DNA of 64,000 nucleotides from Acidobacteriota bacterium (lineage in GTDB: Bacteria > Acidobacteriota > Vicinamibacteria > Vicinamibacterales > 2-12-FULL-66-21). The stretch covers positions 1 to 64,000 of the forward strand of contig QHWT01000055.1 in assembly GCA_003222675.1 (NCBI GenBank). The letters are read 5' to 3'. A model generated the notes under the pieces. The model was not told the DNA's origin, did no database searches, and saw only the letters and a program-made list of their open reading frames with translations. This document shows positions 1-64,000 of the stretch, in pieces. The translations under genes were made by a program, and so were the position numbers. Numbering within the stretch: position 1 is the first letter of the stretch; the number at the start of each line of letters is the position of its first letter.

Positions 1-138
1 GGCTTCGACGGTGCAGCCCAATTTCTCGGCGACGGATCGAATCGTCGCCCACTGCGACGGATGTTCATGGGCGTGATCAAAAACCATCCGGACTGCGCGC
101 TCACGCAACTCCGGGGAGTACTTGCTGGGTCGTGCCAT
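1..138 (-). CDS. IS3-type transposase OrfA, N-terminal part
   Basis: The 46 visible residues begin MARPSKYSPELRERAVRMV and continue with a helix-turn-helix region (SIAEKLGC). This is the typical start of the small DNA-binding OrfA of IS3-family elements, which is made as an OrfAB fusion by -1 frameshifting. The gene runs off the left edge, so it is partial. The ATG at 138 is the natural start because an AGGATGGAGCC stretch lies just before it and the protein starts exactly like its relatives. Confidence 0.8.
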   Translation of the reverse strand, partial: MARPSKYSPELRERAVRMVFDHAHEHPSQWATIRSVAEKLGCTVEA

Positions 139-188
139 GGGCTCCATCCTCTCTCGGAATGGGCCCTCCGATAAACCCGGTACGATTC
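1..188 (-). mobile_element. End of an IS3-type insertion sequence
   Basis: The window opens inside an insertion sequence. Its orfA-like transposase start lies at 138 on the minus strand. Just upstream, a run around 161-188 (minus strand reading TACCGGGTTTATCGGAGG) resembles the terminal inverted repeat of IS3-group elements. The other end and orfB lie outside the window, so the element length and target duplication cannot be seen. The exact outer boundary is inferred. Confidence 0.6.
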
Positions 189-409
189 AAAGCGTGTTGA
201 TCGGCGCCGATAGCGTCGCCGGCTGTTGCCGCTGACTCGGTAGATAAGAAGAAGCTCGCGAATGGCCGAGCAGTCCTCGAGTACGCGCATCAGCTCGAAA
301 CGCCGCGACGTCCGGGGCGAGCGCCAGGTCGTTCCTAGCTCCGCGGCAATGCGAACAGATGGCTCCACGCACGTGTGTGCGATGAGCCCCGTGGCACCCT
401 CCCCCTGCA

Positions 410-1419
410 TCACAACCGATCGACATCGATGACCGCAGCGGCAAACGCCTGCGGAGCTTCCTGTGGGAGGTTGTGTCCGACGCCGCCATTAAAGAGGCGG
501 TGCGTGTACTTGCCGGAGAATTTCCTAGCATACGACCCGGGATCCGGGTGTGGCGCGCCATTAGCATCACCTTCAAGCGTGATTGTCGGCACAGTGATGA
601 CGGGACCTGCCGCAAGCTGCTTTTCCAGGTCGTCGTACTTCGATTCACCTTCGGCCAGGCCGAGTCGCCAGCGGTAGTTGTGGACTACGAGGCTGACATG
701 ATCCGGATTGTCGAACGCCTTCGCGGTCCGGTCGAACATCGCATCGTCGAAGCGCCACTTCGGCGACGCTGTCTGCCAAATGAGCTTCGCAAATTCGTAA
801 CGGTATTTGTCGTAGCCCGCGCGACCTCGGTCCGTTGCGAAATAGAATTGGTACCACCATTCGAGCTCCGCCTTTGGCGGCAGCGGAATCTTGTTCGCCT
901 CACGGCTGCCGATCAGATAGCCGCTCACTGAGACCATCGCCTTGCACCGCTCTGGCCACAGCGCCGCGACGATGTTGGCCGTCCGCGCGCCCCAGTCGAA
1001 GCCGGCGACGATGGCCTTGCGGATCGCGAGCGCATCCATCAGCGCGATGACGTCGGATGCCAGGTCGCCTGTTGACCATTCGGCAGCGTGTCGCTCGACA
1101 GAAAGCGCGTGGTGCCGTAGCCACGCAGATAGGGGACGATCACCCTGTAGCCCGCCGATGCTAGCAGCGGCGCGACCTCGACGTAGCTGTGAATGTCGTA
1201 GGGCCAGCCGTGTAGGAGAACCGCCACCGGATCATCGGCCGAACCGACGTCGCCATATTCCACGTTCAGCACTCCGGCGTCGATCTGCTTCAACACTCCA
1301 AAGGTAGAAACGGGGTGGGACTGCGCTCTTACAGCCGGGCTCGCGCAGAGCCGCGCTGCGGTCATCGTCATCGCCGCTGCACCCAAGAAATGGCGCCGAT
1401 CGATCCGGTTGTGCGTCAC
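410..1419 (-). pseudogene. Epoxide-hydrolase-like alpha/beta hydrolase, frameshifted
   Basis: Two adjoining reading frames make one secreted alpha/beta hydrolase. The first frame starts at the GTG at 1419 behind a strong AGGAGG. It has a twin-arginine-type signal (DRRHFLGAAA), the oxyanion motif HGWPYD and the strand LRGYGTTRF. The second frame continues with the nucleophile region VAGFDWGAR (Asp nucleophile as in epoxide hydrolases and dehalogenases) and a late acid/base part ending in GGVGHNLPQE. They join by a one-base loss near 1060-1070, where ...NGQQ should run into LASDVIALMDAL. A single indel could be a sequencing error, but as given the gene is broken. A promoter of the shared island type lies just upstream. 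Confidence 0.75.
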
Positions 1420-1448
1420 GACAGAACCTCCTCGTAATAACAACGCGG

Positions 1449-1506
1449 ATTACACAAGATGCGCGGAGCTGCATTAATTGGACGAAGGTATCGATCGATA
1501 CGATCG
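1449..1506 (-). promoter_or_regulatory. Island promoter A (dyad plus CGTCCAAT element)
   Basis: On the minus strand there is a perfect 14-base palindrome GTATCGATCGATAC, then CGTCCAATTAAT, then TGTAAT as a -10 box ending 31 bases after CGTCC. The start codon of the hydrolase follows about 30 bases later. The same layout with the same spacing occurs before three other transcription units in this island. There is no good -35 hexamer, which suggests an activator-dependent promoter. Confidence 0.6.
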
Positions 1507-1533
1507 CATTGGTCGGCGAGAAGAGGGCACCGA

Positions 1534-1626
1534 GGTCAGATGATGCGCAAGATGAAGGCAGATTCTCTTCGAGCGCTGGTGACAATGGCCTCGAGACTCG
1601 GCCTGCGAACTGCGCCCCAGGCCTGA
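1534..1626 (+). pseudogene. C-terminal remnant of a FixJ/LuxR-type response regulator
   Basis: Thirty codons ending in TGA read GQMMRKMKADSLRALVTMAS and on to SRLGLR. They match the last helix and tail of the complete FixJ-like regulator at 10147-10773 almost residue for residue, and the DNA is also very similar. Nothing of the receiver domain or the rest of the HTH is left upstream. A paralogous regulator gene therefore once stood here and was removed, leaving only its 3-prime end between two island promoters. Confidence 0.7.
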
Positions 1627-1713
1627 CGGTCAGCCGACCGTCCTCGCATCTTCCCGTTCTTGTCGTCCGCTTTGTCGACTCCAATCCGATAAGTCGCACA
1701 GATCCTCTACCTA

Positions 1714-1767
1714 GGTATCGATCGACACGATCGTCCAATAGATCTGCATTCACGCGGATGCTCCAAT
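1714..1767 (+). promoter_or_regulatory. Island promoter B upstream of the BON/MBL operon
   Basis: GTATCGATCGACAC (dyad with one mismatch) is followed by CGTCCAATAGAT, and TCCAAT stands at the -10 position ending 31 bases after CGTCC. The first gene starts at 1825. The layout matches promoters A, C and D. Confidence 0.55.
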
Positions 1768-1824
1768 CGGGGTGTTCGGACGATGCGGCTCTTTAACGGG
1801 AACACGTCAGCAGGAGGACGAACA

Positions 1825-2420
1825 ATGAGCTCTTACATCCGCGCGCTGCGCATCGGTCTGGTCGGTCTCGCGGTGCTGGGAGCGCTCACTGGTGGCTGGG
1901 CGCAGGGTGTCACGTCAGAGGAGACGATCCGTTCGGTAAGGCGCATGCTCGAGCGCCTTCCGTACTACGGCGTCTTCGACTTCATCGTGTTCCGAGTAGA
2001 TCGAGGCACTGTCTATCTCGCCGGTTACACCTTCGAAGGGCGTCTGAAAATGGACGCGGAAATCGCCACGAAACGGGCCAGTGGCGTGGATGAAGTGGCC
2101 AACAAGATAGAAGTGCTGCCCGGATCGCAGAACGATGACCGAATCCGCTGGGCGACCTTTATCGGATCTACACGGATGACTTCCTGTCACGGTACGCACC
2201 CGGCGGCGTGTTCGGCGTATTGCAAGAGCTGAGGGACGAACGACACTTCCCCGGCATGCAGCCGGTCGGGCGCTATCCCATCCACATCATCGTGAAGAAC
2301 GGCCGAACGATGCTCCTAGGAGTTGTCGACAGCGCAGCGGACCGCCAGATTGCCGAAGTGCGCTCGCGCGAGGTGACCGGAGTCTTCGACGTCGAGAACG
2401 GTTTGAGAGTGGTTCGGTAG
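1825..2420 (+). pseudogene. Secreted BON-domain protein, frameshifted
   Basis: The ATG at 1825 follows a strong AGGAGG. A signal peptide of about 30 residues ends near GGWAQG. The next part (ETIRSVRRMLERLPYYGVFD, then a glycine-rich hinge and IATKRASGVDEVANKIEVLP) is a BON domain, found in OsmY-like periplasmic stress proteins that bind phospholipid surfaces. A second BON-like half follows in another frame (GRYPIHIIVKNGRTMLLGVV). One base is missing in the T run near 2157-2160, where WATF should run into YRIYTDDF. It is the first gene of an operon with the metallo-hydrolase 21 bases downstream. Confidence 0.7.
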
Positions 2421-2441
2421 AGAGCAAAAAGGAGCATTCAA

Positions 2442-3533
2442 ATGGAACCCTGGAATCGTGACATGCATCGGTGGGTGTACGTATCGATTGCGATCGGTTG
2501 CACCGTCCTCACCTCCGTAGTCATCGGCGTGTTCTGGATTAGTGCGTCGCTTGCGGCGCAGAACGGCGCTCGTCCCGGGACACCAGGGGTGCCGTACGCG
2601 AACATGCCGGCTATCGCGCCAATCGGCGTGCGAGTTGACAAGTATCTTGACGTTCCCGACTCCGCGAAAGGACCAACAGTCGATCCGGCTAAGGGCTACC
2701 GAACGCAGAAGCTCGGTGACGGCCTCTACATGATCACGGACAACGCGATTCAGTCCGTGTTCATGACGTACGAAGATGGCGTCGTGGTCGTCGATGCGCC
2801 ACAGTCGTTCGCGTCACGGATACCGGCGGCCATTGCCGAAGTCACTGACAAGCCAATCACACATCTCATCTACAGCCACTTCCACGCCGATCACATCGGC
2901 GGTGCGCGACGCCTTGGAGGTCACCCGATCATCATCGCGCACACGGAAACGAACCGGCTGCTGGCGCGAGACAAGGATCCGGATCGTCCCCTCGCTACGG
3001 TGACGTTCGATCGCGACTACCGGTTATCAGTCGGCAGCCAGGTGCTCGAGCTCTCGTATCACGGCACCGGCCACTCGCCCGGGAACATCTTCATCTACGC
3101 CCCGAAGCAGCGAACACTGGTGGTCATCGACGTCATCTTTCCTGGCTGGATGCCGTGGCGCCGCCTGGCCCTGGCGCAGGACGTGCCGGGGCTGTTCGAG
3201 CAGGTGAAGGAGATTGGCAAATGGGACTTCGACACGTTCGTCGGAGGACACGTTGCACGCAGCGGCACGCGCGCGGATGTCACGATGCAACTGGCGTTCA
3301 TGGACGACCTCAAGGCGGCGGCGCAGACCGCATTGAAAAACAACACACCGGGAGAAGGACTCAACCCTGCCGACCGCGGCAACCCCTGGGCGTTCTTCGA
3401 TCACTACATCGATCGCGTGGCCGTGGGCTGTGTGAACGAATTGACGCCGAAGTGGTCGAGCAGACTCGCGGCGTATGACGTGTACATCTGGGACCAGTGC
3501 TACGCGATGGAGCAGAGCCTGCGGATCGATTGA
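2442..3533 (+). CDS. Membrane-anchored or exported MBL-fold metallo-hydrolase
   Basis: This 363-residue protein has an N-terminal hydrophobic segment (residues 10-35) and then a metallo-beta-lactamase fold. The metal site motif SHFHADHIGG is at about residue 145. The next metal His is in GTGHSPGN, the bridging Asp in VVIDVIFPG, and the last His in VGGHVARSG. Such proteins hydrolyse esters, lactones or thioesters with two metal ions; the substrate here is not evident. The ATG at 2442 follows AAGGAG. It is co-transcribed with the BON protein behind promoter B, so it probably belongs to the same stress-type regulon. Confidence 0.85.
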   Translation: MEPWNRDMHRWVYVSIAIGCTVLTSVVIGVFWISASLAAQNGARPGTPGVPYANMPAIAPIGVRVDKYLDVPDSAKGPTVDPAKGYRTQKLGDGLYMITDNAIQSVFMTYEDGVVVVDAPQSFASRIPAAIAEVTDKPITHLIYSHFHADHIGGARRLGGHPIIIAHTETNRLLARDKDPDRPLATVTFDRDYRLSVGSQVLELSYHGTGHSPGNIFIYAPKQRTLVVIDVIFPGWMPWRRLALAQDVPGLFEQVKEIGKWDFDTFVGGHVARSGTRADVTMQLAFMDDLKAAAQTALKNNTPGEGLNPADRGNPWAFFDHYIDRVAVGCVNELTPKWSSRLAAYDVYIWDQCYAMEQSLRID

Positions 3534-3592
3534 ATCACACGCATCTCGAGGCGCCGGTCTCGACGTGATCGGCGCGAGAACGGGGAGCTGAC

Positions 3593-3689
3593 ATGTCCAC
3601 GAATCCAAATGAACTCACCATCGAGAACTCCCCTCTACTTGTCATCGACCATCAGCTGGCGATCGCAATGATCACAATGGAGATTAGCC
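3593..3689 (+). pseudogene. Isochorismatase-like hydrolase, N-terminal stub
   Basis: The first residues, MSTNPNELTIENSPLLVIDHQ, are the usual start of cysteine hydrolases of the isochorismatase/nicotinamidase family, including the conserved Asp of the catalytic triad in VIDHQ. A few residues later the similarity stops and the next remnant (enoyl-CoA hydratase) begins. No Cys- or Lys-containing core is left, so this is only a stub. Confidence 0.6.
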
Positions 3690-4164
3690 GTGCCCGAGAC
3701 CATCAATCGCACCACAACAGCCGCGGCGCACATTCGTCTGACCCGGCGGTCACCCCAGTACTGGCGGGTCACGATCGATCATCCGCCACTGAATATCTTC
3801 GGCCCGGACAGGATTCCAGAGCTGAATGAAATCATCACAGCACTGGAAACCGACAACGACGTCACAGTGGTCGGATACGTCAACCGGTCATTGCCGGATT
3901 CCGACCTCGAGACGTTTTGTCGAGTCCCTTGCAACCCGCATCGCATCGTTCGACAAGCAGGCGATCAGTGAGACGAAACGCTTCGCCGATGTCGCGAGTT
4001 TGCCGCCAGACTTCGAGATCGCGCCGGAGTGGGATGTGTGCCTTGCCTCGATCGCCCGGCCAGCCGCGCAAAAGAGGATCAGGCTGTTAATGGAGCAGGG
4101 ATTTCATCAGCCGGGTGACGTGGAGAACCGCCTGGGACATTACGTCGGCCAAGTCGGGCGCTGA
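3690..4164 (+). pseudogene. Enoyl-CoA hydratase/isomerase family protein, internally deleted
   Basis: The start reads like the N-terminus of a crotonase-fold protein (RVTIDHPPLNIFGPD, then LNEIITALE). The following section, which should hold the two oxyanion-hole motifs and the active site, is missing. The C-terminal tail resumes in a shifted frame from about 3905 (FVESLATRIASFDKQA, then PEWDVCLASIARPAAQKR and GHYVGQ). Both a large internal deletion and a one-base insertion are needed to explain it, so this is real decay rather than a read error. Confidence 0.65.
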
Positions 4165-4187
4165 GCCTCTCAAAGGCGAGTGTCGGG

Positions 4188-4640
4188 ATGTCACAGCACG
4201 CCTCAGGTCCCAACTTTGGTTCGCCCCGCGGCGATGCCAGACTCGACATGACCGATCTCTAAGCCTTCGCCAATCCACGGGACGCGGGCAAATCCATCCT
4301 GGTCTTGAACGTACATCCGTCTATGGCCGTGAACCCCGTAAGGCCTACGACCAAGGAGCCCTTCGCGCCCCGGTGCGCTGTACGAAATCAAAGTGGACAC
4401 AGATGGCGATGCCATTGCGGATATCTCTTTTGGCGTTCAGTTCGCATCGATCGAAAACGGGAAGCAGACCGCAACGCTTCGCCGTCTTCAGGGTGCGCGA
4501 GCTGCTGGGGTGTGCGACGAGGGCGACGTTATCGTCGAAGGAGCACTGGTGTCAGTGACCCGGGACGCGTTGGTCACGAAAGCCGGCGAGTACCGTATGT
4601 TCTTTGGTTGGCGGAGCGATTCCTCCTCGAGCGCGGGGAA
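4188..4640 (+). pseudogene. DUF4331-family protein, N-terminal fragment with stop and frameshift
   Basis: From the ATG at 4188 the frame reads MSQHASGPNFGSPRGDARLD, the start of DUF4331 proteins. TAA stands where the conserved Tyr of DLYAF would be. It continues with KSILVLNVHPS, needs a one-base shift near 4370 (extra C before GGTGCG), and goes on as YEIKVDTDGDAIADI and GEYRMFFGWRSD. It is cut off at about 4630, just before the convergent SDR gene. The family is large and poorly characterised. Three separate lesions make this a definite remnant. Confidence 0.65.
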
Positions 4641-4649
4641 CGATTCCCG

Positions 4650-5366
4650 CTACCACCGACCAGCGTGCGATCCACCGTCGACGTGGAGCACCTCGCCGCT
4701 CACCTGACCTGCGTGCGCGAGGTACAAAACGGCATCAATGACATCACTTACGTGCGCAATCTTTCCCATCGGCTGCAACGTCCTAAGAAAATCCTTCGGA
4801 TTATCCTTGTGCATTGGTGTGTCCACGATTCCGGGAGCGACCGCGTTGAACCTGATCCCTTCCTTGGCATACTCGATGGCTAGACTTTTGATCACTGCAT
4901 TCAGTCCTCCCTTGGTGATCATCGGGACTGCCGCATTCACTCCTGCGATCGGTTGATCGGCGAGCGCAGCTGTGATGCTCACAACAGCGCCGGCCTTGTG
5001 TTTCAGCATCTGTTCCACCGCAAGCTGCGTGATGTAGAGAAAGCCCAGGAGATTAGTCGAGACCAGGGCATTGAAGTCGTCGGTTGTGAACTCGGTGAAA
5101 GGCTTGGTGGAGAATATCCCTGCGTTCGTCACCAGAAGATCAATATTTCCGAAGTTCTCGATTGCTGCTGCGACGACCTTGGCAGCAGTGTCCTTTTTCC
5201 CGATATCACCAGCGACGAGGACCAGATTCGATGATGCCGCCAAGGACTGATTGACATTGCGGGATGTGGCGTCGACGTTATAGCCGGCATTCAGGAACGC
5301 CTCGACTAACGCCGCACCAATCCCTTGCGACGCTCCCGTAACGATTGCTGTTCTTTTCGATGACAT
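4650..5366 (-). CDS. Short-chain dehydrogenase/reductase family protein without the catalytic Tyr
   Basis: This 238-residue SDR has the cofactor motif TGASQGIG at the N-terminus, the structural NAG motif (VTNAGIF), and the C-terminal PGIVDTPMH and HVDGGSHAGRW. In the active-site stretch VNAAVPMITKGG, the position four before the conserved Lys is Pro instead of Tyr, and the usual catalytic Ser (VVSITAAL region) is Ala. The fold and NAD(P) site look intact, so it may bind a cofactor but use other chemistry or act as a pseudo-enzyme. It is transcribed alone from promoter C, about 40 bases upstream. Confidence 0.85.
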   Translation of the reverse strand: MSSKRTAIVTGASQGIGAALVEAFLNAGYNVDATSRNVNQSLAASSNLVLVAGDIGKKDTAAKVVAAAIENFGNIDLLVTNAGIFSTKPFTEFTTDDFNALVSTNLLGFLYITQLAVEQMLKHKAGAVVSITAALADQPIAGVNAAVPMITKGGLNAVIKSLAIEYAKEGIRFNAVAPGIVDTPMHKDNPKDFLRTLQPMGKIAHVSDVIDAVLYLAHAGQVSGEVLHVDGGSHAGRW

Positions 5367-5405
5367 GTATGCCTTCTTTTAGGAATTGTGAATCCGCAGA
5401 GGACC

Positions 5406-5456
5406 ATTTAAGCCAGAGATGTCGAGGCAAATCTATTGGACGTTGGTATCGAATAG
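5406..5456 (-). promoter_or_regulatory. Island promoter C upstream of the SDR gene
   Basis: On the minus strand there is CGATACCAACGTCCAATAGAT, shared almost word for word with promoter B, followed by TTAAAT as a -10 box ending 32 bases after CGTCC. The dyad half facing away from the gene is degenerate. The start codon lies about 40 bases downstream. Confidence 0.55.
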
Positions 5457-5499
5457 TAGGGAGCGAACATCTGCTGCGAGTCTCGGCTCGAGCACGTCT

Positions 5500-5898
5500 T
5501 CAGAGAATCTCCTCGATGGTGTGAACCGGCCCGTCGCGGTGACCCTCCCCGATACCCACGGCGAGCAGGCGATTGAGGAACGCGTACTTCGGCGCGGCCG
5601 TCTCGAAGCGGGGCAGCGTGCGGAAATAGTGGTTCGCGTCGTCGCGCACGCCAGTGAATGTCATGTGGATCAACGCGCTGTCGTCGGTCTCGAGCGTCAC
5701 CCGGAGATCGAGCTCGAACGTTCCATCGGCACCTGCGGTCACCCAATCGGCGCCGCCGAGGACGATTCCGCGCAAGCGCTCGCCTTCAAAAGACCCACCC
5801 GTAATCGGAAAGATCGAGAGCATGCCATGCGGCGTCGGACCGATCGCCTCGGTCGCAGCGGTCGTCAGACGCAGGCGCATCAGCGGACGGGCGTTCAT
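5500..5898 (-). CDS. DUF3237 family protein (second copy)
   Basis: This protein of about 132 residues contains the DUF3237 pattern: an N-terminal strand, FPITGGSFEGERLRG, GADWVTAGADGTFELDLR and the late YFRTLPRFETAAPKYAFLNR. The family forms a small beta-barrel of unknown biochemical role. The ATG at 5898 is preferred; an in-frame TTG at 5928 overlaps the upstream stop. It is the last gene of the operon hydrolase-DUF3237-DUF3237 and is clearly related to its upstream neighbour, so the pair arose by tandem duplication. Confidence 0.8.
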   Translation of the reverse strand: MNARPLMRLRLTTAATEAIGPTPHGMLSIFPITGGSFEGERLRGIVLGGADWVTAGADGTFELDLRVTLETDDSALIHMTFTGVRDDANHYFRTLPRFETAAPKYAFLNRLLAVGIGEGHRDGPVHTIEEIL

Positions 5899-5924
5899 AG
5901 AGTCCTCAGCTTTCGGAAACCCGT

Positions 5925-6377
5925 TCAAAGCAGTTCATGAATGGTGTAGATGGGACCTTCAGCGCGTCGGTCGCCGGTCGCCACCGTGATGAGATGGTTC
6001 AAGAATGCGCACGCGGGGTGTGAGGTTTCGAACCGCGGCGTCGTCCGAAAGTAGTAGGCTGCCGGATCGACCGCCTCGCCACGAGCCAAGGCCTCTATCA
6101 CCTCCGGCGGACCGTGACGCAAGCCGAACGACCTCATCGCAATGAGTCCGCCGTCGTCGGTCCGCAGCGTGGCGCGAAGGTCCAGCTCGAGAACTCCATC
6201 CGCGCGAAGTAGGAGCCAGTCGGCGCTTCCCTCAGGTAACACAGATCCGCGAAGTCGCGGGCCCTCGAAGTCGCCCCCAGTGATGGGGACGGTCCGGCGC
6301 GTCCCATGGGGTACCGCGCCGATGCTCCGCGGCGTCGCGACCGTCACGCGCAGGATCATGAGCAGACGCGTGTTCAT
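5925..6377 (-). CDS. DUF3237 family protein (first copy)
   Basis: This protein of about 150 residues has the family motifs VPITGGDFEGPRLRG, SADWLLLRADGVLELDLR and AYYFRTTPRFET. It carries an insert (EVIEALARGEAVDPAA) that the second copy lacks. The ATG at 6377 sits 4 bases behind the stop of the upstream hydrolase, with GGAG at a normal distance, so translation is probably coupled. Function unknown. Confidence 0.8.
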   Translation of the reverse strand: MNTRLLMILRVTVATPRSIGAVPHGTRRTVPITGGDFEGPRLRGSVLPEGSADWLLLRADGVLELDLRATLRTDDGGLIAMRSFGLRHGPPEVIEALARGEAVDPAAYYFRTTPRFETSHPACAFLNHLITVATGDRRAEGPIYTIHELL

Positions 6378-6380
6378 CAC

Positions 6381-7367
6381 TCACTCCACAAAGGGCACCA
6401 ATTCGGCGTTCACACGATCGGCGTGCGTCCAGCACAGACCGTGTGGACCGCCGGCGATTTCGGCAAACTTGACGTGCTTGATCATCTTGGCCTGCCTCCG
6501 TGACGTCGCATCCGGAGGCAGGATTCGATCGGCGTCGCCGTGGATAATCAGCGTGGGCACTGTGTTCTTCGCAATGTCTTGCCGAAAATCCTCCACCCAG
6601 GCATCGACGCACTGCAGCGTTCCAATCGCGGAGGCTCCGGCGGCCACGTTCCAGTTGTCCTCCAGCACGCGGTCGCTCACGAGTTTGCCGCCGTTCACGT
6701 CGTAGTTGTAGAAGTTCTTCAAGAAATCGAAAATGAACGCGGGCCGGTCCGCCCGGATGGCGTTCTTGATGCCTTCGAACACGCTCGGATCGACTCCCTC
6801 GACGTTGTCGGGAGCCTTGACCAGATAGGGCCCAAGCGTACCGATCAGCACCGCCTTGCGCACCCGGTCAGTGCCGTACTTTCCGATATATCGCGTCACT
6901 TCACCCGTCCCCATCGAGAACCCGACGAGTGCCACGTCTCGTAGGTCCAGGGTCTTCAACACCACGTCGAGATCGGCAGCGAACGTGTCGTAGTTGTATC
7001 CGACCGCGGGCTTGCTCGACCTGCCGAAGCCGCGACGGTCATACGTGATCACACGGTGGCCGGCCTTGAGCAGCGCAACGGTCTGTTTCTCCCAGGCGGC
7101 TCCGCTGAGGGGCCACCCGTGAATGAGCATCACCGGGGTGCCTGCGCCGTGATCTTCGTAGTAGAGGTCGATCGATGTGGAATTCTCCTTCCCGACGTTA
7201 ATCATGCCCATCGTTGTGCTCCTCGATTCTGGACGACGTTGTGTGATGGCAATTGGCGTTTGCGCCGCTTCGCTGCGGGACGCCGCTACGAATGGCGCCA
7301 GCAGCGAGGTTGTGATCATCTGAAGGCTGCGGCGGCGGGTCAGGGTTGATCGTGCGTTCATGTGCAT
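6381..7367 (-). CDS. Alpha/beta hydrolase of the non-heme chloroperoxidase type, exported
   Basis: A Tat-like leader (TRRRSLQMITTSLLAPFVAA) precedes a complete hydrolase. It has the oxyanion HGWPLSG, nucleophile elbow GFSMGTGE, acid in HGDADRILPP and the catalytic His in GGPHGLCWTH. Such enzymes act as esterases or lactonases and can show perhydrolase activity. The ATG at 7367 has GAAGGGA close before it. Longer in-frame extension upstream would run through the promoter and is not used. It is first in the operon with the two DUF3237 genes and is driven by promoter D. Confidence 0.85.
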   Translation of the reverse strand: MHMNARSTLTRRRSLQMITTSLLAPFVAASRSEAAQTPIAITQRRPESRSTTMGMINVGKENSTSIDLYYEDHGAGTPVMLIHGWPLSGAAWEKQTVALLKAGHRVITYDRRGFGRSSKPAVGYNYDTFAADLDVVLKTLDLRDVALVGFSMGTGEVTRYIGKYGTDRVRKAVLIGTLGPYLVKAPDNVEGVDPSVFEGIKNAIRADRPAFIFDFLKNFYNYDVNGGKLVSDRVLEDNWNVAAGASAIGTLQCVDAWVEDFRQDIAKNTVPTLIIHGDADRILPPDATSRRQAKMIKHVKFAEIAGGPHGLCWTHADRVNAELVPFVE

Positions 7368-7436
7368 GTTCCCTTCGTTCACGGTCGACGGATCGCCTCG
7401 GCAAACGGCCGCGAGTCTTCTTGCGGCAGCGGATGA

Positions 7437-7493
7437 ATTACACAGGATGGCGCGCCCCCAATCCATCGGACGAAGGTATCGGCGACACCTTCG
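7437..7493 (-). promoter_or_regulatory. Island promoter D, with an 11-base inverted repeat
   Basis: CGAAGGTATCG and CGACACCTTCG form an 11-base inverted repeat with one mismatch and one spacer base (7471-7493). Toward the hydrolase follow CGTCCGATGGAT and TGTAAT as -10 box, which ends 31 bases after CGTCC, exactly as in promoter A. The rest of this intergenic stretch up to the histidine kinase start at 7665 shows no other clear element. Confidence 0.6.
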
Positions 7494-7664
7494 TATCGGT
7501 GCCCGCTCACCCAATACCAAAGTCTCATGGACGATGGCCGGCAGCCTGACCCATCCTATAGGCGTACAGGTGTCACAGGGATGGGATGGACCATGAGACC
7601 GTCGTGAATTCGCTATCTTGCTCGAGAACGCTGGTTGCCGACGATGCGCAATGAGGACTGCACC

Positions 7665-9689
7665 ATGAGCGAACAGAAGCGAATCGCGAAGGAGCTCGAC
7701 CAACGCGTCGCGGAACGGACGAGAGAACTGGCGGAAGCCAATGAAGCGTTGAAGAAGGAACTTGTAGCGGAACGTCAGCGGACAGAAGCAGCCCGGCGCG
7801 CAAGCGACCAAGATTCACGCGTGATCGTGGGCAGCATGCCTGGCTTGGTCGCAATCCTGACACCGGCGGGTGGCGTCGACGCCGTCAACGACGAACTCGT
7901 CGAATACTTCGGCCGGACACTGGAGGAATTGCAGCAATGGGGGACCAGCGATACGGTTCATCCTGATGATCTCACTCACGTCATCCAGATCTTTACCAAA
8001 GCGATCGCATCGGGTGAGCCATATGACTTCGAGGTGCGCCTCCGACGCTTCGACGGCGCGTATCGTTGGTTTCAGGATCGTGGGCTTCCCCGTCGCGACG
8101 CGAGCGGGGCCATTCTCCGTTGGTACGTTTTGCACACCGACATAGACGAACGCAAACGCACGGAGGACGCGCTCAGGCACAGTGAGGCCAGCTTGCGGGC
8201 GATCGTCGAGACGACGCCTGAGTGCGTACATGTGATTGCCGGCGACGGAACGTTATTGAGCGTGAACGCCGCCGGCGCCGCGATGGCGGGCGCATCATCC
8301 GTGGATCTCATGCTTGGGCGGAACTTCTACGACTTCGTCACGCCGGAAGATCGCGAGCGATATCGTGCGTTCAACGTAAGCGTGTGCGCCGGGCAGAAGG
8401 GCTTGCTGGAGTTTCACATCGTCCGCATGGACGGCGAGCGTCGCCATCTGGAGACGCGCGCAGCCCCGCTGCGCAACGACGATGGCACCGTCGCGCAGCT
8501 GGGCGTGGCGCGTGACATCACAGCTCGCAAAGAGGCCGAGGCACGACTGCGCGAGAGCGAACGCCACCTGCGCCAGTTGACCGAGACCATTCCTGTGATG
8601 CTCTGGAGTGCCACGCCGGAAGGCGCGATCGACTACTGCAATGCGCGGTTCCTTGAGTACACCGGTTTCGACGCCGAGCAGCTCATGGGTAGTGGCGGAT
8701 TTACGAAGATTCTTCATCCCGATGATCTCGATCAAACAGTTCAGGAGTGGTTGTCCTGCATTAGAACCGGCGCGTCGTTCCGGGTCGAGGTGCGCAAGTT
8801 CCACGCGGCAGATGCCACCTATCGATGGTGCATGGCAAACGCGCGCCCGTTACTGGACGAGCACGGGCGCATCCTCAAGTGGTACGGCACGGTCGTGGAC
8901 ATGCACGATTGGAGACAGGCGCAAGAGGAACTGCGCCAGACCCAGGAGAAGCTCGCGTACATGATGCGGGTGACCACGATGGGCGAACTGACCGCATCGA
9001 TCGCCCACGAAGTCAACCAGCCGCTGTCGGGCATCATGACCAACGCCGGCACGTGCTTGCGGATGCTGGCCGCCGATCCTCCAGACCTCGCCGGCGCGTC
9101 CGAGACGGCGCGGCGAACGATTCGCGACGCCAACCGCGCATCCGAGGTGATCGTGCGATTGCGCGCGCTCTTCAGCGGGAAAGAGCTCACGACGGAATCG
9201 ATGGACTTGAACGAGGCGACGCGCGAGGTGATTGCATTGTCGATGAGCGAGCTTCACAGGCATCGTGTGATGCTCCGACCGGAGCTCGCCGACGATCTTC
9301 CGCTCGTCACAGCGAATCGTGTCCAGCTTCAACAGGTCATCCTGAACCTGCTCCGCAATGCTTCCGACGCGATGGTCGGCGTGGACGATGGTCCGCGGCA
9401 ACTTCTCATCAGAACTGAGCGTGACGAAGGCGATCGTGTGCGCCTGACGGTGCAGGATGTCGGGGTTGGCCTCGAGCCCCACGTCATCGACAAGCTCTTT
9501 CAAGCCTTCTACACCACCAAGAGCAGTGGCATGGGCATCGGACTGTCCGTCAGCCGTTCAATCATCGAAAAGCATGGTGGTCGTCTGTGGGGTGAACCGA
9601 ATGACGGGCCCGGCGCCACGTTTGCCTTTTCCATTCCCCGCGTTCCAGAACGTACGACGGGCGCGGCACTCGTCATGAGGAACTCGTGA
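7665..9689 (+). CDS. Soluble histidine kinase with three PAS domains
   Basis: This protein of about 674 residues has no membrane segment. A coiled coil (residues 1-48) is followed by three PAS/PAC units (about 50-170, 175-300, 305-425, each ending in a D-x-D/T-ERK-type linker). Then come a HisKA domain with the phospho-accepting His in SIAHEVNQPLSG and a HATPase domain with N box NLLRNASDAM and G box GMGIGLSVSR. It should sense a cytoplasmic signal and phosphorylate the two regulators encoded directly downstream. The ATG at 7665 has TGAGGA at the right distance; an upstream ATG gives only ten more residues. Its stop overlaps the next start. Confidence 0.9.
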   Translation: MSEQKRIAKELDQRVAERTRELAEANEALKKELVAERQRTEAARRASDQDSRVIVGSMPGLVAILTPAGGVDAVNDELVEYFGRTLEELQQWGTSDTVHPDDLTHVIQIFTKAIASGEPYDFEVRLRRFDGAYRWFQDRGLPRRDASGAILRWYVLHTDIDERKRTEDALRHSEASLRAIVETTPECVHVIAGDGTLLSVNAAGAAMAGASSVDLMLGRNFYDFVTPEDRERYRAFNVSVCAGQKGLLEFHIVRMDGERRHLETRAAPLRNDDGTVAQLGVARDITARKEAEARLRESERHLRQLTETIPVMLWSATPEGAIDYCNARFLEYTGFDAEQLMGSGGFTKILHPDDLDQTVQEWLSCIRTGASFRVEVRKFHAADATYRWCMANARPLLDEHGRILKWYGTVVDMHDWRQAQEELRQTQEKLAYMMRVTTMGELTASIAHEVNQPLSGIMTNAGTCLRMLAADPPDLAGASETARRTIRDANRASEVIVRLRALFSGKELTTESMDLNEATREVIALSMSELHRHRVMLRPELADDLPLVTANRVQLQQVILNLLRNASDAMVGVDDGPRQLLIRTERDEGDRVRLTVQDVGVGLEPHVIDKLFQAFYTTKSSGMGIGLSVSRSIIEKHGGRLWGEPNDGPGATFAFSIPRVPERTTGAALVMRNS

Positions 9690-10060
9690 TGGTCCAGCGT
9701 TCGCTCGTGTCGGTCGTCGACGACGATGAGTCCGTGCGCGAGTCGCTCCCAGACTTGCTGCGGCAATTCGGCTTCGCCGTCCAGGCATTCTCATCGGCCG
9801 AGGCGTTCCTCGCCTCGGAGTTCGTCAGCCAGACCAACTGCCTCATTCTCGACATCGCGATGGTCGGCATGTCGGGACCCGACCTGCAACAAGAACTGAC
9901 TCGCCGGCGGCAGGCGATTCCGATTGTGTTCATCACCGCGCACGGTGACAAAACTGTCCGTCCGCGCCTATTGGCGCAGGGGGCCGCAGAGTGCCTGTTC
10001 AAGCCTTTCAGCGACGATGCGTTGCTCGAAGCGCTCAGCAACGCGCTTGGGATGAGGTAA
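9689..10060 (+). CDS. Single-domain response regulator (receiver only)
   Basis: This 123-residue receiver domain starts VSVVDDDESVRES, has the phospho-acceptor Asp in LILDIAMVGMSG, and the conserved Lys in LFKPFSDDAL. There is no output domain. It is most like FixJ-family receivers and probably competes for, or relays, phosphate in the same pathway as the next gene. Its ATG overlaps the TGA of the histidine kinase, so the two are translationally coupled. Confidence 0.85.
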   Translation: MVQRSLVSVVDDDESVRESLPDLLRQFGFAVQAFSSAEAFLASEFVSQTNCLILDIAMVGMSGPDLQQELTRRRQAIPIVFITAHGDKTVRPRLLAQGAAECLFKPFSDDALLEALSNALGMR

Positions 10061-10146
10061 ACATGCGAACGGTGAGCACCGTTCCATCGGCCACGGCCGT
10101 ATACTCTGAGCCCGCCGCGCAAGCGGGCGAAGTCAAGGGTCGTCAG

Positions 10147-10773
10147 ATGTCGGATGTCACGTCCATCGTCTTCGTCGTTGACGACGACGTTTCAGTGCGC
10201 GAATCGTTGGAGCTGTTGATCAGAGCAGCAGGCTGGCAGCCCGAGACGTTCGCGTCGGCACTGGAATTTCTGTCCCGCCCACGCCCCACGGTTCCATGCT
10301 GCCTGGTGCTCGACGTGTCGCTTCCGGGACTCAGCGGGCTGGAACTGCAGCAACAGCTTGCCGAGCGTACGGACATGCCGATTATCTTCATCACCGGCCA
10401 CGGCGACGTGCCCATGTCCGTGCAAGCGATGAAGGCCGGAGCCGTCGAATTCCTGACGAAGCCGTTCACGAACGACGCGCTGCTGGACGCCATCGGCGGG
10501 GCCATCGAGCGAAGTCGCACCGCGGTGCGGCAGGAGTCGGAAATGCGAGTCCTGCGGAGCTTCTACGCGTCACTCACTCCACGCGAACGCCAGGTGATGG
10601 CGTTGGTCGTCTCGGGTCTGTTGAACAAGCAGGTCGGCGGAGAACTTGGGATCAGCGAGATCACGGTCAAGGCGCACCGGGGTCAGATGATGCGCAAGAT
10701 GAAGGCAGACTCTCTTCCCGAGCTGGTCACCATGGCCGCGAGACTCGGGCTGCGACCTGCGCGAAAGGCCTGA
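10147..10773 (+). CDS. FixJ-family response regulator (receiver plus LuxR HTH)
   Basis: This 208-residue protein has a receiver domain (FVVDDDVSVRES, Asp in LVLDVSLPGLSG, Lys in EFLTKPF), a linker and a LuxR-type HTH (LTPRERQVMALVVSGLLNKQ, then ISEITVKAHRGQMMRKM). It is the likely DNA-binding output of the triple-PAS kinase and the first candidate for binding the shared island promoters. An earlier in-frame ATG at 10063 has a good GAGGT before it and would add 28 residues; I prefer 10147 because the receiver domain begins there. Confidence 0.85.
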   Translation: MSDVTSIVFVVDDDVSVRESLELLIRAAGWQPETFASALEFLSRPRPTVPCCLVLDVSLPGLSGLELQQQLAERTDMPIIFITGHGDVPMSVQAMKAGAVEFLTKPFTNDALLDAIGGAIERSRTAVRQESEMRVLRSFYASLTPRERQVMALVVSGLLNKQVGGELGISEITVKAHRGQMMRKMKADSLPELVTMAARLGLRPARKA

Positions 10774-10854
10774 CACACTCCTGGCACATCCGAAGATGAG
10801 CCCACCGGGCGCCGATTTTCACGCAGTCCTCGCACTCTCGTCATGTGGGATGTT

Positions 10855-11907
10855 TCACACTGGCGATGGCGTCGATATGTCTGCAGGGGTGATGCGGCAT
10901 GATGACGGCCCCTTCTGATGAAGCACCTGATGAACAAAGGCGACGGCAATCGATCCTTCGCCGACGGCGGACGCCACACGCTTGATGTTGCCGCCGCGCA
11001 CGTCGCCGACTGCGAAGACTCCGGGACGATTCGTTTCCAACAGATACGGTGACCGCGCCAGCGGCCATCCGCCTGTCGTCAAGTCCTCCGGCGACAAGTC
11101 CGGACCGGTCTTGATAAACCCGCGCCCGTCGAGTGCGACGCACCCATCGAGTCAGCCCGTATTCGGCACGGCGCCCGTCATCATGAACACATGTCTGATG
11201 TCATGCGTCTCGATGACGCCGGTCCCGCTATCGAGCCACCGGATGCGATCGAGATGCCGGTCGCCGTCCAGCGCCATGAGCTCCGTTCGCGCCCGCAGCG
11301 TGATCGCCGGATGCTCCTCGATTCGTCGCAGCAGGTAGCGTGACATCGTGTCTGCCAAGCCATCCTTGCGGACCAGGAGGTGGACGTGCTTGGCCGTTTC
11401 CGCGAGAAACACGGCAGCCTGGCCCGCGGAGTTGCCGCCACCCGCGATTGCGACCTCGTCGCCCGCGCACAGCTGCGACTCCATGCGCGAGGCCGCGTAA
11501 TACACGCCCGCGCCTTCGAACTGCGACACGTTTGCAATCGCGGGCTTGCGGTACCGCGCCCCCGACGCGATGATCACCTCGCCAGGCTTGATGTCCCGAA
11601 TCCGCGTCAGAGCTCGGCGACCAGTCAACATGGTGCCTTCGGCGGTGAATTGCCCGGCGCCTTGAGTGATGATCAGCGCTTCGATTCCCCCTGATGGTCG
11701 TAGCACCTGGACCTCGCCATTCGACACAACGAAGAACGGCACGGGCCGTTGTCCCACCTCGACGAGCACCTCACCAGACGTGATCGCGCGCCGTCGCCCA
11801 TGACGCGCGACGCGCGCGATCTGTGCCGGCGCGAGTGTCGGAAAGACACGATCAGAACGAGAGACGGTGGCCGCCGAAGGCGTCAACAAGGAATCAGGTG
11901 TGTCCAT
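10855..11907 (-). pseudogene. cNMP-binding/thioredoxin-reductase fusion, internally deleted and with a nonsense codon
   Basis: The N-terminus is a cyclic-nucleotide-binding-like domain (SGEVLVEVGQRP, GQFTAEGTMLTGRR). It should be followed by an FAD-binding domain but jumps directly to VIIASGARYRKP, so roughly 200 residues including the first GxGxxG are missing. The NAD(P) half is present (IAGGGNSAGQAA, VHLLVRKDG, FMMTGAVPNTG). Then TGA stands where relatives have Trp, after which the same frame continues with TGPDLSPEDL, GVFAVGDVRGG and VGEGSIAVAFVHQ to 10855. With the FAD site gone the product could not be a reductase. Confidence 0.75.
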
Positions 11908-11955
11908 CGAAGACCTCAGCGGCCCGCGTTTGCGCGATGTCTTGTCGATATGGCA

Positions 11956-12255
11956 CTACGCGTGGCCGATCGCTGGGGTTGGCCGCCGTATCGTGAGACA
12001 CGCAAGTCCGGCGACAACGCCAGCGGCGAGGACGATTCCCGACAGCTGCGGCGTCCACCACGCGTTCAGCCCCAGCGCAGCGTCGATCGAATACTCACCT
12101 GGACCAGTCAATGCCAGAGACAACGCCAACACGGCGTACAGGAGCGGAAATTCGACGCCGTTCGACGTCGCCAGCAGACCTTTGCCCCAATGCACCGTGA
12201 AGATGGCCACAAGCATCACGGAGATGATCGCCGCCGCGGCGATGATGCCCGACGT
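11956..12255 (-). pseudogene. DoxX-family membrane protein, C-terminal fragment
   Basis: The minus strand reads AAAAIISVMLVAIFTVHWGK, then LLATSNGVEFPLLYAVLAL, GPGEYSIDAALGLN and a last hydrophobic helix. This is the second half of DoxX proteins, four-helix membrane proteins often linked to thiol or redox stress. The first helices are missing: at about 12250 the sequence switches to an unrelated kinase gene on the other strand. Confidence 0.6.
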
Positions 12256-12880
12256 CTCGTGGGCGCAGCTGCTGCCGCTCAGCGCACTGTATCTGGCGCT
12301 CGGGATCTGGGGATTCGACTATGCCCGCAGGCGGAGCAGTCTGCTGATCTCGCTGGGGTACCTGCTCATCGAGTTCGCGCTCGGCATGCGCATCAACGCG
12401 CTGGCGTGGGGAGGCAGCCTGCCGCTGATTCTGCTGCCGCTGGCCGCGCAGGCGGTCATCCTGCTGCCGCGCCTGCTTGCCGCCGCGATGTGCATTCTCG
12501 TCATCGCCGGCATCAGCGGCAATCTGTCATGGGTGCCGGCATGGCCGCACTGGCTGCGCAACATCGCGCAGGCCACAGCGGCCGTCGTGTTCGTGGTTGT
12601 GTATGTCGGCGTTGCGCAACGGGAGCGGGAGGCGCGGCAGCGCACCGAAGCGCTCTCCGCCGAAGTCGCGCAGCTCGCCGCCGCGAACGAGCGCAACCGC
12701 ATGGCGCGCGAAATTCATGACACACTGGGGCACTATTTGACGATCATTCATGTGCAGCTCGAAGCCGCGCGGGCGGTAATTAGTAGCGATGCCGAGCGCG
12801 GCATGCTGGCTGTGACGTGCGCGCAGGCGCTCGCGAAGGACGGGCTCGCGGCCGTCCGGCAGTCCGTGACCGCACTGATG
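12250..12880 (+). pseudogene. NarL-type histidine kinase, fragment without the ATPase domain
   Basis: The frame holds about five hydrophobic helices (from LLPLSALYLALGIWGF to VFVVVYVGVAQRE), a coiled coil and the dimerisation/phosphoacceptor motif [20 protein letters not shown] of HisKA_3 kinases that pair with LuxR-type regulators. After [10 protein letters not shown] it stops and continues into antisense of a hydrolase. The HATPase domain and the cognate regulator are absent. Its 5-prime end abuts the DoxX fragment, so the true start is also lost. Confidence 0.65.
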
Positions 12881-12883
12881 ATC

Positions 12884-13233
12884 ACCGCTTTTGCGACTCG
12901 GCTTTCGCCGTGGCGGGCCAGGTAGCGCACCACTTCGCCACCTCCCGTCGAGTGGCCGACGTGCACTGCTTCCTTGAGGTCGAGATGTGAAGTCAGCGCC
13001 GCGAGATCGTCCGCATAGTGATCCATGTCGTGGCCGCCACCCGTTTGAGTCGAGCGGCCATGGCCGCGGCGGTCGTGGGCGACGACGCGATAGCCGTGCG
13101 CGAGGAAGAACATCATCCGCGCGTCCCAGTCATCTGCCGACAGCGGCCAACCGTGGCTGAACACAATGGGCTGACCCTTGCCCCAGTCCTTGTAGAAGAT
13201 CTCAACGCCGTCTTTGGTGGTGATCGTGCTCAT
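12884..13233 (-). pseudogene. Chloroperoxidase-type alpha/beta hydrolase, N-terminal fragment
   Basis: Starting at the ATG at 13233 behind AAGGAGA, the frame reads [18 protein letters not shown], then [21 protein letters not shown] and the nucleophile elbow [12 protein letters not shown]. It ends after KAVIISAV, where the sequence fuses to the kinase fragment. The cap and the acid/base part are lost, so no activity is expected. A degenerate copy of the island promoter element lies upstream. Confidence 0.7.
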
Positions 13234-13348
13234 CGTGGGATCTCCTTGGCGCTCGGTCGGAGGGCTTGAAGAATTGCCTCTCATGCAATCGGCGACGCTG
13301 GCCAATGTAAACCCGCAAAGTTGGCAAGTCTTGTCGGTTAGGACCGCG

Positions 13349-13387
13349 TTTTGGACGATCGGCGCCTTTGTCGACACGAATACGATG
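13349..13387 (-). promoter_or_regulatory. Degenerate island operator E
   Basis: The minus strand holds CGTATTCGTGTCGAC and then GATCGTCCAAAAC, recalling the dyad and CGTCCAAT element of promoters A-D, but no good -10 box stands at the expected distance. It lies about 115 bases upstream of the truncated hydrolase and may be decayed together with it. Confidence 0.35.
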
Positions 13388-13479
13388 CCGGTGACGTTGG
13401 AGCAGCACGGCGAGCCACATCGGGACTCTGAGCCGACCTGATGTGACCCGCCACCATCGCTCCAGTTGTTCGCCGTCCG

Positions 13480-14199
13480 CTACAGCGTCGCGAGTGCCAC
13501 GCTGTTCGCCGCCTTTGCGATGAAGTCGGCAACCGCCCGCGGTTGCGAGACGTAGACGGCGTGACTACCCTTGACTTCGACGACGGTCGAACCCGAACGC
13601 TTGGACATGGCGCGCTGCGCATCTGGCGGAATCATTTTGTCTTCGGTCGAGACGAGGTACCAGCTTGGCTTCGTCTTCCACGCGGGTTCGCTGACCGCGC
13701 CGTCGAGGGCTGCAAGGCTCCACGGAACTTGCGAATCCGCCATGAACGATGCCGCCTCCGGGCTGACGTCCGCAGCAAATGACGCTCGGAACTGCGCTCG
13801 ATCGAGGAACAGATACCCATCCTCCGGCGGCATGATCGGCGGTACCGGCGCGCCCGGGAGCGGGTTCTTGATCAGCGACGACACCGATTCGCCCGTGTCC
13901 GGAGCAAATGCGGCGATGTAGACCAGTCCCGCGACCTTCGGATCATTGCCGGCCTCGGTGATGACGACGCCACCGTAGGAGTGGCCGACGAGAATCACCG
14001 GACCATTCTGCGCCGCCAGGATTCGCTTCGTGACCGCCACGTCATCGGCCAATGAGATCGTCGGATTCTGGACGATGGAAACGGCGTAGCCGTCTTTTTT
14101 CAGCGTCTCGTACACACCCTGCCATCCAGAGCCGTCGACGAACCCTCCGTGCACGAGCACCACGTTCTTGACACCGCCATCTGCCGTTGCCTGTGACAT
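13480..14199 (-). CDS. Alpha/beta hydrolase (esterase of the pyrethroid-hydrolase-like group)
   Basis: This 239-residue hydrolase begins with VVLVHGGFVDGSGW, has the nucleophile elbow VGHSYGGVV, the acid in STEDKMIPP and the catalytic His in KGSHAVYVSQP. It is the small cap-poor type common near stress genes. Endogenous substrates are unknown. The ATG at 14199 is chosen for the strong AGGAGG 6-7 bases before it; the longer frame to 14301 would overlap the STAS gene. It is probably transcribed with the STAS gene upstream. Confidence 0.85.
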   Translation of the reverse strand: MSQATADGGVKNVVLVHGGFVDGSGWQGVYETLKKDGYAVSIVQNPTISLADDVAVTKRILAAQNGPVILVGHSYGGVVITEAGNDPKVAGLVYIAAFAPDTGESVSSLIKNPLPGAPVPPIMPPEDGYLFLDRAQFRASFAADVSPEAASFMADSQVPWSLAALDGAVSEPAWKTKPSWYLVSTEDKMIPPDAQRAMSKRSGSTVVEVKGSHAVYVSQPRAVADFIAKAANSVALATL

Positions 14200-14270
14200 G
14201 AATACCTCCTGATAGCCGAGCACCAATGTGATGATCGGCAGGACACCGAACAATGCCCGTCGCGCCTCCG

Positions 14271-14534
14271 TCAGGGAGGCCACTTCTCGCGCGCCATCCA
14301 TTCACGAACGTAGGCGGGACAACGTGCGATCCGAACGCCCTCGATCTCGCACTGCACCAGGAATCGCACCGCCTCTACATCCACGAGGCTGACTTCAACC
14401 AGATCGAGGATGACGTCTCGAGTGCGCTCCTCCTCGACAGATCGGCGGAGCTCGGACAGCTGCTCGGAGCCGATTCGGCCGCTCACGGTCAGCGTCGTCG
14501 CGCCAGCGTCAATGGAACGAACGATCCTGAGCAT
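14271..14534 (-). CDS. Small STAS-domain-like protein
   Basis: This protein of about 87 residues begins MLRIVRSIDAGATTLTVSGR, continues IGSEQLSELRRSVEEE and has the strand-turn VILDLVEVSLVDVEAVRFL. This is the usual pattern of STAS (anti-sigma-factor-antagonist-like) domains, although the phospho-Ser position carries LVDVEA. It could be a signalling partner of nearby regulators. The start at 14534 lacks a clear ribosome site; an earlier in-frame ATG at 14603 is possible. Confidence 0.65.
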   Translation of the reverse strand: MLRIVRSIDAGATTLTVSGRIGSEQLSELRRSVEEERTRDVILDLVEVSLVDVEAVRFLVQCEIEGVRIARCPAYVREWMAREKWPP

Positions 14535-14735
14535 CGAGATTGATGGCGACTGCGGCCATTCAAACGGCAAACCGCGCGCCGCTCGTAAGTTGTTGTGCGG
14601 CATCGACGAGCGGATTGATTTGCACGAACGGTCGCGACAGTTGCTCGCGGAGTCTCGCGAGTTTCCACGGCGGAAGGTCGTCGATCCCGCGGATGGGCGG
14701 CGGAGGAATGGTCAGAGAGAAGGGGAACGCCTACA

Positions 14736-16553
14736 ATGCCCGGTGTGAGCGAGGAGAGCTTTCGCCTCATCGTCGAGACGATCCCCGGGCTCATCGCCGT
14801 GATGACGCCTGCCGGTGAAGTCGAGCACGTGAACGGTCAGGTGCTCGAGTACTTTGGGCGGACGCTCGACGAACTGAAGCGCTGGGGCACCTCTGACGCC
14901 GTTCACCCCGACGACCTGCCTCGCGTGATCGCCGCGTGGACACACGCCTTTGCGACCGGCCTTCCATACGAATTCGAACACCGCATGCGCCGGGCCGACG
15001 GCGTGTACCGCTGGTTTCAGCTACGCGGCCTGCCGCTCCGCGACGATGAAGGTCGCATCGTCCGGTGGTATGTCCTGATGTCGGACATCGATGAGCGCAA
15101 GGAAGCAGAGGAGAAGCTCCGCCGGAGCGAAGCCGATTTGCTCGAGGCGCAGCGACTGAGCCACGCTGGCAGTTGGCGACACGATCTCGCGTCGGGGGCG
15201 TTCATGGTGTCCCCGGAAGTGCTGCGCATTCGCGGGGTCGAGTCGGCGGACCCGCTGTCGACGATCGACCGGATGTACAGCGGGATCCATCCTGACGACC
15301 GATCGAGGGTCAAGGACACATACGAGGCCGCGCAGCGTCGAAAGGGCGAGTTCGACGCGGAGTATCGCATCGTGCTTGGGGACGGGACGATCAAGCACCT
15401 GCACACGATCGGCCACCCCGTGTTGAACGAGTCCGGTGGCGTCGTGGAGTACATGGGCACCGGAATGGACGTGACCGAGCAACGGGAGGCGCAGGCGGCG
15501 CTGGAGAAAGCCTTCGACGAGATCAACCGCTTGAAGGATCGACTGCAGGACGAAAACCTCGCCCTGCGCGAAGAGATCGATCAGGCGTCCATGTTGGAGG
15601 AGATCGTTGGGGCGTCCGCGGCGCTGAAGGCCGTCTTGTCACACGTGTCGAAAGTGGCGCCGACGGACTCGACCGTCCTGATATCTGGCGAGACGGGCAC
15701 CGGCAAGGAACTGATCGCGCGGGCGATTCACAAGCACTCACGTCGCGCCGATCGCGCATTTGTCAGCCTGAACTGCGCTGCTACCCCTCCGTCGTTGATT
15801 GCCTCTGAACTATTCGGGCACGAGAAAGGCGCGTTTACGGGCGCGGTGCAGCAGCGCCGCGGACGTTTCGAACTGGCGCATTCCGGCACGATCTTCCTCG
15901 ACGAAATCGGCGAGATTCCGATGGATACGCAGGTCGCGCTCCTGCGCGTCCTGCAGGAGCGCCAGATCGAGCGCGTGGGAGGCAGCCGCGCCATTCCGGT
16001 GGACGTTCGGATAATCGCCGCCACCAACCGCGACCTGTCGGCGGCGATCGCTGCGGGAACATTCCGATCGGATCTGTTCTACCGCTTGAACGTCTTTCCC
16101 ATTCACGTGCCGCCGCTGCGCAAACGGCCGGAAGACATTCCGATGCTCGTCGAATACTTCGTCAAGCGATTTGCAGAAAAGATGGCGAAGAGAATTCGTC
16201 AGATCGAGAAACGCACGTTGGAACTCTGCGAACGATACCGGTGGCCCGGCAATATTCGTGAGTTGCAGAACATCGTCGAGCGGTCGGTGATCCTCTGCAC
16301 CGGCGATACGTTTTCAATCGACGAGGCGTGGCTGTCGGACCAGGGGCCGCTTCGCCCGGACGGGTCGGATCCGCTCCCGCTGACACTGCACGGTCAGGAA
16401 AAGGACATGATCGAGTCGGCCCTGGCGAAGAGTCGCGGGAAGGTGGCCGGCGCTCGCGGGGCCGCGGCCAGACTCGGAATTCCGCCGTCGACGCTGGAGT
16501 CGAAGATCAAACAGCTCGGAATTGTGAAACGCCGATTCACGAATGTCACGTGA
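14736..16553 (+). CDS. PAS-domain sigma-54-dependent transcription activator
   Basis: This 605-residue protein has two PAS domains (about 8-125 and 130-250), a coiled coil, an AAA+ domain with Walker A GETGTGKE, the sigma-54 contact loop GAFTGA, Walker B TIFLDEIGEIP and arginine finger region, and a Fis-type HTH at the end (GAARGAAARLGIPPSTLESK). Its first PAS domain is nearly the same as the first PAS domain of the histidine kinase at 7665. There is no receiver domain, so the signal is sensed directly. No convincing -24/-12 promoter was seen in the island, so its targets are unknown. Confidence 0.9.
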   Translation: MPGVSEESFRLIVETIPGLIAVMTPAGEVEHVNGQVLEYFGRTLDELKRWGTSDAVHPDDLPRVIAAWTHAFATGLPYEFEHRMRRADGVYRWFQLRGLPLRDDEGRIVRWYVLMSDIDERKEAEEKLRRSEADLLEAQRLSHAGSWRHDLASGAFMVSPEVLRIRGVESADPLSTIDRMYSGIHPDDRSRVKDTYEAAQRRKGEFDAEYRIVLGDGTIKHLHTIGHPVLNESGGVVEYMGTGMDVTEQREAQAALEKAFDEINRLKDRLQDENLALREEIDQASMLEEIVGASAALKAVLSHVSKVAPTDSTVLISGETGTGKELIARAIHKHSRRADRAFVSLNCAATPPSLIASELFGHEKGAFTGAVQQRRGRFELAHSGTIFLDEIGEIPMDTQVALLRVLQERQIERVGGSRAIPVDVRIIAATNRDLSAAIAAGTFRSDLFYRLNVFPIHVPPLRKRPEDIPMLVEYFVKRFAEKMAKRIRQIEKRTLELCERYRWPGNIRELQNIVERSVILCTGDTFSIDEAWLSDQGPLRPDGSDPLPLTLHGQEKDMIESALAKSRGKVAGARGAAARLGIPPSTLESKIKQLGIVKRRFTNVT

Positions 16554-16821
16554 CGGAAGAAACGGCGCCCAGTTCGACTCGCCGCAAATCACTCCTGCGC
16601 ACTAGCGAAACGTGATCCCAGCGACGCGGGACCGCCTGTGGGTGCGGCAGAAACAACGGTAACCACAGCGAAGATCGTCGTATTCAGTTACGCGCGCAGG
16701 AGCCGTTCGCATTGCTAATGGGACAGCTCGCGTACGACGGCGATGCGGGGCCGGAAATCGCGTACGGCTTCGAGTGATTCGCGGAATAGCATTTGGCGCC
16801 TGCCGTAGCCGCGGTATTCGG

Positions 16822-17796
16822 CTACAGAACCACGACAATGCGTCCGCGGCGTACCGGCGATTCCACTCGTTCGTGCGCGATGGCCGTCTCCTCGAGCGGA
16901 AAACGCTCGCCGACCTGGAAACCGTTCCATCCGTTGGCAAGGGCCTCGTTCAGAGCGTGCGCCGCGGCGATCTTCGCCTCAGGCGGAAAGTCATCGCTAC
17001 CGACGAAGTACACTCGGATGTTCTTGAACAGAAGCGGCCAGAACGGGATCGTGGGCATATCGGCATCCGTCGCGTACGTCCCAATGGATCCGCCGACGGC
17101 GAGCACCTCCAAATCGGTTGTCACGTTCGCGCCGAACGCCACTTCGATGACATGGTCGACGCCGCGGGGCGCGAGCGTTCGCACGCGGTCGATCAACTCG
17201 GCGCCCACACGCACAACGTGATGCGCGCCGGCACAGCTCGCGATTTCTTCGTCCGCAGATGAACGCACTGTCGCGACGACGGTCGCCCCAGCACGACGAG
17301 CAAGCTGCACGGCGCACTGACCCACCGCACCTGCCGCTCCTTGCACGAGAACCGTGCGGCGTTCCACAGCACCTGCCACGTGAACAGCGCGATGCGCCGT
17401 AATCCCCGGTATCCCGAGACACGCTCCCTGCTCGAACGACACGGCATCGGGAAGAGGAGCAGCTAGCGCGGTGGGCACGACGGTGTACTCGGCTGCAGTG
17501 CCAAACGGCCGATACGACTGCGCGCCGTAACACCACACGCGGCGGCCCAGCCAGTCGTCTGAGACGCCTTCGCCGACTAAGTCGACGATCCCCGCACCGT
17601 CGCTATGCGGAATGACGCGTGGGTACGGCATTCCATAGCCAAAGGTGTTCTGCCGCTTTTTGGTGTCGCCCGGGTTGATGCCGGATGCAGCGATCCGAAT
17701 CCGAACTTCTCCTGGACCCGGACTCGGATCGGGCATGAACCCGACCTTCAGAACCTCTCGGGCTGGACCCTGCTTCTCGTACCACACTGCGCGCAT
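16822..17796 (-). CDS. Quinone oxidoreductase-like medium-chain dehydrogenase
   Basis: This 324-residue zinc-free MDR protein starts MRAVWYEKQGPAREVLKVG. It has the PGDTKKRQ and IPHSDGAGIVD motifs, the cofactor site VQGAAGAVGQCAVQLARRAG and a C-terminal ANGWNGFQVGERFPLEE. It fits NADPH:quinone reductases that protect against electrophiles. The catalytic zinc ligands of true alcohol dehydrogenases are missing. The ATG at 17796 follows AAGGCGG. It is divergent from the ECF sigma operon. Confidence 0.85.
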   Translation of the reverse strand: MRAVWYEKQGPAREVLKVGFMPDPSPGPGEVRIRIAASGINPGDTKKRQNTFGYGMPYPRVIPHSDGAGIVDLVGEGVSDDWLGRRVWCYGAQSYRPFGTAAEYTVVPTALAAPLPDAVSFEQGACLGIPGITAHRAVHVAGAVERRTVLVQGAAGAVGQCAVQLARRAGATVVATVRSSADEEIASCAGAHHVVRVGAELIDRVRTLAPRGVDHVIEVAFGANVTTDLEVLAVGGSIGTYATDADMPTIPFWPLLFKNIRVYFVGSDDFPPEAKIAAAHALNEALANGWNGFQVGERFPLEETAIAHERVESPVRRGRIVVVL

Positions 17797-17979
17797 GTGC
17801 CGCCTTAGACAGTACTCGTTCGTACGTGTCGGCCTCCTCCTCGTTGAAGACCGCAACGAAGATGCTGATCATGCGGCAGTATGGTAACCGGTGGCATGAG
17901 GGAGGTTCGGTGCCGGGTTCCGGCGCCCTCGTACCGACGCCGGTTGTTACCATGCTGCTTTGCCAGGTACATACCCCCT

Positions 17980-18456
17980 GTGGACCTCGAGACGGTGATC
18001 GCGGAGGTCGCGCCCCGCCTCCTGGCGTATGCCACCGGCCGTACCGGGTGCCGAAGCACCGCCGAGGACGTCGCGCAGGACGCCCTCTCCGCCCTTGTGG
18101 TCCGCTGGCGTAGGCTTGGGCCGCCTGAGTCGCCGGAGGCATTCGTGTTCGCGATTGCCAGACGTCGCGCCGCCAGGGCTGCCGCGCGTCGGGCGCTGCT
18201 GATGCCGCTGGACGCGGTTGTCGCGATTCGCTCGGGCGCTTCCGCTATCGACACGTACGAGCGACGGACGGAGCTGCGGGAGGTCATACGGGCGATGGCG
18301 CACCTGCGCAAGTCCGACCGAGATTTACTGCTGCTCCGGGCGGCAGGGGAGCTGCCGCTCGACCAGATCGCGAAGATCACGCGCACGTCCGTTGCAGCGG
18401 TCAAGATGCGGCTGCACCGCGCACGCGCGCGACTGTCGCAGCTGATGCAGGAGTAA
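17980..18456 (+). CDS. ECF-type RNA polymerase sigma factor
   Basis: This protein of about 158 residues has region 2 (STAEDVAQDALSALVVRWRR, SPEAFVFAIARRRAARAAAR) and region 4 (HLRKSDRDLLLLRAAGELPL, then IAKITRTSVAAVKMRLHRARARL). The GTG at 17980 gives the expected sigma-factor start (DLETVIAEVAPRLLAYATG). A longer frame to 17881 adds an unlikely basic leader. The next two genes, at 4 and 2 bases distance, encode a membrane-spanning anti-sigma candidate and a periplasmic STN protein, suggesting control by an envelope signal. Confidence 0.85.
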   Translation: MDLETVIAEVAPRLLAYATGRTGCRSTAEDVAQDALSALVVRWRRLGPPESPEAFVFAIARRRAARAAARRALLMPLDAVVAIRSGASAIDTYERRTELREVIRAMAHLRKSDRDLLLLRAAGELPLDQIAKITRTSVAAVKMRLHRARARLSQLMQE

Positions 18457-18459
18457 GCG

Positions 18460-18837
18460 ATGCATGACGACGATCCGTCAACCGATGTGGACCGACGGCT
18501 TCGGGCCGCGCTGCGGCCCCCGGAGGATCGTGTGCGCGCGCTCATCGCGGGGGCGCTTTCTGCCGGGCCGGACAGTCGCCCACAGCGCAGGAGGCCTCGA
18601 GTAGTTGCCGTCGCGGCCGCTGCGGCGCTCATCGCGCTGGCGGTTGCGCTTCGCTGGGGCACGGCCCCGCCCCCAGCACCGCATAGACGTCGGACGCCGG
18701 CGGACCTGGAGATCTCCGGAACGAGTTCGCTAATCGTGGTGACACGAGCAGACGGCAGTCGATTCGTATTCGGACCGTCGACAGGATCGCCCGTTCGGGG
18801 CGAGTATGTAATCGCGTTTCCGCCATCCGAGAGGTGA
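18460..18837 (+). CDS. Putative single-pass anti-sigma factor
   Basis: This 125-residue protein has a charged cytoplasmic N-terminal part (residues 1-45), one transmembrane helix (VVAVAAAAALIALAVAL) and a short periplasmic domain. No family motif such as ZAS was recognised. Its place directly behind the ECF sigma gene and its topology make an anti-sigma role likely; this is inference from context. Confidence 0.6.
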   Translation: MHDDDPSTDVDRRLRAALRPPEDRVRALIAGALSAGPDSRPQRRRPRVVAVAAAAALIALAVALRWGTAPPPAPHRRRTPADLEISGTSSLIVVTRADGSRFVFGPSTGSPVRGEYVIAFPPSER

Positions 18838-18839
18838 CT

Positions 18840-19484
18840 ATGAGGACACACCACCAGGCACTGGCTGCGGCCGGCTGCGTTCTGTCGTTGATGGCACCCG
18901 CGTCTGCTGCCCAGTCGTCCGCGGCCCAAGCCGATCCCCAACAGCCTCGGACGTCAGTGATCGCAGTAGAGACGAGCCGGCGGCCCGCGGATCCGCTGGA
19001 CACACGCGTTTCGTTTCAGTTCACGAACAGCCCGGCCGGCGACGTGCTCCGCGTGCTGACAAAGGCAGCTGGACTTCAGGTGGAGGTTCCGTCAACGGTG
19101 TTGCTGCCGGTAACGCTCACTCTCTCGAACATTCGTCTACGCGTTGCGCTCGATGCAATCTGCGATACAGCTGCGTGCGGTTGGCGGCGCGACGGCACAA
19201 CCGTCAGGATCACCGCCGCGGAAAACCACCCGGGTTCCGGCCTTCCGCCGACCGTCTCAATTGCCCTCAAGGATGTGGCGGTTCCCGACGTGTTCCGCGC
19301 GCTCGGCACCGCGCTCGGTATCGCCGTTCGTATCGAAGGGCAGGTTGATCGCCCGCCGGCGACCGTGAACTTCACCTCCGCGGATACCCGGACAGTGCTG
19401 ACGTTTCTGTGTCAGTCCGCGAGCTGCACCTGGGAGTTTGACGACGCGGCGCGAGAGCTACGTATTCGCTTCAAGACGCCTTAG
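18840..19484 (+). CDS. Periplasmic protein with two STN/secretin-N-like domains
   Basis: A signal peptide (to about residue 25, ...APASAAQ) is followed by two related domains. The first reads VSFQFTNSPAGDVLRVLTK, then a V-x-L-P-V-T-L-T-L strand pair. The second reads VSIALKDVAVPDVFRALG and VNFTSADTRTVLTFL. Each ends with the same C-x4-C-x-W signature (CDTAACGW and CQSASCTW), probably a disulfide. Such domains occur at the N-terminus of secretins and of TonB receptors, where they contact anti-sigma factors. Here the protein stands alone after the anti-sigma gene. The ATG at 18840 follows GAGAGG. Confidence 0.75.
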   Translation: MRTHHQALAAAGCVLSLMAPASAAQSSAAQADPQQPRTSVIAVETSRRPADPLDTRVSFQFTNSPAGDVLRVLTKAAGLQVEVPSTVLLPVTLTLSNIRLRVALDAICDTAACGWRRDGTTVRITAAENHPGSGLPPTVSIALKDVAVPDVFRALGTALGIAVRIEGQVDRPPATVNFTSADTRTVLTFLCQSASCTWEFDDAARELRIRFKTP

Positions 19485-19873
19485 CTTGGAGAAGTAGCGG
19501 GGTAGACGAAGGCGCGCCGCGAAGTGGGAGCGCCCATTGTGATACGGACTGTGATACGTCGCCCCCAAAAGCTCGATGAACATGGAGGTTTACGGACGCA
19601 CACGGAATGATGAAGTTGGAAAGCCAAGTCGCTCAAAGCGTAGGCGATGACGCGCTTCGGAGCGGCTTGGTGTCGCTCGCACGCTTCGCTTTCCAAGCGT
19701 GTTGATGCGTATGACGATGGGCGTCGTCGGGAATCCACTGCTCCGATGGGCATCCGACAACTCTCTCGATAGCCGAGGGAAGAGCCTGGACGATCATGAT
19801 CTCCGTCGAAACGGGAATTACGCGTCGCGCGAGGAGCGATGCCGCGACCGTGTCTATGCCGTAGCCTGTACGC
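19485..19873. other. Gene-free spacer between STN protein and MFS gene
   Basis: No convincing gene was found here. Around 19537-19572 the sequence TGTGATACGT...CCCAAAAGCTCGA is imperfectly repeated near 38409-38436 (TGTGATACGT...CCCGAAGCTCGA) and in part at 26418. At 19686-19701 a 16-base stretch is identical to the anticodon-arm part of the tRNA-Ser fragment at 26326-26341. These shared words suggest leftovers of mobile or tRNA-linked sequence. Confidence 0.4.
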
Positions 19874-21085
19874 TCAACCATCACGGACGAGAGCCCGCCG
19901 CATCGAGAACATCGCCATGCTCGAGATCGCGGCAGGCATCGCGGCGGCGAGAAAAATCTGATTGGTCGGCCACTGAAGCCGTATGAGCTCCCCGCCGATC
20001 ACCGGCCCGACGATCGCGCCTGCTCGCCCGATTCCCAGTCCCCAGCCAACGCCGGAAGAACGCATCGACGTCGGATAGAACGTCGCGGCCAGCGCGTTGA
20101 TGCCAATCTGGCTTCCGATCACGCACGACCCGGCGACGAAAACCGCTGCAATCAATGCGGCAGCCGACAACCCGGGTTGGCCAATCAATGCGACCGCTCC
20201 ACATGTCACCGTCAATGAGACGATGAGCACGGGAACGAGACCGCGCCGGCCGATCAGCCAGGCGAGCGTGAATGTGCCGATCACGCCGCCGATCTGAAAC
20301 ACAGTCGCAATCAGCACCGCCGCGGAGATCGAATAGCCCGCCTCTCGCACCACCGTCGGCAGCCAGCTTGCGACGAGATGGACGATCAGCAGGTTCATGA
20401 AATTCAGGATCCAGAGCAGAGTGGTCGCCGCTGCGCGTCCCTCTCGAAAGAGATCGCCGAGAGGGACGCCTTTGCGGCTATCCGCCGTTGCGGTGCGGAG
20501 AACCAGGAACGGCATCGATTCCGGCAGCCGCAAGAACATCAGCGCGCCGATGCAGAGCGCCGCGGCACCGCCGACGTAAAACACCGCGGGCCACCCGAAC
20601 CTGGGAATCAGCCAGGCGGACGCGAGACCGCCGGTCATCGCGCCGCCATTCATTCCCAGCGTCGTCATGACCATGATGGTCGTGATTCGTGTTTGCGGTG
20701 AACTGTATTCGCCAGCGAGCGCCGTCACGGTCGGGACGACCGAACCAAAACCGATTCCTGACAGGAAGCGAAGCGCCAGCATGTCCCGCACGGACGCCGC
20801 GCCGGCCACGAACAGCGTGGCAACCGCGAACCACACCGTCGCTCCGATCAACACCGGCCGGCGGCCGATCTTGTCAGCCAGCATGCCGGCCAGCACGGCG
20901 CCGATCGAGAACCCGACGTTCGCGGCGCCGAAGACGGGTCCCAGCGCCGAGTTCGGGATGTTGAGATCCCCCACGATCGCGGGCGCGACGTAGCCCATCG
21001 CCTGCCAGTCGAAGCCGACCATGAACAAGCACGCACCGCACAGGATGAAGGCGCCAACCTGAACGCCGGCGATCGCGGCCATCAT
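19874..21085 (-). CDS. MFS transporter, aromatic acid:proton symporter type
   Basis: This twelve-helix permease of about 403 residues has the AAHS-like signature GFDWQAMGYVAPAI in helix 1 and the MFS loop motif GMLADKIGRRPVLIGATV. A second loop copy occurs as WLIGRRGLVPVLIV. Members import benzoate-, gallate- or hydroxybenzoate-type acids. The start is one of two ATGs (21085 or 21082) behind GGGAGG. It lies 12 bases after the tannase stop, so the operon would release gallate or ferulate outside and import it. Confidence 0.85.
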   Translation of the reverse strand: MMAAIAGVQVGAFILCGACLFMVGFDWQAMGYVAPAIVGDLNIPNSALGPVFGAANVGFSIGAVLAGMLADKIGRRPVLIGATVWFAVATLFVAGAASVRDMLALRFLSGIGFGSVVPTVTALAGEYSSPQTRITTIMVMTTLGMNGGAMTGGLASAWLIPRFGWPAVFYVGGAAALCIGALMFLRLPESMPFLVLRTATADSRKGVPLGDLFREGRAAATTLLWILNFMNLLIVHLVASWLPTVVREAGYSISAAVLIATVFQIGGVIGTFTLAWLIGRRGLVPVLIVSLTVTCGAVALIGQPGLSAAALIAAVFVAGSCVIGSQIGINALAATFYPTSMRSSGVGWGLGIGRAGAIVGPVIGGELIRLQWPTNQIFLAAAMPAAISSMAMFSMRRALVRDG

Positions 21086-21096
21086 GCCTCCCGACA

Positions 21097-22800
21097 CTAT
21101 CTGCGATGTGGTTCGCGCGCTCGACGATTGAGCCCGGCCTGAATCCCATTCGGGCCGACGTGCAGCAACGATCGATCGCCCGGGGAGCAGCGCCAGCTCG
21201 CGGCAACGTAAGGATCGCCGACGCCATCGTAGCGAGCTGTCTCCGGAAACTTGCAGAGCGGCATTGTTCGGACGACTCCGCCGGCGGGATTGTCGTTCAC
21301 ATACTTGGTGGCGACGATCCCCTCGGGTGCGACGCCGTGTTCGACCCAATTTTCGAGCGCGGTGAGCGTGTCGAAGCTGTTGGGCCCAGGTCCACCGCCG
21401 CAATGCAGCTGACCGGGCGCCATGAACAACCGCGCGTGCTCTTCCACGTGACGGTAACCGCCAAATAGTTCGGCCAGATCTTGATAGAACGAGACCGTGC
21501 CAAATGGGGATAGCCCGGGATCGCTGTAACCGTGATATAGGAGCACCTTGTTGCCGCGCCTCAAGTACGGGACCAGTTGTTCCGCGCGATCGGCGTCACC
21601 GAGTCTAGTTCTTTTGTCGTAGAGCCTGGCGGCATCCGTGGCGACGACGCCGTCGGTTTCAGGCCAATTGAGATTGGCATTGAAGTTCGGATCGCGCATC
21701 ACGAAGTACCTGATGCTCGAATCCGCCAGCCGCCAGCTAATCGGTGCCGCCGCACCCCAGGGCTGAGCGGAGACCAGATCCACCGGACGAATCGACTCGG
21801 CCCAAGGCACGAAGCCGCCCGCAGCATTGAGGTCGCTGACCGGTGAGCCTTGCTGCAGCAGCCTGCCGCGATCGTCGTGAACCTCGCGAATGAAGATCGC
21901 GAGCGCGTCCGCCTGCGCCTGCGTCAAGGTCTGCGGAACCAGCCTGTCCGGATCGAAGGAACATCTGGCGGGGTTCTGAATCAGTCCGTCGATGGCGCCA
22001 TCGGCGCCGTCGCAGTTGTCCCTGACAGCGGCATCGATGACCGAAAGCGCGGCAGGTGGAATGAAGGCGGTGAGGAAAGCCTTCGCGTTCTTGTAGGCGG
22101 CCGTGTTTGCGGCCAGGCGATCCATGAGCGGAGCACCGGCGATGATCCCGTCGTAATCCTCCGGGTAACGCGTGGCCTCCACAAGCGCCTGACGTCCACC
22201 GTTCGAACAGCCGTCGAAATACGAATGCTCGATCGAGAACGCGCCATAAAAGCTCTTGACCAGCTCTTTCGTCGCGACGGCGACCTGATGCTGGGCGCGA
22301 TAGAAGAAATCGATCAACGCCGGTGTGTTCGGCACGCCAGGTGAGATCAACGACCAGCTCGCGTCAGTGGGCGCACTCTGGTGGCCGGAATCGGTCGTCA
22401 CGAAGGCGTAGCCCTTACGAAGCGCGCTCGCAAAATCCACGAGGTTCATGGACGGATCCAGGCTGCCGCCGACGCCGCCCGGTCCGCTCGCGAGCAATTT
22501 GTTGTTCCACTGAACGGGCAGTTTGACTCGAAACGTGGCCGCGCCCGGCCCGGCACCTTCACCATCGGTCGCGACCGATCCGATGACGTCGCAGGACTCG
22601 GGATCCAATCCCGCCGCCACCACGTCGGTCGCGGAGCGAATGGTGACGTTCGGGATGTTGAGCGCCGAGAGTGCCGCGACCGTGCATCCCGGCATCACCA
22701 TCGCGCCAGGCGCCGCGGCCCGCAGGCCTTCGTTCGCTGGGCAACCGAAAAGTGTCGCGGCAGCAATCGCCCCGAGCCGGCAGACCAATCTCTTTTTCAT
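21097..22800 (-). CDS. Tannase/feruloyl esterase family protein, secreted
   Basis: This protein of about 567 residues has a signal peptide (KKRLVCRLGAIAAATLFGC; the Cys could be a lipobox). It carries the family's paired-Cys catalytic layout: FDGCSNGGRQALVEATRYP with the nucleophile Ser after Cys, an Asp in YHGYSDPGLSP, and His-Cys in PGQLHCGGG. Such enzymes cleave galloyl or feruloyl esters from plant polyphenols or cell-wall sugars. The ATG at 22800 follows TGGAGG. It is divergent from the STAND regulator at 22904. Confidence 0.9.
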   Translation of the reverse strand: MKKRLVCRLGAIAAATLFGCPANEGLRAAAPGAMVMPGCTVAALSALNIPNVTIRSATDVVAAGLDPESCDVIGSVATDGEGAGPGAATFRVKLPVQWNNKLLASGPGGVGGSLDPSMNLVDFASALRKGYAFVTTDSGHQSAPTDASWSLISPGVPNTPALIDFFYRAQHQVAVATKELVKSFYGAFSIEHSYFDGCSNGGRQALVEATRYPEDYDGIIAGAPLMDRLAANTAAYKNAKAFLTAFIPPAALSVIDAAVRDNCDGADGAIDGLIQNPARCSFDPDRLVPQTLTQAQADALAIFIREVHDDRGRLLQQGSPVSDLNAAGGFVPWAESIRPVDLVSAQPWGAAAPISWRLADSSIRYFVMRDPNFNANLNWPETDGVVATDAARLYDKRTRLGDADRAEQLVPYLRRGNKVLLYHGYSDPGLSPFGTVSFYQDLAELFGGYRHVEEHARLFMAPGQLHCGGGPGPNSFDTLTALENWVEHGVAPEGIVATKYVNDNPAGGVVRTMPLCKFPETARYDGVGDPYVAASWRCSPGDRSLLHVGPNGIQAGLNRRAREPHRR

Positions 22801-22846
22801 GGCAACCTCCACCGGCGAGTCTGGTGGTCCGGCCATTCGCGCGGGA

Positions 22847-22875
22847 GTGACGGCGGGGTGACGGCGGGGTGACGG
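22847..22875. repeat. Tandem GGTGACGGCGG repeats in the divergent promoter region
   Basis: Two and a half copies of a 12-base unit built on GTGACGG lie between the tannase and STAND regulator starts. The position makes an operator for the neighbouring regulator possible, but simple slippage repeats would look the same. Confidence 0.45.
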
Positions 22876-22903
22876 ATGCCGCCGGTCCTATAATGCTGCT
22901 GCC

Positions 22904-25870
22904 ATGGGAGGCGTCAACCCGGACCCGAACTCACAATCGCGTCCAGTCGCGGTCACGAGCCTCATCGCCGCCTCCGTCGAAAAAGTGTTGTGCAGCCGGG
23001 TCTTCAAGACCGCCGGCAGTCTTCGCGACCTTCTGCGGTTTACAGTGCACGAGACCATCTCGGGCCGCGGCGACGAGCTGAAGGAGTACCTGCTGGCCAT
23101 GGCCGTTCTTGGCAAAGAGGACTCGTTCGATCCCAAAGCCGATTCGATCGTCCGTGCCCAGATGCGCAGAGTTCGTGAGCACCTTCGTCAATACTACGCA
23201 ACCGAGGGACGGCACGATCCGATCGTCATCGACATTCCCAAAGGGAGTTACGTGCCGAGGTTCCGGCACGCCGCGGTTGATGGCGCGTTCGTCGTGTCTC
23301 CGGGCGCTGAAGAAAAGCTCATCGTCGGCCGCCAGCAGGAGCTGGCCGATCTGCGATCCGCCTTCGAGTCGGCCGCCGCCGGCCACGGACGGCTGGTCTG
23401 CGTGAGTGGTGAACCGGGCATCGGCAAAACCACCGTCGTCGAATTGTTCCTGCGCGGCCTCGAGCGTTCTGGAACGGATTGTTATGTCGCCCGCGGACGC
23501 TGCTCCGAGCGTCTGGCGGGAAGCGAAGCCTATCTGCCGGTGCTGGAAGCGCTCGACACGTTGCTGCGAGACGCCGACGAATCGGTGTTACGCCTTATGA
23601 GCGCCGCTGCGCCGGCGTGGTACGCGCAGATCGCTCCGCCGGCCGATCATCGCGCCGGAGATCGCGCAGCCGCGGGCAAAGTGCCTTTGCCGGAGCGGCT
23701 GAAGCGAGAGTTCGTGGCGTTCGCGAAGGAAATGTCGGACCGCCGGCCGGTCGTGTTGTTTCTCGACGATGTGCACTGGGCCGATGCGTCCACGGTGGAC
23801 CTCGTGGCGTACGCCGCGGCCCGTTGGGTCTCACAACGGATTCTGATTGTGGCCGCCTATCGTCCCGCCGACTTGTACGCCGCCGATCACCCGTTTGTTC
23901 GCGTCAAGCTCGAGCTGACGGGACATGGCATCTGCGGCGAGATTGCGATGCCGTTTCTGTCGCGCGGCGATGTGGATCGCTATCTCGCGCGGCGATTTCC
24001 CGAGCATCATTTTCCAGCGGAGTTCTCGGCGCGCATCCATGATCGGACGGAAGGGAACCCGCTCTTCATGGCCGATCTCGCGCAGTTTTTGCGCCAGCGC
24101 GGTGTGCTGGCCGAGCAGGCCGGCCGCTGGGTCATGGTCGGTCAGCTGGCGGATGTCGACCGCGAGCTGCCCGAGTCGGTTCGCAGCATGGTCGAGAAGA
24201 AGATCAGTCAGCTGGGAAACGAGGACCGTGCCCTGCTGGTCACGGCCAGCGTCGAGGGCTGCGAGTTCGATTCGGCTGTGCTCTCGGCGGTCCTTGGGAC
24301 GAACGCCGCGGACGTCGAGGAACGGTTGGACGTGCTGGAGTCCATCCATGGTTTGGTGGCCCTCGTTGGCGAGGCGGAGTTACCCGATCGCACCTTCACG
24401 ATGCGATACCGGTTCGTGCACGTGCTCTATCAGAACGCCCTCTACGCGTCGCTGCAGCCGACGCGAAAAGCGTCGCTCAGTACCGCGGTCGCGGAAGCGC
24501 TGTTGGCTCACTACGGCAGCGAGCGCGCCGCGATTGCCTCCGCGCTCGCCATGCTGTTCGAGGCGGCGCGCGATTTCGAGCGCGCGGTCGACTGCTTCCT
24601 CCTCGCCGCGCAGCACGCCGCCCGTTTGTCCGCGAACAAAGAGGCCGTCGTCCTCGCGCGGCGCGGCCTCGGCGCACTGGCGATGTTGCCGGAGACGGGT
24701 CAGCGAGCGCAGCACGAGCTGCGCCTGCAAACCGCGTTGGGGCCGGCATTGATGGCCACCAAAGGGATTGGAGCCGCTGAGGTGGAAACGGTCTACGTTC
24801 GGGCGCAGAACCTGTGTCGACAGGTCGGCGAAACACCACAGCTGTTCACGGTGATGTTTGGTCTCTATCAGTATTGGATAGCGCGCGGGGACTACCAGAC
24901 GTGCCGGGAGTTGGCCGAGCAACTGCTCGCCCTGGCAAACAAGCTCGAAGACCGCGCATTTCTGCTGCTCGCCCACAATTCGCTCGGAAACACGCTCTGG
25001 CTGACCGGCGACATCGTGGGCTCCATCGCACACAACGAACAAGCAATCGCCATTTACGATCGCCGTCAGCATCACGCGCTGGCCACTCTGTATAGCGGGT
25101 GGGACCCGGGAGTGGCGTGCCGCTATGGGCTGGCGAAGAATCTCTGGATTGTTGGTTACCCGGATCGGGCCGTCCGGACGGGCGACGAAGCGATTGCGCT
25201 GGCGCGCGAAATCGATCATGCCTACAGCGAAGTGTGCGCGCTGGTCTTCAGTGCCCTGCTTCACCAGCATCGTCGGGACGCGCGGCGGACTCGTCAGCAA
25301 GCGGAGGCCGCTATTGCACTCGCTACGAACATGGATCTGCCGACCTGGTTACCATGGGCCACCGCGTTGCGGGCCTGGGCGTTGGTCGAGCTGGGCCAGG
25401 CCGGCGAAGGGATCGGCCAATTGCGCGAAGCGATTGCTCGCTGGAAGACGGCGACCGCAGGATGCCTGGTGCCGTATTTCCTGGCCTTGCTGGCCGAAGC
25501 TTGCGCGGCGACTGGAGACACCGAGGAGGCGCGCACCGCAATCGCCGAAGCGCTCGCCGTCACCGAGCGGACGCACGAAGGATATATGGAGGCGGAACTG
25601 CATCGGCTTAACGGCGAGTTACAGATCGACGCCGCCGCAGCCGAAGCGTGTTTCCACCAGGGCATCATGATTGCGCGCCGCCAGAACGCCAAATCGTTCG
25701 AATTGCGCGCCGCGATCAGTCTGAGCCGACTGTATCGGAAGCAAGGCAAGCACGCCGCGGCGCGCGACACATTGGGGCCGATCTGCGCGTGGTTCACCGA
25801 AGGGTTCGACACCGCCGACTTGAAAGAGGCCGGCGCGCTCCTCGAGATCCTCCGCGCCGACCACCGCTGA
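22904..25870 (+). CDS. STAND-type ATPase regulator with TPR repeats
   Basis: This 988-residue protein has an N-terminal domain of about 130 residues (GSLRDLLRFTVHETISGRGD, FDPKADSIVRAQMRRVREHL, IDIPKGSYVPRF) known from acidobacterial regulators and probably a winged-helix DNA-binding unit. An AAA/NACHT-like ATPase follows (Walker A GEPGIGKTTVVE, Walker B VVLFLDDVHWADAS), then a long alpha-helical TPR region (about 560-980). It resembles MalT/AfsR-like regulators that bind a ligand through the repeats. Divergent placement next to the tannase-MFS operon suggests it controls polyphenol-ester use. Confidence 0.8.
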   Translation: MGGVNPDPNSQSRPVAVTSLIAASVEKVLCSRVFKTAGSLRDLLRFTVHETISGRGDELKEYLLAMAVLGKEDSFDPKADSIVRAQMRRVREHLRQYYATEGRHDPIVIDIPKGSYVPRFRHAAVDGAFVVSPGAEEKLIVGRQQELADLRSAFESAAAGHGRLVCVSGEPGIGKTTVVELFLRGLERSGTDCYVARGRCSERLAGSEAYLPVLEALDTLLRDADESVLRLMSAAAPAWYAQIAPPADHRAGDRAAAGKVPLPERLKREFVAFAKEMSDRRPVVLFLDDVHWADASTVDLVAYAAARWVSQRILIVAAYRPADLYAADHPFVRVKLELTGHGICGEIAMPFLSRGDVDRYLARRFPEHHFPAEFSARIHDRTEGNPLFMADLAQFLRQRGVLAEQAGRWVMVGQLADVDRELPESVRSMVEKKISQLGNEDRALLVTASVEGCEFDSAVLSAVLGTNAADVEERLDVLESIHGLVALVGEAELPDRTFTMRYRFVHVLYQNALYASLQPTRKASLSTAVAEALLAHYGSERAAIASALAMLFEAARDFERAVDCFLLAAQHAARLSANKEAVVLARRGLGALAMLPETGQRAQHELRLQTALGPALMATKGIGAAEVETVYVRAQNLCRQVGETPQLFTVMFGLYQYWIARGDYQTCRELAEQLLALANKLEDRAFLLLAHNSLGNTLWLTGDIVGSIAHNEQAIAIYDRRQHHALATLYSGWDPGVACRYGLAKNLWIVGYPDRAVRTGDEAIALAREIDHAYSEVCALVFSALLHQHRRDARRTRQQAEAAIALATNMDLPTWLPWATALRAWALVELGQAGEGIGQLREAIARWKTATAGCLVPYFLALLAEACAATGDTEEARTAIAEALAVTERTHEGYMEAELHRLNGELQIDAAAAEACFHQGIMIARRQNAKSFELRAAISLSRLYRKQGKHAAARDTLGPICAWFTEGFDTADLKEAGALLEILRADHR

Positions 25871-26510
25871 CCGTTCGTCACGCGTCGTCCTGCTTGTGCC
25901 GGTCGACACCAGACTGAATCCATTCCCGCCAACCTCCAGTAATGACCGATCGCGAGAAGGGCAATTCCAACTCCCCGCCTCGCGCGGAGCGGCAGCGCCG
26001 TTGCCTGGGGTTGGCCGCACCACCGTCGACCCGAACGGTGCGCCACGCACCACCAGCGCTCAAGGGATTGGTCATCCTCGCCGTCCACTGGATGTTCGTT
26101 GTGCCGCGTGAACTCGTGCCGAACGTAATCCGTGCGACTTGTTTCGCGAACAAACAGAGGGGCAAGTGGGAATCGGTTCTGTGTCAGAACTGTGTCACAT
26201 ACCCCTGAAACTCTGGGCAAACACCGTGATTTACGGGGACACCCCGATGCACATTGTTGTTGCTGAAAGTCGTTGAGTGGAAATGCGTGGGTGGTCTCTA
26301 TGTGCGTCAGCACGCGCGGGCGGAATCGCTTTCCAAGCGTGCTCCTTCAACCACTCGGACATCTCTCCGTCTTCCGAATCATATACTTGCGGCCCTCTTC
26401 TAGTCACGATCCTCCGTCATTGTGATACGTCCCTCGATGTTCGGAGATCACTTACGCGCGCGAGGGTGATGTGCCGCGAGGACGCGATGCGACTGACGAG
26501 CGCCATTGAT
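25871..26510. other. Gene-free spacer with remnants
   Basis: No protein gene is convincing here. The stretch contains a tRNA-Ser 5-prime fragment (26326-26368), the 15-base word CTGAAAGTCGTTGAG at 26263 that recurs at 33815, and TGTGATACGT at about 26417 that recurs at 19550 and 38410. This mix suggests scars from integration or deletion events. Confidence 0.45.
26326..26368 (-). pseudogene. tRNA-Ser(GGA), 5-prime fragment
   Basis: The minus strand from 26368 reads GGAGAGATGTCCGAGTGG, then TTGAAGGAGCACGC and the anticodon loop TTGGAAA. This is the acceptor strand, D arm and anticodon loop of a class II tRNA-Ser with anticodon GGA. After GCG the anticodon stem no longer pairs, and the variable arm, T arm and closing TCTCTCC strand are missing. 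It is therefore a non-functional half. Confidence 0.7.
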
Positions 26511-27572
26511 TTAGCGCGCAGCGTCGCGAGGCGCCAATCCCTCCTCCCGCAGCCTGGCGATATCTTTGGTTGGGGCACTTCCGAAGAAACGCCCGTACTC
26601 CCTGCTGAACTGCGAAGCACTCAGGTAGCCGACGCGGTGGCACGCGTCGCTCGTGTCCATCTTCTGAAAAAGCATCAGCCGCCGGGCTTCGTGCAGCCGG
26701 AGCACTTTCTGGTATTGGAGCGGGCTCATCGAGGTCACGGCTTTGAAGCGCTGGTGGAAGGACGACGCGCTCATGTGGACCGAGGCCGCCATCTCCTCGA
26801 CCGTGACGGGCTGCGCGAAGTGGGCGCGGATCCAAGACACGGCTTCGGCCACTCGCTGCACTCCCGACTTCGGCTGACCGATCTGCGCGACACGAGGGCC
26901 AATCGGAGTGCGCAGCAGACGAATCAGAATTTCATCGACCATCAGCGATCCGAGCAGGTCCGCATCCTCCGCCTGGGCCATCAGGTCGAGCAAGCGCGTC
27001 ACGGCATCGACGATGCCGTCGGTCGCGCGCCCGACGTAGAGGCCGCGATTGTCAGGCGCCTTGGGAACGCCACGCGGGTACACCCGCACGGCGAGTTCTG
27101 CCACACGCGCGGGATCCAGGTCCAGCATGAAACCGAGATACGGATCCTTCCGACTGGCTCGAGTCACTTGGCTCCAGATCGGCAGATCCACCGCGAAGAC
27201 GAGCACATGCGCCGGATCGTATTCGAGCACTTCACGGCCCAGCATTACGACCTTGGCACCTTGCGCGACGACGCAGAGGGCCGGACCTGCCGTGGAGTAC
27301 GTGGGCTCGGTCGTGATCCGCGATCGGCGGATGGCATAGGTTCCCGGGAGGCGGAGCGGAAACACACCATCGTGCGGAGCGTAGCGCGCGACCAGGTTGG
27401 CCAGCCTTCGCAGTACCAGTGCGCCAGGCCCCGCGAGGCTGATGTCGTTAAGGGATGTACCGGTCGCTATTGGTGCGGAGCGGTCCGGTCTGCGGCCACG
27501 GCGGAATTCACGCCCATCGTCGTCGCGGACACGTCGCGTACGGTCACGCGCTTGGCGAGGAGTCAGCATCAT
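26511..27572 (-). CDS. AraC-family transcription regulator
   Basis: This protein of about 353 residues has an N-terminal AraC_N ligand-binding domain (PALCVVAQGAKVVMLGREVL, YDPAHVLVFAVDLP) and a C-terminal double HTH (AQPVTVEEMAASVHMSASSF, HQRFKAVTSMSPLQYQKVLR, ARRLML, CHRVGYLSASQFSREYGRFF). Related proteins often regulate an adjacent aldo/keto reductase or SDR gene, which fits the divergent but ruined aldo/keto reductase next door. The start at 27572 is tentative, since no strong ribosome site is seen and the frame stays open further upstream. Confidence 0.8.
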   Translation of the reverse strand: MMLTPRQARDRTRRVRDDDGREFRRGRRPDRSAPIATGTSLNDISLAGPGALVLRRLANLVARYAPHDGVFPLRLPGTYAIRRSRITTEPTYSTAGPALCVVAQGAKVVMLGREVLEYDPAHVLVFAVDLPIWSQVTRASRKDPYLGFMLDLDPARVAELAVRVYPRGVPKAPDNRGLYVGRATDGIVDAVTRLLDLMAQAEDADLLGSLMVDEILIRLLRTPIGPRVAQIGQPKSGVQRVAEAVSWIRAHFAQPVTVEEMAASVHMSASSFHQRFKAVTSMSPLQYQKVLRLHEARRLMLFQKMDTSDACHRVGYLSASQFSREYGRFFGSAPTKDIARLREEGLAPRDAAR

Positions 27573-27718
27573 GTTGGCAATAGTACAACCAGCGCGAAGG
27601 CAATGCTTGCCTAAACCTGCGAGGCGAGCGCGTGATCGACATCCCATTCTTGGAGGAATGGGCAAGAAACGGCTGCCGCTGCGCGGTACTGTGGTTGCTG
27701 ACGAAGGGAGGACTGACC

Positions 27719-27937
27719 TTGTCTTCGTACAACATCACGCTGAATAACGGCGCTCACATGCCCGCGCTTGGTCTCGGCGTATATCGGAGCTCACCGGAGC
27801 AAACGGTCACCGCCGTCGAATCCGCGCTCGCGCAAGGCTACCGCGCGCTCGAGAGAGTCCTCGCCGACGGACGGGTGCGCGCCATCGGCGTTTGCAACTT
27901 CAGCCCGAAGCTGTACACCCTCACGATTCCCGAGTAG
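27719..27937 (+). pseudogene. Aldo/keto reductase with a large internal deletion
   Basis: A TTG at 27719 behind GGGAGG opens SSYNITLNNGAHMPALGLGV, then SPEQTVTAVESALAQGYR, the start of an aldo/keto reductase. At GYR it jumps straight to ALERVLADGRVRAIGVCNFS, which lies more than 100 residues later in the family, and it stops soon after. The catalytic Asp-Tyr-Lys-His set is lost. The lesion is an in-frame deletion, so this is real decay. Confidence 0.7.
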
Positions 27938-27987
27938 CGAAACCGGGGATTCACTTGCCGTCAACGGCACCCGAGAGGAGATTGCAC

Positions 27988-29097
27988 GTGATAAGACAGA
28001 GATTCTCGATAGCGTGCCCGGCCATCCTGGTCGGTGTCACGGTTGCGGCCGTCATCGGCACGACGGGCGACATGATGGCGCAGGTACTCAAAGATGTTCA
28101 GACTCCTGATACGCCCTTGGTGCTGAAGGCACAAGGCAGCTTCTTCGTCGGCGGCGAGAAGGTCGAACAGACGCAAGGTGAGTTGGGCAACCTCGGTCCC
28201 GGGGGTCACATCGCCGTCAACCAGATGTACGTGCGATACATGGTGCCGCAGGGCGGCGACGGTAACCTTCCGGTCGTGATGGTGCATGGCGCGACTCTGA
28301 CTGGCAAGTCCTGGGAGACGACGCCGGACGGTCGAATGGGGTGGGACGAGTACTTCGTACGCAAGGGCCATCCCGTGTACATTCCGGACCAGGTCGGGCG
28401 CGGGCGCTCGGGCTTCAATCAAGCCGTCTTCAACAACGTGCGCGCGGGCTCGACGCCGCCGGCCAACCAACCTGTCTGGTTGCGATTCAGCGACGAGGGT
28501 GCCTGGCCCAACTTCCGGTTCGGTCCGCAAGCCGGCGCCGCCTATCCTGACAATCAGTTCCCGGTATCCGCCGTCGACGAATTGGCGAAGCAAGGTGTGC
28601 CCGACGTCAGCTTTGGCGGCGTCCCCACACCCAACCCAACACTCAAGGCGTTGTCAGATCTCGCCAGCCAACTGAATGGCGCGGTGTTGATGGGACACTC
28701 GCAATCCGGATCGTTTCCGCTCGAAGCGGCGCTGATCAATCCCGCCGCCACGAAAGGTCTCGTGCTCGTCGAGCCTGGTAGCTGCCCGGCCAGGTACACC
28801 CCCGAGCAGATCGCCACCTTGGCGAAGGTGCCGATATTGGTCGTCTTCGGTGATCACCGCGACACCGCGACAGGTATTCCGACGCTGCCCTCCTGGCAGA
28901 ACCGCTTCGAGGCGTGTCAGGCACTTATCGGGCGCATCCGGAGTGCCGGCGGTCAGGCAGACATGCTCAACCCGCCGGACCGTGGCATCCGCGGCAACAG
29001 CCACATGATCATGCAGGACAAAAACAACCTGCAGATTGCCGATCTGATCTTGCAGTGGATCGACGAGCAGGTCAGCAAGCGAAAGGCTGCAAAGTGA
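27988..29097 (+). CDS. Secreted alpha/beta hydrolase (esterase)
   Basis: This 369-residue protein has a signal peptide (IRQRFSIACPAILVGVTVAA). It has the oxyanion VVMVHGATLTGKSW, YIPDQVGRGRSG, nucleophile elbow LMGHSQSGSFPLEA, acid region PILVVFGDHRD and His in GIRGNSHMIMQDKN. The group is found beside oxidoreductases in soil bacteria; the substrate is unknown. The GTG at 27988 follows GAGAGGAG at 8 bases, better than any upstream choice. Its stop overlaps the next start, so it forms an operon with the dehydrogenase. Confidence 0.85.
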   Translation: MIRQRFSIACPAILVGVTVAAVIGTTGDMMAQVLKDVQTPDTPLVLKAQGSFFVGGEKVEQTQGELGNLGPGGHIAVNQMYVRYMVPQGGDGNLPVVMVHGATLTGKSWETTPDGRMGWDEYFVRKGHPVYIPDQVGRGRSGFNQAVFNNVRAGSTPPANQPVWLRFSDEGAWPNFRFGPQAGAAYPDNQFPVSAVDELAKQGVPDVSFGGVPTPNPTLKALSDLASQLNGAVLMGHSQSGSFPLEAALINPAATKGLVLVEPGSCPARYTPEQIATLAKVPILVVFGDHRDTATGIPTLPSWQNRFEACQALIGRIRSAGGQADMLNPPDRGIRGNSHMIMQDKNNLQIADLILQWIDEQVSKRKAAK

Positions 29098-31076
29098 AGA
29101 ACGCGGTGACCGTCACGGGCGCCCTGTTGCTGGGCGTCACACTTGTGCGGCTCTTCGCCGCCCAGTCCACGCCGCGGCTCGCACTGGAATTACAGGACTA
29201 CGCCGCGCTGCCGATCACGGCGGACAACACGAACACCAACACGCGCGCGCAGCTCGCGCGAGTGAATTACCTTCGGGACGAGCCTGGCGGGCGCCGCTTC
29301 TTCGTTAATGACCTCAACGGGCGCCTTTACATCCTCGACAAGCAGACGAAACAGTTCACAACGTACCTCGACTTCAACGGCGCGGAAGGACGGCCCGGGC
29401 TGTTCCAGCGATTCTCGTTCAAACTGAATTTTGCGACCGGGCTGACGAACTTTCTGTTTGATCCCGACCACGCCCACAACGGCGTCTTCTACACACTTCA
29501 CATGGAAGAACCGGCCATTGCCGCGCCTGCTACGCCGCGAGCCGGCATCGTGTCAGGCCTTGATCTATCTGGGTACGCGACCACGCCGGCCATTCAGACG
29601 CCGACGGTCAACGGGCAGGTCGATCGCGAAGTCGTGCTCATCGAATGGACGGATCGCAACCCCACGAACTCCACGTTCGAGGGAACGGCGCGAGAGCTCC
29701 TGCGGGTGCAGTATCCACTCGCGGCCCATCCGTTGGGCGAGATGACGTTCAACCCGGTCGCGCGACCTGGCGATCCCGATTGGCGGGTCATGTATCTCGG
29801 GGCCGGGGACGCGCAGTCCGGCGAGCAGCGCGACAGCCGCCGCCTGAACCCGCAGCGACTCGACACCCTCGTCGGCAAGATCCTCCGCATCGTTCCCGAC
29901 CTGCGCGAGCACACGACCACGAGCACCGTCAGCGAGAACGGGCGCTACCGTATCCCGAACGACAATCCGTTCACCACAGTCGACGGCGCGCGCAAGGAGA
30001 TCTGGGCCTACGGTCTCCGCAATCCTCATCGGCTGATCTGGGACGTAGATCCTGCCCGCCCCGCTACGCCGACGCTGCTCGCATTCAATATCGGGCTCGT
30101 CACCTGGGAGACCGTCGTCGTCATCCACAAGGGGGCCAACTACGGCTACCCGCTGCGTGAAGGCACTCAGAGCATGTCGCCGACGAACGGGATGGGGCCG
30201 TTGCCGGAGGACGACATGATTCCCGTGCAGATCTCGAACACCGTGACGCGCGGCCTGGTCAAACCGGCGTACGCGGTGATTGAGTATCCGCACAACCGCG
30301 ACTCGGGCGGCGACGCGATTGCGAACGGCTTCATCTACCGCGGCACACTGATTCCGGCGCTCAGAGACAAGCTCGTCTTCGGCGACATCACCACCGGCCG
30401 GATCTGGTACGCCAATCGTACCGACGTGCTCGCGGCCGATGACGGGAACGCGACGACCGTCGCACCGATTTACGAGATGGACGCGGGCCTGCGTCGACTC
30501 GCCGAAGAGAAGTATCACGAGCGCGGCGGCCGGGGCGGGGCGCTCCCCGGGATGGGAATGGTTGCGGGCCGCGGCCGTGTGGACCTGAGGTTTGCGGTCG
30601 ACAACGACGGCGAGCTCTACGTCCTCACCAAGAGCGACGGCATGATTAGAAAAGTCGTGAGTGCCAGACCCGCAACATCGACGTCGCCGGCGGTGGCTGC
30701 TCCCGCGCCGAGTGCCGGTCAGAAGGTTAGCAGTCCGCCGGCCGCGAGTCTGAGAAACCCCGCGGCATCCACAACGGAGTCGATCGCCGCGGGGAAGCGG
30801 CTCTACGACGTTAATTGCGCCGCCTGTCATGGGAATCTGGCGCAGGGAGCCGTCAAGGCCGGGACGACGCTCTCCATCATCGAGGAACAGCGAGGCAAGC
30901 AGCCGCCCGATCTGACCGACGATCAATGGGATCACGGGTCGAGCGCCGGCGACATCTTCTTCGTCATCAAGCGCGGGCTGCCGCAGACCATGATGCCGGG
31001 ATTCGATGGACGCATTCCGGACGAGGACATCTGGAACATCGTCAATTACCTTCGCACCCTGCGCCCAAGAAAGTAG
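29094..31076 (+). CDS. PQQ-type sugar/sorbosone dehydrogenase fused to cytochrome c
   Basis: This 660-residue exported protein carries a six-bladed propeller of the glucose/sorbosone dehydrogenase type (residues about 40-545; [58 protein letters not shown]). After a Pro/Ala/Ser linker, a C-terminal class I cytochrome c has the heme site CAACH and distal Met in [19 protein letters not shown]. It should oxidise a sugar or alcohol in the periplasm and pass electrons to the respiratory chain. The GTG at 29094 overlaps the upstream TGA. Confidence 0.85.
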
Positions 31077-31085
31077 AGCCGCGCG

Positions 31086-31780
31086 ATGCACGCGGACAAA
31101 ACGAACATTTCCGGAAAGATTGTCGTGATCACCGGCGCCAGCAGTGGCCTGGGCGAAGCGACGGCGCGGTACCTCGCGGACCGCTCACCCGAACAGGCGG
31201 CAAGGCGTCCGCAATCGTCACCGACGTTACGGACGCCGCGCAGGTCCAAGCGCTCGTCGATTCCGCGGTCGAGCAGTACGGCCGCGTCGACGTGATCCTC
31301 AATAACGCGGGCGTCACGCCGCATTCGCCGCTGGAGCGACGGAAAGTCGACGACTGGGACCGCACCATTGACATCAACATCAAGGGCGTGTTGTACGGCA
31401 TTGCCGCGGCACTGCCTCACATGCAGCGGCAGAAGTCCGGGCACTTCATCAACGTCTCGTCAGTCGCCGGTCATAGGGTCGGCCCGGGGAGCGCCGTGTA
31501 CGCGGCGACGAAGAGTGCGGTACGCGTGATCTCCGAAGGACTCCGGCAGGAAGTGAAGCCGTGGAATCTTCGTACGACGATCATCTCGCCAGGCGCGGTC
31601 GCGACGGAGTTGCCGAACAGCATTACCGAGGCAGATATCGCGAAGGGCATTGGCGAGTTCTACGAGCAGTACGCGATTCCGGCCGACTCGTTCGCGCGCG
31701 CTGTGGCCTTCGCGATTGGTCAGCCTGAAGACGTGGACATCAACGAGATTCTCTTCCGGCCGACGCGGCAGGAACTCTGA
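31086..31780 (+). pseudogene. SDR oxidoreductase with a deletion in the Rossmann part
   Basis: The start [20 protein letters not shown] with [11 protein letters not shown] is a normal SDR opening. About 20-25 codons are then missing and the frame changes near 31180-31195. From [20 protein letters not shown] onward the rest is intact: [29 protein letters not shown] and [12 protein letters not shown]. The catalytic Ser-Tyr-Lys are present but the first part of the cofactor fold is damaged. It lies 10 bases after the dehydrogenase and was part of that operon. Confidence 0.75.
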
Positions 31781-31816
31781 CCCGGACGGCAGGGTGGCGG
31801 TCATCGGAGGGCAGCA

Positions 31817-32647
31817 ATGAATCTGTTCACAGCGATGCTCACGACAATAGCGCTGCTCCCGTCGGCGTCGACGGAGGCTCAGACGATGGACATCACGCGT
31901 CCGGAGGGACAGGCGCAAAGGTCAGCGCAACGCAAGGTCGAGTCCGAGCAGCAGTCTCAGCTGGCGAACGAGCAAGGCACCACCAGACCGTCGGGAGAAC
32001 TTCAACAAAGAATCGCGCCCGGTCCAGCGAGACTCACCGACGAGGTGCTTTTCGGTGACGTCTGGAGGCGGCCCGAATTGTCGCCACACGACCGCAGCCT
32101 GGTCACTATCGCCGTCTCGATCGCGACCGGAAAGACGACGCAGCTTGCCGGCCACTTGGGTCGGGCCCTCGCCAACGGGGTACAGCCTTACCGAGGCCTC
32201 GGGCGTCTTGGCGCATCTGGCGATTTACTGCGGATGGCCGAGCGCGGTCTCGGCACTGGAGGTCTACGAGCAGGTGTACAGCGCGCGGAAGGTCGACACC
32301 GCCGCGCTGCGTGCCGTGGGCCCGCGACTTCCAGCTCCCGTCTCCGACGCGGCACAGGCCAAAGCACTGACGACGAATTGCCGGCCGTCGCACCGAAGTT
32401 CGTGCAGCTCACCAACGACGTCGTGTTCGGTGATTTGTGGCGGCGGTGCGATCTCAGTCTGCGGGATCGCAGCCTGGTCACCATCGCCGCGCTGGCCGCG
32501 ATGGGCGATGACGACCAGATCAATTTCTACATCCGCCGCGGGGTCGAGAGCGGTCTGACCCGCGCTCAGATCACCGAGGCTTTGACCCATCTGGGCTTCT
32601 ACGCCGGCTGGGCCAGGACGACCAAGGCCATGATGGGCCAGTGCTAA
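31817..32647 (+). pseudogene. Two-domain carboxymuconolactone decarboxylase-like protein with two compensating frameshifts
   Basis: A signal peptide is followed by two CMD/AhpD-like domains. Domain one (LTDEVLFGDVWRRPELSPHD, SLVTIAVSIATGK) leaves the frame near 32180. Its continuation (TEASGVLAHLAIYCGWPSAV, SALEVYEQVYSARKV) is in another frame until about 32370. Then domain two (FVQLTNDVVFGDLWRRCDLS, ITEALTHLGFYAGWART) returns to the first. The open frame never stops, so the product would contain about 60 scrambled residues. The usual C-x2-C redox pair of AhpD is not visible. Confidence 0.7.
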
Positions 32648-33132
32648 GGGGCGAGTTGTATCGGCGCGACCCGGATGCCACCTGGGATCAGATGATGACG
32701 GCGTGGCAGCTGACCGACGCCAAGATTCGCACCATTCGCGACAATCTGGGCGCGCGAGATATTCCGCTCGCGATGACGGAATGCCATTTTGTTGTTCCCG
32801 GGCGCGATCGCGGCGACGTGCTCGCGTCGTGGGCGGCAGGTGTGTCCTACAAGCGTATCCTCAACAACCATCAGCGGCATGGCGACGTGCTGAAAATTGC
32901 TACGGCCGCGGACTTTTGCGGAACACGCTGGCAGAACAACGCGGTGATCATTCCGACGCCGAAGGGTAACAATCGCGCCTATCTTCAGCCCGTCGCCCGT
33001 GTGATGCGACTCTATCGTCACCACATCGGTATCTGCGCTGGAACTTCAGATCGGATCGAATTGACCGGCGCCCCACCCATCTACATCAAATTCGTCCTGA
33101 GTAACGCGATCTTGCGCAGCAGCCGTCCCTGA
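32641..33132 (+). pseudogene. Alpha-L-arabinofuranosidase-like glycoside hydrolase, fragment
   Basis: The frame reads ATWDQMMTAWQLTDAKIRTI, then LAMTECHFVVPGRDRGDV, SWAAGVSYKRILNNHQRHGD, ADFCGTRWQNNAV and RVMRLYRHHIG. This resembles the second half of GH51-like arabinofuranosidases, with the nucleophile Glu in MTECHF. The first half of the barrel and the end of the beta domain are missing. It directly follows the broken CMD gene, overlapping its stop. Confidence 0.55.
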
Positions 33133-33178
33133 GTTCTACCGCGGGCTGCTGGCTGTCCGAGACGCAACCGTTCCCCGC

Positions 33179-33217
33179 AAAAAAGAGGCCGGCTGACACA
33201 GCGAAGTGCAGCCGGCC
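33179..33217 (-). terminator. Rho-independent terminator of the DUF1059 gene
   Basis: GGCCGGCTG (33187-33195) pairs with CAGCCGGCC (33209-33217), with a further CAC/GTG pair inside. On the minus strand the hairpin is followed by TCTTTTTT. It stands about 120 bases after the DUF1059 stop. Confidence 0.85.
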
Positions 33218-33337
33218 CATCGTGCACTCCTACGGACTGAGGGTCCGCATCGCGAAGATGCGCACCGGATCGCGGCCTCGGAAGACACTCCTAGCGCCGC
33301 TACAGCCAGTCGTGACGGCAGCCAGTCGCAGCGCCGT

Positions 33338-33523
33338 TCAGCGCTCGTCGTGAATCGCTTCCCGGACTTTGTTTTCGATCTCCGGTGTCATGTGACGAAT
33401 GTCGTGAGCCGTTCGGGCGTGTTCCGCGGCCTTGCTCATGACTTCGTTCTCGTCCTTTCCTCGAATCACCTCGCGACAACCCGACTCCGGCATCACGTCC
33501 ACGCAGCGCAGTTCTTTGTCCAT
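33338..33523 (-). CDS. DUF1059 small protein
   Basis: This 61-residue protein begins KELRCVDVMPESGCREVIRG and continues NEVMSKAAEHARTAHDIRHM. It matches DUF1059 proteins with their two conserved Cys and HARTAH motif. The family is common in soil bacteria and its role is unknown. GGAGG lies 6 bases before the ATG, and an intrinsic terminator follows, so it is an independent, complete gene. Confidence 0.8.
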   Translation of the reverse strand: MDKELRCVDVMPESGCREVIRGKDENEVMSKAAEHARTAHDIRHMTPEIENKVREAIHDER

Positions 33524-33888
33524 ATGTTGCCTCCGATGCAGAAGCGGGGATGATGTCCTTGTCGCTCGCCCTCGTCAATCAAGAAGCGAACTGGCGACCT
33601 CCGACGTGACAGGCATCGGGCCACAACATTCAAATGGTTGCTCCTCAGTGAGTTCTACGGATGAGGAGAAGCCAGGGTGGCAAGGTTAGGGCACCGAGGT
33701 AGCGAACGTCGGCACTGTCCTACCCGCTTGTTCAAAAAGCGGTAAACCCGCATGGAGCGTGTCGGACCCTCAAGAGCACCTCGCGCCGATTGTCCAGAAA
33801 GCCGTGAACCGCTTCTGAAAGTCGTTGAGGTCGCTGGCGGCACTGTTTGAATGGACGACGACGCAGCAGGAGCCAGTGCGGCACACGC
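33524..33888. other. Gene-free spacer
   Basis: No gene is supported here. Beyond the ribosome site and probable promoter of the DUF1059 gene near 33530-33600, the only notable item is the 15-base word CTGAAAGTCGTTGAG at 33815, also found at 26263. Confidence 0.4.
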
Positions 33889-34005
33889 TGCGGACGGTGG
33901 TTGGCGGAAGTTCGTCAACCGGACGGTCGGCACCACCCAGCATTTCCGGCGACCAGCGACAGCGGATCGGCATCGCGCGCGCGTTCATCCGCTACTGCGG
34001 TTACC
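33889..34005 (+). pseudogene. Possible ABC-transporter ATPase signature fragment
   Basis: The frame reads TVVGG, a short unrelated insert, then SISGDQRQRIGIARAFIR. This is close to the ABC signature LSGGQRQRIxIARA and its usual upstream TxVGE. No Walker A or B is nearby. It is only about 20 clear residues, so this is a tentative remnant. Confidence 0.4.
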
Positions 34006-34008
34006 GCC

Positions 34009-34187
34009 AAACTCAGAATCCTTCAGGCGCAGCTCGCGGCGCTGCTGCCCGGTGTCCAGCTCCAGGCGCAGCTGATGACGGAGCTGCAGGCAGCCGTCGC
34101 GTACTCCCCGGGCGGCAACCGCGTCACGATCCCCGGCGCGACGCCGGTGGAGCAGCTCGCGAACCTTGTGGCGGCAAGAAGTAGGGA
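34009..34187 (+). pseudogene. Unrecognised helical C-terminal fragment
   Basis: The frame reads LRILQAQLAALLPGVQLQAQ, then LMTELQAAVAYSPGGNRVTI and PGATPVEQLANLV. It looks coding (heptad-like leucines, third-base GC) and would end in a Lys-Lys-stop if one base were added at 34178. No start is present and I do not recognise the family. It ends just before the convergent membrane-protein gene. Confidence 0.35.
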
Positions 34188-34203
34188 CGGCGGGGCGAGG
34201 CGT

Positions 34204-34884
34204 TCAGCCTTGCCCCAGCCTCCGCCATCCGAGATTGGCCACAGGCGCGGCCATCAACAGCAACGCCACGGCGAGTAGCGGCCAATTGAACGACGTCGGC
34301 AGCACGCGCGTGACCGCGTCCCGTCCATCAGGCAGCGCGATCAGCGCATCCGCCATGAAGACTCCGAGCGCCAGGGCGATCCCGATCGAGCTCGAGACCC
34401 ACAACGCGGGCGTCAGCTCCGCGGCCGCCGCACGATCCGGCCATTGGGTCGCCAGCGTTCCCCAGGCGATCATCAGCAGCGCGATGCTCACCGGCGCGAG
34501 CACCGGACCCCACCACGGCAGGGGCAGCAAAAAGAGGATGTCCCAATCCAGGAGGGATGCCGGCCAGTCCGACATGATCCACAGGAAGACGTAGTACAGG
34601 ATGTCCCACACGCCGAAGGCAATCGCCATGTAGCCAATGCGCCGCTGCCAGGTGCGCCCCGCCAGCATGCCGGTCGTGAGCAGCATCATCAGCGTCGCTG
34701 CCTCGCGCAGCAGTTCGACGTTCCCGAGCGCGCCGACAATCGGCAATGGATCCGGCTGGTAGGGCTGCACGCGATCGACCAGCAGGCGAAGGTAATACAC
34801 GCACGCCGACTCGACCCACGCCATCGCGGCGGCGAAGGCGACGACGACCGCCCAGCGGACCCGCTCCGTCAGCGGGCGATTCAT
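34204..34884 (-). CDS. Multi-pass membrane protein of unknown function
   Basis: This 226-residue protein has about six or seven hydrophobic helices (for example AVVVAFAAAMAWVESACVYY, TLMMLLTTGMLAG, ALLMIAWGTLATQW, WPLLAVALLLMAAPVA). WESACVYYLR and FGVWDILYYVFLW are striking but I know no function for them. Its ATG overlaps the stop of ispH (34881-34884), so the two genes are translationally coupled. Confidence 0.7.
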   Translation of the reverse strand: MNRPLTERVRWAVVVAFAAAMAWVESACVYYLRLLVDRVQPYQPDPLPIVGALGNVELLREAATLMMLLTTGMLAGRTWQRRIGYMAIAFGVWDILYYVFLWIMSDWPASLLDWDILFLLPLPWWGPVLAPVSIALLMIAWGTLATQWPDRAAAAELTPALWVSSSIGIALALGVFMADALIALPDGRDAVTRVLPTSFNWPLLAVALLLMAAPVANLGWRRLGQG

Positions 34885-35759
34885 CGAATGTACTCGGCGA
34901 TGCCGGTCGCGCCGCGCCGCTCCCCTTCAGCCAATTGCCGGATCCGCTGCTCGACGCGCTCGATCACGTCGTCTGGCGTCGATGTCCCCGCGGTGATTCC
35001 GACGACGTCCGTGTCGAGGAACCAGTCCGGCCGCAGGTCGGCGTCCGTCTGGACGTGGTGGACGCGCGCGCAGTAGCTGCTGCACGTCTTCACCAGTTCT
35101 CGCGTGTTGTTGCTGGCCGCGCCGCCGATCACGACGACGACGTCGCACTCGCGCGCCATTTCGACGGCGGCGTCCTGGCGTTCCTTGGTGGGCTTGCACA
35201 CGGTGTCGATGAACCGGACGTCAGATTGAGGAAACCGGCGACGTATGAGCGCGACGAGGTGCCGCACGCGCGCGATCGACTGCGTCGTCTGCGCGGCGAC
35301 GCCGATGCGCGGATGCTCGGACAGCCGCGTCACGTCGTCCTCGTGCAGCACGACATCGAAGTGGTCCAGGTCGCCGGTGAGCCCGCGCACTTCCACGTGA
35401 TCGCGCTGCCCGACGATCACCACGTGGTAGCCGTCGCGAACGAGAGCGGCGACCGCGCGGTGTGCGACATGGACGAGCGGGCAGGTGGCCTCGACAACGT
35501 TGAGGCCGCGCGCGCGGGTTTCGGCCAGCGCGCGCTGCGACGTGCCATGCGCCGTCACCATTAAGGTGTGGGTCTTGACCTGCGACACGTCGTTCGCCGT
35601 CGCGATCCCCCTGGCGCGCATCTCGCCGACGACCGTGGGGTTGTGCACCAGGTCGCCGAGGATGGTGAGCGGCGCGGCATCGGCCTCGGCGAGCGCCAGC
35701 GCGATCGCGTCGCGCACGCCGAAGCACATGCCCAGGTGTGTCGCGCGGAGAGTCTTCAT
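34881..35759 (-). CDS. ispH: 4-hydroxy-3-methylbut-2-enyl diphosphate reductase
   Basis: This 292-residue enzyme makes isopentenyl and dimethylallyl diphosphate in the last step of the MEP pathway, using a [4Fe-4S] cluster. The three cluster Cys are in GMCFGVRDA, EATCPLVHV and DTVCKPTKERQ. Substrate-binding motifs include GDLVHNPTVV, TAHGTS, a QRDHVEV stretch with a conserved His, and GGAASNNTRELV. Length and motifs are complete. A dyad AACTTT-N7-AAAGTT sits 30 bases before the start and may control it. Confidence 0.95.
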   Translation of the reverse strand: MKTLRATHLGMCFGVRDAIALALAEADAAPLTILGDLVHNPTVVGEMRARGIATANDVSQVKTHTLMVTAHGTSQRALAETRARGLNVVEATCPLVHVAHRAVAALVRDGYHVVIVGQRDHVEVRGLTGDLDHFDVVLHEDDVTRLSEHPRIGVAAQTTQSIARVRHLVALIRRRFPQSDVRFIDTVCKPTKERQDAAVEMARECDVVVVIGGAASNNTRELVKTCSSYCARVHHVQTDADLRPDWFLDTDVVGITAGTSTPDDVIERVEQRIRQLAEGERRGATGIAEYIR

Positions 35760-35788
35760 GGCGGGCCCCTGTGATTTACGTCGGCGGT

Positions 35789-35807
35789 AACTTTACATCG
35801 CAAAGTT
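35789..35807. promoter_or_regulatory. Operator-like dyad upstream of ispH
   Basis: AACTTT, seven bases and AAAGTT form an inverted repeat 30 bases before the ispH start. The minus strand includes TAAAGT, which can serve as a -10 box. The same dyad with the same 7-base spacer occurs again at 35952-35970. Confidence 0.5.
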
Positions 35808-35951
35808 TATGACCATGAGTTCGGGTTGTCAAGCGGCTTGTCGCGTCAGCACCGTAAGACCCGCCGCGGTACGCGCGTTCCGTCGTCGGGCTTTGTAGCG
35901 AGCCGACGTGCGCAGCAGGAAGCAATCGCGGCGGAACGGATTGACGTAAGT

Positions 35952-35970
35952 AACTTTGTAAGGTAAAGTT
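35952..35970 (+). promoter_or_regulatory. Second AACTTT-N7-AAAGTT dyad within a promoter
   Basis: The dyad overlaps a good plus-strand promoter: TTGACG at 35941, a 17-base spacer and TAAAGT at 35964. No plus-strand gene follows before 37418, so this may be the promoter of a lost gene. The rest of 35760-36076 shows no gene. Confidence 0.5.
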
Positions 35971-36076
35971 ATTCCACATCAGCCTCGTCGAGCATCCCGG
36001 TCATGGCCTTGGAATGCACGCCGAGGCGAACACCATCGATTACGAGGAGGGCTGATTCAGCGCGACTGCAGAACGG

Positions 36077-37354
36077 TCAGTACGCAACCATCGCATCGTC
36101 GAACAGCGTGCTGAGCTCCTCCGGGCCGGCCGACCGCGGCGCCAGTTTGGTCACCCGATGCTGCGGAAGCGTGCCCTGCACAAGCGTGGGGATGTCCGAC
36201 CTCGAATAGCCGACCGCCCGTAGTCCGTCGGGAACCTTCAGGCGCTTCATGAACCACGTGATCCTGTCCGCAAGGATCTTTCCGGCGTCCTTCGCGCGCG
36301 CGCGTGACACATCGACGCCAAGCGCTTCGGCCGTCTGCAGATGCCGCGCCGGATTCGCCGACGCGGTGAAACGGAAGACCGCCGGCGCATTGAGAATTAC
36401 CGATACTCCGTGCGGCACGAGTGGATGATCGACCGCGTAGCCGGGTGCGCGGTAATCCCTGACGTGTCCGGACACCGGATACGACATACCGTGCGGGAGG
36501 TGCACGCCGGCGTTGCCGAAGCCGATGCCCGCGTATGTCGCGGCCAGCAGCATGTTCGCGCGCGCTTCGTCATCGCCGGGATCCTCGACGGCGCGAACAA
36601 GAAACTGCGCCACCATCCGTAAAGCCTGCAAGGACCAGACGTCGCTGATCGGGTTCGAGCCCTGATACGCCGGCCGGAGGTTCGGGCGTTCCGGCCGCGG
36701 CCGGTCCGTGAACGGCATGGCCGTGTAGGACTCGATGGCATGGCTCAGGATGTCGAGGCCCGTTGACGCCGCGACGGCAGACGGCATCGTGCGCGTGTTC
36801 TCCGGATCGAGGTAGCCGAGTGTCGGCTTCAGACGGCGGTGTGCGATGCCGGTCTTCGCGTGGAGGCTCTCGAGATCGAAGATCGCCACTCCGGTTGTTT
36901 CACTGCCGGTGCCGGCGGTCGTCGGAATCGCCATCAGCGGCTTCAGCGGGCCGGGCACGGGCCGGCCCTTGCCGATCGGCGGATTGACGTAATCGAGGAA
37001 GTCGGCAGGGCAGCTCGTGTAGAGGTTCACCGCCTTCGCCGTGTCGATCGTGGATCCGCCGCCGACCGCGACGAAGGCGTCGAACGCGCGCTCACGCGCG
37101 AAGCCAATCGCGTCGAGGAACGAGGCGTCGGTGGGCTCCACGCGGACCCGGTCGTACACAACCGCGGCAATCCCGTTCTCGTGCAGCGACTCCATCGCGA
37201 TCCGAACGGGCGGCAAGTCGCGCACGATCGGATCCGTGACGAGAAGCACGCGCCGGGCGCCAAGCTCCTTGAGATCCGCTCCGACTTCGCGTGTCACGCC
37301 GGCGCCGAAGCGGACGCTCGACGCTGCCATTTCAAATGCCGTTTCACTGGTCAT
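36077..37354 (-). CDS. Iron-containing alcohol dehydrogenase, hydroxyacid-oxoacid transhydrogenase type
   Basis: This 425-residue group III alcohol dehydrogenase has GGGSTIDTAKA for the cofactor, PTTAGTGSETT, and the metal ligands in TGLDILSHAIESY and GFGNAGVHLPHGMSYPVSG. The last motif is close to that of human ADHFE1, which moves hydride between 4-hydroxybutyrate and 2-oxoglutarate. The assignment to that subfamily rests on this motif and on length. It appears to be monocistronic. Confidence 0.85.
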   Translation of the reverse strand: MTSETAFEMAASSVRFGAGVTREVGADLKELGARRVLLVTDPIVRDLPPVRIAMESLHENGIAAVVYDRVRVEPTDASFLDAIGFARERAFDAFVAVGGGSTIDTAKAVNLYTSCPADFLDYVNPPIGKGRPVPGPLKPLMAIPTTAGTGSETTGVAIFDLESLHAKTGIAHRRLKPTLGYLDPENTRTMPSAVAASTGLDILSHAIESYTAMPFTDRPRPERPNLRPAYQGSNPISDVWSLQALRMVAQFLVRAVEDPGDDEARANMLLAATYAGIGFGNAGVHLPHGMSYPVSGHVRDYRAPGYAVDHPLVPHGVSVILNAPAVFRFTASANPARHLQTAEALGVDVSRARAKDAGKILADRITWFMKRLKVPDGLRAVGYSRSDIPTLVQGTLPQHRVTKLAPRSAGPEELSTLFDDAMVAY

Positions 37355-37417
37355 GACGCGTTGCCCTCTCCGCCTGCGGCCTGATGATCAATAATGCGCG
37401 ACCACGAGGGAAGACAA

Positions 37418-38263
37418 ATGCATACGGTGGGACGGCGGCGATTCTTCCTGCTTGGAATCTGTTGCGCGCTGGGCTTTGCTGGCCACGAGGCGCTGGCAGA
37501 GCGGCCCGGCCAGACACCCGTTGCCTTTCATTGGCCCACCGGGAAGCGCGCCGCTGTCAGTCTGAGCTTCGACGATGCGCGTACGAGTCAGGTGGACGAG
37601 GGGCTCGCACTGCTGAAAAAGATGGGCGTCAAGGTCACGTTCTTCGTGACGCCTGGAGGCGTCGAAAAGCGGCTGGATGGATGGAAGCAGGCCGTCCTCG
37701 ATGGGCACGAGATTGCCAACCACTCGTTGACACATCCCTGCTCGGGGAACTATGCGTTCTCGTCCGGCAACGCGCTGGAGACGTACACGCTGGAGTCCAT
37801 GGCGCAGCAGCTCGATGAAGCGAATGGCCGGATCGAGAAGCTGCTCGGCGTGAAGCCGACCACCTTCGCCTATCCGTGCGGTCAGAAGTTCGTCGGACGC
37901 GACCGGAACGTGAAGAGCTACGTTCCGCTGATCGCCGAGCGGTTCCTCGCGGGCCGCGGCTACATGGACGAGTCGCCGAACGATCCGGCGCTGGCCGACC
38001 TTGCGCAGGCCATGGGAACCGCGTTCGACGACATGGATTTCCTTCAGATGAAGACGATAGTCGATGCGGCAGCTGCCGACGGACGCTGGGTGATCTTCGC
38101 CGGCCACGAGATCGGGCGGAAGGCGTATCAGACGACGGATCTGCGTGCGCTCGAGCAGCTTTGTGCGTATCTGAAGGATCCGGCGAACGGCATCTGGCCG
38201 GGAACGGTCGCTGAGGTCGGCGCGTACGTTCGCGACCGGCAGCGCGAAGCGGCGGCGCGCTGA
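37418..38263 (+). CDS. Secreted polysaccharide deacetylase family protein
   Basis: This 281-residue protein has a twin-arginine-like signal (GRRRFFLLGICCALGFAG) and a NodB domain: motif 1 SLSFDDARTSQ with the catalytic Asp pair, motif 2 IANHSLTHPCSG with the two metal His, and motif 3-like FAYPCGQKF. A late motif, VIFAGHEIG, supplies a His. It should remove acetyl groups from an amino-sugar polymer outside the cell. The ATG at 37418 is preferred because GAGGGAAG precedes it. Confidence 0.85.
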   Translation: MHTVGRRRFFLLGICCALGFAGHEALAERPGQTPVAFHWPTGKRAAVSLSFDDARTSQVDEGLALLKKMGVKVTFFVTPGGVEKRLDGWKQAVLDGHEIANHSLTHPCSGNYAFSSGNALETYTLESMAQQLDEANGRIEKLLGVKPTTFAYPCGQKFVGRDRNVKSYVPLIAERFLAGRGYMDESPNDPALADLAQAMGTAFDDMDFLQMKTIVDAAAADGRWVIFAGHEIGRKAYQTTDLRALEQLCAYLKDPANGIWPGTVAEVGAYVRDRQREAAAR

Positions 38264-38443
38264 AGCGCGTCAGTGCGCCCGCGCTCATGAATCGCCGGCG
38301 TGCGCGCACGGAACCCGAGGTCCATCATCCTAGCGCTCGCTTAACGGCTCCATGCGCGCACTGCGCAGACCTCACAATAAGTAAGGTGATGCATTGTTGT
38401 GATGGGAGTGTGATACGTGGGGCCCCGAAGCTCGAGGTGCCCA

Positions 38444-38518
38444 CCCTAACAGGCGTTTGCAGCCGTCCGCGGCCAGTGCGATCATGAGCCGCCGCGGCTG
38501 AAACGCACGACGTTAGGC
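38444..38518. repeat. Integron attC site (upstream)
   Basis: CCCTAAC (38444-38450) and GTTAGGC (38512-38518) are R-type core boxes at the ends of a long imperfect palindrome. GCGTTT, CAGCCG and GCGGC on the left pair with GCCGC, CGGCTG and AAACGC on the right, with extrahelical bases and a short loop. This is the folded attC layout used by integron integrases, with cleavage between G and TTAGGC. Confidence 0.75.
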
Positions 38519-39157
38519 TGCCATATCCGACGTGCTGGCGGGACGTTGAACGTAGGGTCAGCGGCGTCGCGAACGCATTCCGATATGGTGATCGTTGACA
38601 CACCACGACTCTCGCTCCGGCCGCTTCAGGCATCGGATGCGGAGCCGTTGCTGGAAATCCATAAGGATCCGGAGGTCATCAAGTATATCCTCCATGGCGC
38701 GCCTCCGGGAGGGATTACCCATGCCTGGCGAGTCATCGCCATGATGATCGGGCACTGGCATCTCCGTGGCTACGGTCAGTGGGCGGTCGTGGAGAAGGCA
38801 AACGCTCAGGTGATCGGACGGGTCGGCCTTTGGAACCCTGAGGGCTGGCCGGGCATCGAACTCGGATGGATCATTGGGCGCACTCGATGGGGCAACGGTT
38901 TTGCCACCGAAGCGGCTTTGGCCGCACTCAATTGGGCATGGGAGAACGTCAGGACGGATCACATCATCAGTATCATACAGCCCGATAATATCGCGTCGAT
39001 TCGCGTGGCCGAAAAAATCGGCGAGTGTTTCGAACGCAACGACGTCATGGACGGCACGAACGTTCAAATCTACGGCATTCGCCGGCCGACGACAGCCTAA
39101 CCTGCGGCTGCACCGGACGACCACACGACTGCGAGCGGTCGCCGGTGAGCCGCAACG
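38513..39157 (+). mobile_element. Integron gene cassette carrying a GNAT acetyltransferase
   Basis: The 645-base segment runs from the cleavage point in the upstream attC to that in the attC overlapping the end of the GNAT gene. It holds one promoterless gene with its own attC behind it, the canonical cassette form. No integrase gene and no third attC were found in the window, so it looks like a stray cassette or small attC cluster away from an integrase. Confidence 0.7.
38585..39100 (+). CDS. GNAT-family N-acetyltransferase (RimJ/RimL type)
   Basis: This 171-residue protein starts MVIVDTPRLSLRPLQASDAE. It has the acetyl-CoA site region ELGWIIGRTRWGNGFATEAA (Q/RxxGxG/A-like turn) and the late strand PDNIASIRVAEKIGECF. 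Such enzymes acetylate amines of proteins, antibiotics or metabolites; the target is unknown. The stop codon lies inside the first core box of its own attC, typical of cassette genes. Confidence 0.85.
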   Translation: MVIVDTPRLSLRPLQASDAEPLLEIHKDPEVIKYILHGAPPGGITHAWRVIAMMIGHWHLRGYGQWAVVEKANAQVIGRVGLWNPEGWPGIELGWIIGRTRWGNGFATEAALAALNWAWENVRTDHIISIIQPDNIASIRVAEKIGECFERNDVMDGTNVQIYGIRRPTTA

Positions 39158-39163
39158 TTAGCC
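39095..39163. repeat. Integron attC site of the GNAT cassette
   Basis: The core boxes are GCCTAAC (39095-39101) and GTTAGCC (39157-39163). Between them TGCGGCT pairs with AGCCGCA, CACCGG with CCGGTG and CGACC with GGTCG. One unpaired G at 39110 breaks the symmetry, as extrahelical bases do in attC. The result is a near-perfect cruciform of 69 bases. Confidence 0.8.
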
Positions 39164-39460
39164 CGCAAATTGGAATGCTGGAGATTCGTTTGGCTCGACG
39201 CGAGGAATTCCCTCGATCGAGCGGTACGTCGTAGGAGAGACGGTAGCGCCATACAGCTTGGATGTCGACGGGCAGAAGTCCGAAGGACTGGTACATCCGA
39301 ACCCGGAAGGCCGTGACATTCCGCCGATTGCAAAGGAGTCTCGCCCCTACCGTCACACGCGCCGCACACCCGTCTGGCCCGTCAGCGACCGCATCGAGTG
39401 GGGAGACAAAGGTCTGGCAAGAGACGCGAGATGATGTCGAAGGACATCTAGAGAGGACGT

Positions 39461-39964
39461 ATGCGCATCAACGACCTGCTCCTGTCGGAATTCGACGAAG
39501 AAGTGAAGAAGACACGGACGATGCTCGAACGCGTGCCGGCCGGGAGAGGCGATTTCGTGCCGCACCCCAAGTCCATGCCGCTCGGCAGGCTCGCCCCTCA
39601 CATCGCCCAACTCGGTGGCTTCGGGCTGACGATCCTGACGGAGCCCGGCCTGGACTTCGCTCAACGTCGCTACGCCCCGCTGCCGTTTGAGTCGGCGGCC
39701 CAACTCGTTCGCGCGTTCGATGAAGGCACCGCGCAGGTCCGGCGTGCGCTCCCAGATGTGCCCGAACACGCCTGGACCGAGCCGTGGCAGCTGTCGGTTC
39801 AGGGGAAGGCGATTTTCAATGGGACGCGGTTCCTCGCCTATCGCGAGATGTTCATCAACCATCTCGTTCACCACCGGGCACAGCTCGGCGTCTATCTGCG
39901 GTTGAATAACGAACCGGTACCGGCCACCTACGGCCCCTCGGCCGACGAGACGCTTGGCTTTTGA
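39461..39964 (+). CDS. DinB-family protein
   Basis: This 167-residue four-helix protein has metal-site histidines: PHIAQLGGFG in the second helix and a terminal motif EMFINHLVHHRAQLGVYLRL, which is the DinB H-x3-H. Members are thiol transferases (bacillithiol or mycothiol type) or have unknown roles. GAGAGGACGT precedes the ATG. It stands just after the integron cassette. Confidence 0.85.
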   Translation: MRINDLLLSEFDEEVKKTRTMLERVPAGRGDFVPHPKSMPLGRLAPHIAQLGGFGLTILTEPGLDFAQRRYAPLPFESAAQLVRAFDEGTAQVRRALPDVPEHAWTEPWQLSVQGKAIFNGTRFLAYREMFINHLVHHRAQLGVYLRLNNEPVPATYGPSADETLGF

Positions 39965-39984
39965 GCTCAAGAACCGCGTTCGGC

Positions 39985-40202
39985 CAGTGCGCGCTCAAAC
40001 CGCGTGTCGTGCGCACGAACAACCGAACTCCCAGCTTGGACTCGAGTTGCGCGATCGACTTCGAGGCCGCGGGCTGTTCCCGCCTCATACGGCGTGCGCC
40101 ACCCGAGAACGAGCCGGCCTCGATGACGTTAACGAACGTCGCCATCGCCGATCCTTCGGGGTTATGCCTCCGAGGAATGGATCGTAGCGCGCGCGAATTC
40201 AT
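39985..40202 (-). pseudogene. LysR-family regulator, N-terminal fragment
   Basis: The minus strand reads AMATFVNVIEAGSFSGGARR, then QPAASKSIAQLESKLGVRLF and VRTTRGL, a LysR helix-turn-helix. The similarity stops where the DinB gene region begins, and the effector domain is absent. Only the DNA-binding part is left. Confidence 0.65.
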
Positions 40203-40305
40203 CGCCGCGAGAGGGCGCAAACAGTTCGTGCCAGAGTCCGGCTGCGCGACAGGGCGCACCCGTCCGCCAAGGCCTGAGTCCACCTGCGTTCCGGTCCACG
40301 CCGCT

Positions 40306-42065
40306 CTAGTTGTTGCGCGGCGTGCCGGCGCCGTATGTGCGCAGGACATCCGCGAAGTCCATCCAGCCCCGGGCAGTCGCCAGGCCGAGAAGTGTCTTTC
40401 CCTGCCGGTTCGGCGCGTCCAAGTGCGTCCCGTGCGCAGTCAGTAAACCGATGATTTCGTCGAAGCGTGACATCTCGGGATGCAGATAGAACACGAGCGG
40501 GTCGCCATCTGCATCCACGCGTCGCACCTGACCGCGTCGAAGATCGTCGCGAACCGCGCCAGATACTCGACGACGGCCTCGTGCTGGCCGTACCGCGCCC
40601 ATCCGATCGGCGTGGAGTGAAACGCGTAATCGCGCAGCGCGGGATCGGCGCCGAGCGCGATCAAGACCTTCACCATGTCGAGATCGCCGCCGCCGGCGGC
40701 GTTGTGGAGCGCGCCGCGGTCGAGACCGGTGTTCGCAATCATGCCGTTGACGTCGGCGCCGAGCTCGACGAGCAGCTTCACGCCCTCCGGGCGCCTCGCC
40801 TCGACGGCGCGATGCAGCAGCGCGACGCGACCTTCGTATCCCAGGCGATCGAGGAGCATCGAATCGTCTGCGAGCATGGTCCGCATCTCGTCGCGACGTC
40901 CCGCGATACACGCGAGGGCGAACCGATCGTCGCGACCGAGCTCGATTCGCGAGGCGCCACGCTGCGCGAGGTACTCGGCAATCCCAGGATGGCCGTTCAG
41001 GACGGCGTGCTCGTACGCGGTGCGGCGGTCCCGCGGGCTGGGCGCGTTGACGTCGACGCCGTGCTCGACGAGCAGCCTGACTCGATCGGCAAAGCCGTGT
41101 TGCGCGGCCCAGCACAATTGCTCGGCGAGCATTTTCGACAGGCTGAAAGTCGGATCGGCCAGGCGGATCCACGGGCCGCCGCGATCATGCCCCATACCGT
41201 ACGAAAACAGGAGCCTCAGATGGTCGTCGTTCGGCTCGAAGTGGCGGTTGTACAGCGTCTGCGTATCGTTCGGATCGGCGCCGGCGTCGAGGAGCAGCCG
41301 CGCCAGCGCGTCGCATCGCGGGTGCGGCAGCTCGTTCATGTTGTCCTCGCCTCTTCCGAAGGCGCCGGTGAGGGCGGTGAAGGGATACGTGCCGTTCCAC
41401 ATGAAGCCTGCGTTTGGATCGGCGCCACGTTCGAGGAGCAGGCGCGAGGTTTCGAGCGAAGAGCGTTTCGGAGGCGCATCGTCGAGCCGCGAGTAGCACG
41501 CGTAGAGCAACGGTTGCCAGTTGAACGGGCCGCCTTTCGTGTTGACCAGAGCGGATTCGCGATCGATCGCGACGCCGACGGCTTCGACGTCGCCGGCGGC
41601 CGCGGCCGTGTAGATCGTGGCGCTCGCAACGCCGGGATTCTCCCGGATCAGCCGCTCCGCTTTCGCGATATTCGATCGGTGCCATGCTCCGTACACGAGG
41701 CACGCGAGCCGAACGAACACCTCATCGAGCGGCGCCGCACCGGACTGAGGCGGCGGCGTGTGCCACGTGGAGGGTTCGATCGCGGTGAGATGGGCCTTGA
41801 GCTTCGGCCAGCTGGCGAACCCGTACCGGCGCGCGATCGCCAACTGCGCGTCGGTCAGGGAAAAGTGCGTTATCGCTTTGGCCTGGCGCGGATGAAACTC
41901 GCGTGCCTGCGCGATGGCCGCAGCGTCGCCGGCGCGGACAGCGCTACGTAGACGCTTGGCTTCTTTTCGGAGATGCTCGAGGGACGGATCGTTCGGCAGC
42001 GGACGCGTCGGCAGAGCGACCTCCTCGCCCGCAAGAGCGGGCTGCCGGCCTGTGGTCCGCAGCAT
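40306..42065 (-). pseudogene. Ankyrin-repeat protein, frameshifted near the C-terminus
   Basis: This protein of about 585 residues has an N-terminal helical region (DPSLEHLRKEAKRLRSAVRA, TDAQLAIARRYGFASWPKL) seen in a group of soil-bacterial ankyrin proteins. Many ankyrin repeats follow (TSRLLLERGADPNAG, LARLLLDAGADPND, RVRLLVEHGVDVNAP, GVKLLVELGADVNG, MVKVLIALGADPA). Near 40510-40530 the frame shifts; the last repeat (IGLLTAHGTHLDAPNRQGKT) continues in another frame to 40306. It probably mediates protein contacts. The start at 42065 is uncertain. Confidence 0.75.
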
Positions 42066-42221
42066 CAGGCGAGGAAGTGCTTGCCTCTCGGTGTCGACGA
42101 AACGGGAGGGCTTGGCCCTTTCCGCGGACTGGGAGCGTCCCGTGCGCTCGAATCCATGCTAGCAGATTCGCCGCGCACGGTCCCTATGGACCCGGCCTAC
42201 ACTCGTTGGGCGGCCGCATCC

Positions 42222-43553
42222 TTAATCGCGATGGTGCGAGCGGCTGTCGTGCTCGTCATCGTTGTCGCCTTCGTCGTCGTTGTCGGAATGCTTCGCGCGG
42301 CGGAGGTTGTGCTTGTAAACATACGTCGCGACGTCGCGCCCGAGATCGGCGCCGGCATCCTGATCGAAGCGAAAATGGATGCCTCCGTAGACGCGCGCGT
42401 CGTTGATATCGCCCGTGATCTGGTTGAACCTGGTGTAGTGGAAGGTCAACCCTGGCACGGCGGGGTTCGCCATGGTGATGGCATGGCCGCCAGCACCGTA
42501 GACACGCCTCAGGATCTCGGCGGCGCTGTTGCTTCCGCTGGCGTGATTCGACGGATAGCTCGGGAAACACGGCGTGAGAATGTACGGCATAAAGGTGAAG
42601 TCGGCGTCGGTTGTTGCGTTGCCATCGAGGTTGCCCTCGCGAATAGCCGTCTCGGGCCGCCACAGCTTGTAGTGATACTTCGTCCAGAACGACGCGACGA
42701 GGCTGTCGTTGCTGGCCATGTTGAGCAGGGCGAAGGCCCGCGCGTTCTCCGAAAGCGAGCTGCCCTCCGCGGCGGCGACCTGCCTCGCGGCCAGGTTGAA
42801 CACAAAGCTCGGAGAGGACACGGCGTAGAACCGCGCCACATCGGCTCGATCCTGCGGCCGCTCGGTAGGATCGCTACTGACGTTGCCGACCCTCTTCACC
42901 TCGTTGTAGTCCCGTGCGTATCTCTCGCTGGTGAGCGCCGGGGGCGGACCCGGGGCAAACTGCGCGATCCACTCCTGGCTGCCGGCAACGCTCGGAACAC
43001 CGAACGGCGTCATGTTTTGCCACTGAAAAGCGATTCCACCGGCGGCAGGGCAACTTGGCGTGAGCTGCCACACGCCGGGGTCGATCGGCGCGGGCGAGTA
43101 GAACTGCGGCGGTGACGAGCCGTCGTTGAGGCGTAGCGCGATCATTTGGGCAGCCGCGGCCTGACCCGTCGCAATGCCGCCGCTCTTGGCTGAGCCGTTG
43201 GGGATCACGGCCAACGACGCTGTATAGGCGGCATCGAGATTCGGCGCCAGCGGGAAGTAGTTCTTAAGCACGTGGTACGCAGCGGCAACTGCCGCGGCGT
43301 CGGCCGATGCGCCCGCTGGCGCGGCGACACTTCCGAGGTACGGCTTGTAGTCGCCGGTGATCGCGTTGACGGCTTCGAACACGGCGAGCTGCGTGATCGC
43401 CAGGAAGCGTGCCTGAGCGAACGGACTCTGCCCTTGACTGACCAATGTAGACACCGCGATTGCGTTCCAGTCGAGAACGACGTCAGCCCTTGCAGCAATC
43501 GAGCTGCACGCCAATAGGGCTACGAGGGTGACCGAAGTACGTAGCTGCGTCAT
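42222..43553 (-). CDS. Vanadium-dependent haloperoxidase-like phosphatase family protein, secreted
   Basis: This 443-residue protein has a signal peptide ending near IAARA. The vanadate/phosphate-binding motifs are present: K-x6-R-P in KYHYKLWRPETAI, P-S-x-H in FPSYPSNHASGSNSAA, and R-x3-G-x-H in ARVYGGIHFRFDQDAG. The family includes halogenating enzymes and acid phosphatases. The C-terminus is a low-complexity acidic/His tail (DNDDEGDNDDEHDSRSHHRD) that might bind metal. A GGAG lies before the ATG. Confidence 0.85.
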   Translation of the reverse strand: MTQLRTSVTLVALLACSSIAARADVVLDWNAIAVSTLVSQGQSPFAQARFLAITQLAVFEAVNAITGDYKPYLGSVAAPAGASADAAAVAAAYHVLKNYFPLAPNLDAAYTASLAVIPNGSAKSGGIATGQAAAAQMIALRLNDGSSPPQFYSPAPIDPGVWQLTPSCPAAGGIAFQWQNMTPFGVPSVAGSQEWIAQFAPGPPPALTSERYARDYNEVKRVGNVSSDPTERPQDRADVARFYAVSSPSFVFNLAARQVAAAEGSSLSENARAFALLNMASNDSLVASFWTKYHYKLWRPETAIREGNLDGNATTDADFTFMPYILTPCFPSYPSNHASGSNSAAEILRRVYGAGGHAITMANPAVPGLTFHYTRFNQITGDINDARVYGGIHFRFDQDAGADLGRDVATYVYKHNLRRAKHSDNDDEGDNDDEHDSRSHHRD

Positions 43554-43710
43554 AGTGTTTCTCCGTTCAGTGGTGATGGGGCCTGGGGTCGCTCCGACCC
43601 CATTGCGGTCAGGCCCGTTATCCGCTTCGACATATCGCCTACCGCCCCGAGAGGCGGAAAGGGACAGCCGAAACGGACACGACGTGAAACCCGGTTAAAA
43701 TGCAGCCGTT

Positions 43711-44289
43711 TTGGGCCCGACCCACGAGGTGACCGTGCTCCTCAGAGCCTGGCGCCAGGGAGACGAGACGGCCCTGGATGCGTTGATGCCGCTCGTCCAC
43801 GACGAATTGCGGCGCATCGCCCGCCGGTGCTTGTACGGCGAGCATGCGAACAGCAGCGTGCAAGCGACCGAATTGGTCAACGAAGCCTATTTGCGCCTGG
43901 TCGACGTGCAACACGTCGACTGGCAGAACCGGACGCATTTTCTGGCGATGTCGGCGCGGTTGATGCGCCGCGTGCTCGTCGACCTCGCTCGATCGCGAGG
44001 TGCGGATAAGCGGGGCGGTGGCGCGGTTCGCGTGACGTTCGACGAAGCGGCGCTCGGCGGCGTTGCGCCCGATGCGGACGTGATTCGGCTGGACGATGCG
44101 CTGCAGGCGCTCGCCGCTCTGGACGATCGCAAGAGCCGCGTCGTCGAGCTGCGATTCTTCGGCGGGTTGACCGTCGACGAGACCGCCGTGGCGCTCCAGG
44201 TCTCGTCGAAAACCGTGCTGCGCGACTGGGAGTTCGCCCGGGCGTGGCTGCAGCAGGAATTGACCCGCGAGGCTGGACGTGACGCCTGA
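43711..44289 (+). CDS. ECF sigma factor of the acidobacterial TIGR02999 type
   Basis: This protein of about 192 residues has the typical start EVTVLLRAWRQGDETALDAL and region 2 (ELRRIARRCLYGEHANSSVQ, ATELVNEAYLRL, NRTHFLAMSARLMRRVLVD). The RSRGADKRGGG spacer and region 4 (LDDRKSRVVELRFFGGLTVD, ALQVSSKTVLRDWEFARAWL) follow. Such sigma factors are usually coupled to the Ser/Thr kinase encoded next, whose GTG start overlaps this stop. The TTG at 43711 fits best, but GTG at 43729 is possible. Confidence 0.85.
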   Translation: MGPTHEVTVLLRAWRQGDETALDALMPLVHDELRRIARRCLYGEHANSSVQATELVNEAYLRLVDVQHVDWQNRTHFLAMSARLMRRVLVDLARSRGADKRGGGAVRVTFDEAALGGVAPDADVIRLDDALQALAALDDRKSRVVELRFFGGLTVDETAVALQVSSKTVLRDWEFARAWLQQELTREAGRDA

Positions 44290-46249
44290 GCGCCTGCGCG
44301 AGATCGAAATGCTGTTTCACGAGGCTCGCGAGCGGACGCCAGCCGAGCGCGACGCGTTTCTCGCGCGCGCGTGCGCGCACGATTCCACGCTGCGGCGCGA
44401 GGTCGAGTCCTTGCTGGCGGAGCCGCCGGTCGGAATGATCGACGCGCCGCTTGGCGCGCTCGTCGCCGAACTCGTCGCGCCTCCCGTGCCGCGCCTCGCG
44501 CCAGGCTCGTCGGTCGGTCCGTATCGCATCGAGAGATTGCTCGCCGGCGGCGGCAGGGGCGAGGTGTATCGCGCACGCGACACGACCCTGGGCCGCGACG
44601 TGGCGATCAAGATTCTCCCGCGGCAGTTCACGACGGACCCGGAACGGCTGGCACGCTTCGAGCGGGAAGCACGAATGCTCGCCGCCCTCAATCATCCGAA
44701 CATCGGCGCCATCTACGGCCTCGAAGCAGCAGCCGGTGGCGTTCGGGCGCTGGTGCTCGAATTGGTGGAAGGCGAGACGGTGGCCGATCGGATCCAGCGC
44801 GGACCGATGCCAGTGACAGACGCGCTCACGATCGCGTGTCAGATCGCCGATGCTCTCGACGCCGCGCACGAGAAAGGAATCATTCACCGAGATCTCAAAC
44901 CGGCGAATATCAAAGTCACCCCCGGCGGCGTGGTGAAGGTGCTGGACCTCGGCCTCGCGAAGGCCGCGACCGGCGAGTTGCAATCGCCGATGGTGACCGA
45001 AGGCGGCACGCAGGAAGGGAGCATCCTCGGTACCGCGGCCTACATGAGTCCGGAGCAGGCGCGAGGGCAGGCGGTCGACAAGCGCACGGACATCTGGGCA
45101 TTTGGCTGTGTGTTGTACGAAATGCTCACCCGCCATCTGGCGTTTCAGGGCGAGACGGTCTCGGACACGATTGTGGCGAGCCTCGAACGCGAGCCGGACT
45201 GGGCAGCGCTTCCCGCGACAACGCCGCCAATGGTCGCGCGCCTCCTGCAGCGCTGCCTGGAGAAAGACCCGAAACGGCGTCTGCGGGATATCGCCGATGC
45301 GCGCGCCGAGCTCGACGACGCGTTGAGCGGGAAAGCGCCGGCGATGGGGCTGGGACACCCAGCCGTTGGCGCCGCACAGTCACGGTGGGGTCGATGGTCC
45401 GCGATCGTTCTGATCGCGCTCGCGTCGGCTCTGGCGGGGTGGGCTGTGAGGCGCCTCAATCCTGCTCCAGACAACCCGTTGTCCAACGCGACTTTCACTC
45501 GGTTGACGAATTTTGAAGGCGACGAGGCCCAGGCGGCGCTATCGCCGGACGGCAAATTTGCCGCATTTCTTTCCGATCGCGATGGGCCGCTCGATGTCTG
45601 GCTGACGCAGGTGGGCTCGGGCGGCTTCTTGAACCTGACTCGGAAGAGCCACATGCCGACGGTGAGACCGACGCGAAATATCGGTTTCTCTGGCCTTTCC
45701 TGGTTGACCGGGCGGTTGAAGTGGTGTGGTCCTCCGATGGCGCGCGGATGGTGTATCACACCGACGCCCCGGGAGACCCGATGTTCGTCGCGGATCGTAC
45801 CGGCGTCGGCGCCAAACAGATTTTTGTCGATCCGATTGTGGGAGGACACAACCATCATCAGGCATGGTCTCCCGATGGTCGATGGATTTACTTTGCACGC
45901 GGCATTCAAGACACGTGGCAAATGGACTTGTGGAGGATTGCAGCCAACGGCGGGCAACCGGAACGTCTCACTTATCACAACACGTATGTGGGTTTCCCGA
46001 CACCGACTGACGATCGTCACGTCCTTTACATCGCGAAGGATCATGAGGGCTCGGGCCCATGGTTGTGGGCGCTCGATACAAACAGCCGAGCGACGCGCCG
46101 TGTCGCGTACGGAACCGAGCAGTACCTGTCGATTGCCGGCAGCGCCGACCATCGTCGTCTTGTGGCGTCGGTGGCCAATCCAACTGCGAGCCTGTGGACC
46201 GTGCCGATTCTGGATCACCCTGCGGAGGATGGAGACGCGAAACCGATAG
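44279..46249 (+). CDS. Membrane Ser/Thr protein kinase, truncated by a frameshift after the TM helix
   Basis: An N-terminal stretch (residues 1-75, AERDAFLARAC) leads to a complete kinase domain (about 80-345): glycine loop LLAGGGRGEVYRARD, Lys in VAIKIL, catalytic HRDLKPANIKV, DLGLAKA in place of DFG, and GTAAYMSPEQARG. One TM helix (IVLIALASALAGWAV) and the beginning of a TolB-like propeller (LSPDGKFAAFLSDRDGPLDV) follow. Near 45690 codons are missing and the frame changes, so from there this frame is nonsense. The kinase part could still work. Confidence 0.8.
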   Translation: MTPERLREIEMLFHEARERTPAERDAFLARACAHDSTLRREVESLLAEPPVGMIDAPLGALVAELVAPPVPRLAPGSSVGPYRIERLLAGGGRGEVYRARDTTLGRDVAIKILPRQFTTDPERLARFEREARMLAALNHPNIGAIYGLEAAAGGVRALVLELVEGETVADRIQRGPMPVTDALTIACQIADALDAAHEKGIIHRDLKPANIKVTPGGVVKVLDLGLAKAATGELQSPMVTEGGTQEGSILGTAAYMSPEQARGQAVDKRTDIWAFGCVLYEMLTRHLAFQGETVSDTIVASLEREPDWAALPATTPPMVARLLQRCLEKDPKRRLRDIADARAELDDALSGKAPAMGLGHPAVGAAQSRWGRWSAIVLIALASALAGWAVRRLNPAPDNPLSNATFTRLTNFEGDEAQAALSPDGKFAAFLSDRDGPLDVWLTQVGSGGFLNLTRKSHMPTVRPTRNIGFSGLSWLTGRLKWCGPPMARGWCITPTPRETRCSSRIVPASAPNRFLSIRLWEDTTIIRHGLPMVDGFTLHAAFKTRGKWTCGGLQPTAGNRNVSLITTRMWVSRHRLTIVTSFTSRRIMRARAHGCGRSIQTAERRAVSRTEPSSTCRLPAAPTIVVLWRRWPIQLRACGPCRFWITLRRMETRNR

Positions 46250-47022
46250 TGCTGCCGACGGTGCGGGCCCTCGCGCCACGGCTGGCCGGGCAGTCGCTGT
46301 TTTACTTGTCCTCGCAGGGCACTGGTGACGGCCTGTGGCGTTTCGAGGACGGCAAGGCTGTCGAGATCTTGAAGGGATCTGACGAGGCGTTGTTCGAACC
46401 GCCGGCGGTCTCGGCGGATGGACACCAGCTGGCCGTGATCCTGAGGCGCGACGGAAAATTGCGCCTCCACGTCCTATCCGCAGATGGCGGCGATCTTCAA
46501 TCGCTCGCGGGGCCGATTGACGTTCGGGGATCGGTCTGCTGGTCGCCCGATAGCAAGTGGATCATTGCGGGCGGCATCGACGATCGTGGACCTGGGCTGT
46601 TCAAGATTCCCCTGAACCACGGCACGCCTGTCAGACTGATCGCCGGCACTGCCCGCGATCCGGTGTGGTCGCCGTCCGGAGATCTGATTGTGTACACCGG
46701 AGCCAACGTCAGCGTCGATGCGCCTCTATTGGCCATTCGAGCGGACGGTACGAATGTCGAATTGCCTGTAATCCGGCTTCGGGTTGAAGGAAACCGCTAT
46801 CGATTCGTTCCAAATGGCCTGGCGCTCGTGTACGCGCAAGGACCGTTTCCGGCGCAGGACTTCTGGCTGCTCGACATGGCGACGAAAAAATCGCGCCAAC
46901 TGAGCCACTTCAACAACTCCGCGGCCACGCAGTCTTTCGATGTGACCGCCGACGGCAAGCAGATCGTGTTCGACAGAGTGCGGGAAAACTCTGATATCGT
47001 CCTGATCGACCTTGCTCGATGA
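45685..47022 (+). pseudogene. TolB/WD40-like propeller of the kinase, displaced C-terminal part
   Basis: The frame resumes as FLVDRAVEVVWSSDGARMVY, continues with repeated blade motifs (WSPDGRWIYFARG, VSADGHQLAVI, WSPDSKWIIAGG, WSPSGDLIVYTG, VTADGKQIVFDR) and ends with NSDIVLIDLAR. In relatives it is fused behind the kinase and TM helix. Some tens of residues are missing between the two pieces, so a deletion rather than a single-base error is likely. Confidence 0.7.
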
Positions 47023-47059
47023 GATGCCCGCATTCGAGTCGCAAGGACACGCTTAATCC

Positions 47060-47637
47060 CTAGTCCGCGCGCAACACTTTCACCGGGTCGAGCCGTAAGG
47101 CACGGTACGCCGGCACCAGGCTTGCCATCAAGGCAACACGGGCCAGCGTGGCCGCGACTGCAGCAAGCGTCAGCGGAGCTGATGCGCTCACACCAAAGAC
47201 GAACGTTTCCATGACCCTCGCCGACGCCAGCGCGGCGATCGTTCCGGCCGCGATGCCGACGAGCGTCGGCGACATACCCTCGACGATCACCAGACGAAGA
47301 ACGTCGGCTGTCCGCGCGCCAAGCGCGGTTCTGATCCCGATCTCGCGGCTGCGTCCGGGGACGATGTAAGAGAGCACGCTGTAGATTCCGACTGCGGCGA
47401 GAGAGCAGCGCGACTCCTGCAAAGACTCCGAGCAGCAGCGCGCTGAAGCGCTGCGACGTCAGTCCCGCGTCGAGCACCTGCATCATCGTCCGGATATCTC
47501 CGACCGGCTGCTCTGGATCGATCGCGCGGATCGCTGCAACGGCAGGCTGGGCGAGCGTTCCGACCACCTGCCGAGGCACCGTCTTCGAGAAGGGCAGGCC
47601 TCGCTGGAGCTCATCGATGGTGGCGAGACACATGTGA
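47060..47637 (-). pseudogene. ADOP/MacB-type ABC permease, C-terminal fragment
   Basis: The minus strand reads VAAIRAIDPEQPVGDIRTMM, QRFSALLLGVFAGVAL, then in a shifted frame (near 47405) LAAVGIYSVLSYIVPGRSRE, IGIRTALGARTADVLRLV and LVPAYRALRLDPVKVLRAD. This is the last FtsX domain of acidobacterial duplicated-orphan permeases. The first three quarters of the protein are absent. It is cut at about 47637, where a second 5-prime-truncated gene starts on the other strand. Confidence 0.7.
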
Positions 47638-47986
47638 CCTATATGACGGCACGCTGCTCCAGATGCTCAAAGGACAGCGCGCCGAGAGCGCCGACACGAT
47701 TCGTCAGCTGGCGCGATTCCGCGATCCCGAAGGGCGGTACCACGTTGCTCGCCACTTGGCGCGTCTCCGCGCGACCGATGAAGCGCTCTCGTTTCTCGAA
47801 GAGGCCGTTCGCGAGGGCTTTTTCTGCGTGCCGGCGTTCGTGCGCGACCCGTGGCTCCATCCGCTCCGCGCGTCCCCGGCATTCGCCACGCTCATGCGCG
47901 AGGCGCACACGCGCCACCGCCGCGCAATCGTCAGCTTCATCAGCGCCGAGGGAGACCGGGTCCTCGGCATCGAGTATCCGGTGTGA
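47637..47986 (+). pseudogene. TPR-type C-terminal fragment of a kinase- or cyclase-like protein
   Basis: The frame reads RQLARFRDPEGRYHVARHLA, LSFLEEAVREGFFCVPAFVR, DPWLHPLRASPAFATLMREA and SFISAEGDRVLGIEYPV. This is the usual last TPR portion of large acidobacterial regulators such as Ser/Thr kinase-TPR or winged-helix-TPR proteins. Everything before it is missing at the junction with the permease fragment. Confidence 0.6.
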
Positions 47987-48036
47987 TCCGGGCTCAGCTT
48001 GATTGGGCTTCACGCGACAGGTACACTGATCAGATT

Positions 48037-48169
48037 GGGGATGCGCCGGACCGCGGTCCGGAACCTGTGCAAGTTCAGCCTACGAACCGCGTCAGGGCCG
48101 GAAGGCAGCAGCGCTAAGTAGACCCTGTGCTGTGCCGCAGGCCCTCCGGATCGCGGTCGGGCGCATCCC
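48037..48169 (+). ncRNA. ffs: Signal recognition particle RNA, small bacterial type
   Basis: The conserved SRP54-binding hairpin CAGGGCCGGAAGGCAGCAGC is present (48091-48110). The ends pair as GGGATGCGCC with GGCGCATCCC, with further pairing GGACCGCGGTCCGG against CCGGATCGCGGTC, giving one long rod. Location directly before dnaX is a conserved bacterial arrangement. The boundaries are set by the outer helix. Confidence 0.85.
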
Positions 48170-48215
48170 GCTCAGGCCCCTGGCTTCAGACTCCAGACTT
48201 CAGGCTACAACTCCA

Positions 48216-49985
48216 TTGTCGTACCAAGTTCTCGCGCGCAAGTGGCGCCCGCAGCGTTTCGATGACGTGATCGGCCAGCGCGGCGTGACCGAGACGCTTC
48301 GTAACGCGATCCGCGCGAAGCGTATCGCGCAGTCGTTCGTCTTCTCGGGGCCGCGCGGCGTCGGCAAGACCACCACCGCGCGCATTCTCGCGCGCGCGCT
48401 GAACTGCGAGCAGGGTCCCACGGCGGATCCGTGCGGTGTCTGCGACGCGTGCGTCGAGATCGCACAGGGACGCGACATCGACGTCCTCGAGATCGACGCC
48501 GCCACCAACACGCAGGTCGACAAGGTCCGCGAGGTGATCATCGCCGGCCTCGGCATGGCGCCCGTCCGCAACCGCTATAAGATTTTCATCATCGACGAAG
48601 TGCACCGTCTCTCGAACCAGGCGTTCGACGCGCTCCTCAAGTCGATCGAGGAGCCGCCGCCGCACGTCGTCTTCATGATGGCGACGACGGAGATCGAGAA
48701 AGTGCCGGCGACAATCCAGTCGCGCTCGCAGGTGTTCGAGCTGAAGACGATCGGCGTGAAGCAGATCGCCGATCAGCTCCGGAAGATCGCGGACGCTGAG
48801 AAGATCGACGTGGACGAGGCGGCGTTGATGCTCGTCGCGCGCGCGGGCGACGGCTCGATGCGCGACGCGCAGAGCGCGTTCGACCAGGTGATCGCGTTTG
48901 CCGGCGACACCATTACCGCCGATGACGTGACGACAGTACTCGGCCTGGTGCGTCGTGATTTGCTCATCGAGGTGGCGGACGCGATCGCACGCGAGGATGC
49001 GACGGCGGTGTTCGAGCTCGCCGGCCGCGCGTCCGAATCCGGCTACGATCTGCGCCTTGTCATTCGGGAGCTGGCGCGGCTCGCGCGCGACCTGCTCGTC
49101 TTGACCGTCGATCCGTCGCGCGCCTCCGACCCGGAGATCGCGGCCGAGGCCGAGCGCGAGCCGCTGCTGGCGCTCGCGAAGCAATTTTCCGGCGAAGATC
49201 TGATGCGCGCCTTCGACGTGCTCACGAAGGCGGAGCTCGACATCCGCAGCTCGATGCAGCCGCGGTATCACCTCGAAATGGCATTGCTCCGCTGGATTCA
49301 TCTGCGCAGGCTGGTGCCGCTGACCGATTTGATCGAGCAGATGAAAGGCGGCAGCGCGGGTGCAGCAGTAGGCCCGACCTTCAGGTCGGGCGCGCCCCGA
49401 GCTATGTCAGGCCCCGCGACAGAAACGCCGCGCGGACCAGCGCCCGTTCCTGTGGCCGGGGCCGCACGGGTTACCACAGTGAGGGCGGTCGAAGCGAAAC
49501 GGGCCGCCACGCCGATGCCCGTCAAAGTGCAGCAGGCGAGCGGCGCCGCTGCGAACGAATCAGGCGAGCTGAAGCCGGTCGATCCCGCCGATCTGAAGAA
49601 CGCGTTCCTCGAGGAGATCCGCAAGACGAAGCGGTTCTTTTACGGAGCCGTCGTGGCGCAGGCGCATCGCATCGACATCGAAGCAGACAAGGTCGTGTTC
49701 GTGTTCACGCCGCAGCACCGGGCCCTGCAGTCGCAGCTCGAGCAGTCACGCGCGTGGCTCGAATCGACAGCCTCGCAGCTCGCCGGGCGGCGAATGAGCG
49801 TCGTCTCCGCCGAAGGCGCCCCCTCCGGTGCTGCGCCGTCACGCGATACCGACCGAGACACCACACCGGCGCCACAGGCCGCGGATCGCCAGCAGGCGCT
49901 GAAACAGCAGGCGATGGCGGACTCTGGTGTTCAGACGCTTCTCGATGTCTTCGCCGCCGAGATCAAAGACGTCGAGAAGATGTAG
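48216..49985 (+). CDS. dnaX: DNA polymerase III subunit gamma/tau
   Basis: This 589-residue clamp loader ATPase starts (TTG) SYQVLARKWRPQRFDDVIGQ. It has Walker A GPRGVGKTTTAR, the zinc Cys set CEQGPTADPCGVCDAC, Walker B IFIIDEVHRLS, SRC-like SRSQVFELK and sensor 2 GDGSMRDAQSAFDQ. The tau-like C-terminus is shorter than in E. coli, with a Pro/Ala-rich linker and a final domain (EIRKTKRFFYGAVVAQAHRI) of the bacterial type. The TTG at 48216 is chosen because the protein starts there exactly like relatives; the leader before it is repeat-like spacer. Confidence 0.95.
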   Translation: MSYQVLARKWRPQRFDDVIGQRGVTETLRNAIRAKRIAQSFVFSGPRGVGKTTTARILARALNCEQGPTADPCGVCDACVEIAQGRDIDVLEIDAATNTQVDKVREVIIAGLGMAPVRNRYKIFIIDEVHRLSNQAFDALLKSIEEPPPHVVFMMATTEIEKVPATIQSRSQVFELKTIGVKQIADQLRKIADAEKIDVDEAALMLVARAGDGSMRDAQSAFDQVIAFAGDTITADDVTTVLGLVRRDLLIEVADAIAREDATAVFELAGRASESGYDLRLVIRELARLARDLLVLTVDPSRASDPEIAAEAEREPLLALAKQFSGEDLMRAFDVLTKAELDIRSSMQPRYHLEMALLRWIHLRRLVPLTDLIEQMKGGSAGAAVGPTFRSGAPRAMSGPATETPRGPAPVPVAGAARVTTVRAVEAKRAATPMPVKVQQASGAAANESGELKPVDPADLKNAFLEEIRKTKRFFYGAVVAQAHRIDIEADKVVFVFTPQHRALQSQLEQSRAWLESTASQLAGRRMSVVSAEGAPSGAAPSRDTDRDTTPAPQAADRQQALKQQAMADSGVQTLLDVFAAEIKDVEKM

Positions 49986-49989
49986 GCGT

Positions 49990-50140
49990 CGGTGCTCGGT
50001 GCCAGAGTGCTAAGGTGCTGAGTGCCGGGTGCGCGTTGGTGCCCGGTGCTGAGGTGCCTGATCCCAATGGGCCGGCGAGTGGCCGCGCACCAGACAGCAT
50101 CCGGCACGTGGCACATAGCACTTTGCACCCGGCACGACTA
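49990..50140. repeat. Degenerate GTGCC/GTGCT-word spacer with inverted arms
   Basis: The dnaX-ybaB gap is filled with variants of GGTGCTGAGTGCC on the left and GGCACGTGGCACATAGCAC on the right, which can fold into an irregular hairpin. No gene is present. Similar word-based hairpins with different words lie at 50452, 51168, 54424 and 56167. Confidence 0.6.
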
Positions 50141-50151
50141 GGATCACGCTA

Positions 50152-50451
50152 ATGAACATTCAACAAATGATGAAGCAGGCGCAGCAGATGCAGGAGCGTC
50201 TGCAGAAGCAGATGGCGGAAATGAAGGTCGAGGGGACCGCCGGCGGCGGCATGGTCACGGTCGTCGTCAACGGCGCGAAGCAGGTGCTGTCGCTCACGAT
50301 TGATCCTGAGGCCGTGTCGAAAGACGATGTCGCGATGCTTCAGGACCTCATCCTGGCGGCGATCAACGACGCTCAGCGCAAGGCGGACGAAGCCATGCAG
50401 AAGCAGATGAGCGGAATGATGGGCGGCATGAAGATCCCCGGCCTGTTCTAG
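50152..50451 (+). CDS. ybaB: YbaB/EbfC nucleoid-associated protein
   Basis: This 99-residue protein has a coiled-coil N-terminus (MNIQQMMKQAQQMQERLQKQ), the conserved core VEGTAGGGMVTVVVNGAKQV, and a second helix LQDLILAAINDAQRKADEAM. It ends in a Met/Gly-rich GMMGGMKIPGLF typical of the family. It forms DNA-binding dimers. Genes for it sit between dnaX and recR in very many bacteria, as here. Confidence 0.95.
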   Translation: MNIQQMMKQAQQMQERLQKQMAEMKVEGTAGGGMVTVVVNGAKQVLSLTIDPEAVSKDDVAMLQDLILAAINDAQRKADEAMQKQMSGMMGGMKIPGLF

Positions 50452-50560
50452 CTGGCTGGCGACAAACACAGCCTCAATGCCAATCCCAAAAGCCGAATGC
50501 CGAAAATTTCCATGGCTTTTTGGCATTTGGCATTTACCACTTGGATTGACATCGGCCCTT
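50452..50560. repeat. Degenerate TGCCAAA-word hairpin between ybaB and recR
   Basis: AATGCCAATCCCAAAAGCC on the left faces GGCTTTTTGGCATTTGGCA on the right, an imperfect inverted repeat of the word TTTGGCA. It could act as a weak terminator or RNA structure. It belongs to the same spacer class as the other word hairpins here. Confidence 0.6.
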
Positions 50561-50570
50561 TTAACCAGAC

Positions 50571-51167
50571 ATGGCTCGTCCTGATCCGCTGACGAAGCTG
50601 ATCGAGCAGCTTCAGCGCCTTCCCGGGATCGGCGCGAAAAGCGCGCAGCGGCTCGCGTTCCACGTGCTCAAGACTCCGCGCGAGGAAGTGGAGCGCCTCG
50701 CCGACGCGATGCGCGAGGTGAAGGATCGCGTCACCTACTGTTCCGTCTGCAGCAACATCACCGACACCGATCCCTGCTACTACTGCACGCATCCCGGGCG
50801 CGACGCGCGCGTGATCTGCGTCGTCGAGGAACCGGAAAACGTGGCCGCGATCGAGAAAACGCGCGACTTCCACGGCTTGTACCATGTGCTGATGGGCGCG
50901 CTGTCGCCGCTGCACGGCGTCGGCCCCGATGATCTGAAGATCAAGGGTCTGCTGACGCGCGTGGGAAACGGCGGGGTGGAGGAAGTGATCCTGGCGACGA
51001 ATCCCAATGTCGAGGGAGAGGCGACCGCGATTTATCTCGCGAAGCTCCTAAAGCCGCTCGGCGTGCGCGTCACGCGCATCGCAATGGGGGTGCCGGTCGG
51101 CAGCGACCTCGAGTACGCCGACGAGTTCACCATGCACAAAGCGATGGAAGGACGCCGCGAGGTCTGA
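50571..51167 (+). CDS. recR: Recombination mediator protein RecR
   Basis: This 198-residue protein has the helix-hairpin-helix [20 protein letters not shown], a four-Cys zinc site (YCSVC and CYYC), a Toprim domain ([35 protein letters not shown]) and the C-terminal [20 protein letters not shown]. It helps load RecA at gaps in the RecFOR pathway. Complete and canonical. Confidence 0.95.
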
Positions 51168-51245
51168 CTGGCTTCAGGCTGATGGCTAATGCCTCTTACC
51201 GGCTTAAAGACTCGAGGCTTTAAACCTGAACCGCCGTCAGGTGTT
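51168..51245. repeat. TTCAGGCT-word spacer after recR
   Basis: Variants of GGCTTCAGGCT occur on the left and GAGGCTTTAAACCTGAA on the right. A related CTTCAGACTCCAGACTTCAGG run stands before dnaX at 48183-48205. No gene is present. Confidence 0.5.
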
Positions 51246-51266
51246 AAGCCATGACTCCTGAGCCGT

Positions 51267-53552
51267 TCAGGCCGCCACTGTTTCCGTCTGGTCGCTGCTC
51301 AAGAGATGCTTCAGCTTCAACACCACGCTGATCCAGTAGACGTTGGATCCGATCGCTGCCAGGACGACGACGAGCGGAACGAGCCCCAGCAGCGCGAGCG
51401 CCATGATGCCGTACGGCATGGCCGAGCGCGTCGCGCAGAACGACAATCGCCAGATGACGCGCGACCACAACGACGGTTCCGCCATGAACCGCTCGCGTCC
51501 GATCGCGTGCAGCTTCTGCGGCTGTCCCGCCGTGATGCGGCTCCTCAGGAAGATGAGCAGCGCGAAGGTCACGAGCGTGCCCGCGAGCGCCGCCGCGCCG
51601 AACCAGTAGAAGATCGGCAGGCCCGTAAATCGCACGGCACCGAGGGTCATCCCGATGAAAATCGCGATGTAGTACGAGTAGTCGCCGACTGTTTCGATCC
51701 AGCAGCCCAGCGCGGACTCCTGGTACTTGAGCCGCGCGATTTCCCCGTCGCATCCATCGAGGACGCTCGCCGCGAGGCTCAGGAATGCGGCGAGCACGCT
51801 CGCGCCGTAACCTCCAAGGCTGAAAAGCCACGCTGAATAGAATCCGATTGCCACCAGAGCGACCGAGAACTGGTTTGCGGTCAGCGACGTCGGAATAAGG
51901 GCGATGCTGATCGGCAGCGACATCCGGCGGTTGAATCGCGCGAGCATGTTGTCGGTGTTCTTATAGCTCGCGAGGCGCATTGTTTGTTCCGCCGGCATCA
52001 GATCCGCATCGTCGTGCACGCGCAGCGTGAGTCGTCCGAGCTCATTCGACACGTCGTCACCTGACGGTAGCGGCACATGCGAGACGAGACGCGTGTGCAG
52101 ATGTTCGGCGAGCCCTTCAGGATCCAATACCTCGGCCGCTTGCAACCGGAGGAGTCCGGATGCTGGCCATGAAGGACCGGCAGGCACGTCGCGCGCACCG
52201 CGGGCGACCGCAAGGTGCGCGGCTGCTTCGAGGAGTGCCGGTGATACGACCGTGCCCGCACCGATTACGGTGACGGCTTCATCGGGCGCGAGCGCGCCAA
52301 CCGCGTCGCGCCATGCTGAGGCGCGCACCAATTGGAGATGCCCGCGGATCTCGCGCGCCAGTCGACGCATACCGGGCTCGATGGCATCATCGATCAGCAC
52401 GATCACGCGCCCGTAATGGGCGCGAAGCGCGGATCGCAGGACACGCTCGGCAATCGGCAGCCCCGCGATTCGGGCGAACGGCGACACGCGTACCGCGGGA
52501 TCGAGCGGCAGGTAAAGGAGGGTAGGGCGCCTCGGCTCTTGACTCTGTTGGATCGCGGCTCGCCCGGCCGCAGGGCTGCGCCGGTCGCGCCGCGGATAAA
52601 TCGCGAGGCCGACACCGGCCCAGAAGATCCCTCGAAGCCTTCGCGCGAGCGCGAGCGGGGCGCCGCCGGCGGATGCGCCAACCGCCGCAACCGCGGCAAG
52701 GCTCGATGCTTCGAGCGCGCCGAGGTTCGCGGGGATGAATGCGGACGCGAAGCTCGCGACGCGCGAGAACGTCTCGATCGTCATCGCGCCAGTCAGCGAA
52801 ATCGGAATGTTCATCGCCCGCAGAATCAGCCATGCCTCCGCCGACATGCACACGTACGCCGCAATCGTGGCCGCGACCAGCACTGCGAGTCGCGCACTAG
52901 TGCCCCGCACCAGATCCAGAAGCTGCCGCTCGACGTCGGTCGCGAATCGCGCGACGCGGCCGTCTCCGAGCCGTGTGCCAAACGCGCCATCGATGCGCCC
53001 CAGCGCGCTGGCTACATATGTTCCCCGCCCGGTGAGCACGAGGGCCGTGAAGAACGCGATTACGCCCGACGCAATGGCAAAGGCGCGAAACACCCGGAAC
53101 CACGTCCGCGACAACGGTAGCGCTCCGAGCGCGGCCAGGGAGCCGACGCCCACGATCAATGTCGTCCCGATTAAATAAGCCAGACGTTCGAGCGCCACCG
53201 CGACGGTTGCTTCGCGCGCATCCACTTCGTCGTTGAGGAGCACGATCTTCAGTGGCTCACCAGCAATGCCGCGCAGCGTCAGATAGCTGAAGGCTTCCGC
53301 CGCGAGTCGCACGCGCGCGAGTCGCGCGAACGGCACCCGCCGCGGGCGCTTGAAGCACCACGCCCACGCCCACGTGCGCGCCAGATGCCAGAGTCCGCTT
53401 GCGACCAGCGCCAGCGCGAACGCCAGGCCGAGCCTCCGGCCCGCCGCGAACACGAGTTGAAAATCGATGTAATACAGCGTGGCGAGAAACAGCACGCACC
53501 CGACGGTGAGGGCCCCAAGCGAAATGAGTGCCCGGCGTCGTTCCGGCGTCAT
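51267..53552 (-). CDS. Three-part membrane fusion: UPF0104 flippase-like, degenerate nucleotidyltransferase, CDP-alcohol phosphatidyltransferase
   Basis: This 761-residue protein has three parts. Residues 1-320 form a LPG-synthase-TM/UPF0104-like membrane domain (SYLTLRGIAGEPLKIVLL, FIPANLGALEASSLAA). Residues 340-500 look like a nucleotidyltransferase fold (VSPFARIAGLPIAERVLRSA) but lack the G-x-G-x-R signature. Residues 530-760 are a CDP-alcohol phosphotransferase (motif SVLDGCDGEIARLKYQES then GCWIETVGDY), with Glu where the third Asp is usual. It probably joins an alcohol phosphate head group to a CDP-activated partner in the membrane. Its ATG overlaps the stop of the upstream nucleotidyltransferase gene. 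Confidence 0.75.
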   Translation of the reverse strand: MTPERRRALISLGALTVGCVLFLATLYYIDFQLVFAAGRRLGLAFALALVASGLWHLARTWAWAWCFKRPRRVPFARLARVRLAAEAFSYLTLRGIAGEPLKIVLLNDEVDAREATVAVALERLAYLIGTTLIVGVGSLAALGALPLSRTWFRVFRAFAIASGVIAFFTALVLTGRGTYVASALGRIDGAFGTRLGDGRVARFATDVERQLLDLVRGTSARLAVLVAATIAAYVCMSAEAWLILRAMNIPISLTGAMTIETFSRVASFASAFIPANLGALEASSLAAVAAVGASAGGAPLALARRLRGIFWAGVGLAIYPRRDRRSPAAGRAAIQQSQEPRRPTLLYLPLDPAVRVSPFARIAGLPIAERVLRSALRAHYGRVIVLIDDAIEPGMRRLAREIRGHLQLVRASAWRDAVGALAPDEAVTVIGAGTVVSPALLEAAAHLAVARGARDVPAGPSWPASGLLRLQAAEVLDPEGLAEHLHTRLVSHVPLPSGDDVSNELGRLTLRVHDDADLMPAEQTMRLASYKNTDNMLARFNRRMSLPISIALIPTSLTANQFSVALVAIGFYSAWLFSLGGYGASVLAAFLSLAASVLDGCDGEIARLKYQESALGCWIETVGDYSYYIAIFIGMTLGAVRFTGLPIFYWFGAAALAGTLVTFALLIFLRSRITAGQPQKLHAIGRERFMAEPSLWSRVIWRLSFCATRSAMPYGIMALALLGLVPLVVVLAAIGSNVYWISVVLKLKHLLSSDQTETVAA

Positions 53553-54271
53553 GCGCGTTCGGAGGTTGCGGCCAGCACGGATTCGGCGGCTTCGAGGTCC
53601 GACACCGTGTCGATGTCGCGCCATGTGGCATTGCCGACCTCGACGGCGCGCATCAGGCCTCGGGCGGCGAGTTGACCGATCCCGCCGCTCAGTGTGGTGT
53701 CGCCTTGCGCACGCGATGCTTCCAGCGCCTCGAACAGCAGCGGCGAGCACACGAACATCCCCGTATCGAGCGCATCGTAATCGGCGAGGTCTTTGCCAAT
53801 CGCGACGATGCGGGAGTCGTCGCGGCGGACCTTCGTGGCTTCGGCTGCGACGGCCGGGGCCACCGGCCGCGCGTCGACGGCGAGCACGGACTCGTCACTC
53901 CGCATCGAGAACTGCAGCAAGCGGCGAAGGACCTCAGGCTCGAACACGTGATCGCCCATGAGGACCGCGAAGCGCTCCGTGTCGATTGAGCGGCGGGCGG
54001 CGAGCACGGACACGCCGTTCTCGAGCCGCCAGTCTGGATTCAGCGCGAAGGAAATCTTGACGCCGGGTGTCGCCGCCCCCTCCACAAGCGCGCGGACGCG
54101 GTCGGCTTGATAGCCCAGTACGACCGTAATCGCATCGACGCCTGCGTCACGCACCGTGTCCAGCGTGCGCAAGAGCAGCGGTTGTCCGAGAAAGGGATGG
54201 AGCAGCTTGGAATCGCGCGTTCGGTTGTGAAATCGATCGCCGTTGCCGGCGGCCAGCACGATGGCGTTCAC
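53549..54271 (-). CDS. Sugar/inositol-phosphate nucleotidyltransferase
   Basis: This 240-residue GT-A-like nucleotidyltransferase has the signature VLAAGNGDRFHNRTRDSKLL, PFLGQPLLLRTLDTVRDAG, a metal-site Asp in VLMGDHVFEP, and WRDIDTVSDLEAAESVL at the end. It is most like inositol-1-phosphate cytidylyltransferases and related CTP-dependent enzymes. It could supply the CDP-activated head group for the CDP-alcohol phosphotransferase with which it overlaps by four bases. The start is GTG at 54271. Confidence 0.75.
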   Translation of the reverse strand: MNAIVLAAGNGDRFHNRTRDSKLLHPFLGQPLLLRTLDTVRDAGVDAITVVLGYQADRVRALVEGAATPGVKISFALNPDWRLENGVSVLAARRSIDTERFAVLMGDHVFEPEVLRRLLQFSMRSDESVLAVDARPVAPAVAAEATKVRRDDSRIVAIGKDLADYDALDTGMFVCSPLLFEALEASRAQGDTTLSGGIGQLAARGLMRAVEVGNATWRDIDTVSDLEAAESVLAATSERA

Positions 54272-54423
54272 TACAACCCTCGAGTCTGCCGGCCCGAGCC
54301 GGCGGGTTCAGACCTCAGGAGCGTGAACTTCGCGCCGCCCCTCACTGTCGTACTTTTGACGCACGTCGTACGGCTGGCGTTTCCATCACAGTCGTACAAG
54401 CTGATTTTACTGCACGTTTCGGG

Positions 54424-54528
54424 TCATCCTGGGTTGTGCAATTGCACGCTTCATGCCCCACGCCACAGAACGACACAGAAGAACACTGAACTGGTCTGTG
54501 TTGGTCGATGTGTTCTGTGGCCGTTATT
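54424..54528. repeat. CACAGAA-word hairpin before the second UPF0104 gene end
   Basis: CCACAGAACGACACAGAAG on the left pairs with TGTGTTCTGTGG and CTGTGTTGG on the right. It forms a degenerate-word hairpin between the nucleotidyltransferase start and the stop of the upstream gene. The preceding stretch 54272-54423 has three copies of GTCGTAC but no gene. Confidence 0.55.
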
Positions 54529-55534
54529 GCTGACCCTCCGGCACCTCGGGGGCGCGCGGCACCAGCCCCTCGCGTGTCAGCAGGATCCCACCGGCAATCG
54601 TCCAGGCGAGCACGCGCGCCTTGCGGACGATGCCCAGCGTGACGCCGGTGTTTGCCCCAAGGCCGAGGACTTGGGTGAACAGCGCCGTCGCCGCTTCGTC
54701 GACGCCGAGCCGCAGCGGAACGAATTTGAACACGACCGTGATCAGCCGGTTCGTCGTTTCGAGAATGAACGCGGTGAGGAGCGCGGGCGGCGCGCCGTAG
54801 AGGAGCCACAACGTCAGGAAGATTTCGGCGACGCCCAGCGCATGGAAGCCGGCTTCCATCGACGCGATGGCCGGCAGCGCCGTGCGATGGCGCGAGGCGA
54901 ACGTGTAGATCTGTTCCTCGAGCTCCCGGACACGCACCGCGTGCCGGTGCAGCGGCGATGTGCGGTGGGAACGAGAGATGACGCCGAGCGCGCGGCTGAT
55001 GAGCGCCGGCTGACGCCAGAGCAGCCAGAGCGCGACGGCGAATAATACGATCGTCGCCGCGATCGCGATCTCGCCGACGTCCCTGATCGCGGCAGGCAGT
55101 TCGAAGCGGAACAGCAAGGCGACCATGCCGACGGCGATCATCGCCGCGGCCGACAACGTGTAGAGCACGTTCTCAATTGCGAGTGCCGTGACGGCCGGCC
55201 CGAGCGCCACGCGTCCCCGCACGAAGGCGGCCTTTGCGGGTTCCCCCACCAGCGGTCCGAGCGGCGTCAGGTTGCCGATGGTATCGCCGCAGATCACTGC
55301 AGAAAACGCATCGGACAACGCGAGCCGGTGCGGCGGTTCGAGGCACAATCGCCAGGCGAGCGCGCGCATCAGAAACCCCAGGCCGCCAATCGCGATGATC
55401 GCGATCAATCCCCATCCTACCTGGCGAAAGTCCGAGGCGATCTGCGCGACGCCGACGTACTCCACCACCCACGCGAGCAGCGCCAGACCGGCGGCGGCGG
55501 TGATGAGGCCCGTCACGTTGAATCGGCGGCGCAT
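54524..55534 (-). CDS. UPF0104/LPG-synthase-TM-type integral membrane protein
   Basis: This 336-residue protein has about eight helices and the family motifs GFLMRALAWRLCL, CGDTIGNLTPLGPLVGEPAK (the conserved G-x-L-x-P-x-G/E-x2-K loop) and VPLRLGVDEAATALFTQVLG. Relatives include the flippase half of MprF. It is upstream of, and in the same direction as, the nucleotidyltransferase and the fusion gene, giving two members of this family in one locus. Confidence 0.8.
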   Translation of the reverse strand: MRRRFNVTGLITAAAGLALLAWVVEYVGVAQIASDFRQVGWGLIAIIAIGGLGFLMRALAWRLCLEPPHRLALSDAFSAVICGDTIGNLTPLGPLVGEPAKAAFVRGRVALGPAVTALAIENVLYTLSAAAMIAVGMVALLFRFELPAAIRDVGEIAIAATIVLFAVALWLLWRQPALISRALGVISRSHRTSPLHRHAVRVRELEEQIYTFASRHRTALPAIASMEAGFHALGVAEIFLTLWLLYGAPPALLTAFILETTNRLITVVFKFVPLRLGVDEAATALFTQVLGLGANTGVTLGIVRKARVLAWTIAGGILLTREGLVPRAPEVPEGQQ

Positions 55535-55563
55535 GTCGTTCCACCGACTATAATCGCAGTTTC

Positions 55564-56166
55564 ATGCTGCCGGCTTCGTTCCAGACACCAGCCGCGATCG
55601 TGCTCCTCGCCGGGGGCCTGATCTCGTGCTTCGCCGGCTACCGCGTCTTCCGCATCGTCCTCGGCATCTACGGGTTCATCCTGGGCGCGCTGGTCGCGAG
55701 CTCCGCGATGGGCACGGAGCACACGGTGTGGATGATTGTCGCCGCGCTCAGCGGCGGCATCGTCGGCGCGCTGATTCTGATCGCCGCATATTTCGTTGGT
55801 GTGGCGCTCGTCGGCGCGGGGATCGGCGCGCTTGCCGCGAGTCTCATCTGGGCATCGCTGCACCGCGAGCCGCACGCGTTCATCGTTATTCTGTTTTCGG
55901 TCGCTGGAGCGCTCGGCGCGCTCGCACTGCAGCGCTACGTGATCGTCGGCGCCACGGCGTTCGGCGGCGCATGGACCGCCATCGTCGGCGGATTGGCGCT
56001 GAGGGGGAACCACCTGGCGGTGGATGCCGCCGCGCACAACAACGTGTGGCTCGCCTACCCGATGGATCCCGCGCCGGGCCAGCACTGGGTGCTCGTCACG
56101 TGGCTCGCGCTCGGCGTCATCGGCGCCGGTGTACAGCTTGGCATCACGGCCCATGGGAAAACATAG
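55564..56166 (+). CDS. DUF4203/TMEM198-like membrane protein
   Basis: This 200-residue protein has about seven short, glycine-rich helices. It begins AAIVLLAGGLISCFAGYRVF and continues RIVLGIYGFILGALVASSA, IVGALILIAAYFVGVALVGA and ALQRYVIVGATAFGGAW. This fits the DUF4203 family, of unknown function. It is divergent from the UPF0104 gene with only 29 bases between the starts. Confidence 0.75.
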   Translation: MLPASFQTPAAIVLLAGGLISCFAGYRVFRIVLGIYGFILGALVASSAMGTEHTVWMIVAALSGGIVGALILIAAYFVGVALVGAGIGALAASLIWASLHREPHAFIVILFSVAGALGALALQRYVIVGATAFGGAWTAIVGGLALRGNHLAVDAAAHNNVWLAYPMDPAPGQHWVLVTWLALGVIGAGVQLGITAHGKT

Positions 56167-56325
56167 AGCAGATTTGGTGATGTGGTGATTTGGCGACTTG
56201 GTGATTTGGTGATCCGCTGATTTTGTGATTTACCGAGTCACAGACATTGGATCATGGAACCCCAATCACCAAATCAGAAATCACCCCAATCACCAAATCG
56301 GAATCACTCAATCATCAAATAAGGA
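56167..56325. repeat. GGTGATTT-word inverted array
   Basis: At least five variants of TTGGTGATTTGGTGATT stand on the left arm, and four of AATCACCAAATC on the right arm, separated by about 40 bases of unique sequence. It can fold into a long irregular hairpin. It is the clearest of the word-hairpin spacers in this region and sits just before the osmC ribosome site. Confidence 0.7.
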
Positions 56326-56332
56326 GATCGCG

Positions 56333-56773
56333 ATGGCGACGTTTTCGCGCAATGTGACCGTCAACTGGGAAGGCTCGCTGATGGAAGGCAAGGGACAGGC
56401 GAAGGCCGGAAGCGGCGCGTTCACGCTGCCGGTGTCCTTCCCGCGGCGTGTGGGCGACGCGGAGGGACAGACGAGCCCGGAGGAGTTGATCGCGGCGGCC
56501 CACGCGGCGTGCTTCGCGATGGCGCTCAACGCGACGGTTGGACGCAAGGGGGGCCAGATCAGCAAGACCGATGTGACGGCGACGGTGTCGGCCGACAAGA
56601 CTGACGCCGGCATCACGATCACGACATCGAAGCTCTCGGTCACGGCCCGCGGCCTGTCCGGCATTCCGAAGGAGCAGTTCGCAGAAGTCGCGCGCGAAGC
56701 GGAATCGAAGTGCCCGGTCTCGAACGCGCTCCGTGGATCGCTCAAGATCGAGCTCGACGCCAAAGCCGTTTAG
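56333..56773 (+). CDS. OsmC-family peroxiredoxin
   Basis: This 146-residue protein has the two catalytic Cys in HAACFAMALNA and ESKCPVSNAL, plus GSGAFTLPVSF and SPEELIAAAHA. OsmC reduces organic hydroperoxides with its thiol pair and dihydrolipoyl partners. AAGGAG lies 7 bases before the ATG at 56333. Complete. Confidence 0.9.
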   Translation: MATFSRNVTVNWEGSLMEGKGQAKAGSGAFTLPVSFPRRVGDAEGQTSPEELIAAAHAACFAMALNATVGRKGGQISKTDVTATVSADKTDAGITITTSKLSVTARGLSGIPKEQFAEVAREAESKCPVSNALRGSLKIELDAKAV

Positions 56774-57117
56774 CGGCATAGGGCAGCCGCTGGCGGAGAC
56801 AGGCGATTGTTGAGCGAGACGTACGGGACATGACGCGCGAGCGCCCGGACGGCGCCAGGGCCGGTCATGAAGATCTCATTCAGGCCAATTGTGAATTGGC
56901 GCGCCGGGTGGCGGTGGGAAAAGAGGCCATGGTCGAGAAGATTGATAGAGTCGTTTTGCGACGTTCCGCTTTCGGATCAGTGAGTCGCATGGCCGCGGGA
57001 AGATCGACCCGGTCGATCGTCAGCAGCAAGATCGCCGCGAGTCGTGTAGCCTGATGGGCGGAGAGTATCGTAAGAATCCGCAAGCTGACTACTGGACGGA
57101 AGGGCTAGAGTGCGCAC
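56774..57117. other. Gene-free spacer
   Basis: No gene is supported. Open frames here lack family similarity and good ribosome sites. I see no clear terminator or repeat. Confidence 0.4.
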
Positions 57118-57672
57118 ATGACTACCGATCTCGAACAGTTGCGCTATCCCGTCGGCCGGTTGCCGCGGCATCCCGCGGCGGTGGACGCGAAGGAACTCGC
57201 CGAGCATCTCGCCATCATCGAGGCGCTGCCCGCGCGTCTTCGCTCGCTCGTGAACGGACTGAGCGACGCGCAGCTCGACACACCGTATCGCCCCGGTGGA
57301 TGGACGATCCGCCAGGTGGTGCACCACGTGGCGGACAGTCATATGAACGCGTACGTGCGCATGAAGCTCGCCGCGACCGAAGATCGGCCGACCGTGAAGA
57401 CCTATCACGAAGATCTCTGGGCCGAGTTGCCTGAAGCGAAATCAGCGCCGGTCGACGTGTCGGTCGCGCTCGTCGACGCGCTACACCGCCGAATGATTGC
57501 GTTTCTTCGCGCGCTGCCCGCCGAGATGCTGCGCCGCGCCTTCCAGCACGCAGAGTGGGGAACAGTGACGATCGAAGAATCCGTCACCATGTATTCATGG
57601 CACTGTCGTCACCACTCAGCGCACATCGAGGGAGCCCTGGCGAACACTCGCTCGCGAGCGGCCAGCACGTAG
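57118..57672 (+). CDS. YfiT-like DinB-superfamily metal-dependent transferase
   Basis: This 184-residue protein has the start LRYPVGRLPRHP and metal His in WTIRQVVHHVADSHMNAYVR, plus the late WHCRHHSAHIEGAL. Relatives of Bacillus YfiT were first called metal-dependent hydrolases and are now placed with bacillithiol S-transferase-like DinB proteins. It would conjugate or handle small thiols. Complete. Confidence 0.85.
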   Translation: MTTDLEQLRYPVGRLPRHPAAVDAKELAEHLAIIEALPARLRSLVNGLSDAQLDTPYRPGGWTIRQVVHHVADSHMNAYVRMKLAATEDRPTVKTYHEDLWAELPEAKSAPVDVSVALVDALHRRMIAFLRALPAEMLRRAFQHAEWGTVTIEESVTMYSWHCRHHSAHIEGALANTRSRAAST

Positions 57673-57684
57673 CACCGCTGCGCG

Positions 57685-59259
57685 TCACTCTTCGATGACT
57701 GCGAGGCGCTCGGCGATCAGCTTGTCGAGTACGTCGGGTTCCGGCGGCTTGGTAAGGTGATGATCGAAGCCTGATTCGAGCGAGCGCTGCTTGTCTTCGT
57801 CCTGACCCCAGCCCGTCAGCGCCACGAGCATCACGTGTCGCCCGAGGTGATCCCGGATTCGACGCGCAGCATCGTGACCGTCCATCCGCGGCATGCCGAT
57901 GTCGAGAAACGCGACGTGCGGTCTGAACGCCTGCGCGATCTCGACTGCCTGCATACCGTCCACCGCCACCTTCACGAAGTGCCCCTTGAAGGTGAGCATC
58001 AGGCGCATCATCTCCGCGGCGTCCTGATTGTCTTCCGCGATGAGGACGCGCGCGAGCACCGCCGGCACTTCTTCCGGCGCGTGCGCCGCCGTTGCCGGCG
58101 GGTGGACGGTTGCCAGGCGCAGGCGCACGAGGAAACGGCTGCCCAGCCCCGGGCCGTCGCTCGACGCTTCGATCGAGCCGCCGTGCAGCTCGACGAGCCG
58201 CCGCGCGAGCGTCAGGCCGATGCCGAGGCCCCCCTGCGTCCGATCGCGATAGTCCCGAACCTGCGCGAACATGTCGAAGATGCGCGGCAGCATGTCGGCG
58301 GCGATGCCGATGCCCGTGTCCGCAACGATGATCGTAACCTCCGAGCCACTGGCGTCGGCGCGGACGTGAATGCGGCCGCCCCGCTCGGTGTACTTCGCGG
58401 CGTTGTTCAACAGGTTCGAGAACGCCTGTCCGAGTCTCGCGGGATCCGCGTCGGTCCAGAGCGGCTGCGGCGGAAGATCGGCGACGAGCGTATGCCGTTG
58501 CGCGTCGATCATCGGGCGCGTCGCCTCGATCGCCCCGTGCACGACCGATCGCAGATCGATCCGCTCCGGGCGCAGCTCGATCTTGCTCTGCGTAATCCGT
58601 GCGACATCGAGCAGGTCGTCGGTGATTCGCACCAGCTGCAACAGCTGCCGCTCCGTCGTCGCGCGCGCCTTCTCGACGACGGCGGGATCGTCGTGCGCGA
58701 TGCGCATGAGCTCGATGGCGGTGCGGATGGGCGCGAGCGGGTTGCGCAGTTCGTGCGAAAGCGTCGCCAGGAATTCGTCCTTGCGTCGATCGGCGTCCCG
58801 AAGCGCGGTCTCCGCCACTTTGCGATGGGTGAGATCCATGAGCACGCTGACGCAGCCGTAGATGTTGCCGTGCCCATCGTAGAGCGGCTCGACGTCGTTC
58901 TGCACGTAGATCACCGCGCCGTCGGTGCGGACCATCTCGATCTCGTTGCTCACCGACGTTCGGTGCGCGATGGCGTATTGCATCGGCAGGTCCGCGGGGG
59001 GTACGTCGCGCCCATTGCGCTGGATGCGATACAGGGGTTGCTGGCCGGGCGGCGGAGTCAGCGAGATGTTGGCGTCGAGCGGGACCTGCAGCATGGCCGC
59101 GAGCGCGCGGTTCGCGGAAATGTGCCGGCATTCGGGGTCATGCGCGACCGCGATCGGCACCGGCGCGCGCGCGAGAATCGCCTGGAGGGAGTGCAGGCGT
59201 GGCCGCAACTCCTCCGGACTGAGGTCTTCGAGGGCGTCGAAGAGGTTCCAGTCGGACAT
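57685..59259 (-). CDS. Hybrid PAS histidine kinase with C-terminal receiver
   Basis: This 524-residue soluble protein has a PAS domain (about 20-145), HisKA with LATLSHELRNPLAPIRTAIE, HATPase (NLLNNAAKYTERGG, ADTGIGIAADMLPRIFDMFA, GGLGIGLTLARRLVELHGGS), and a receiver (VLIAEDNQDAAEMMRLML, phospho-Asp in VAFLDIGMPRMDGHDAA, Lys in HHLTKPPEPDVLD). No output domain is seen; it may relay phosphate to another regulator. The gene is followed by no obvious partner. Confidence 0.9.
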   Translation of the reverse strand: MSDWNLFDALEDLSPEELRPRLHSLQAILARAPVPIAVAHDPECRHISANRALAAMLQVPLDANISLTPPPGQQPLYRIQRNGRDVPPADLPMQYAIAHRTSVSNEIEMVRTDGAVIYVQNDVEPLYDGHGNIYGCVSVLMDLTHRKVAETALRDADRRKDEFLATLSHELRNPLAPIRTAIELMRIAHDDPAVVEKARATTERQLLQLVRITDDLLDVARITQSKIELRPERIDLRSVVHGAIEATRPMIDAQRHTLVADLPPQPLWTDADPARLGQAFSNLLNNAAKYTERGGRIHVRADASGSEVTIIVADTGIGIAADMLPRIFDMFAQVRDYRDRTQGGLGIGLTLARRLVELHGGSIEASSDGPGLGSRFLVRLRLATVHPPATAAHAPEEVPAVLARVLIAEDNQDAAEMMRLMLTFKGHFVKVAVDGMQAVEIAQAFRPHVAFLDIGMPRMDGHDAARRIRDHLGRHVMLVALTGWGQDEDKQRSLESGFDHHLTKPPEPDVLDKLIAERLAVIEE

Positions 59260-59366
59260 CGTAGAGTGCTGTTCAGGAGAGCATACGCGAGAACCGCACG
59301 GTTGCGCTGGCGAGGGCTATCCGTTAAACTGGAAGTTCCTTCAGACCGCGCGTTCTGCGTACGTGT

Positions 59367-60030
<664 letters not shown>

Positions 60031-60039
60031 CCCGGTTGC

Positions 60040-60300
60040 CGGCTTGAAGCGGACTCGCGCGTCACGGTGAGATTGCGAAAGTGGGCCACCGTGCCAAGGT
60101 CTATCCACAATGCCACCGCACCCTTGGCGTTCGCGCCGGTTTTCAAGTCATTGACGATGAGCGTCGGTTGTGGCTCGTCGGGGACGTAGAGCCGCGCCTG
60201 TGCGCCGCGCACCTCGATCTTGACCTTGGTCCATTCGTCGGGGACCGGATCGCCGTACGACTCGTACTTCTCAGGGCTCTCGTTGCGAAGGCGGGGATCC
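60040..60300 (-). pseudogene. DUF1080 (3-keto-disaccharide hydrolase-like) C-terminal fragment
   Basis: The minus strand reads KYESYGDPVPDEWTKVKIEV, then ARLYVPDEPQPTLIVNDLK, KGAVALWIDLGTVAHFRNLT. This is the last part of a jelly-roll domain of the DUF1080/LamG-like type that acts on sugars. The first two thirds are missing, replaced by a sigma-factor fragment. Confidence 0.6.
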
Positions 60301-60399
60301 GATGCTACTTCTCGAGCAAACTCGCGGCAACGCGCGTGAGCCGCACTGGCGCTATAGCTCCTGTGATCAGCCGCCTGGGTGGCGAGGCATCGTCGAGGC

Positions 60400-60620
60400 C
60401 GGGCACGTCGGCAAACACTGCGGCGTGAGGCGCGCGCAACAGGCGCCGATAGACGTCTTCCACCTTGTGCCGCGCAATGCCGATCACCCACGCCCGCAAG
60501 GACGACTGCCCTGGAAATCCCGCGAGGCCGCTGAGTGCCGCCAGGAACACCTACTGCACGACATCGTCCACGAGATCTTCGCGTGGGGGCAGGCGATGGC
60601 GTGCGTCCGGCTGAAGCCCG
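60400..60620 (-). pseudogene. ECF sigma factor, region 2 fragment with a nonsense codon
   Basis: The minus strand reads REDLVDDVVQ, then TAG where Glu is expected, then VFLAALSGLAGFPGQSSLRA and WVIGIARHKVEDVYRR. This is part of sigma region 2 of an ECF factor. Regions 3 and 4 are missing. The stop and truncation show it is dead. Confidence 0.6.
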
Positions 60621-60641
60621 ACCCTTAACGAGATCGCGTCC

Positions 60642-62747
60642 TTATCGGGGCGGACCCGCGGTCGGATTGCGCTCGAAGAAGTCGAACGGCCGGAGCTCGA
60701 ATTCCTGCCGCATGACCGGCACGACGGGCCAGTCTTCCGCCCTGGGGACGTGGTGGAACCCGATCGTGTACCAGAGCACCAGATCCGTGCGTTCGAGGCC
60801 GCGGTTCGCACTGGTCCACGCCGGCAGCCCGTCGTCGTGCGCCCGCCGGAACGGATACGTGCCGGCCGCGTACCGCTCGTCCGCTCGATAGGGCGTGACC
60901 CAGAGATGGAAGTTCGTGAAGCCCGCGCGGCGGCGCAGGGGGTCTCCGGGGGCGAGCAACGACACCGCGTTCATGCCCGGCCGGAGTTCATAGCTGACCG
61001 GGTAACCGAGCGGCCCGATGACGGCGGGATTGATCACGCGCCAGAGCGCGGGCCGTTCCATCTCCATCCGCAGCCGTGCGTCCTGCTCTCGCGCGGCCGT
61101 GTGTCCCTCGAGGGTCCACACGCTCTGCCGCGGGCTGCCCGGATCGAGCCGCGTGGTCTTCAGTCGATCAATCCGGAAGCTGTTCTGCGGACCATCGACG
61201 TCCAGATCGAGACGGAAGCAGAAGAAGTGATCGTGGTTGATCGCGGACGTGTGGGGTGCGACCATCCGCCCGTATGCCGGTCGCGCCGCCGTCGACTCGC
61301 GCGCGGTTCCGCTGCTGACGGCTTTGACCTGCGCGATGCCGGTCGCGCCGACGGAAACGGCAATCGTCCCATCCTGGCGGAAAGCCCAGTCGAAGACGTA
61401 ATCGTAGTTGGCGACGGCGGAAACACTGCGCAGCACGAGATCGGTCCGCGGAGCGACGTCGCTCTGCTGGTTCACGGCCTCGAAGTGGCGCCACGTCACG
61501 TCTCCGGCGCTGCGCTCGAACAGGCAGGCGGCCCGTTCGCGGGTGTACGGCTCTCCCCAGTCGTCGGCGAACACGGCGTCGAAGAACACCGCGTTCGACG
61601 GGCAGTCGCGACCGGGTTCGAGCGGCGCCGCCAGCTTTCCAAGGCCGTCCTCACCCGCATCGAGATACGCCCTGAAGGACCAGCCGGAGCCGGGATCCAT
61701 GTACGGAACGAACAGTTCAGACATCGAGCCTTGGTACAGAACCGACCTCGCCGTGCCGCGATCGAGAAACCGCACCATCGACACGACCAGGCCCAGCCGG
61801 GGATCAACGCGGACATGGAACTGCCAGGCTGCCCACGTCACGGTCTGACCCTCCAGTCGAAAGCCCGGCCCGGGTCGCTGCTCGATCGCGATGCCGCTGC
61901 GCGGCTCCGGCACGGGACCGGCCGTCGCTGCGGTGAAATCCGCGGGCCCGCGGGGAATGGGAACGACGCCGGTGTCGACGAGCCGCACGAGACGGTGATC
62001 GTTCAGATCGACGACCGCAATCAGCCCTTCGATCGGCCGGCTCCAGAAATTCCGCGTGTCCGACGAGTCGAAGCAGACGACGTTGGCGAGTCGCTCGTCG
62101 AGGCCGCCGGCTTCGTCCCCGGCAGCGAACGGCACGCAGACGATGTGCTCGTAGCTCTCGATCCCGCGCTTCCTCACCGCCGACTGCCAGTCCTGGCTCG
62201 CAAAGACGATGCGGCCTGCGGCCGTCCATTCCTCTGAGGGAAGGATGCCAGGCTGCATGCCGTCCACACGCCGCCAGGAGATCACTTCGCCGTGTGAGAC
62301 ATCGACCACCGCCTCGAAGGTGGAGCGGCCCTGCTTTGCAATGATGAATGCCCGTCTCGAGATCGTCTGGCCGGGCGTCCAGGCGAGGACAAGGGCCTTC
62401 GGTGGCTCCTCGAGCGTGACGAGCGGATACAGCGCGAACTCGTCCACGCGTCCGGCCTTCGCGAGCGCCGCGATCGCAGCTGTCACTTCTGCAGCCGACA
62501 ACGGATCCAGAGGGTGGCGCGGCGAGGAAGCGGCGGCCGGGTCCGGCGCCTGCATGCTGCCGGCGCTTCTTGTTTGGCGCTCGGCGCCGCCGCTCGCGGC
62601 GGTCCGCTCCGCCGCCTCGCTTAGGCTCCCTCCACTCGCTCCCGCTTCGTCGGTCGCTCCGTTCCGCTCGCGACCCGGCGCCAGAATCGCGGTCGCGCAC
62701 GCGACAAGAATCGCTGAAGCCTTCATTCGTCGCAGCCCGGTACCCAT
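60642..62747 (-). CDS. Copper amine oxidase, exported, possibly a lipoprotein
   Basis: This protein of about 701 residues has the TPQ-forming Tyr in SAVANYDYVFDW and the catalytic Asp region YLDAGEDGLGKL. The copper His pair is in HTSAINHDHFFCFRLD and the third copper His in TIGFHHVPRAEDWPVVP. It oxidises primary amines to aldehydes, releasing ammonia and peroxide. The N-terminus (LRRMKASAILVAC) has a short signal with a lipobox LVAC; an Ala/Glu/Gly-rich linker follows. The ATG at 62747 is chosen; a second ATG stands at 62726. Confidence 0.9.
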   Translation of the reverse strand: MGTGLRRMKASAILVACATAILAPGRERNGATDEAGASGGSLSEAAERTAASGGAERQTRSAGSMQAPDPAAASSPRHPLDPLSAAEVTAAIAALAKAGRVDEFALYPLVTLEEPPKALVLAWTPGQTISRRAFIIAKQGRSTFEAVVDVSHGEVISWRRVDGMQPGILPSEEWTAAGRIVFASQDWQSAVRKRGIESYEHIVCVPFAAGDEAGGLDERLANVVCFDSSDTRNFWSRPIEGLIAVVDLNDHRLVRLVDTGVVPIPRGPADFTAATAGPVPEPRSGIAIEQRPGPGFRLEGQTVTWAAWQFHVRVDPRLGLVVSMVRFLDRGTARSVLYQGSMSELFVPYMDPGSGWSFRAYLDAGEDGLGKLAAPLEPGRDCPSNAVFFDAVFADDWGEPYTRERAACLFERSAGDVTWRHFEAVNQQSDVAPRTDLVLRSVSAVANYDYVFDWAFRQDGTIAVSVGATGIAQVKAVSSGTARESTAARPAYGRMVAPHTSAINHDHFFCFRLDLDVDGPQNSFRIDRLKTTRLDPGSPRQSVWTLEGHTAAREQDARLRMEMERPALWRVINPAVIGPLGYPVSYELRPGMNAVSLLAPGDPLRRRAGFTNFHLWVTPYRADERYAAGTYPFRRAHDDGLPAWTSANRGLERTDLVLWYTIGFHHVPRAEDWPVVPVMRQEFELRPFDFFERNPTAGPPR

Positions 62748-62893
62748 GTCCGTGATCTTTCTGTCCTCCGCGTGTCCGCGCGCACGCCAGATTGGGTGGC
62801 CCGTTCGGCGGCTGGACACGGTCGGTCGACTCGCGGCGGTAAGCCGCACGTGCTACGCTGACCGGGCTTCTACAACAAAGGAGGCGCCTCGCG

Positions 62894-63733
62894 ATGAACG
62901 TCCGACGCCGCGCGCGGATCGCCGCGCTGACGTGTCTCGTGTATCCGGCCGCCCTGGCTTATTCGCACGACATGTGGCTGTTGCCCGATCGATTCGTGCT
63001 CGACGAGCGGGAGACGCTCGTCGTGCGGCAGTTCGTCGGGACGGAACTCAATTCGGGAGAAGAGGTGCCGCTCCTCCGGCGTATGACGCGGCGCTTCGAG
63101 CTGGTGACGCCTGACGCCCGCATCGATCTGCTCGCCGCGCTGCCGCCCGAACGTGAACGGCCGTTCATCCAGCCGATCCTCTCACGCACGCTGGATCGCC
63201 GCGGGCCCGTGCTCGTGGCAATGGAGCACTACTTCATCGACACCGAGTTTCCGCGCGCGGAGTTTCTCAAGTATGTTCAAGACGAAGGGCTCGACGTGCG
63301 GCCGCCGGAACGCGCGGGCAGGACCGTCGAACGGGAGCGCTACGCGCGATCGCTGAAGTCGCTGGTCCAGGTCGGCAGGCCGGCGGGTGGCGATCTCTAT
63401 CGCCGTGTGCTCGGACAGCAGCTCGAAATCGTGCTGCTCCAGAACCCTTACACCCTCCATCCCGGCGACACGCTGGACGTCCAGGTGCTCTTCGAAGGCC
63501 GCCCGCTCGCAGGCAGGCAGGTGACCGCGCTCAATCGCCAGGGACAGGGGCCGGTCTCCGCGATCAGGGCGCGCACCAACGCGGAAGGGGTCGCGCGGTT
63601 CAGGCTCGGCCGCGCCGGCTTGTGGGTGGTTCGGCTGGTCCACATGCTGCCGTGCACCGGCCGGCCGGAAGCGGACTGCGAGGTCGTGGACTGGGAGAGC
63701 CACTGGGCGTCGTTCAGCTTCCAACTCGATTGA
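62894..63733 (+). CDS. DUF4198-family exported protein
   Basis: This 279-residue protein has a signal peptide ending near ALAYS, followed by SHDMWLLPDRFVLDERETLV. This early His-Asp-Met-Trp start is typical of DUF4198/CbiK-like periplasmic proteins that have been linked to metal uptake. The later part (PYTLHPGDTLDVQVLFEGRP, ALNRQG, TNAEGVARFRLGRAGLWVVR) is an Ig-like domain. It is divergent from the copper amine oxidase, and a role in copper supply is only a guess. GGAGG precedes the ATG. Confidence 0.8.
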   Translation: MNVRRRARIAALTCLVYPAALAYSHDMWLLPDRFVLDERETLVVRQFVGTELNSGEEVPLLRRMTRRFELVTPDARIDLLAALPPERERPFIQPILSRTLDRRGPVLVAMEHYFIDTEFPRAEFLKYVQDEGLDVRPPERAGRTVERERYARSLKSLVQVGRPAGGDLYRRVLGQQLEIVLLQNPYTLHPGDTLDVQVLFEGRPLAGRQVTALNRQGQGPVSAIRARTNAEGVARFRLGRAGLWVVRLVHMLPCTGRPEADCEVVDWESHWASFSFQLD

Positions 63734-63797
63734 CCAGCAGGAGAGGAGAGGGACGGGCCGGGAGCCGCGAAGTCGCGTGTCCCCCGGCACCGCCTTG

Positions 63798-64000
63798 TCA
63801 GAAGGTCCCCGCGGGGCACCCCGGAGTCCTGCCGTCTGCGTCCGCTCGCGGCTTGGCCAGGTCGGCCTTGCCGTCGCCGTTGGCGTCCGCCGGACACGCG
63901 TCCCCTGTATGGAAGACGTTGTTGAAGTCGCAGGCCGGCAACTGGCCGTCGCCGTGGCCCTGATGATCGGCGAGCGACCCCTGGCTGATGGTCAGCGTAC
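63798..64000 (-). CDS. C-terminal end of a secreted protein with EF-hand-like repeats (partial)
   Basis: The minus-strand frame running in from the right edge reads SLADHQGHGDGQLPACDFNN, then CPADANGDGKADLAKPRADA and ends GCPAGTF-stop. The D-x-N-x-D-G stretches look like calcium-binding EF-hand or dockerin-like turns. Two Cys near the end may form a disulfide. The rest lies beyond the window, so no family can be named. Confidence 0.55.
   Translation of the reverse strand, partial: TLTISQGSLADHQGHGDGQLPACDFNNVFHTGDACPADANGDGKADLAKPRADADGRTPGCPAGTF

What the first reader, a model, noticed from the sequence alone, without database searches (positions are those of the whole stretch)
17980..19484. 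ECF sigma / anti-sigma / free-standing twin STN protein
In cell-surface signalling the STN domain belongs to a TonB receptor. Here a soluble periplasmic protein with two STN-like domains, each closed by C-x4-C-x-W, follows the sigma and anti-sigma genes, with no receptor nearby. It may be a stand-alone periplasmic sensor for the anti-sigma factor, perhaps redox-sensitive through the Cys pairs.
Basis: inference. Interest (0 to 1): 0.55.

Follow-up and report, generated by a model that had tools for sequence, protein, structure and literature searches.

The report
Receptor-less STN sigma-factor operon, Acidobacteriota
A bacterial operon encodes a gene-switch protein, a tiny membrane protein likely to hold it, and a free periplasmic protein built from repeats of a domain normally attached to an outer-membrane receptor; it recurs across its phylum and looks like a receptor-less version of a known signalling system whose signal is unknown.

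Summary
At 17980-19484 lie an ECF sigma factor, a 125-aa membrane protein and a secreted protein of two STN domains, each with C-x4-C-x-W. The trio is real: among 28 distinct loci with the STN protein or its sigma, 19 carry all three genes in the same order (one with sigma and membrane protein fused), 3 are cut by a contig end and 6 are broken or partial. In 17 of 19 the last two genes overlap by 4 nt. The third gene is not a secretin fragment. A promoter-like motif, GTKACC-N15-GTAC, sits 32-37 nt before the sigma start codon in 20 of 21 sigma genes examined (18 strictly), including 8 of 8 found after the motif was fixed; in the window's genome a tight form of it occurs once, at this operon. 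Best reading: an autoregulated ECF system in which a free poly-STN protein replaces the TonB receptor's signalling domain and shields a minimal, CnrY-like anti-sigma factor. Anti-sigma activity, the binding step and the signal are inferred. The Cys pairs look structural; redox sensing is untested. A free STN signalling protein is already known (VreA), so this is a new variant of cell-surface signalling, not a new kind.

The parts
17946..17972 (+). Putative promoter of the operon, read by its own sigma: GTTACC (17946-17951), 15 nt, GTACAT (17967-17972); 7 nt before the sigma start codon, so probably a leaderless mRNA (inference)
   Evidence: Same motif at the same place in 20 of 21 sigma genes; single match of GTKACC-N14-GGTACWT and of GTKACC-N15-GTACWT in the 7.16-Mb genome
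17980..18456 (+). ECF sigma factor, 158 aa, GTG start
   Evidence: Pfam Sigma70_r2 and r4_2; 41-48% identity to 6 relatives
18460..18837 (+). Putative minimal anti-sigma factor, 125 aa: two cytosolic helices (residues 6-34), one membrane span (about 47-67), periplasmic tail of about 55 residues predicted as short beta strands
   Evidence: Hydropathy; AF2 model of low to middling confidence; no Pfam family; its homologue is fused to the sigma in G038/L034
18834..19484 (+). Twin-STN periplasmic protein: 216 aa from GTG 18834 (overlaps the stop of the gene before) or 214 aa from ATG 18840
   Evidence: STN by Pfam, profile and fold; start/stop overlap
18840..18911 (+). Likely signal peptide of the STN protein (residues 1-24)
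   Evidence: Read by eye; hydrophobic stretch 7-25, mean KD 1.44; no signal-peptide program was run
18999..19217 (+). STN unit 1 (residues 54-126), with Cys108 and Cys113
   Evidence: Unit profile iE 1e-26, profile built from this family; AF2 elements 56-126
19248..19475 (+). STN unit 2 (residues 137-212), with Cys191 and Cys196
   Evidence: Unit profile iE 9e-26, profile built from this family; AF2 elements 138-211

Best explanation
A self-contained, receptor-less relative of cell-surface signalling. The sigma factor transcribes its own operon from a GTKACC-N15-GTAC promoter. The small membrane protein holds the sigma at the membrane through two short cytosolic helices (a class II, CnrY-like anti-sigma domain). 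The STN protein sits free in the periplasm and binds the anti-sigma factor's short beta tail by sheet-to-sheet contact, shielding it from periplasmic proteolysis; a periplasmic signal changes that contact, the anti-sigma factor is cleaved, and the freed sigma makes more of all three proteins. Shown here by computation: gene order, overlapping genes, the conserved motif, the STN fold, the membrane span, and one natural fusion of sigma and membrane protein. Inferred: that the motif is the sigma's promoter, anti-sigma activity, STN-tail binding, proteolysis. Unknown: the signal.
For: 19 of 28 distinct loci carry all three genes in order, and 17 of 19 overlap at the last junction. In G038/L034 the sigma and membrane protein are one open frame of 259 aa (span near residues 181-200, KD 2.03), a sigma/anti-sigma fusion as described for IutY (PMC8999054, passages). 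Motif in 20 of 21 sigma genes: 10 strict and 12 relaxed of 13, then 8 strict of 8 in loci found later; shuffles give a mean of 0.003 of 13 (300 rounds) and 0.002 of 8 (500 rounds) for the strict form. Both STN halves fold like secretin N0, the FecA, FpvA, FoxA and PupB signalling domains, and the STN-like part of the regulators PupR and BDI_1681, Z 8.3-11.2. Precedents: the FoxA signalling domain binds FoxR without the signal and protects it from proteolysis (PMC11637429, passages); VreA is a free periplasmic STN protein working with VreI and VreR (PMC2729926, passages); RseB shields RseA (PMC4598750, passages).
Against: No binding, inhibition, proteolysis or signal was tested; no complex was modelled. 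The membrane protein matches no anti-sigma family above cut-off (best NCBIfam antisigma 8.4e-4, 19.4 bits against a cut-off of 100). The positive-inside rule is only partly met: more R/K before than after the span in 5 of 8 full-length members, equal in 1, fewer in 2, and L031 has a second hydrophobic stretch, KD 1.89. The tail lacks the STN-like domain by which FoxR and PupR bind their partner, so the published interface cannot be copied over. In G047 and G071 an STN gene survives although the sigma is deleted, and in G250 it stands alone as far as the contig shows, so the STN protein may have another role. No convincing second target promoter was found, which is odd for a stress response.
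Confidence: 0.53

Rival explanations
1. Redox sensor: the Cys pairs open and close with the periplasmic thiol state and so switch the STN protein's grip on the anti-sigma factor.
For: CxxxxC in at least one unit of 24 of 25 STN proteins and in 0 of 16 STN stretches from long-frame hits, which mostly carry Ile or Leu there; the pair spans the end of a helix and the start of a strand.
Against: A conserved periplasmic Cys pair is more often a structural disulfide (general knowledge). Several members lack the pair in one unit, and L051 lacks both yet keeps the full trio and the motif. No redox gene recurs among the 20 flanking proteins scanned.
Confidence: 0.12
2. Secretin or pilus monitor: the STN protein mimics a secretin N0 domain and reports on free, misassembled or busy secretins, or docks to them.
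For: Nearest PDB sequence relatives are PilQ proteins (3jc8 4.8e-9); PilQ N0 and DotD are among the top folds. [quoted passage not shown]
Against: No secretin family is among the 20 flanking proteins scanned. The STN profile hits 172 of 193 genomes of the class at E up to 0.001, mostly long frames that look secretin-like but were not all checked, whereas the free STN protein is in 9, so its presence does not track them.
Confidence: 0.13
3. The STN protein is mainly the output: the sigma exists to make the periplasmic STN protein when needed, and sensing is done by the membrane protein's tail.
For: The only well-supported promoter is that of the operon itself; in some genomes STN proteins grow to 4 units plus a C-terminal domain.
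Against: The tail is only about 55 residues with little conservation; the closest published parallels use the STN part for signalling.
Confidence: 0.13
4. An ordinary ECF operon whose small membrane protein and STN protein are unrelated passengers.
For: Broken or partial copies are common (6 of 28 loci), so selection on the whole trio may be weak.
Against: Same order with 4-nt overlaps in 17 of 19 full trios in at least two classes; one sigma-membrane protein fusion.
Confidence: 0.04

Closest known systems
PUMA3 system VreA-VreI-VreR of Pseudomonas aeruginosa (PMC2729926, passages read)
   Same: A small, mostly soluble protein with an STN domain and no beta-barrel, probably periplasmic, encoded with an ECF sigma and a membrane sigma-factor regulator.
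   Different: VreA has one STN domain plus a TolA/TonB-like domain and forms an operon with the sigma gene, with the regulator in another unit; regulators of that kind have a large periplasmic part. Here there are 2-4 STN units, the order is sigma, membrane protein, STN, and the membrane protein is minimal.
Classical cell-surface signalling (FecI-FecR-FecA, FoxI-FoxR-FoxA, PupR-PupB)
   Same: ECF sigma, membrane-bound regulator, STN domain in the periplasm; the FoxA signalling domain protects FoxR (PMC11637429, passages).
   Different: No linked TonB receptor found; the membrane protein shows no FecR domain or STN-like C-terminal domain.
CnrH-CnrY-CnrX of Cupriavidus (PMC4598750 and PMC7406223, passages)
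   Same: Receptor-less trio; an anti-sigma factor whose two cytosolic helices embrace the sigma; a separate sensor with a periplasmic domain.
   Different: CnrX senses cobalt and nickel and has another fold (fold recalled); no sequence match between the membrane protein and any PDB anti-sigma factor was found.
RpoE-RseA-RseB of Escherichia coli (PMC4598750, passages)
   Same: Sigma, membrane anti-sigma factor, and a free periplasmic protein that binds the anti-sigma factor and blocks its cleavage; same gene order (recalled).
   Different: RseB has another fold and RseA a larger anti-sigma domain (both recalled).
DotD of Legionella (PDB 3ady)
   Same: A stand-alone protein of the STN/N0 fold (Z 10.4, 84 residues aligned).
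   Different: DotD belongs to the Dot/Icm secretion system, one unit, not linked to a sigma factor (recalled).

Membership tests
STN / secretin N0 domain family (PF07660) | Sequence match to STN | tested here: met
   14 of 14 aligned members match STN at E up to 1, best 3.9e-8; the window protein 4e-5, below the curated cut-off
STN / secretin N0 domain family (PF07660) | STN/N0 fold in both halves | tested here: met
   AF2 mean pLDDT 80.7, near 90 over most of both units, pTM 0.49; Z 8.3-11.2 to N0, FecA, FpvA, FoxA, PupB and PupR domains, some phage baseplate domains scoring as high
Secretin (or fragment of one) | Secretin gate domain in the protein or a secretin gene beside it | tested here: not met
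   No gate domain listed for 14 members or for 10 STN proteins found later, only STN/N0-type families; none in 20 flanking proteins
Classical cell-surface signalling system | ECF sigma factor gene in the operon | tested here: met
Classical cell-surface signalling system | Linked TonB-dependent receptor carrying the STN domain | tested here: not met
   None among 7 window neighbours and 20 flanking proteins of 11 loci; an unlinked receptor was not sought
Classical cell-surface signalling system | FecR-type regulator (FecR domain, STN-like C-terminus) | tested here: not met
   9 members scanned against Pfam at E up to 10, no FecR listed; only about 55 residues beyond the span
VreA/PUMA3-type system | Free periplasmic STN protein encoded with ECF sigma and membrane regulator | tested here: met
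   19 full trios; periplasmic location is inferred
VreA/PUMA3-type system | TolA/TonB-like C-terminal domain on the STN protein | tested here: not met
   The window protein's second half is an STN unit
Class II (CnrY-like) anti-sigma factor | Short cytosolic part of two helices before one membrane span | tested here: met
   AF2 helices 6-17 and 22-34, span 47-67; mean pLDDT 64.4 overall, block means 65-86 over residues 1-40; predicted only
Class II (CnrY-like) anti-sigma factor | Binds and inhibits the sigma by wrapping both domains | not testable with these tools
RseB-like co-regulator | Binds the anti-sigma periplasmic tail and blocks its cleavage | not testable with these tools
   Needs binding and proteolysis assays

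The most novel reading that the evidence does not exclude
Acidobacteriota hold an undescribed class of receptor-less STN signalling: arrays of 2-4 Cys-stapled STN domains, detached from any receptor or secretin, sense a periplasmic state (thiol redox, or the state of other STN-bearing machines) and gate a minimal anti-sigma factor whose sigma drives essentially only its own leaderless operon, forming a closed self-sensing switch.
Probability: 0.28. Interest if true: 0.7.

Novelty: new variant of a known kind. Interest (0 to 1): 0.52.

Why it matters
In standard cell-surface signalling the STN domain is one part of a large receptor, which makes it hard to tell what STN itself does to the anti-sigma factor. 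Here evolution seems to have separated it: a soluble poly-STN protein, a 125-residue membrane protein and a sigma with a defined promoter-like motif, all small enough to rebuild in a laboratory strain. That would test directly whether STN contact protects an anti-sigma factor from proteolysis, the point recently proposed for FoxA and FoxR. The motif also offers a handle for finding the targets of this ECF group; I made no paper search for the motif itself.

Tried and rejected
Secretin fragment: rejected. 'Split FecR': the STN protein does match FecR_C (1.1e-4; 6 of 14 members, best 3.7e-7), but the membrane protein shows no FecR domain, so this stays an idea. Known anti-sigma structure for the membrane protein by sequence in the PDB: none.

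A wider regulon. GTKACC-N14-GGTACWT in 20 genomes gave 4 hits, 3 at own sigma genes and one in G027; but it also missed the own promoter of 5 of the 8 full-trio genomes in that call (G008, G015, G038, G052, G487), so it is too tight to list targets. One mismatch in the own genome: 9 hits against 23 for the reversed control. GTKACC-N15-GTACWT in 11 trio genomes: 12 sites, 6 own, control 12; none of the other 6 leads into a convincing frame. GTGACC-N14-GGTACW in 12 genomes of another class: 30 sites, 10 own, 20 others against 6 control. That last excess is unexplained. Of the 20 others, L124 and L144 have a start-like codon 10 nt downstream but lie inside longer open frames; L145 and L142 are intergenic by my test, 28 and 55 nt before frames of 482 and 481 aa. 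I do not call any of them targets, and weaker targets cannot be excluded.

The STN protein alone as query found nothing in genome contigs; the sigma alignment worked. No terminator was found after the operon. The first Cys control picked several frames on the wrong strand and was redone. One row of the first STN alignment (L030, used) began two residues before its start codon. Six of the 20 genomes hit (G641, G623, G572, G379, G264, G636, among the weakest) were not examined. The two broken STN genes G056 and G197 were left out of the 25 proteins. The 2021 ECF reclassification (recalled) is not held, so no ECF group number was assigned and prior mention there cannot be excluded. That the trio is not in print rests only on the paper searches, in open-licence papers.

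Full report
1. What is there. The window carries three genes on the + strand: an ECF sigma factor (GTG 17980-18456), a 125-aa protein with one membrane span (18460-18837) and a secreted protein of two STN units (18834 or 18840 to 19484). No tool named the window's own genome.

2. Recurrence. Profile searches found the free STN family in 9 of 193 genomes of the window's class (E up to 2e-23, then a gap to 2.9e-10), in 7 of 396 genomes drawn from the phylum at E up to 1e-11, and in 20 of 148 genomes of a second class at E up to 1e-12, of which I examined 14. A scan with the sigma alignment gave 11 loci. Duplicates were removed by shared sequence, leaving 28 distinct loci. Full order sigma, membrane protein, STN: 19 (window, G008, G015, G038, G052, G476, G487, G534, L053, L055, L063, G625, G600, G406, G561, G559, G490, G519, G560). 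Cut by a contig end: 3 (G001 and L054; G564, whose contig starts inside the end of the sigma gene). Broken or partial: 6 (G047, G071, G056, G197, G250, L061). In G038 sigma and membrane protein are one open frame of 259 aa. In G047 and G071 the sigma is reduced to about its first 14 and 23 residues, joined in frame to the membrane protein's tail or to the membrane protein. One record of a full trio (L058, the same as G534) is titled Deltaproteobacteria but is called the same phylum as the window.

3. Operon structure. The stop of the membrane protein (or of the fusion) overlaps the STN start as ATGA or GTGA in 17 of 19. Upstream of the sigma gene lies GTKACC-N15-GTAC. In the first 13 upstream regions the strict form (GTKACC-N15-GTAC followed by A, C or T) is in 10 and a relaxed form in 12 (miss: L031), 32-36 nt before the start codon, against a mean of 0.003 of 13 for the strict form in 300 rounds of shuffles (both forms were fitted to these data). 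In 8 sigma genes found afterwards the strict form is in 8 of 8, against 0.002 of 8 in 500 rounds; L110 and L114 need a start codon upstream of the conserved core, 11 and 9 nt after the motif. A relaxed form also remains before the deleted sigma genes of G047 and G071. The 5-11 nt between motif and start codon imply a leaderless mRNA (inference).

4. Targets. In the window's genome GTKACC-N14-GGTACWT and GTKACC-N15-GTACWT each occur once, at this operon. These tight patterns miss the own promoter in 5 of 8 and 5 of 11 trio genomes of those calls, so they cannot exclude other targets. In a second class there are 20 non-own sites against 6 in the control; I found none convincing, but the excess is unexplained.

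5. The STN protein. AF2 gives two units with elements at residues 56-126 and 138-211 and pLDDT near 90 over most of them. Close solved folds are PilQ N0 (Z 11.2), DotD (10.4), the anti-sigma protein BDI_1681 (9.8), PupR (9.5), FecA (8.5), FpvA (8.5), FoxA (8.4) and PupB (8.3); some phage and injection-system baseplate domains score as high, so fold alone does not fix function. Across 25 STN proteins of 24 loci the unit number is 2 to 4. Members from G406, G561, G559, G490, G519 and G560 add a C-terminal stretch of about 200-250 residues without a Pfam match. G052 seems to have a membrane anchor in place of a signal peptide (by eye). CxxxxC is in at least one unit of 24 of 25 proteins (23 by the motif, plus L050 with C86 and C91); STN stretches of 16 long-frame hits have it in none.

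6. The membrane protein. Eight full-length members each have a hydrophobic stretch of KD 2.17-2.92; only L031 has a second one above 1.6. R/K counts favour a cytosolic N-terminus in 5 of 8, are equal in 1 and opposed in 2; the sigma fusion of G038 supports that topology. AF2 predicts two cytosolic helices, a span and four short strands, the strands at low confidence. There is no Pfam family; NCBIfam gives antisigma in 3 of 8 members, best 8.4e-4 and far below its cut-off, and CU044_5270 weakly in 4 of 8. The size and the two-helix cytosolic part fit CnrY-like class II anti-sigma factors; a survey of class I domains removed those shorter than 50 residues because they could be class II (PMC7406223, passages).

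7. Mechanism. The parts and the precedents fit an STN-based brake on an anti-sigma factor. FoxA's signalling domain binds FoxR without the signal and protects it from proteolysis, after FoxA itself is cleaved (PMC11637429, passages). RseB does the analogous job for RseA (PMC4598750, passages). VreA shows that an STN protein can work without a receptor barrel (PMC2729926, passages). Not shown: that the STN protein touches the tail, that the membrane protein inhibits the sigma, and what the signal is. The tail lacks the STN-like partner domain known from FoxR and PupR, so the contact must differ in detail.

8. Novelty. A free STN signalling protein is known, so this is a new variant: several STN units, a minimal anti-sigma factor, a self-directed promoter motif, found so far only in genomes that the collections searched place in one phylum. 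Nine paper searches did not return a description; the main ECF classification paper could not be read. A FEMS review of cell-surface signalling holds none of the words VreA, PUMA3, STN or Acidobacteria (word search).

Noticed in passing
L111:4819-6162, L112:4898-6727, L113:3469-5232, L114:2816-4333, L115:4901-6742, L116:435-2240: STN proteins of six genomes end in a C-terminal stretch of about 200-250 residues with motifs like WLPFG and GNYLLITPP and no Pfam match; a candidate ligand-binding part. L115 has two STN genes in tandem.
   Followed up: partly
L038 (G047) about 8966-9160 minus strand; L029 (G071) about 10041-10560 minus strand: The sigma gene is deleted in frame twice, leaving the motif, the start and about 14 or 23 residues joined to the downstream protein, while the STN gene stays open.
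   Followed up: partly
window 17881-17891 and 17940-17953: ATGGTAACCGG and CCGGTTGTTACCAT form a near inverted repeat around the operon promoter, beside the divergent alcohol dehydrogenase-like gene (16822-17856); possible operator. Seen by eye only.
   Followed up: no
L033:7451-8149 (G052): The STN protein seems to have an N-terminal membrane span instead of a cleavable signal peptide.
   Followed up: no
L051:1082-1969 (G487): A long glycine-rich linker separates the two STN units, and both Cys pairs are missing.
   Followed up: no
window 22904-25870: A 988-aa AAA_16/TPR protein, likely a signalling ATPase, lies near a tannase-family gene (21097-22836) and an MFS transporter (19874-21403).
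   Followed up: no
L058 / G534: A record titled Deltaproteobacteria is placed in the same phylum as the window by the genome collection; the record title is probably wrong.
   Followed up: no

What the first reader, a model, noticed from the sequence alone, without database searches (positions are those of the whole stretch)
51267..55534. Candidate new lipid head-group locus: two UPF0104 proteins, a CTP-type nucleotidyltransferase and a triple-fusion CDP-alcohol phosphotransferase
The genes overlap or run in one direction. The nucleotidyltransferase could make a CDP-activated polyol or inositol, and the C-terminal domain of the fusion could transfer it to a lipid or second alcohol. The UPF0104 domains could move the product across the membrane. 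In known inositol-phosphate systems the nucleotidyltransferase and phosphotransferase are fused. Here the fused nucleotidyltransferase domain has lost its signature, an active-looking copy is encoded separately, and the phosphotransferase motif has Glu for the third Asp. I know of no described pathway with this combination.
Basis: inference. Interest (0 to 1): 0.75.

Follow-up and report, generated by a model that had tools for sequence, protein, structure and literature searches.

The report
Split CDP-inositol lipid enzymes, flippase-fused
An uncultured acidobacterium carries a two-gene set that probably activates inositol phosphate with CTP and transfers it to a membrane lipid, using an enzyme welded to a flippase-like protein; the chemistry has precedents, but this repeated welding of flippase-like and head-group enzymes looks new and is testable in cultured relatives.

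Summary
On the minus strand lie an UPF0104 protein (54524-55534), an intact nucleotidyltransferase (53549-54271) and, overlapping it by 4 nt, a 761-aa UPF0104 / degenerate nucleotidyltransferase / CDP-alcohol phosphotransferase fusion (51267-53552) whose third motif Asp is Glu.

The nucleotidyltransferase is CTP:inositol-1-phosphate cytidylyltransferase-like (142 bits to that enzyme; next kind 68). The fused degenerate domain plus phosphotransferase has the architecture of AF2299. The pair is inherited together: 7 of 12 family genomes have both genes, 5 have neither. The same pair occurs in Acidobacteriaceae such as Edaphobacter aggregans. Related loci supply the missing context: an unfused operon inositol-1-phosphate synthase / nucleotidyltransferase / UPF0104 / phosphotransferase in another acidobacterium, synthase adjacency in 19 loci, UPF0104-nucleotidyltransferase fusions, and MlaC/MMPL lipid-transport neighbours.

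Best reading: CDP-inositol-dependent inositol-lipid synthesis with a coupled flippase-like domain. Substrate, acceptor and flipping are inferred. Verdict: new variant of a known kind.

The parts
53549..54271 (-). Intact nucleotidyltransferase (240 aa, GTG start), IPCT-like; R13, K22, D107, D219, D221 conserved
51267..53552 (-). Triple-fusion protein (761 aa, ATG start overlapping the nucleotidyltransferase stop)
52593..53552 (-). N-terminal UPF0104 / LPG_synthase_TM domain of the fusion (residues 1-320)
   Evidence: Pfam PF03706 63.3 bits; tree groups it with unfused UPF0104 genes of family f2
51963..52532 (-). Degenerate nucleotidyltransferase domain (about residues 341-530), no GxGxR signature
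   Evidence: Profile comparison 97.3%, E 1.8e-11; AlphaFold pLDDT about 90; Foldseek AF2299
51270..51950 (-). CDP-alcohol phosphotransferase domain (residues 535-761), long-tail subtype (137 residues after the last motif Asp)
   Evidence: Pfam PF01066, PDB AF2299 and 4mnd
51681..51758 (-). Catalytic motif DGCDGEIARLKYQESALGCWIETVGD; Glu620 codon at 51693-51695 replaces the third Asp
   Evidence: Sequence; invariant in A1
54524..55534 (-). Stand-alone UPF0104 protein (336 aa); conserved neighbour in the family but probably an older resident of the recR locus
54459..54523 (-). Palindromic dispersed repeat between the UPF0104 gene and the nucleotidyltransferase (9 matches in the genome)

Best explanation
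A CDP-inositol-dependent inositol-lipid module. The separate nucleotidyltransferase condenses CTP with inositol-1-phosphate (made by the genome's own inositol-1-phosphate synthase) to CDP-inositol. The phosphotransferase domain of the fusion transfers phosphoinositol from CDP-inositol to a membrane acceptor (diacyl- or dialkylglycerol, or a ceramide-like lipid), releasing CMP. The degenerate nucleotidyltransferase domain is a non-catalytic scaffold, as in AF2299, perhaps docking the active enzyme. The fused UPF0104 domain moves the product, or presents the lipid acceptor, across the inner membrane. Shown: gene anatomy, homology, conservation, linkage, predicted fold. Inferred: inositol as substrate, lipid acceptor, translocation.
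For: Nucleotidyltransferase profile: 143 and 142 bits to A. fulgidus IPCT and IPCT-DIPPS, 115 to T. maritima IPCT, next kind 68, choline cytidylyltransferase 52; 37-40% identical to enzymes encoded next to inositol-1-phosphate synthase (PF01658 E 2e-36, 5e-37). Synthase adjacency in 19 loci of several phyla. Operon synthase / nucleotidyltransferase / UPF0104 / degenerate-NT+phosphotransferase in acidobacterium L199; same order, unfused, without the synthase in L192; nucleotidyltransferase-UPF0104 fused in L189/L190 beside a phosphotransferase and the synthase. UPF0104 tree: the UPF0104-phosphotransferase fusion probably arose twice. MlaC and MMPL neighbours in Latescibacterota and kin. Long-tail phosphotransferases have lipid-handling neighbours in 34 of 43 loci, short-tail (DIPPS-like) in 2 of 38. 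Own genome encodes the synthase. Phosphatidylinositol is a minor lipid in the acidobacterium Occallatibacter bavaricus (PMC12935467).
Against: The synthase is not near this locus and is nearly universal in the order (56 of 60 relatives), so its presence is not specific. The window enzyme sits on a long stem in the tree, and a related enzyme (CpgD) makes CDP-glycerate instead (PMC12275187), so the substrate could have changed. The phosphotransferase domain shows no extra C-terminal TM helices, which PMC4634129 associates with lipid acceptors. AF2299 and AfDIPPS do not process lipids. UPF0104 transport function is untested here.
Confidence: 0.52

Rival explanations
1. Same lipid-head-group logic with another activated alcohol: the nucleotidyltransferase makes CDP-glycerate, CDP-glycerol or another CDP-polyol, and the fusion adds that phospho-alcohol to a lipid (as proposed for CDP-glycerate and ceramide lipids in Caulobacter).
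For: CpgD, whose top structural match is T. maritima IPCT, is a phosphoglycerate cytidylyltransferase (PMC12275187). AF2299, the best structural match of the fusion's C-terminal half, was described with CDP-glycerol as donor (PMC4634129; fold match). Long stem of the window clade.
Against: CpgD shares only 24% identity with T. maritima IPCT, whereas the window enzyme shares 37-42% with enzymes of synthase-linked and UPF0104-linked loci and scores best against IPCTs. The L199 operon places inositol-1-phosphate synthase in front of the same gene set.
Confidence: 0.25
2. A di-myo-inositol-phosphate-type soluble solute pathway: CDP-inositol is joined to inositol-1-phosphate and the product dephosphorylated; UPF0104 exports it or is incidental.
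For: Homology to IPCT-DIPPS. Inositol monophosphatase next to fused relatives (L051 and Eisenbacteria/Zixibacteria loci). An inositol monophosphatase-family gene exists in the genome.
Against: The window phosphotransferase is of the long-tail subtype, which lacks the shorter TM4-TM6 region of synthase-linked DIPPS-like enzymes and keeps lipid-handling neighbours. UPF0104 fusion occurs with this subtype. DIP solutes are known mainly from (hyper)thermophiles (own knowledge).
Confidence: 0.13
3. Decoration of a surface glycopolymer or polyprenyl-linked precursor with phospho-polyol groups, UPF0104 acting on the lipid-linked intermediate.
For: A relative (L048) lies among glycosyltransferase and polysaccharide-flippase-like genes (families read from sequence, not scanned). 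UPF0104 proteins are common near glycosyltransferases (own knowledge).
Against: No glycosyltransferase at the window locus: it lies between recR and a small membrane-protein gene in the family members. Class I CDP-alcohol phosphotransferases are described as acting on small alcohols or lipids (PMC4634129).
Confidence: 0.07

Closest known systems
Bifunctional IPCT-DIPPS of Archaeoglobus fulgidus (PDB 4MND) and IPCT (2XME)
   Same: IPCT-type nucleotidyltransferase with all catalytic residues; class I CDP-alcohol phosphotransferase
   Different: The active nucleotidyltransferase is a separate gene; the fused copy is degenerate; a UPF0104 domain is added; third Asp is Glu; longer C-terminal half
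AF2299 (PDB 4O6M, 4O6N, 4Q7C)
   Same: Cytidylyltransferase-like N-terminal domain plus CDP-alcohol phosphotransferase; best Foldseek match (TM-score 0.76-0.78 normalised to AF2299)
   Different: No UPF0104 domain; Asp at position 3; CDP-glycerol seen as donor; biological role unclear
CDP-inositol pathway to dialkylether glycerophosphoinositol in Rhodothermus marinus (Jorge et al. 2015, cited in PMC9246714)
   Same: IPCT-like enzyme plus transferase using CDP-inositol as head-group donor
   Different: No UPF0104 fusion described; details rest on the citation and own knowledge, since the paper is not held
Bacteroides vulgatus alternative inositol-lipid cluster (PMC9246714)
   Same: NTP transferase + CDP-alcohol phosphotransferase, inositol-phosphate synthase nearby, lysylphosphatidylglycerol-synthase-like (BT_1521-type) gene in the vicinity
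   Different: Separate genes; HAD hydrolase present; the lysylphosphatidylglycerol-synthase-like gene was noted only as a neighbour
Caulobacter CpgD, ceramide diphosphoglycerate pathway (PMC12275187)
   Same: IPCT-fold cytidylyltransferase feeding a lipid head group
   Different: Makes CDP-glycerate; 24% identical to T. maritima IPCT; no UPF0104 fusion described in the part read

Membership tests
CTP:inositol-1-phosphate cytidylyltransferase (IPCT) | GxGxR signature and catalytic Arg, Lys, Asp (R16, K26, D112 of T. maritima IPCT) | tested here: met
   G9NGDR13, K22, D107 invariant in 15 relatives; equivalence to R16/K26/D112 by alignment
CTP:inositol-1-phosphate cytidylyltransferase (IPCT) | Closer to IPCT than to other sugar or alcohol nucleotidyltransferases | tested here: met
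   142.7, 141.5 and 115.3 bits against at most 67.6 for any other solved kind
CTP:inositol-1-phosphate cytidylyltransferase (IPCT) | Forms CDP-inositol from CTP and inositol-1-phosphate | not testable with these tools
   Needs an enzyme assay
Class I CDP-alcohol phosphotransferase | Homology to PF01066 above the curated cut-off and matching fold | tested here: met
   30.3 against 22 bits; Foldseek to AF2299, 4MND and PIP synthases
Class I CDP-alcohol phosphotransferase | Literal motif DxxDGxxAR(x)8GxxxDxxxD with Asp at position 3 | tested here: not met
   Glu620, invariant in the family; orthologue L074 has Asp. Filed as a homologue with a variant motif
Bifunctional IPCT-DIPPS (NF041135 equivalog) | Score above 580 bits with both active domains in one chain | tested here: not met
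   49.9 bits (fusion) and 110.4 bits (nucleotidyltransferase); fused NT domain lacks GxGxR
AF2299-type (cytidylyltransferase-like domain + CDP-alcohol phosphotransferase) | Both domains in this order with matching fold | tested here: met
   Top Foldseek hits span about 420 columns
LPG_synthase_TM / UPF0104 (PF03706) | Pfam gathering score | tested here: met
   Fused domain 63.3 against 33.4 bits; the stand-alone protein has no Pfam hit
HpnL (TIGR03476) | Score above 195.65 bits | tested here: not met
   60.3 (fusion) and 88.1 bits (stand-alone)
MprF lysyl-phosphatidylglycerol synthase/flippase | C-terminal synthetase domain | tested here: not met
   Absent; stand-alone protein only 16 bits to NF033480
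B. vulgatus-type alternative inositol-lipid cluster | HAD hydrolase and inositol-1-phosphate synthase clustered with the transferases | tested here: not met
   Synthase lies on another contig, C50; immediate neighbours are recR and, read from sequence, a small membrane protein and an OsmC-like gene. No HAD profile was run on the window

The most novel reading that the evidence does not exclude
Acidobacteriota and several other phyla possess an unrecognised inositol-lipid synthase-flippase system: CDP-inositol made by a free cytidylyltransferase is used by a phosphotransferase physically coupled, by repeated independent gene fusion, to a UPF0104 lipid translocase, so that synthesis and translocation of the inositol lipid are one process. 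This would give a UPF0104 subgroup a defined substrate.
Probability: 0.4. Interest if true: 0.72.

Novelty: new variant of a known kind. Interest (0 to 1): 0.56.

Why it matters
Bacterial inositol lipids are considered rare and the CDP-inositol route has few documented cases. The gene set seen here is spread over several lineages of Acidobacteriota (an IPCT-type enzyme in 32 of 297 sampled genomes) and other phyla, includes a cultured strain (Edaphobacter aggregans DSM 19364), and ties the widespread, mostly uncharacterised UPF0104 membrane proteins to a specific head-group pathway. That makes the function of one UPF0104 subgroup directly testable.

Tried and rejected
(1) Presence of inositol-1-phosphate synthase as a phyletic test: nearly universal in the order (56 of 60), so uninformative. 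(2) Direct profile comparison of the window's own degenerate domain family with the active enzyme gave only 3.9% probability; adding Acidobacteriaceae orthologues raised it to 97.3%. (3) The stand-alone UPF0104 gene as a module member: rejected as not specific. (4) A terminator or promoter in the 252-nt gap: fold z-score -0.88, no promoter match; the hairpin is a dispersed repeat. (5) Canonical IPCT-DIPPS, HpnL, MprF: fail curated cut-offs. (6) The too-diverse alignment A3 could not be used for the scan. (8) CpgD could not be placed in the tree because its sequence was not at hand.
Full report
Observation. Three minus-strand genes lie at 51267-55534. Reading downstream: an UPF0104-like protein (54524-55534, 336 aa), a nucleotidyltransferase (53549-54271, 240 aa, GTG start) and a fusion. 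The longest ORF of the fusion begins at GTG 53750, but the likely start is ATG 53552, which overlaps the nucleotidyltransferase stop as ATGA and agrees with relatives, giving 761 aa. Pfam finds LPG_synthase_TM at residues 16-307 and CDP-OH_P_transf at 558-681. Between them is a domain with no family hit.

The separate enzyme. Its best solved relatives are A. fulgidus IPCT (2XME), IPCT-DIPPS (4MND) and T. maritima IPCT (4JD0). With a profile of 15 relatives these score 143, 142 and 115 bits; the next kind scores 68, choline cytidylyltransferase 52. GxGxR, K22, D107 and D219/D221 are invariant. It is the only enzyme of this type in the genome: 352 bits, next 91. Homology does not fix the substrate: CpgD of Caulobacter, whose top structural match is T. 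maritima IPCT, makes CDP-glycerate (PMC12275187).

The fusion. A profile of the middle domain that includes Acidobacteriaceae orthologues matches the active nucleotidyltransferase profile with 97.3% probability, E 1.8e-11, although the window family alone does not; GxGxR is gone. An AlphaFold model from 22 sequences (mean pLDDT 81, about 90 in this domain) has as best PDB matches AF2299 (TM-score 0.76-0.78 on AF2299), then IPCT-DIPPS and PIP synthases. PMC4634129 describes AF2299 as a cytidylyltransferase-like domain on a CDP-alcohol phosphotransferase with CDP-glycerol as donor, and assigns the first three aspartates to metal binding and the fourth to catalysis. So a cytidylyltransferase-like domain fused to the phosphotransferase is a known architecture; the UPF0104 domain is the addition.

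Conservation. In the window's family, seven genomes have the fusion and the same seven have the nucleotidyltransferase; five have neither. Order and position (between recR and a small membrane-protein gene) are the same in at least four genera. The fusion is 60-66% identical between genera and the catalytic motif invariant, while the degenerate domain is the least conserved part.

The stand-alone UPF0104 gene. It groups with order-wide orthologues that are not linked to the nucleotidyltransferase, and in L054 it sits alone at the same recR locus, fused to another domain. The gap to the nucleotidyltransferase is 252 nt and holds a dispersed palindromic repeat. I therefore do not count it as a specific member of the unit.

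Relatives elsewhere. A scan of GTDB genomes gave 296 relatives, of which the best 80 are held. Acidobacteriaceae, including Edaphobacter aggregans DSM 19364 and strain KBS 83, carry nucleotidyltransferase + triple fusion in the same domain order, followed by an endonuclease/exonuclease/phosphatase-family gene. Their motif also has Glu, except L074 with Asp. A phylum sample found IPCT-type enzymes in 32 of 297 genomes.

Context that points to inositol and lipid. (i) Inositol-1-phosphate synthase (PF01658) is next to nucleotidyltransferase homologues in 19 loci from several phyla, six of them acidobacterial. (ii) L199 is a four-gene operon: synthase, nucleotidyltransferase, UPF0104, degenerate-NT + phosphotransferase; L192 has the last three in the same order, unfused. 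(iii) In L189 and L190 the nucleotidyltransferase is fused to UPF0104 and lies beside a phosphotransferase and the synthase. (iv) Inositol monophosphatase is next to other fused relatives. (v) In Latescibacterota and kin the set is followed by MlaC and MMPL genes. Chance proximity is roughly 1.4% for UPF0104 within 7 kb and 0.2% for the synthase within 3 kb (rough estimate).

Two subtypes. The stretch after the last motif Asp is close to bimodal: 105-120 (38 loci) or 133-158 residues (43), with 9 between. Long-tail proteins have UPF0104 or MlaC/MMPL neighbours (UPF0104 fusions included) in 34 of 43 loci and the synthase in 1; short-tail ones in 2 of 38 and 17 of 38. The Fisher p of 6e-12 ignores shared ancestry, and the loci were selected by similarity to the query, so treat it as descriptive. 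The window protein has 137 residues and is of the long type. Aligned, it has a longer TM4-TM5 segment than synthase-linked DIPPS-like enzymes, consistent with a different acceptor.

Repeated fusion. In the UPF0104 tree the window's fused domain groups with unfused genes of family f2 (100/100), whereas the Acidobacteriaceae fused domain groups with the unfused L192 gene (100/98). The UPF0104-phosphotransferase fusion thus probably arose twice, and UPF0104-nucleotidyltransferase once more, which supports functional coupling. Splitting of one ancient fusion in both lines is the alternative.

Mechanism and confidence. I judge CDP-inositol as product of the free enzyme at about 0.7, a lipid acceptor at about 0.7, and the combination at 0.52. 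A role of the fused UPF0104 domain in moving or presenting the lipid is inference. Phosphatidylinositol is reported as a minor lipid of Occallatibacter bavaricus (PMC12935467); whether that strain has the pair was not tested.

Novelty. CDP-inositol as a head-group donor is reported for Rhodothermus (Jorge et al. 2015, cited in PMC9246714) and predicted for Bacteroidetes, where a lysylphosphatidylglycerol-synthase-like gene was noted nearby (PMC9246714; PMC10191378). New here are the split, flippase-fused form, its spread in Acidobacteriota, and the recurrent physical coupling to UPF0104. I found no paper describing this in the library searched, which lacks most subscription journals.

Noticed in passing
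window 54459-54523 (minus strand): Palindromic repeat (about 60 nt, CCACAGAACACA...TGTGTCGTTCTGTGG) between the UPF0104 gene and the nucleotidyltransferase; nine matches across the genome, one other nearly full length (C51:9376-9435).
   Followed up: partly
L089, L086, L091, L094, L100, L101, L107, L120, L082, L083, L090, L097, L102, L106: Latescibacterota/Gemmatimonadota-labelled genomes: fused nucleotidyltransferase-phosphotransferase followed by MlaC and MMPL transporter genes, often with UPF0104 upstream; looks like a lipid synthesis-and-export cluster.
   Followed up: partly
L066-L078, L080, L050:9625-10728: An endonuclease/exonuclease/phosphatase-family gene (PF03372) next to the phosphotransferase gene in Acidobacteriaceae and, with divergent members, in L080 and L050; possibly a phosphatase or phosphodiesterase of the pathway.
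   Followed up: partly
L095, L105, L108, L111, L115, L116, L122, L124, L128, L129, L132, L133, L138, L139, L171, L191, L196: DUF4202 (HD-type) gene directly after the DIPPS-like fusion in many loci, mostly behind an inositol-1-phosphate synthase gene; an unnamed partner of inositol-phosphate metabolism.
   Followed up: partly
L054:4036-5784 (minus strand): In another family of the same order the UPF0104 gene at the recR locus is fused to a C-terminal nucleotidyltransferase-like domain; domain read by eye, not scanned.
   Followed up: no
L187:8924-12400: Two tandem paralogues with a degenerate nucleotidyltransferase plus CDP-alcohol phosphotransferase domain (one with motif DCCDG) behind an IPCT-type gene in an acidobacterium.
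   Followed up: no
window 46797-47633 (minus strand): What reads like the C-terminal part of an FtsX/MacB-type permease is split over two overlapping frames (46797-47633 and 47060-47422), perhaps a broken gene; judged by eye only.
   Followed up: no
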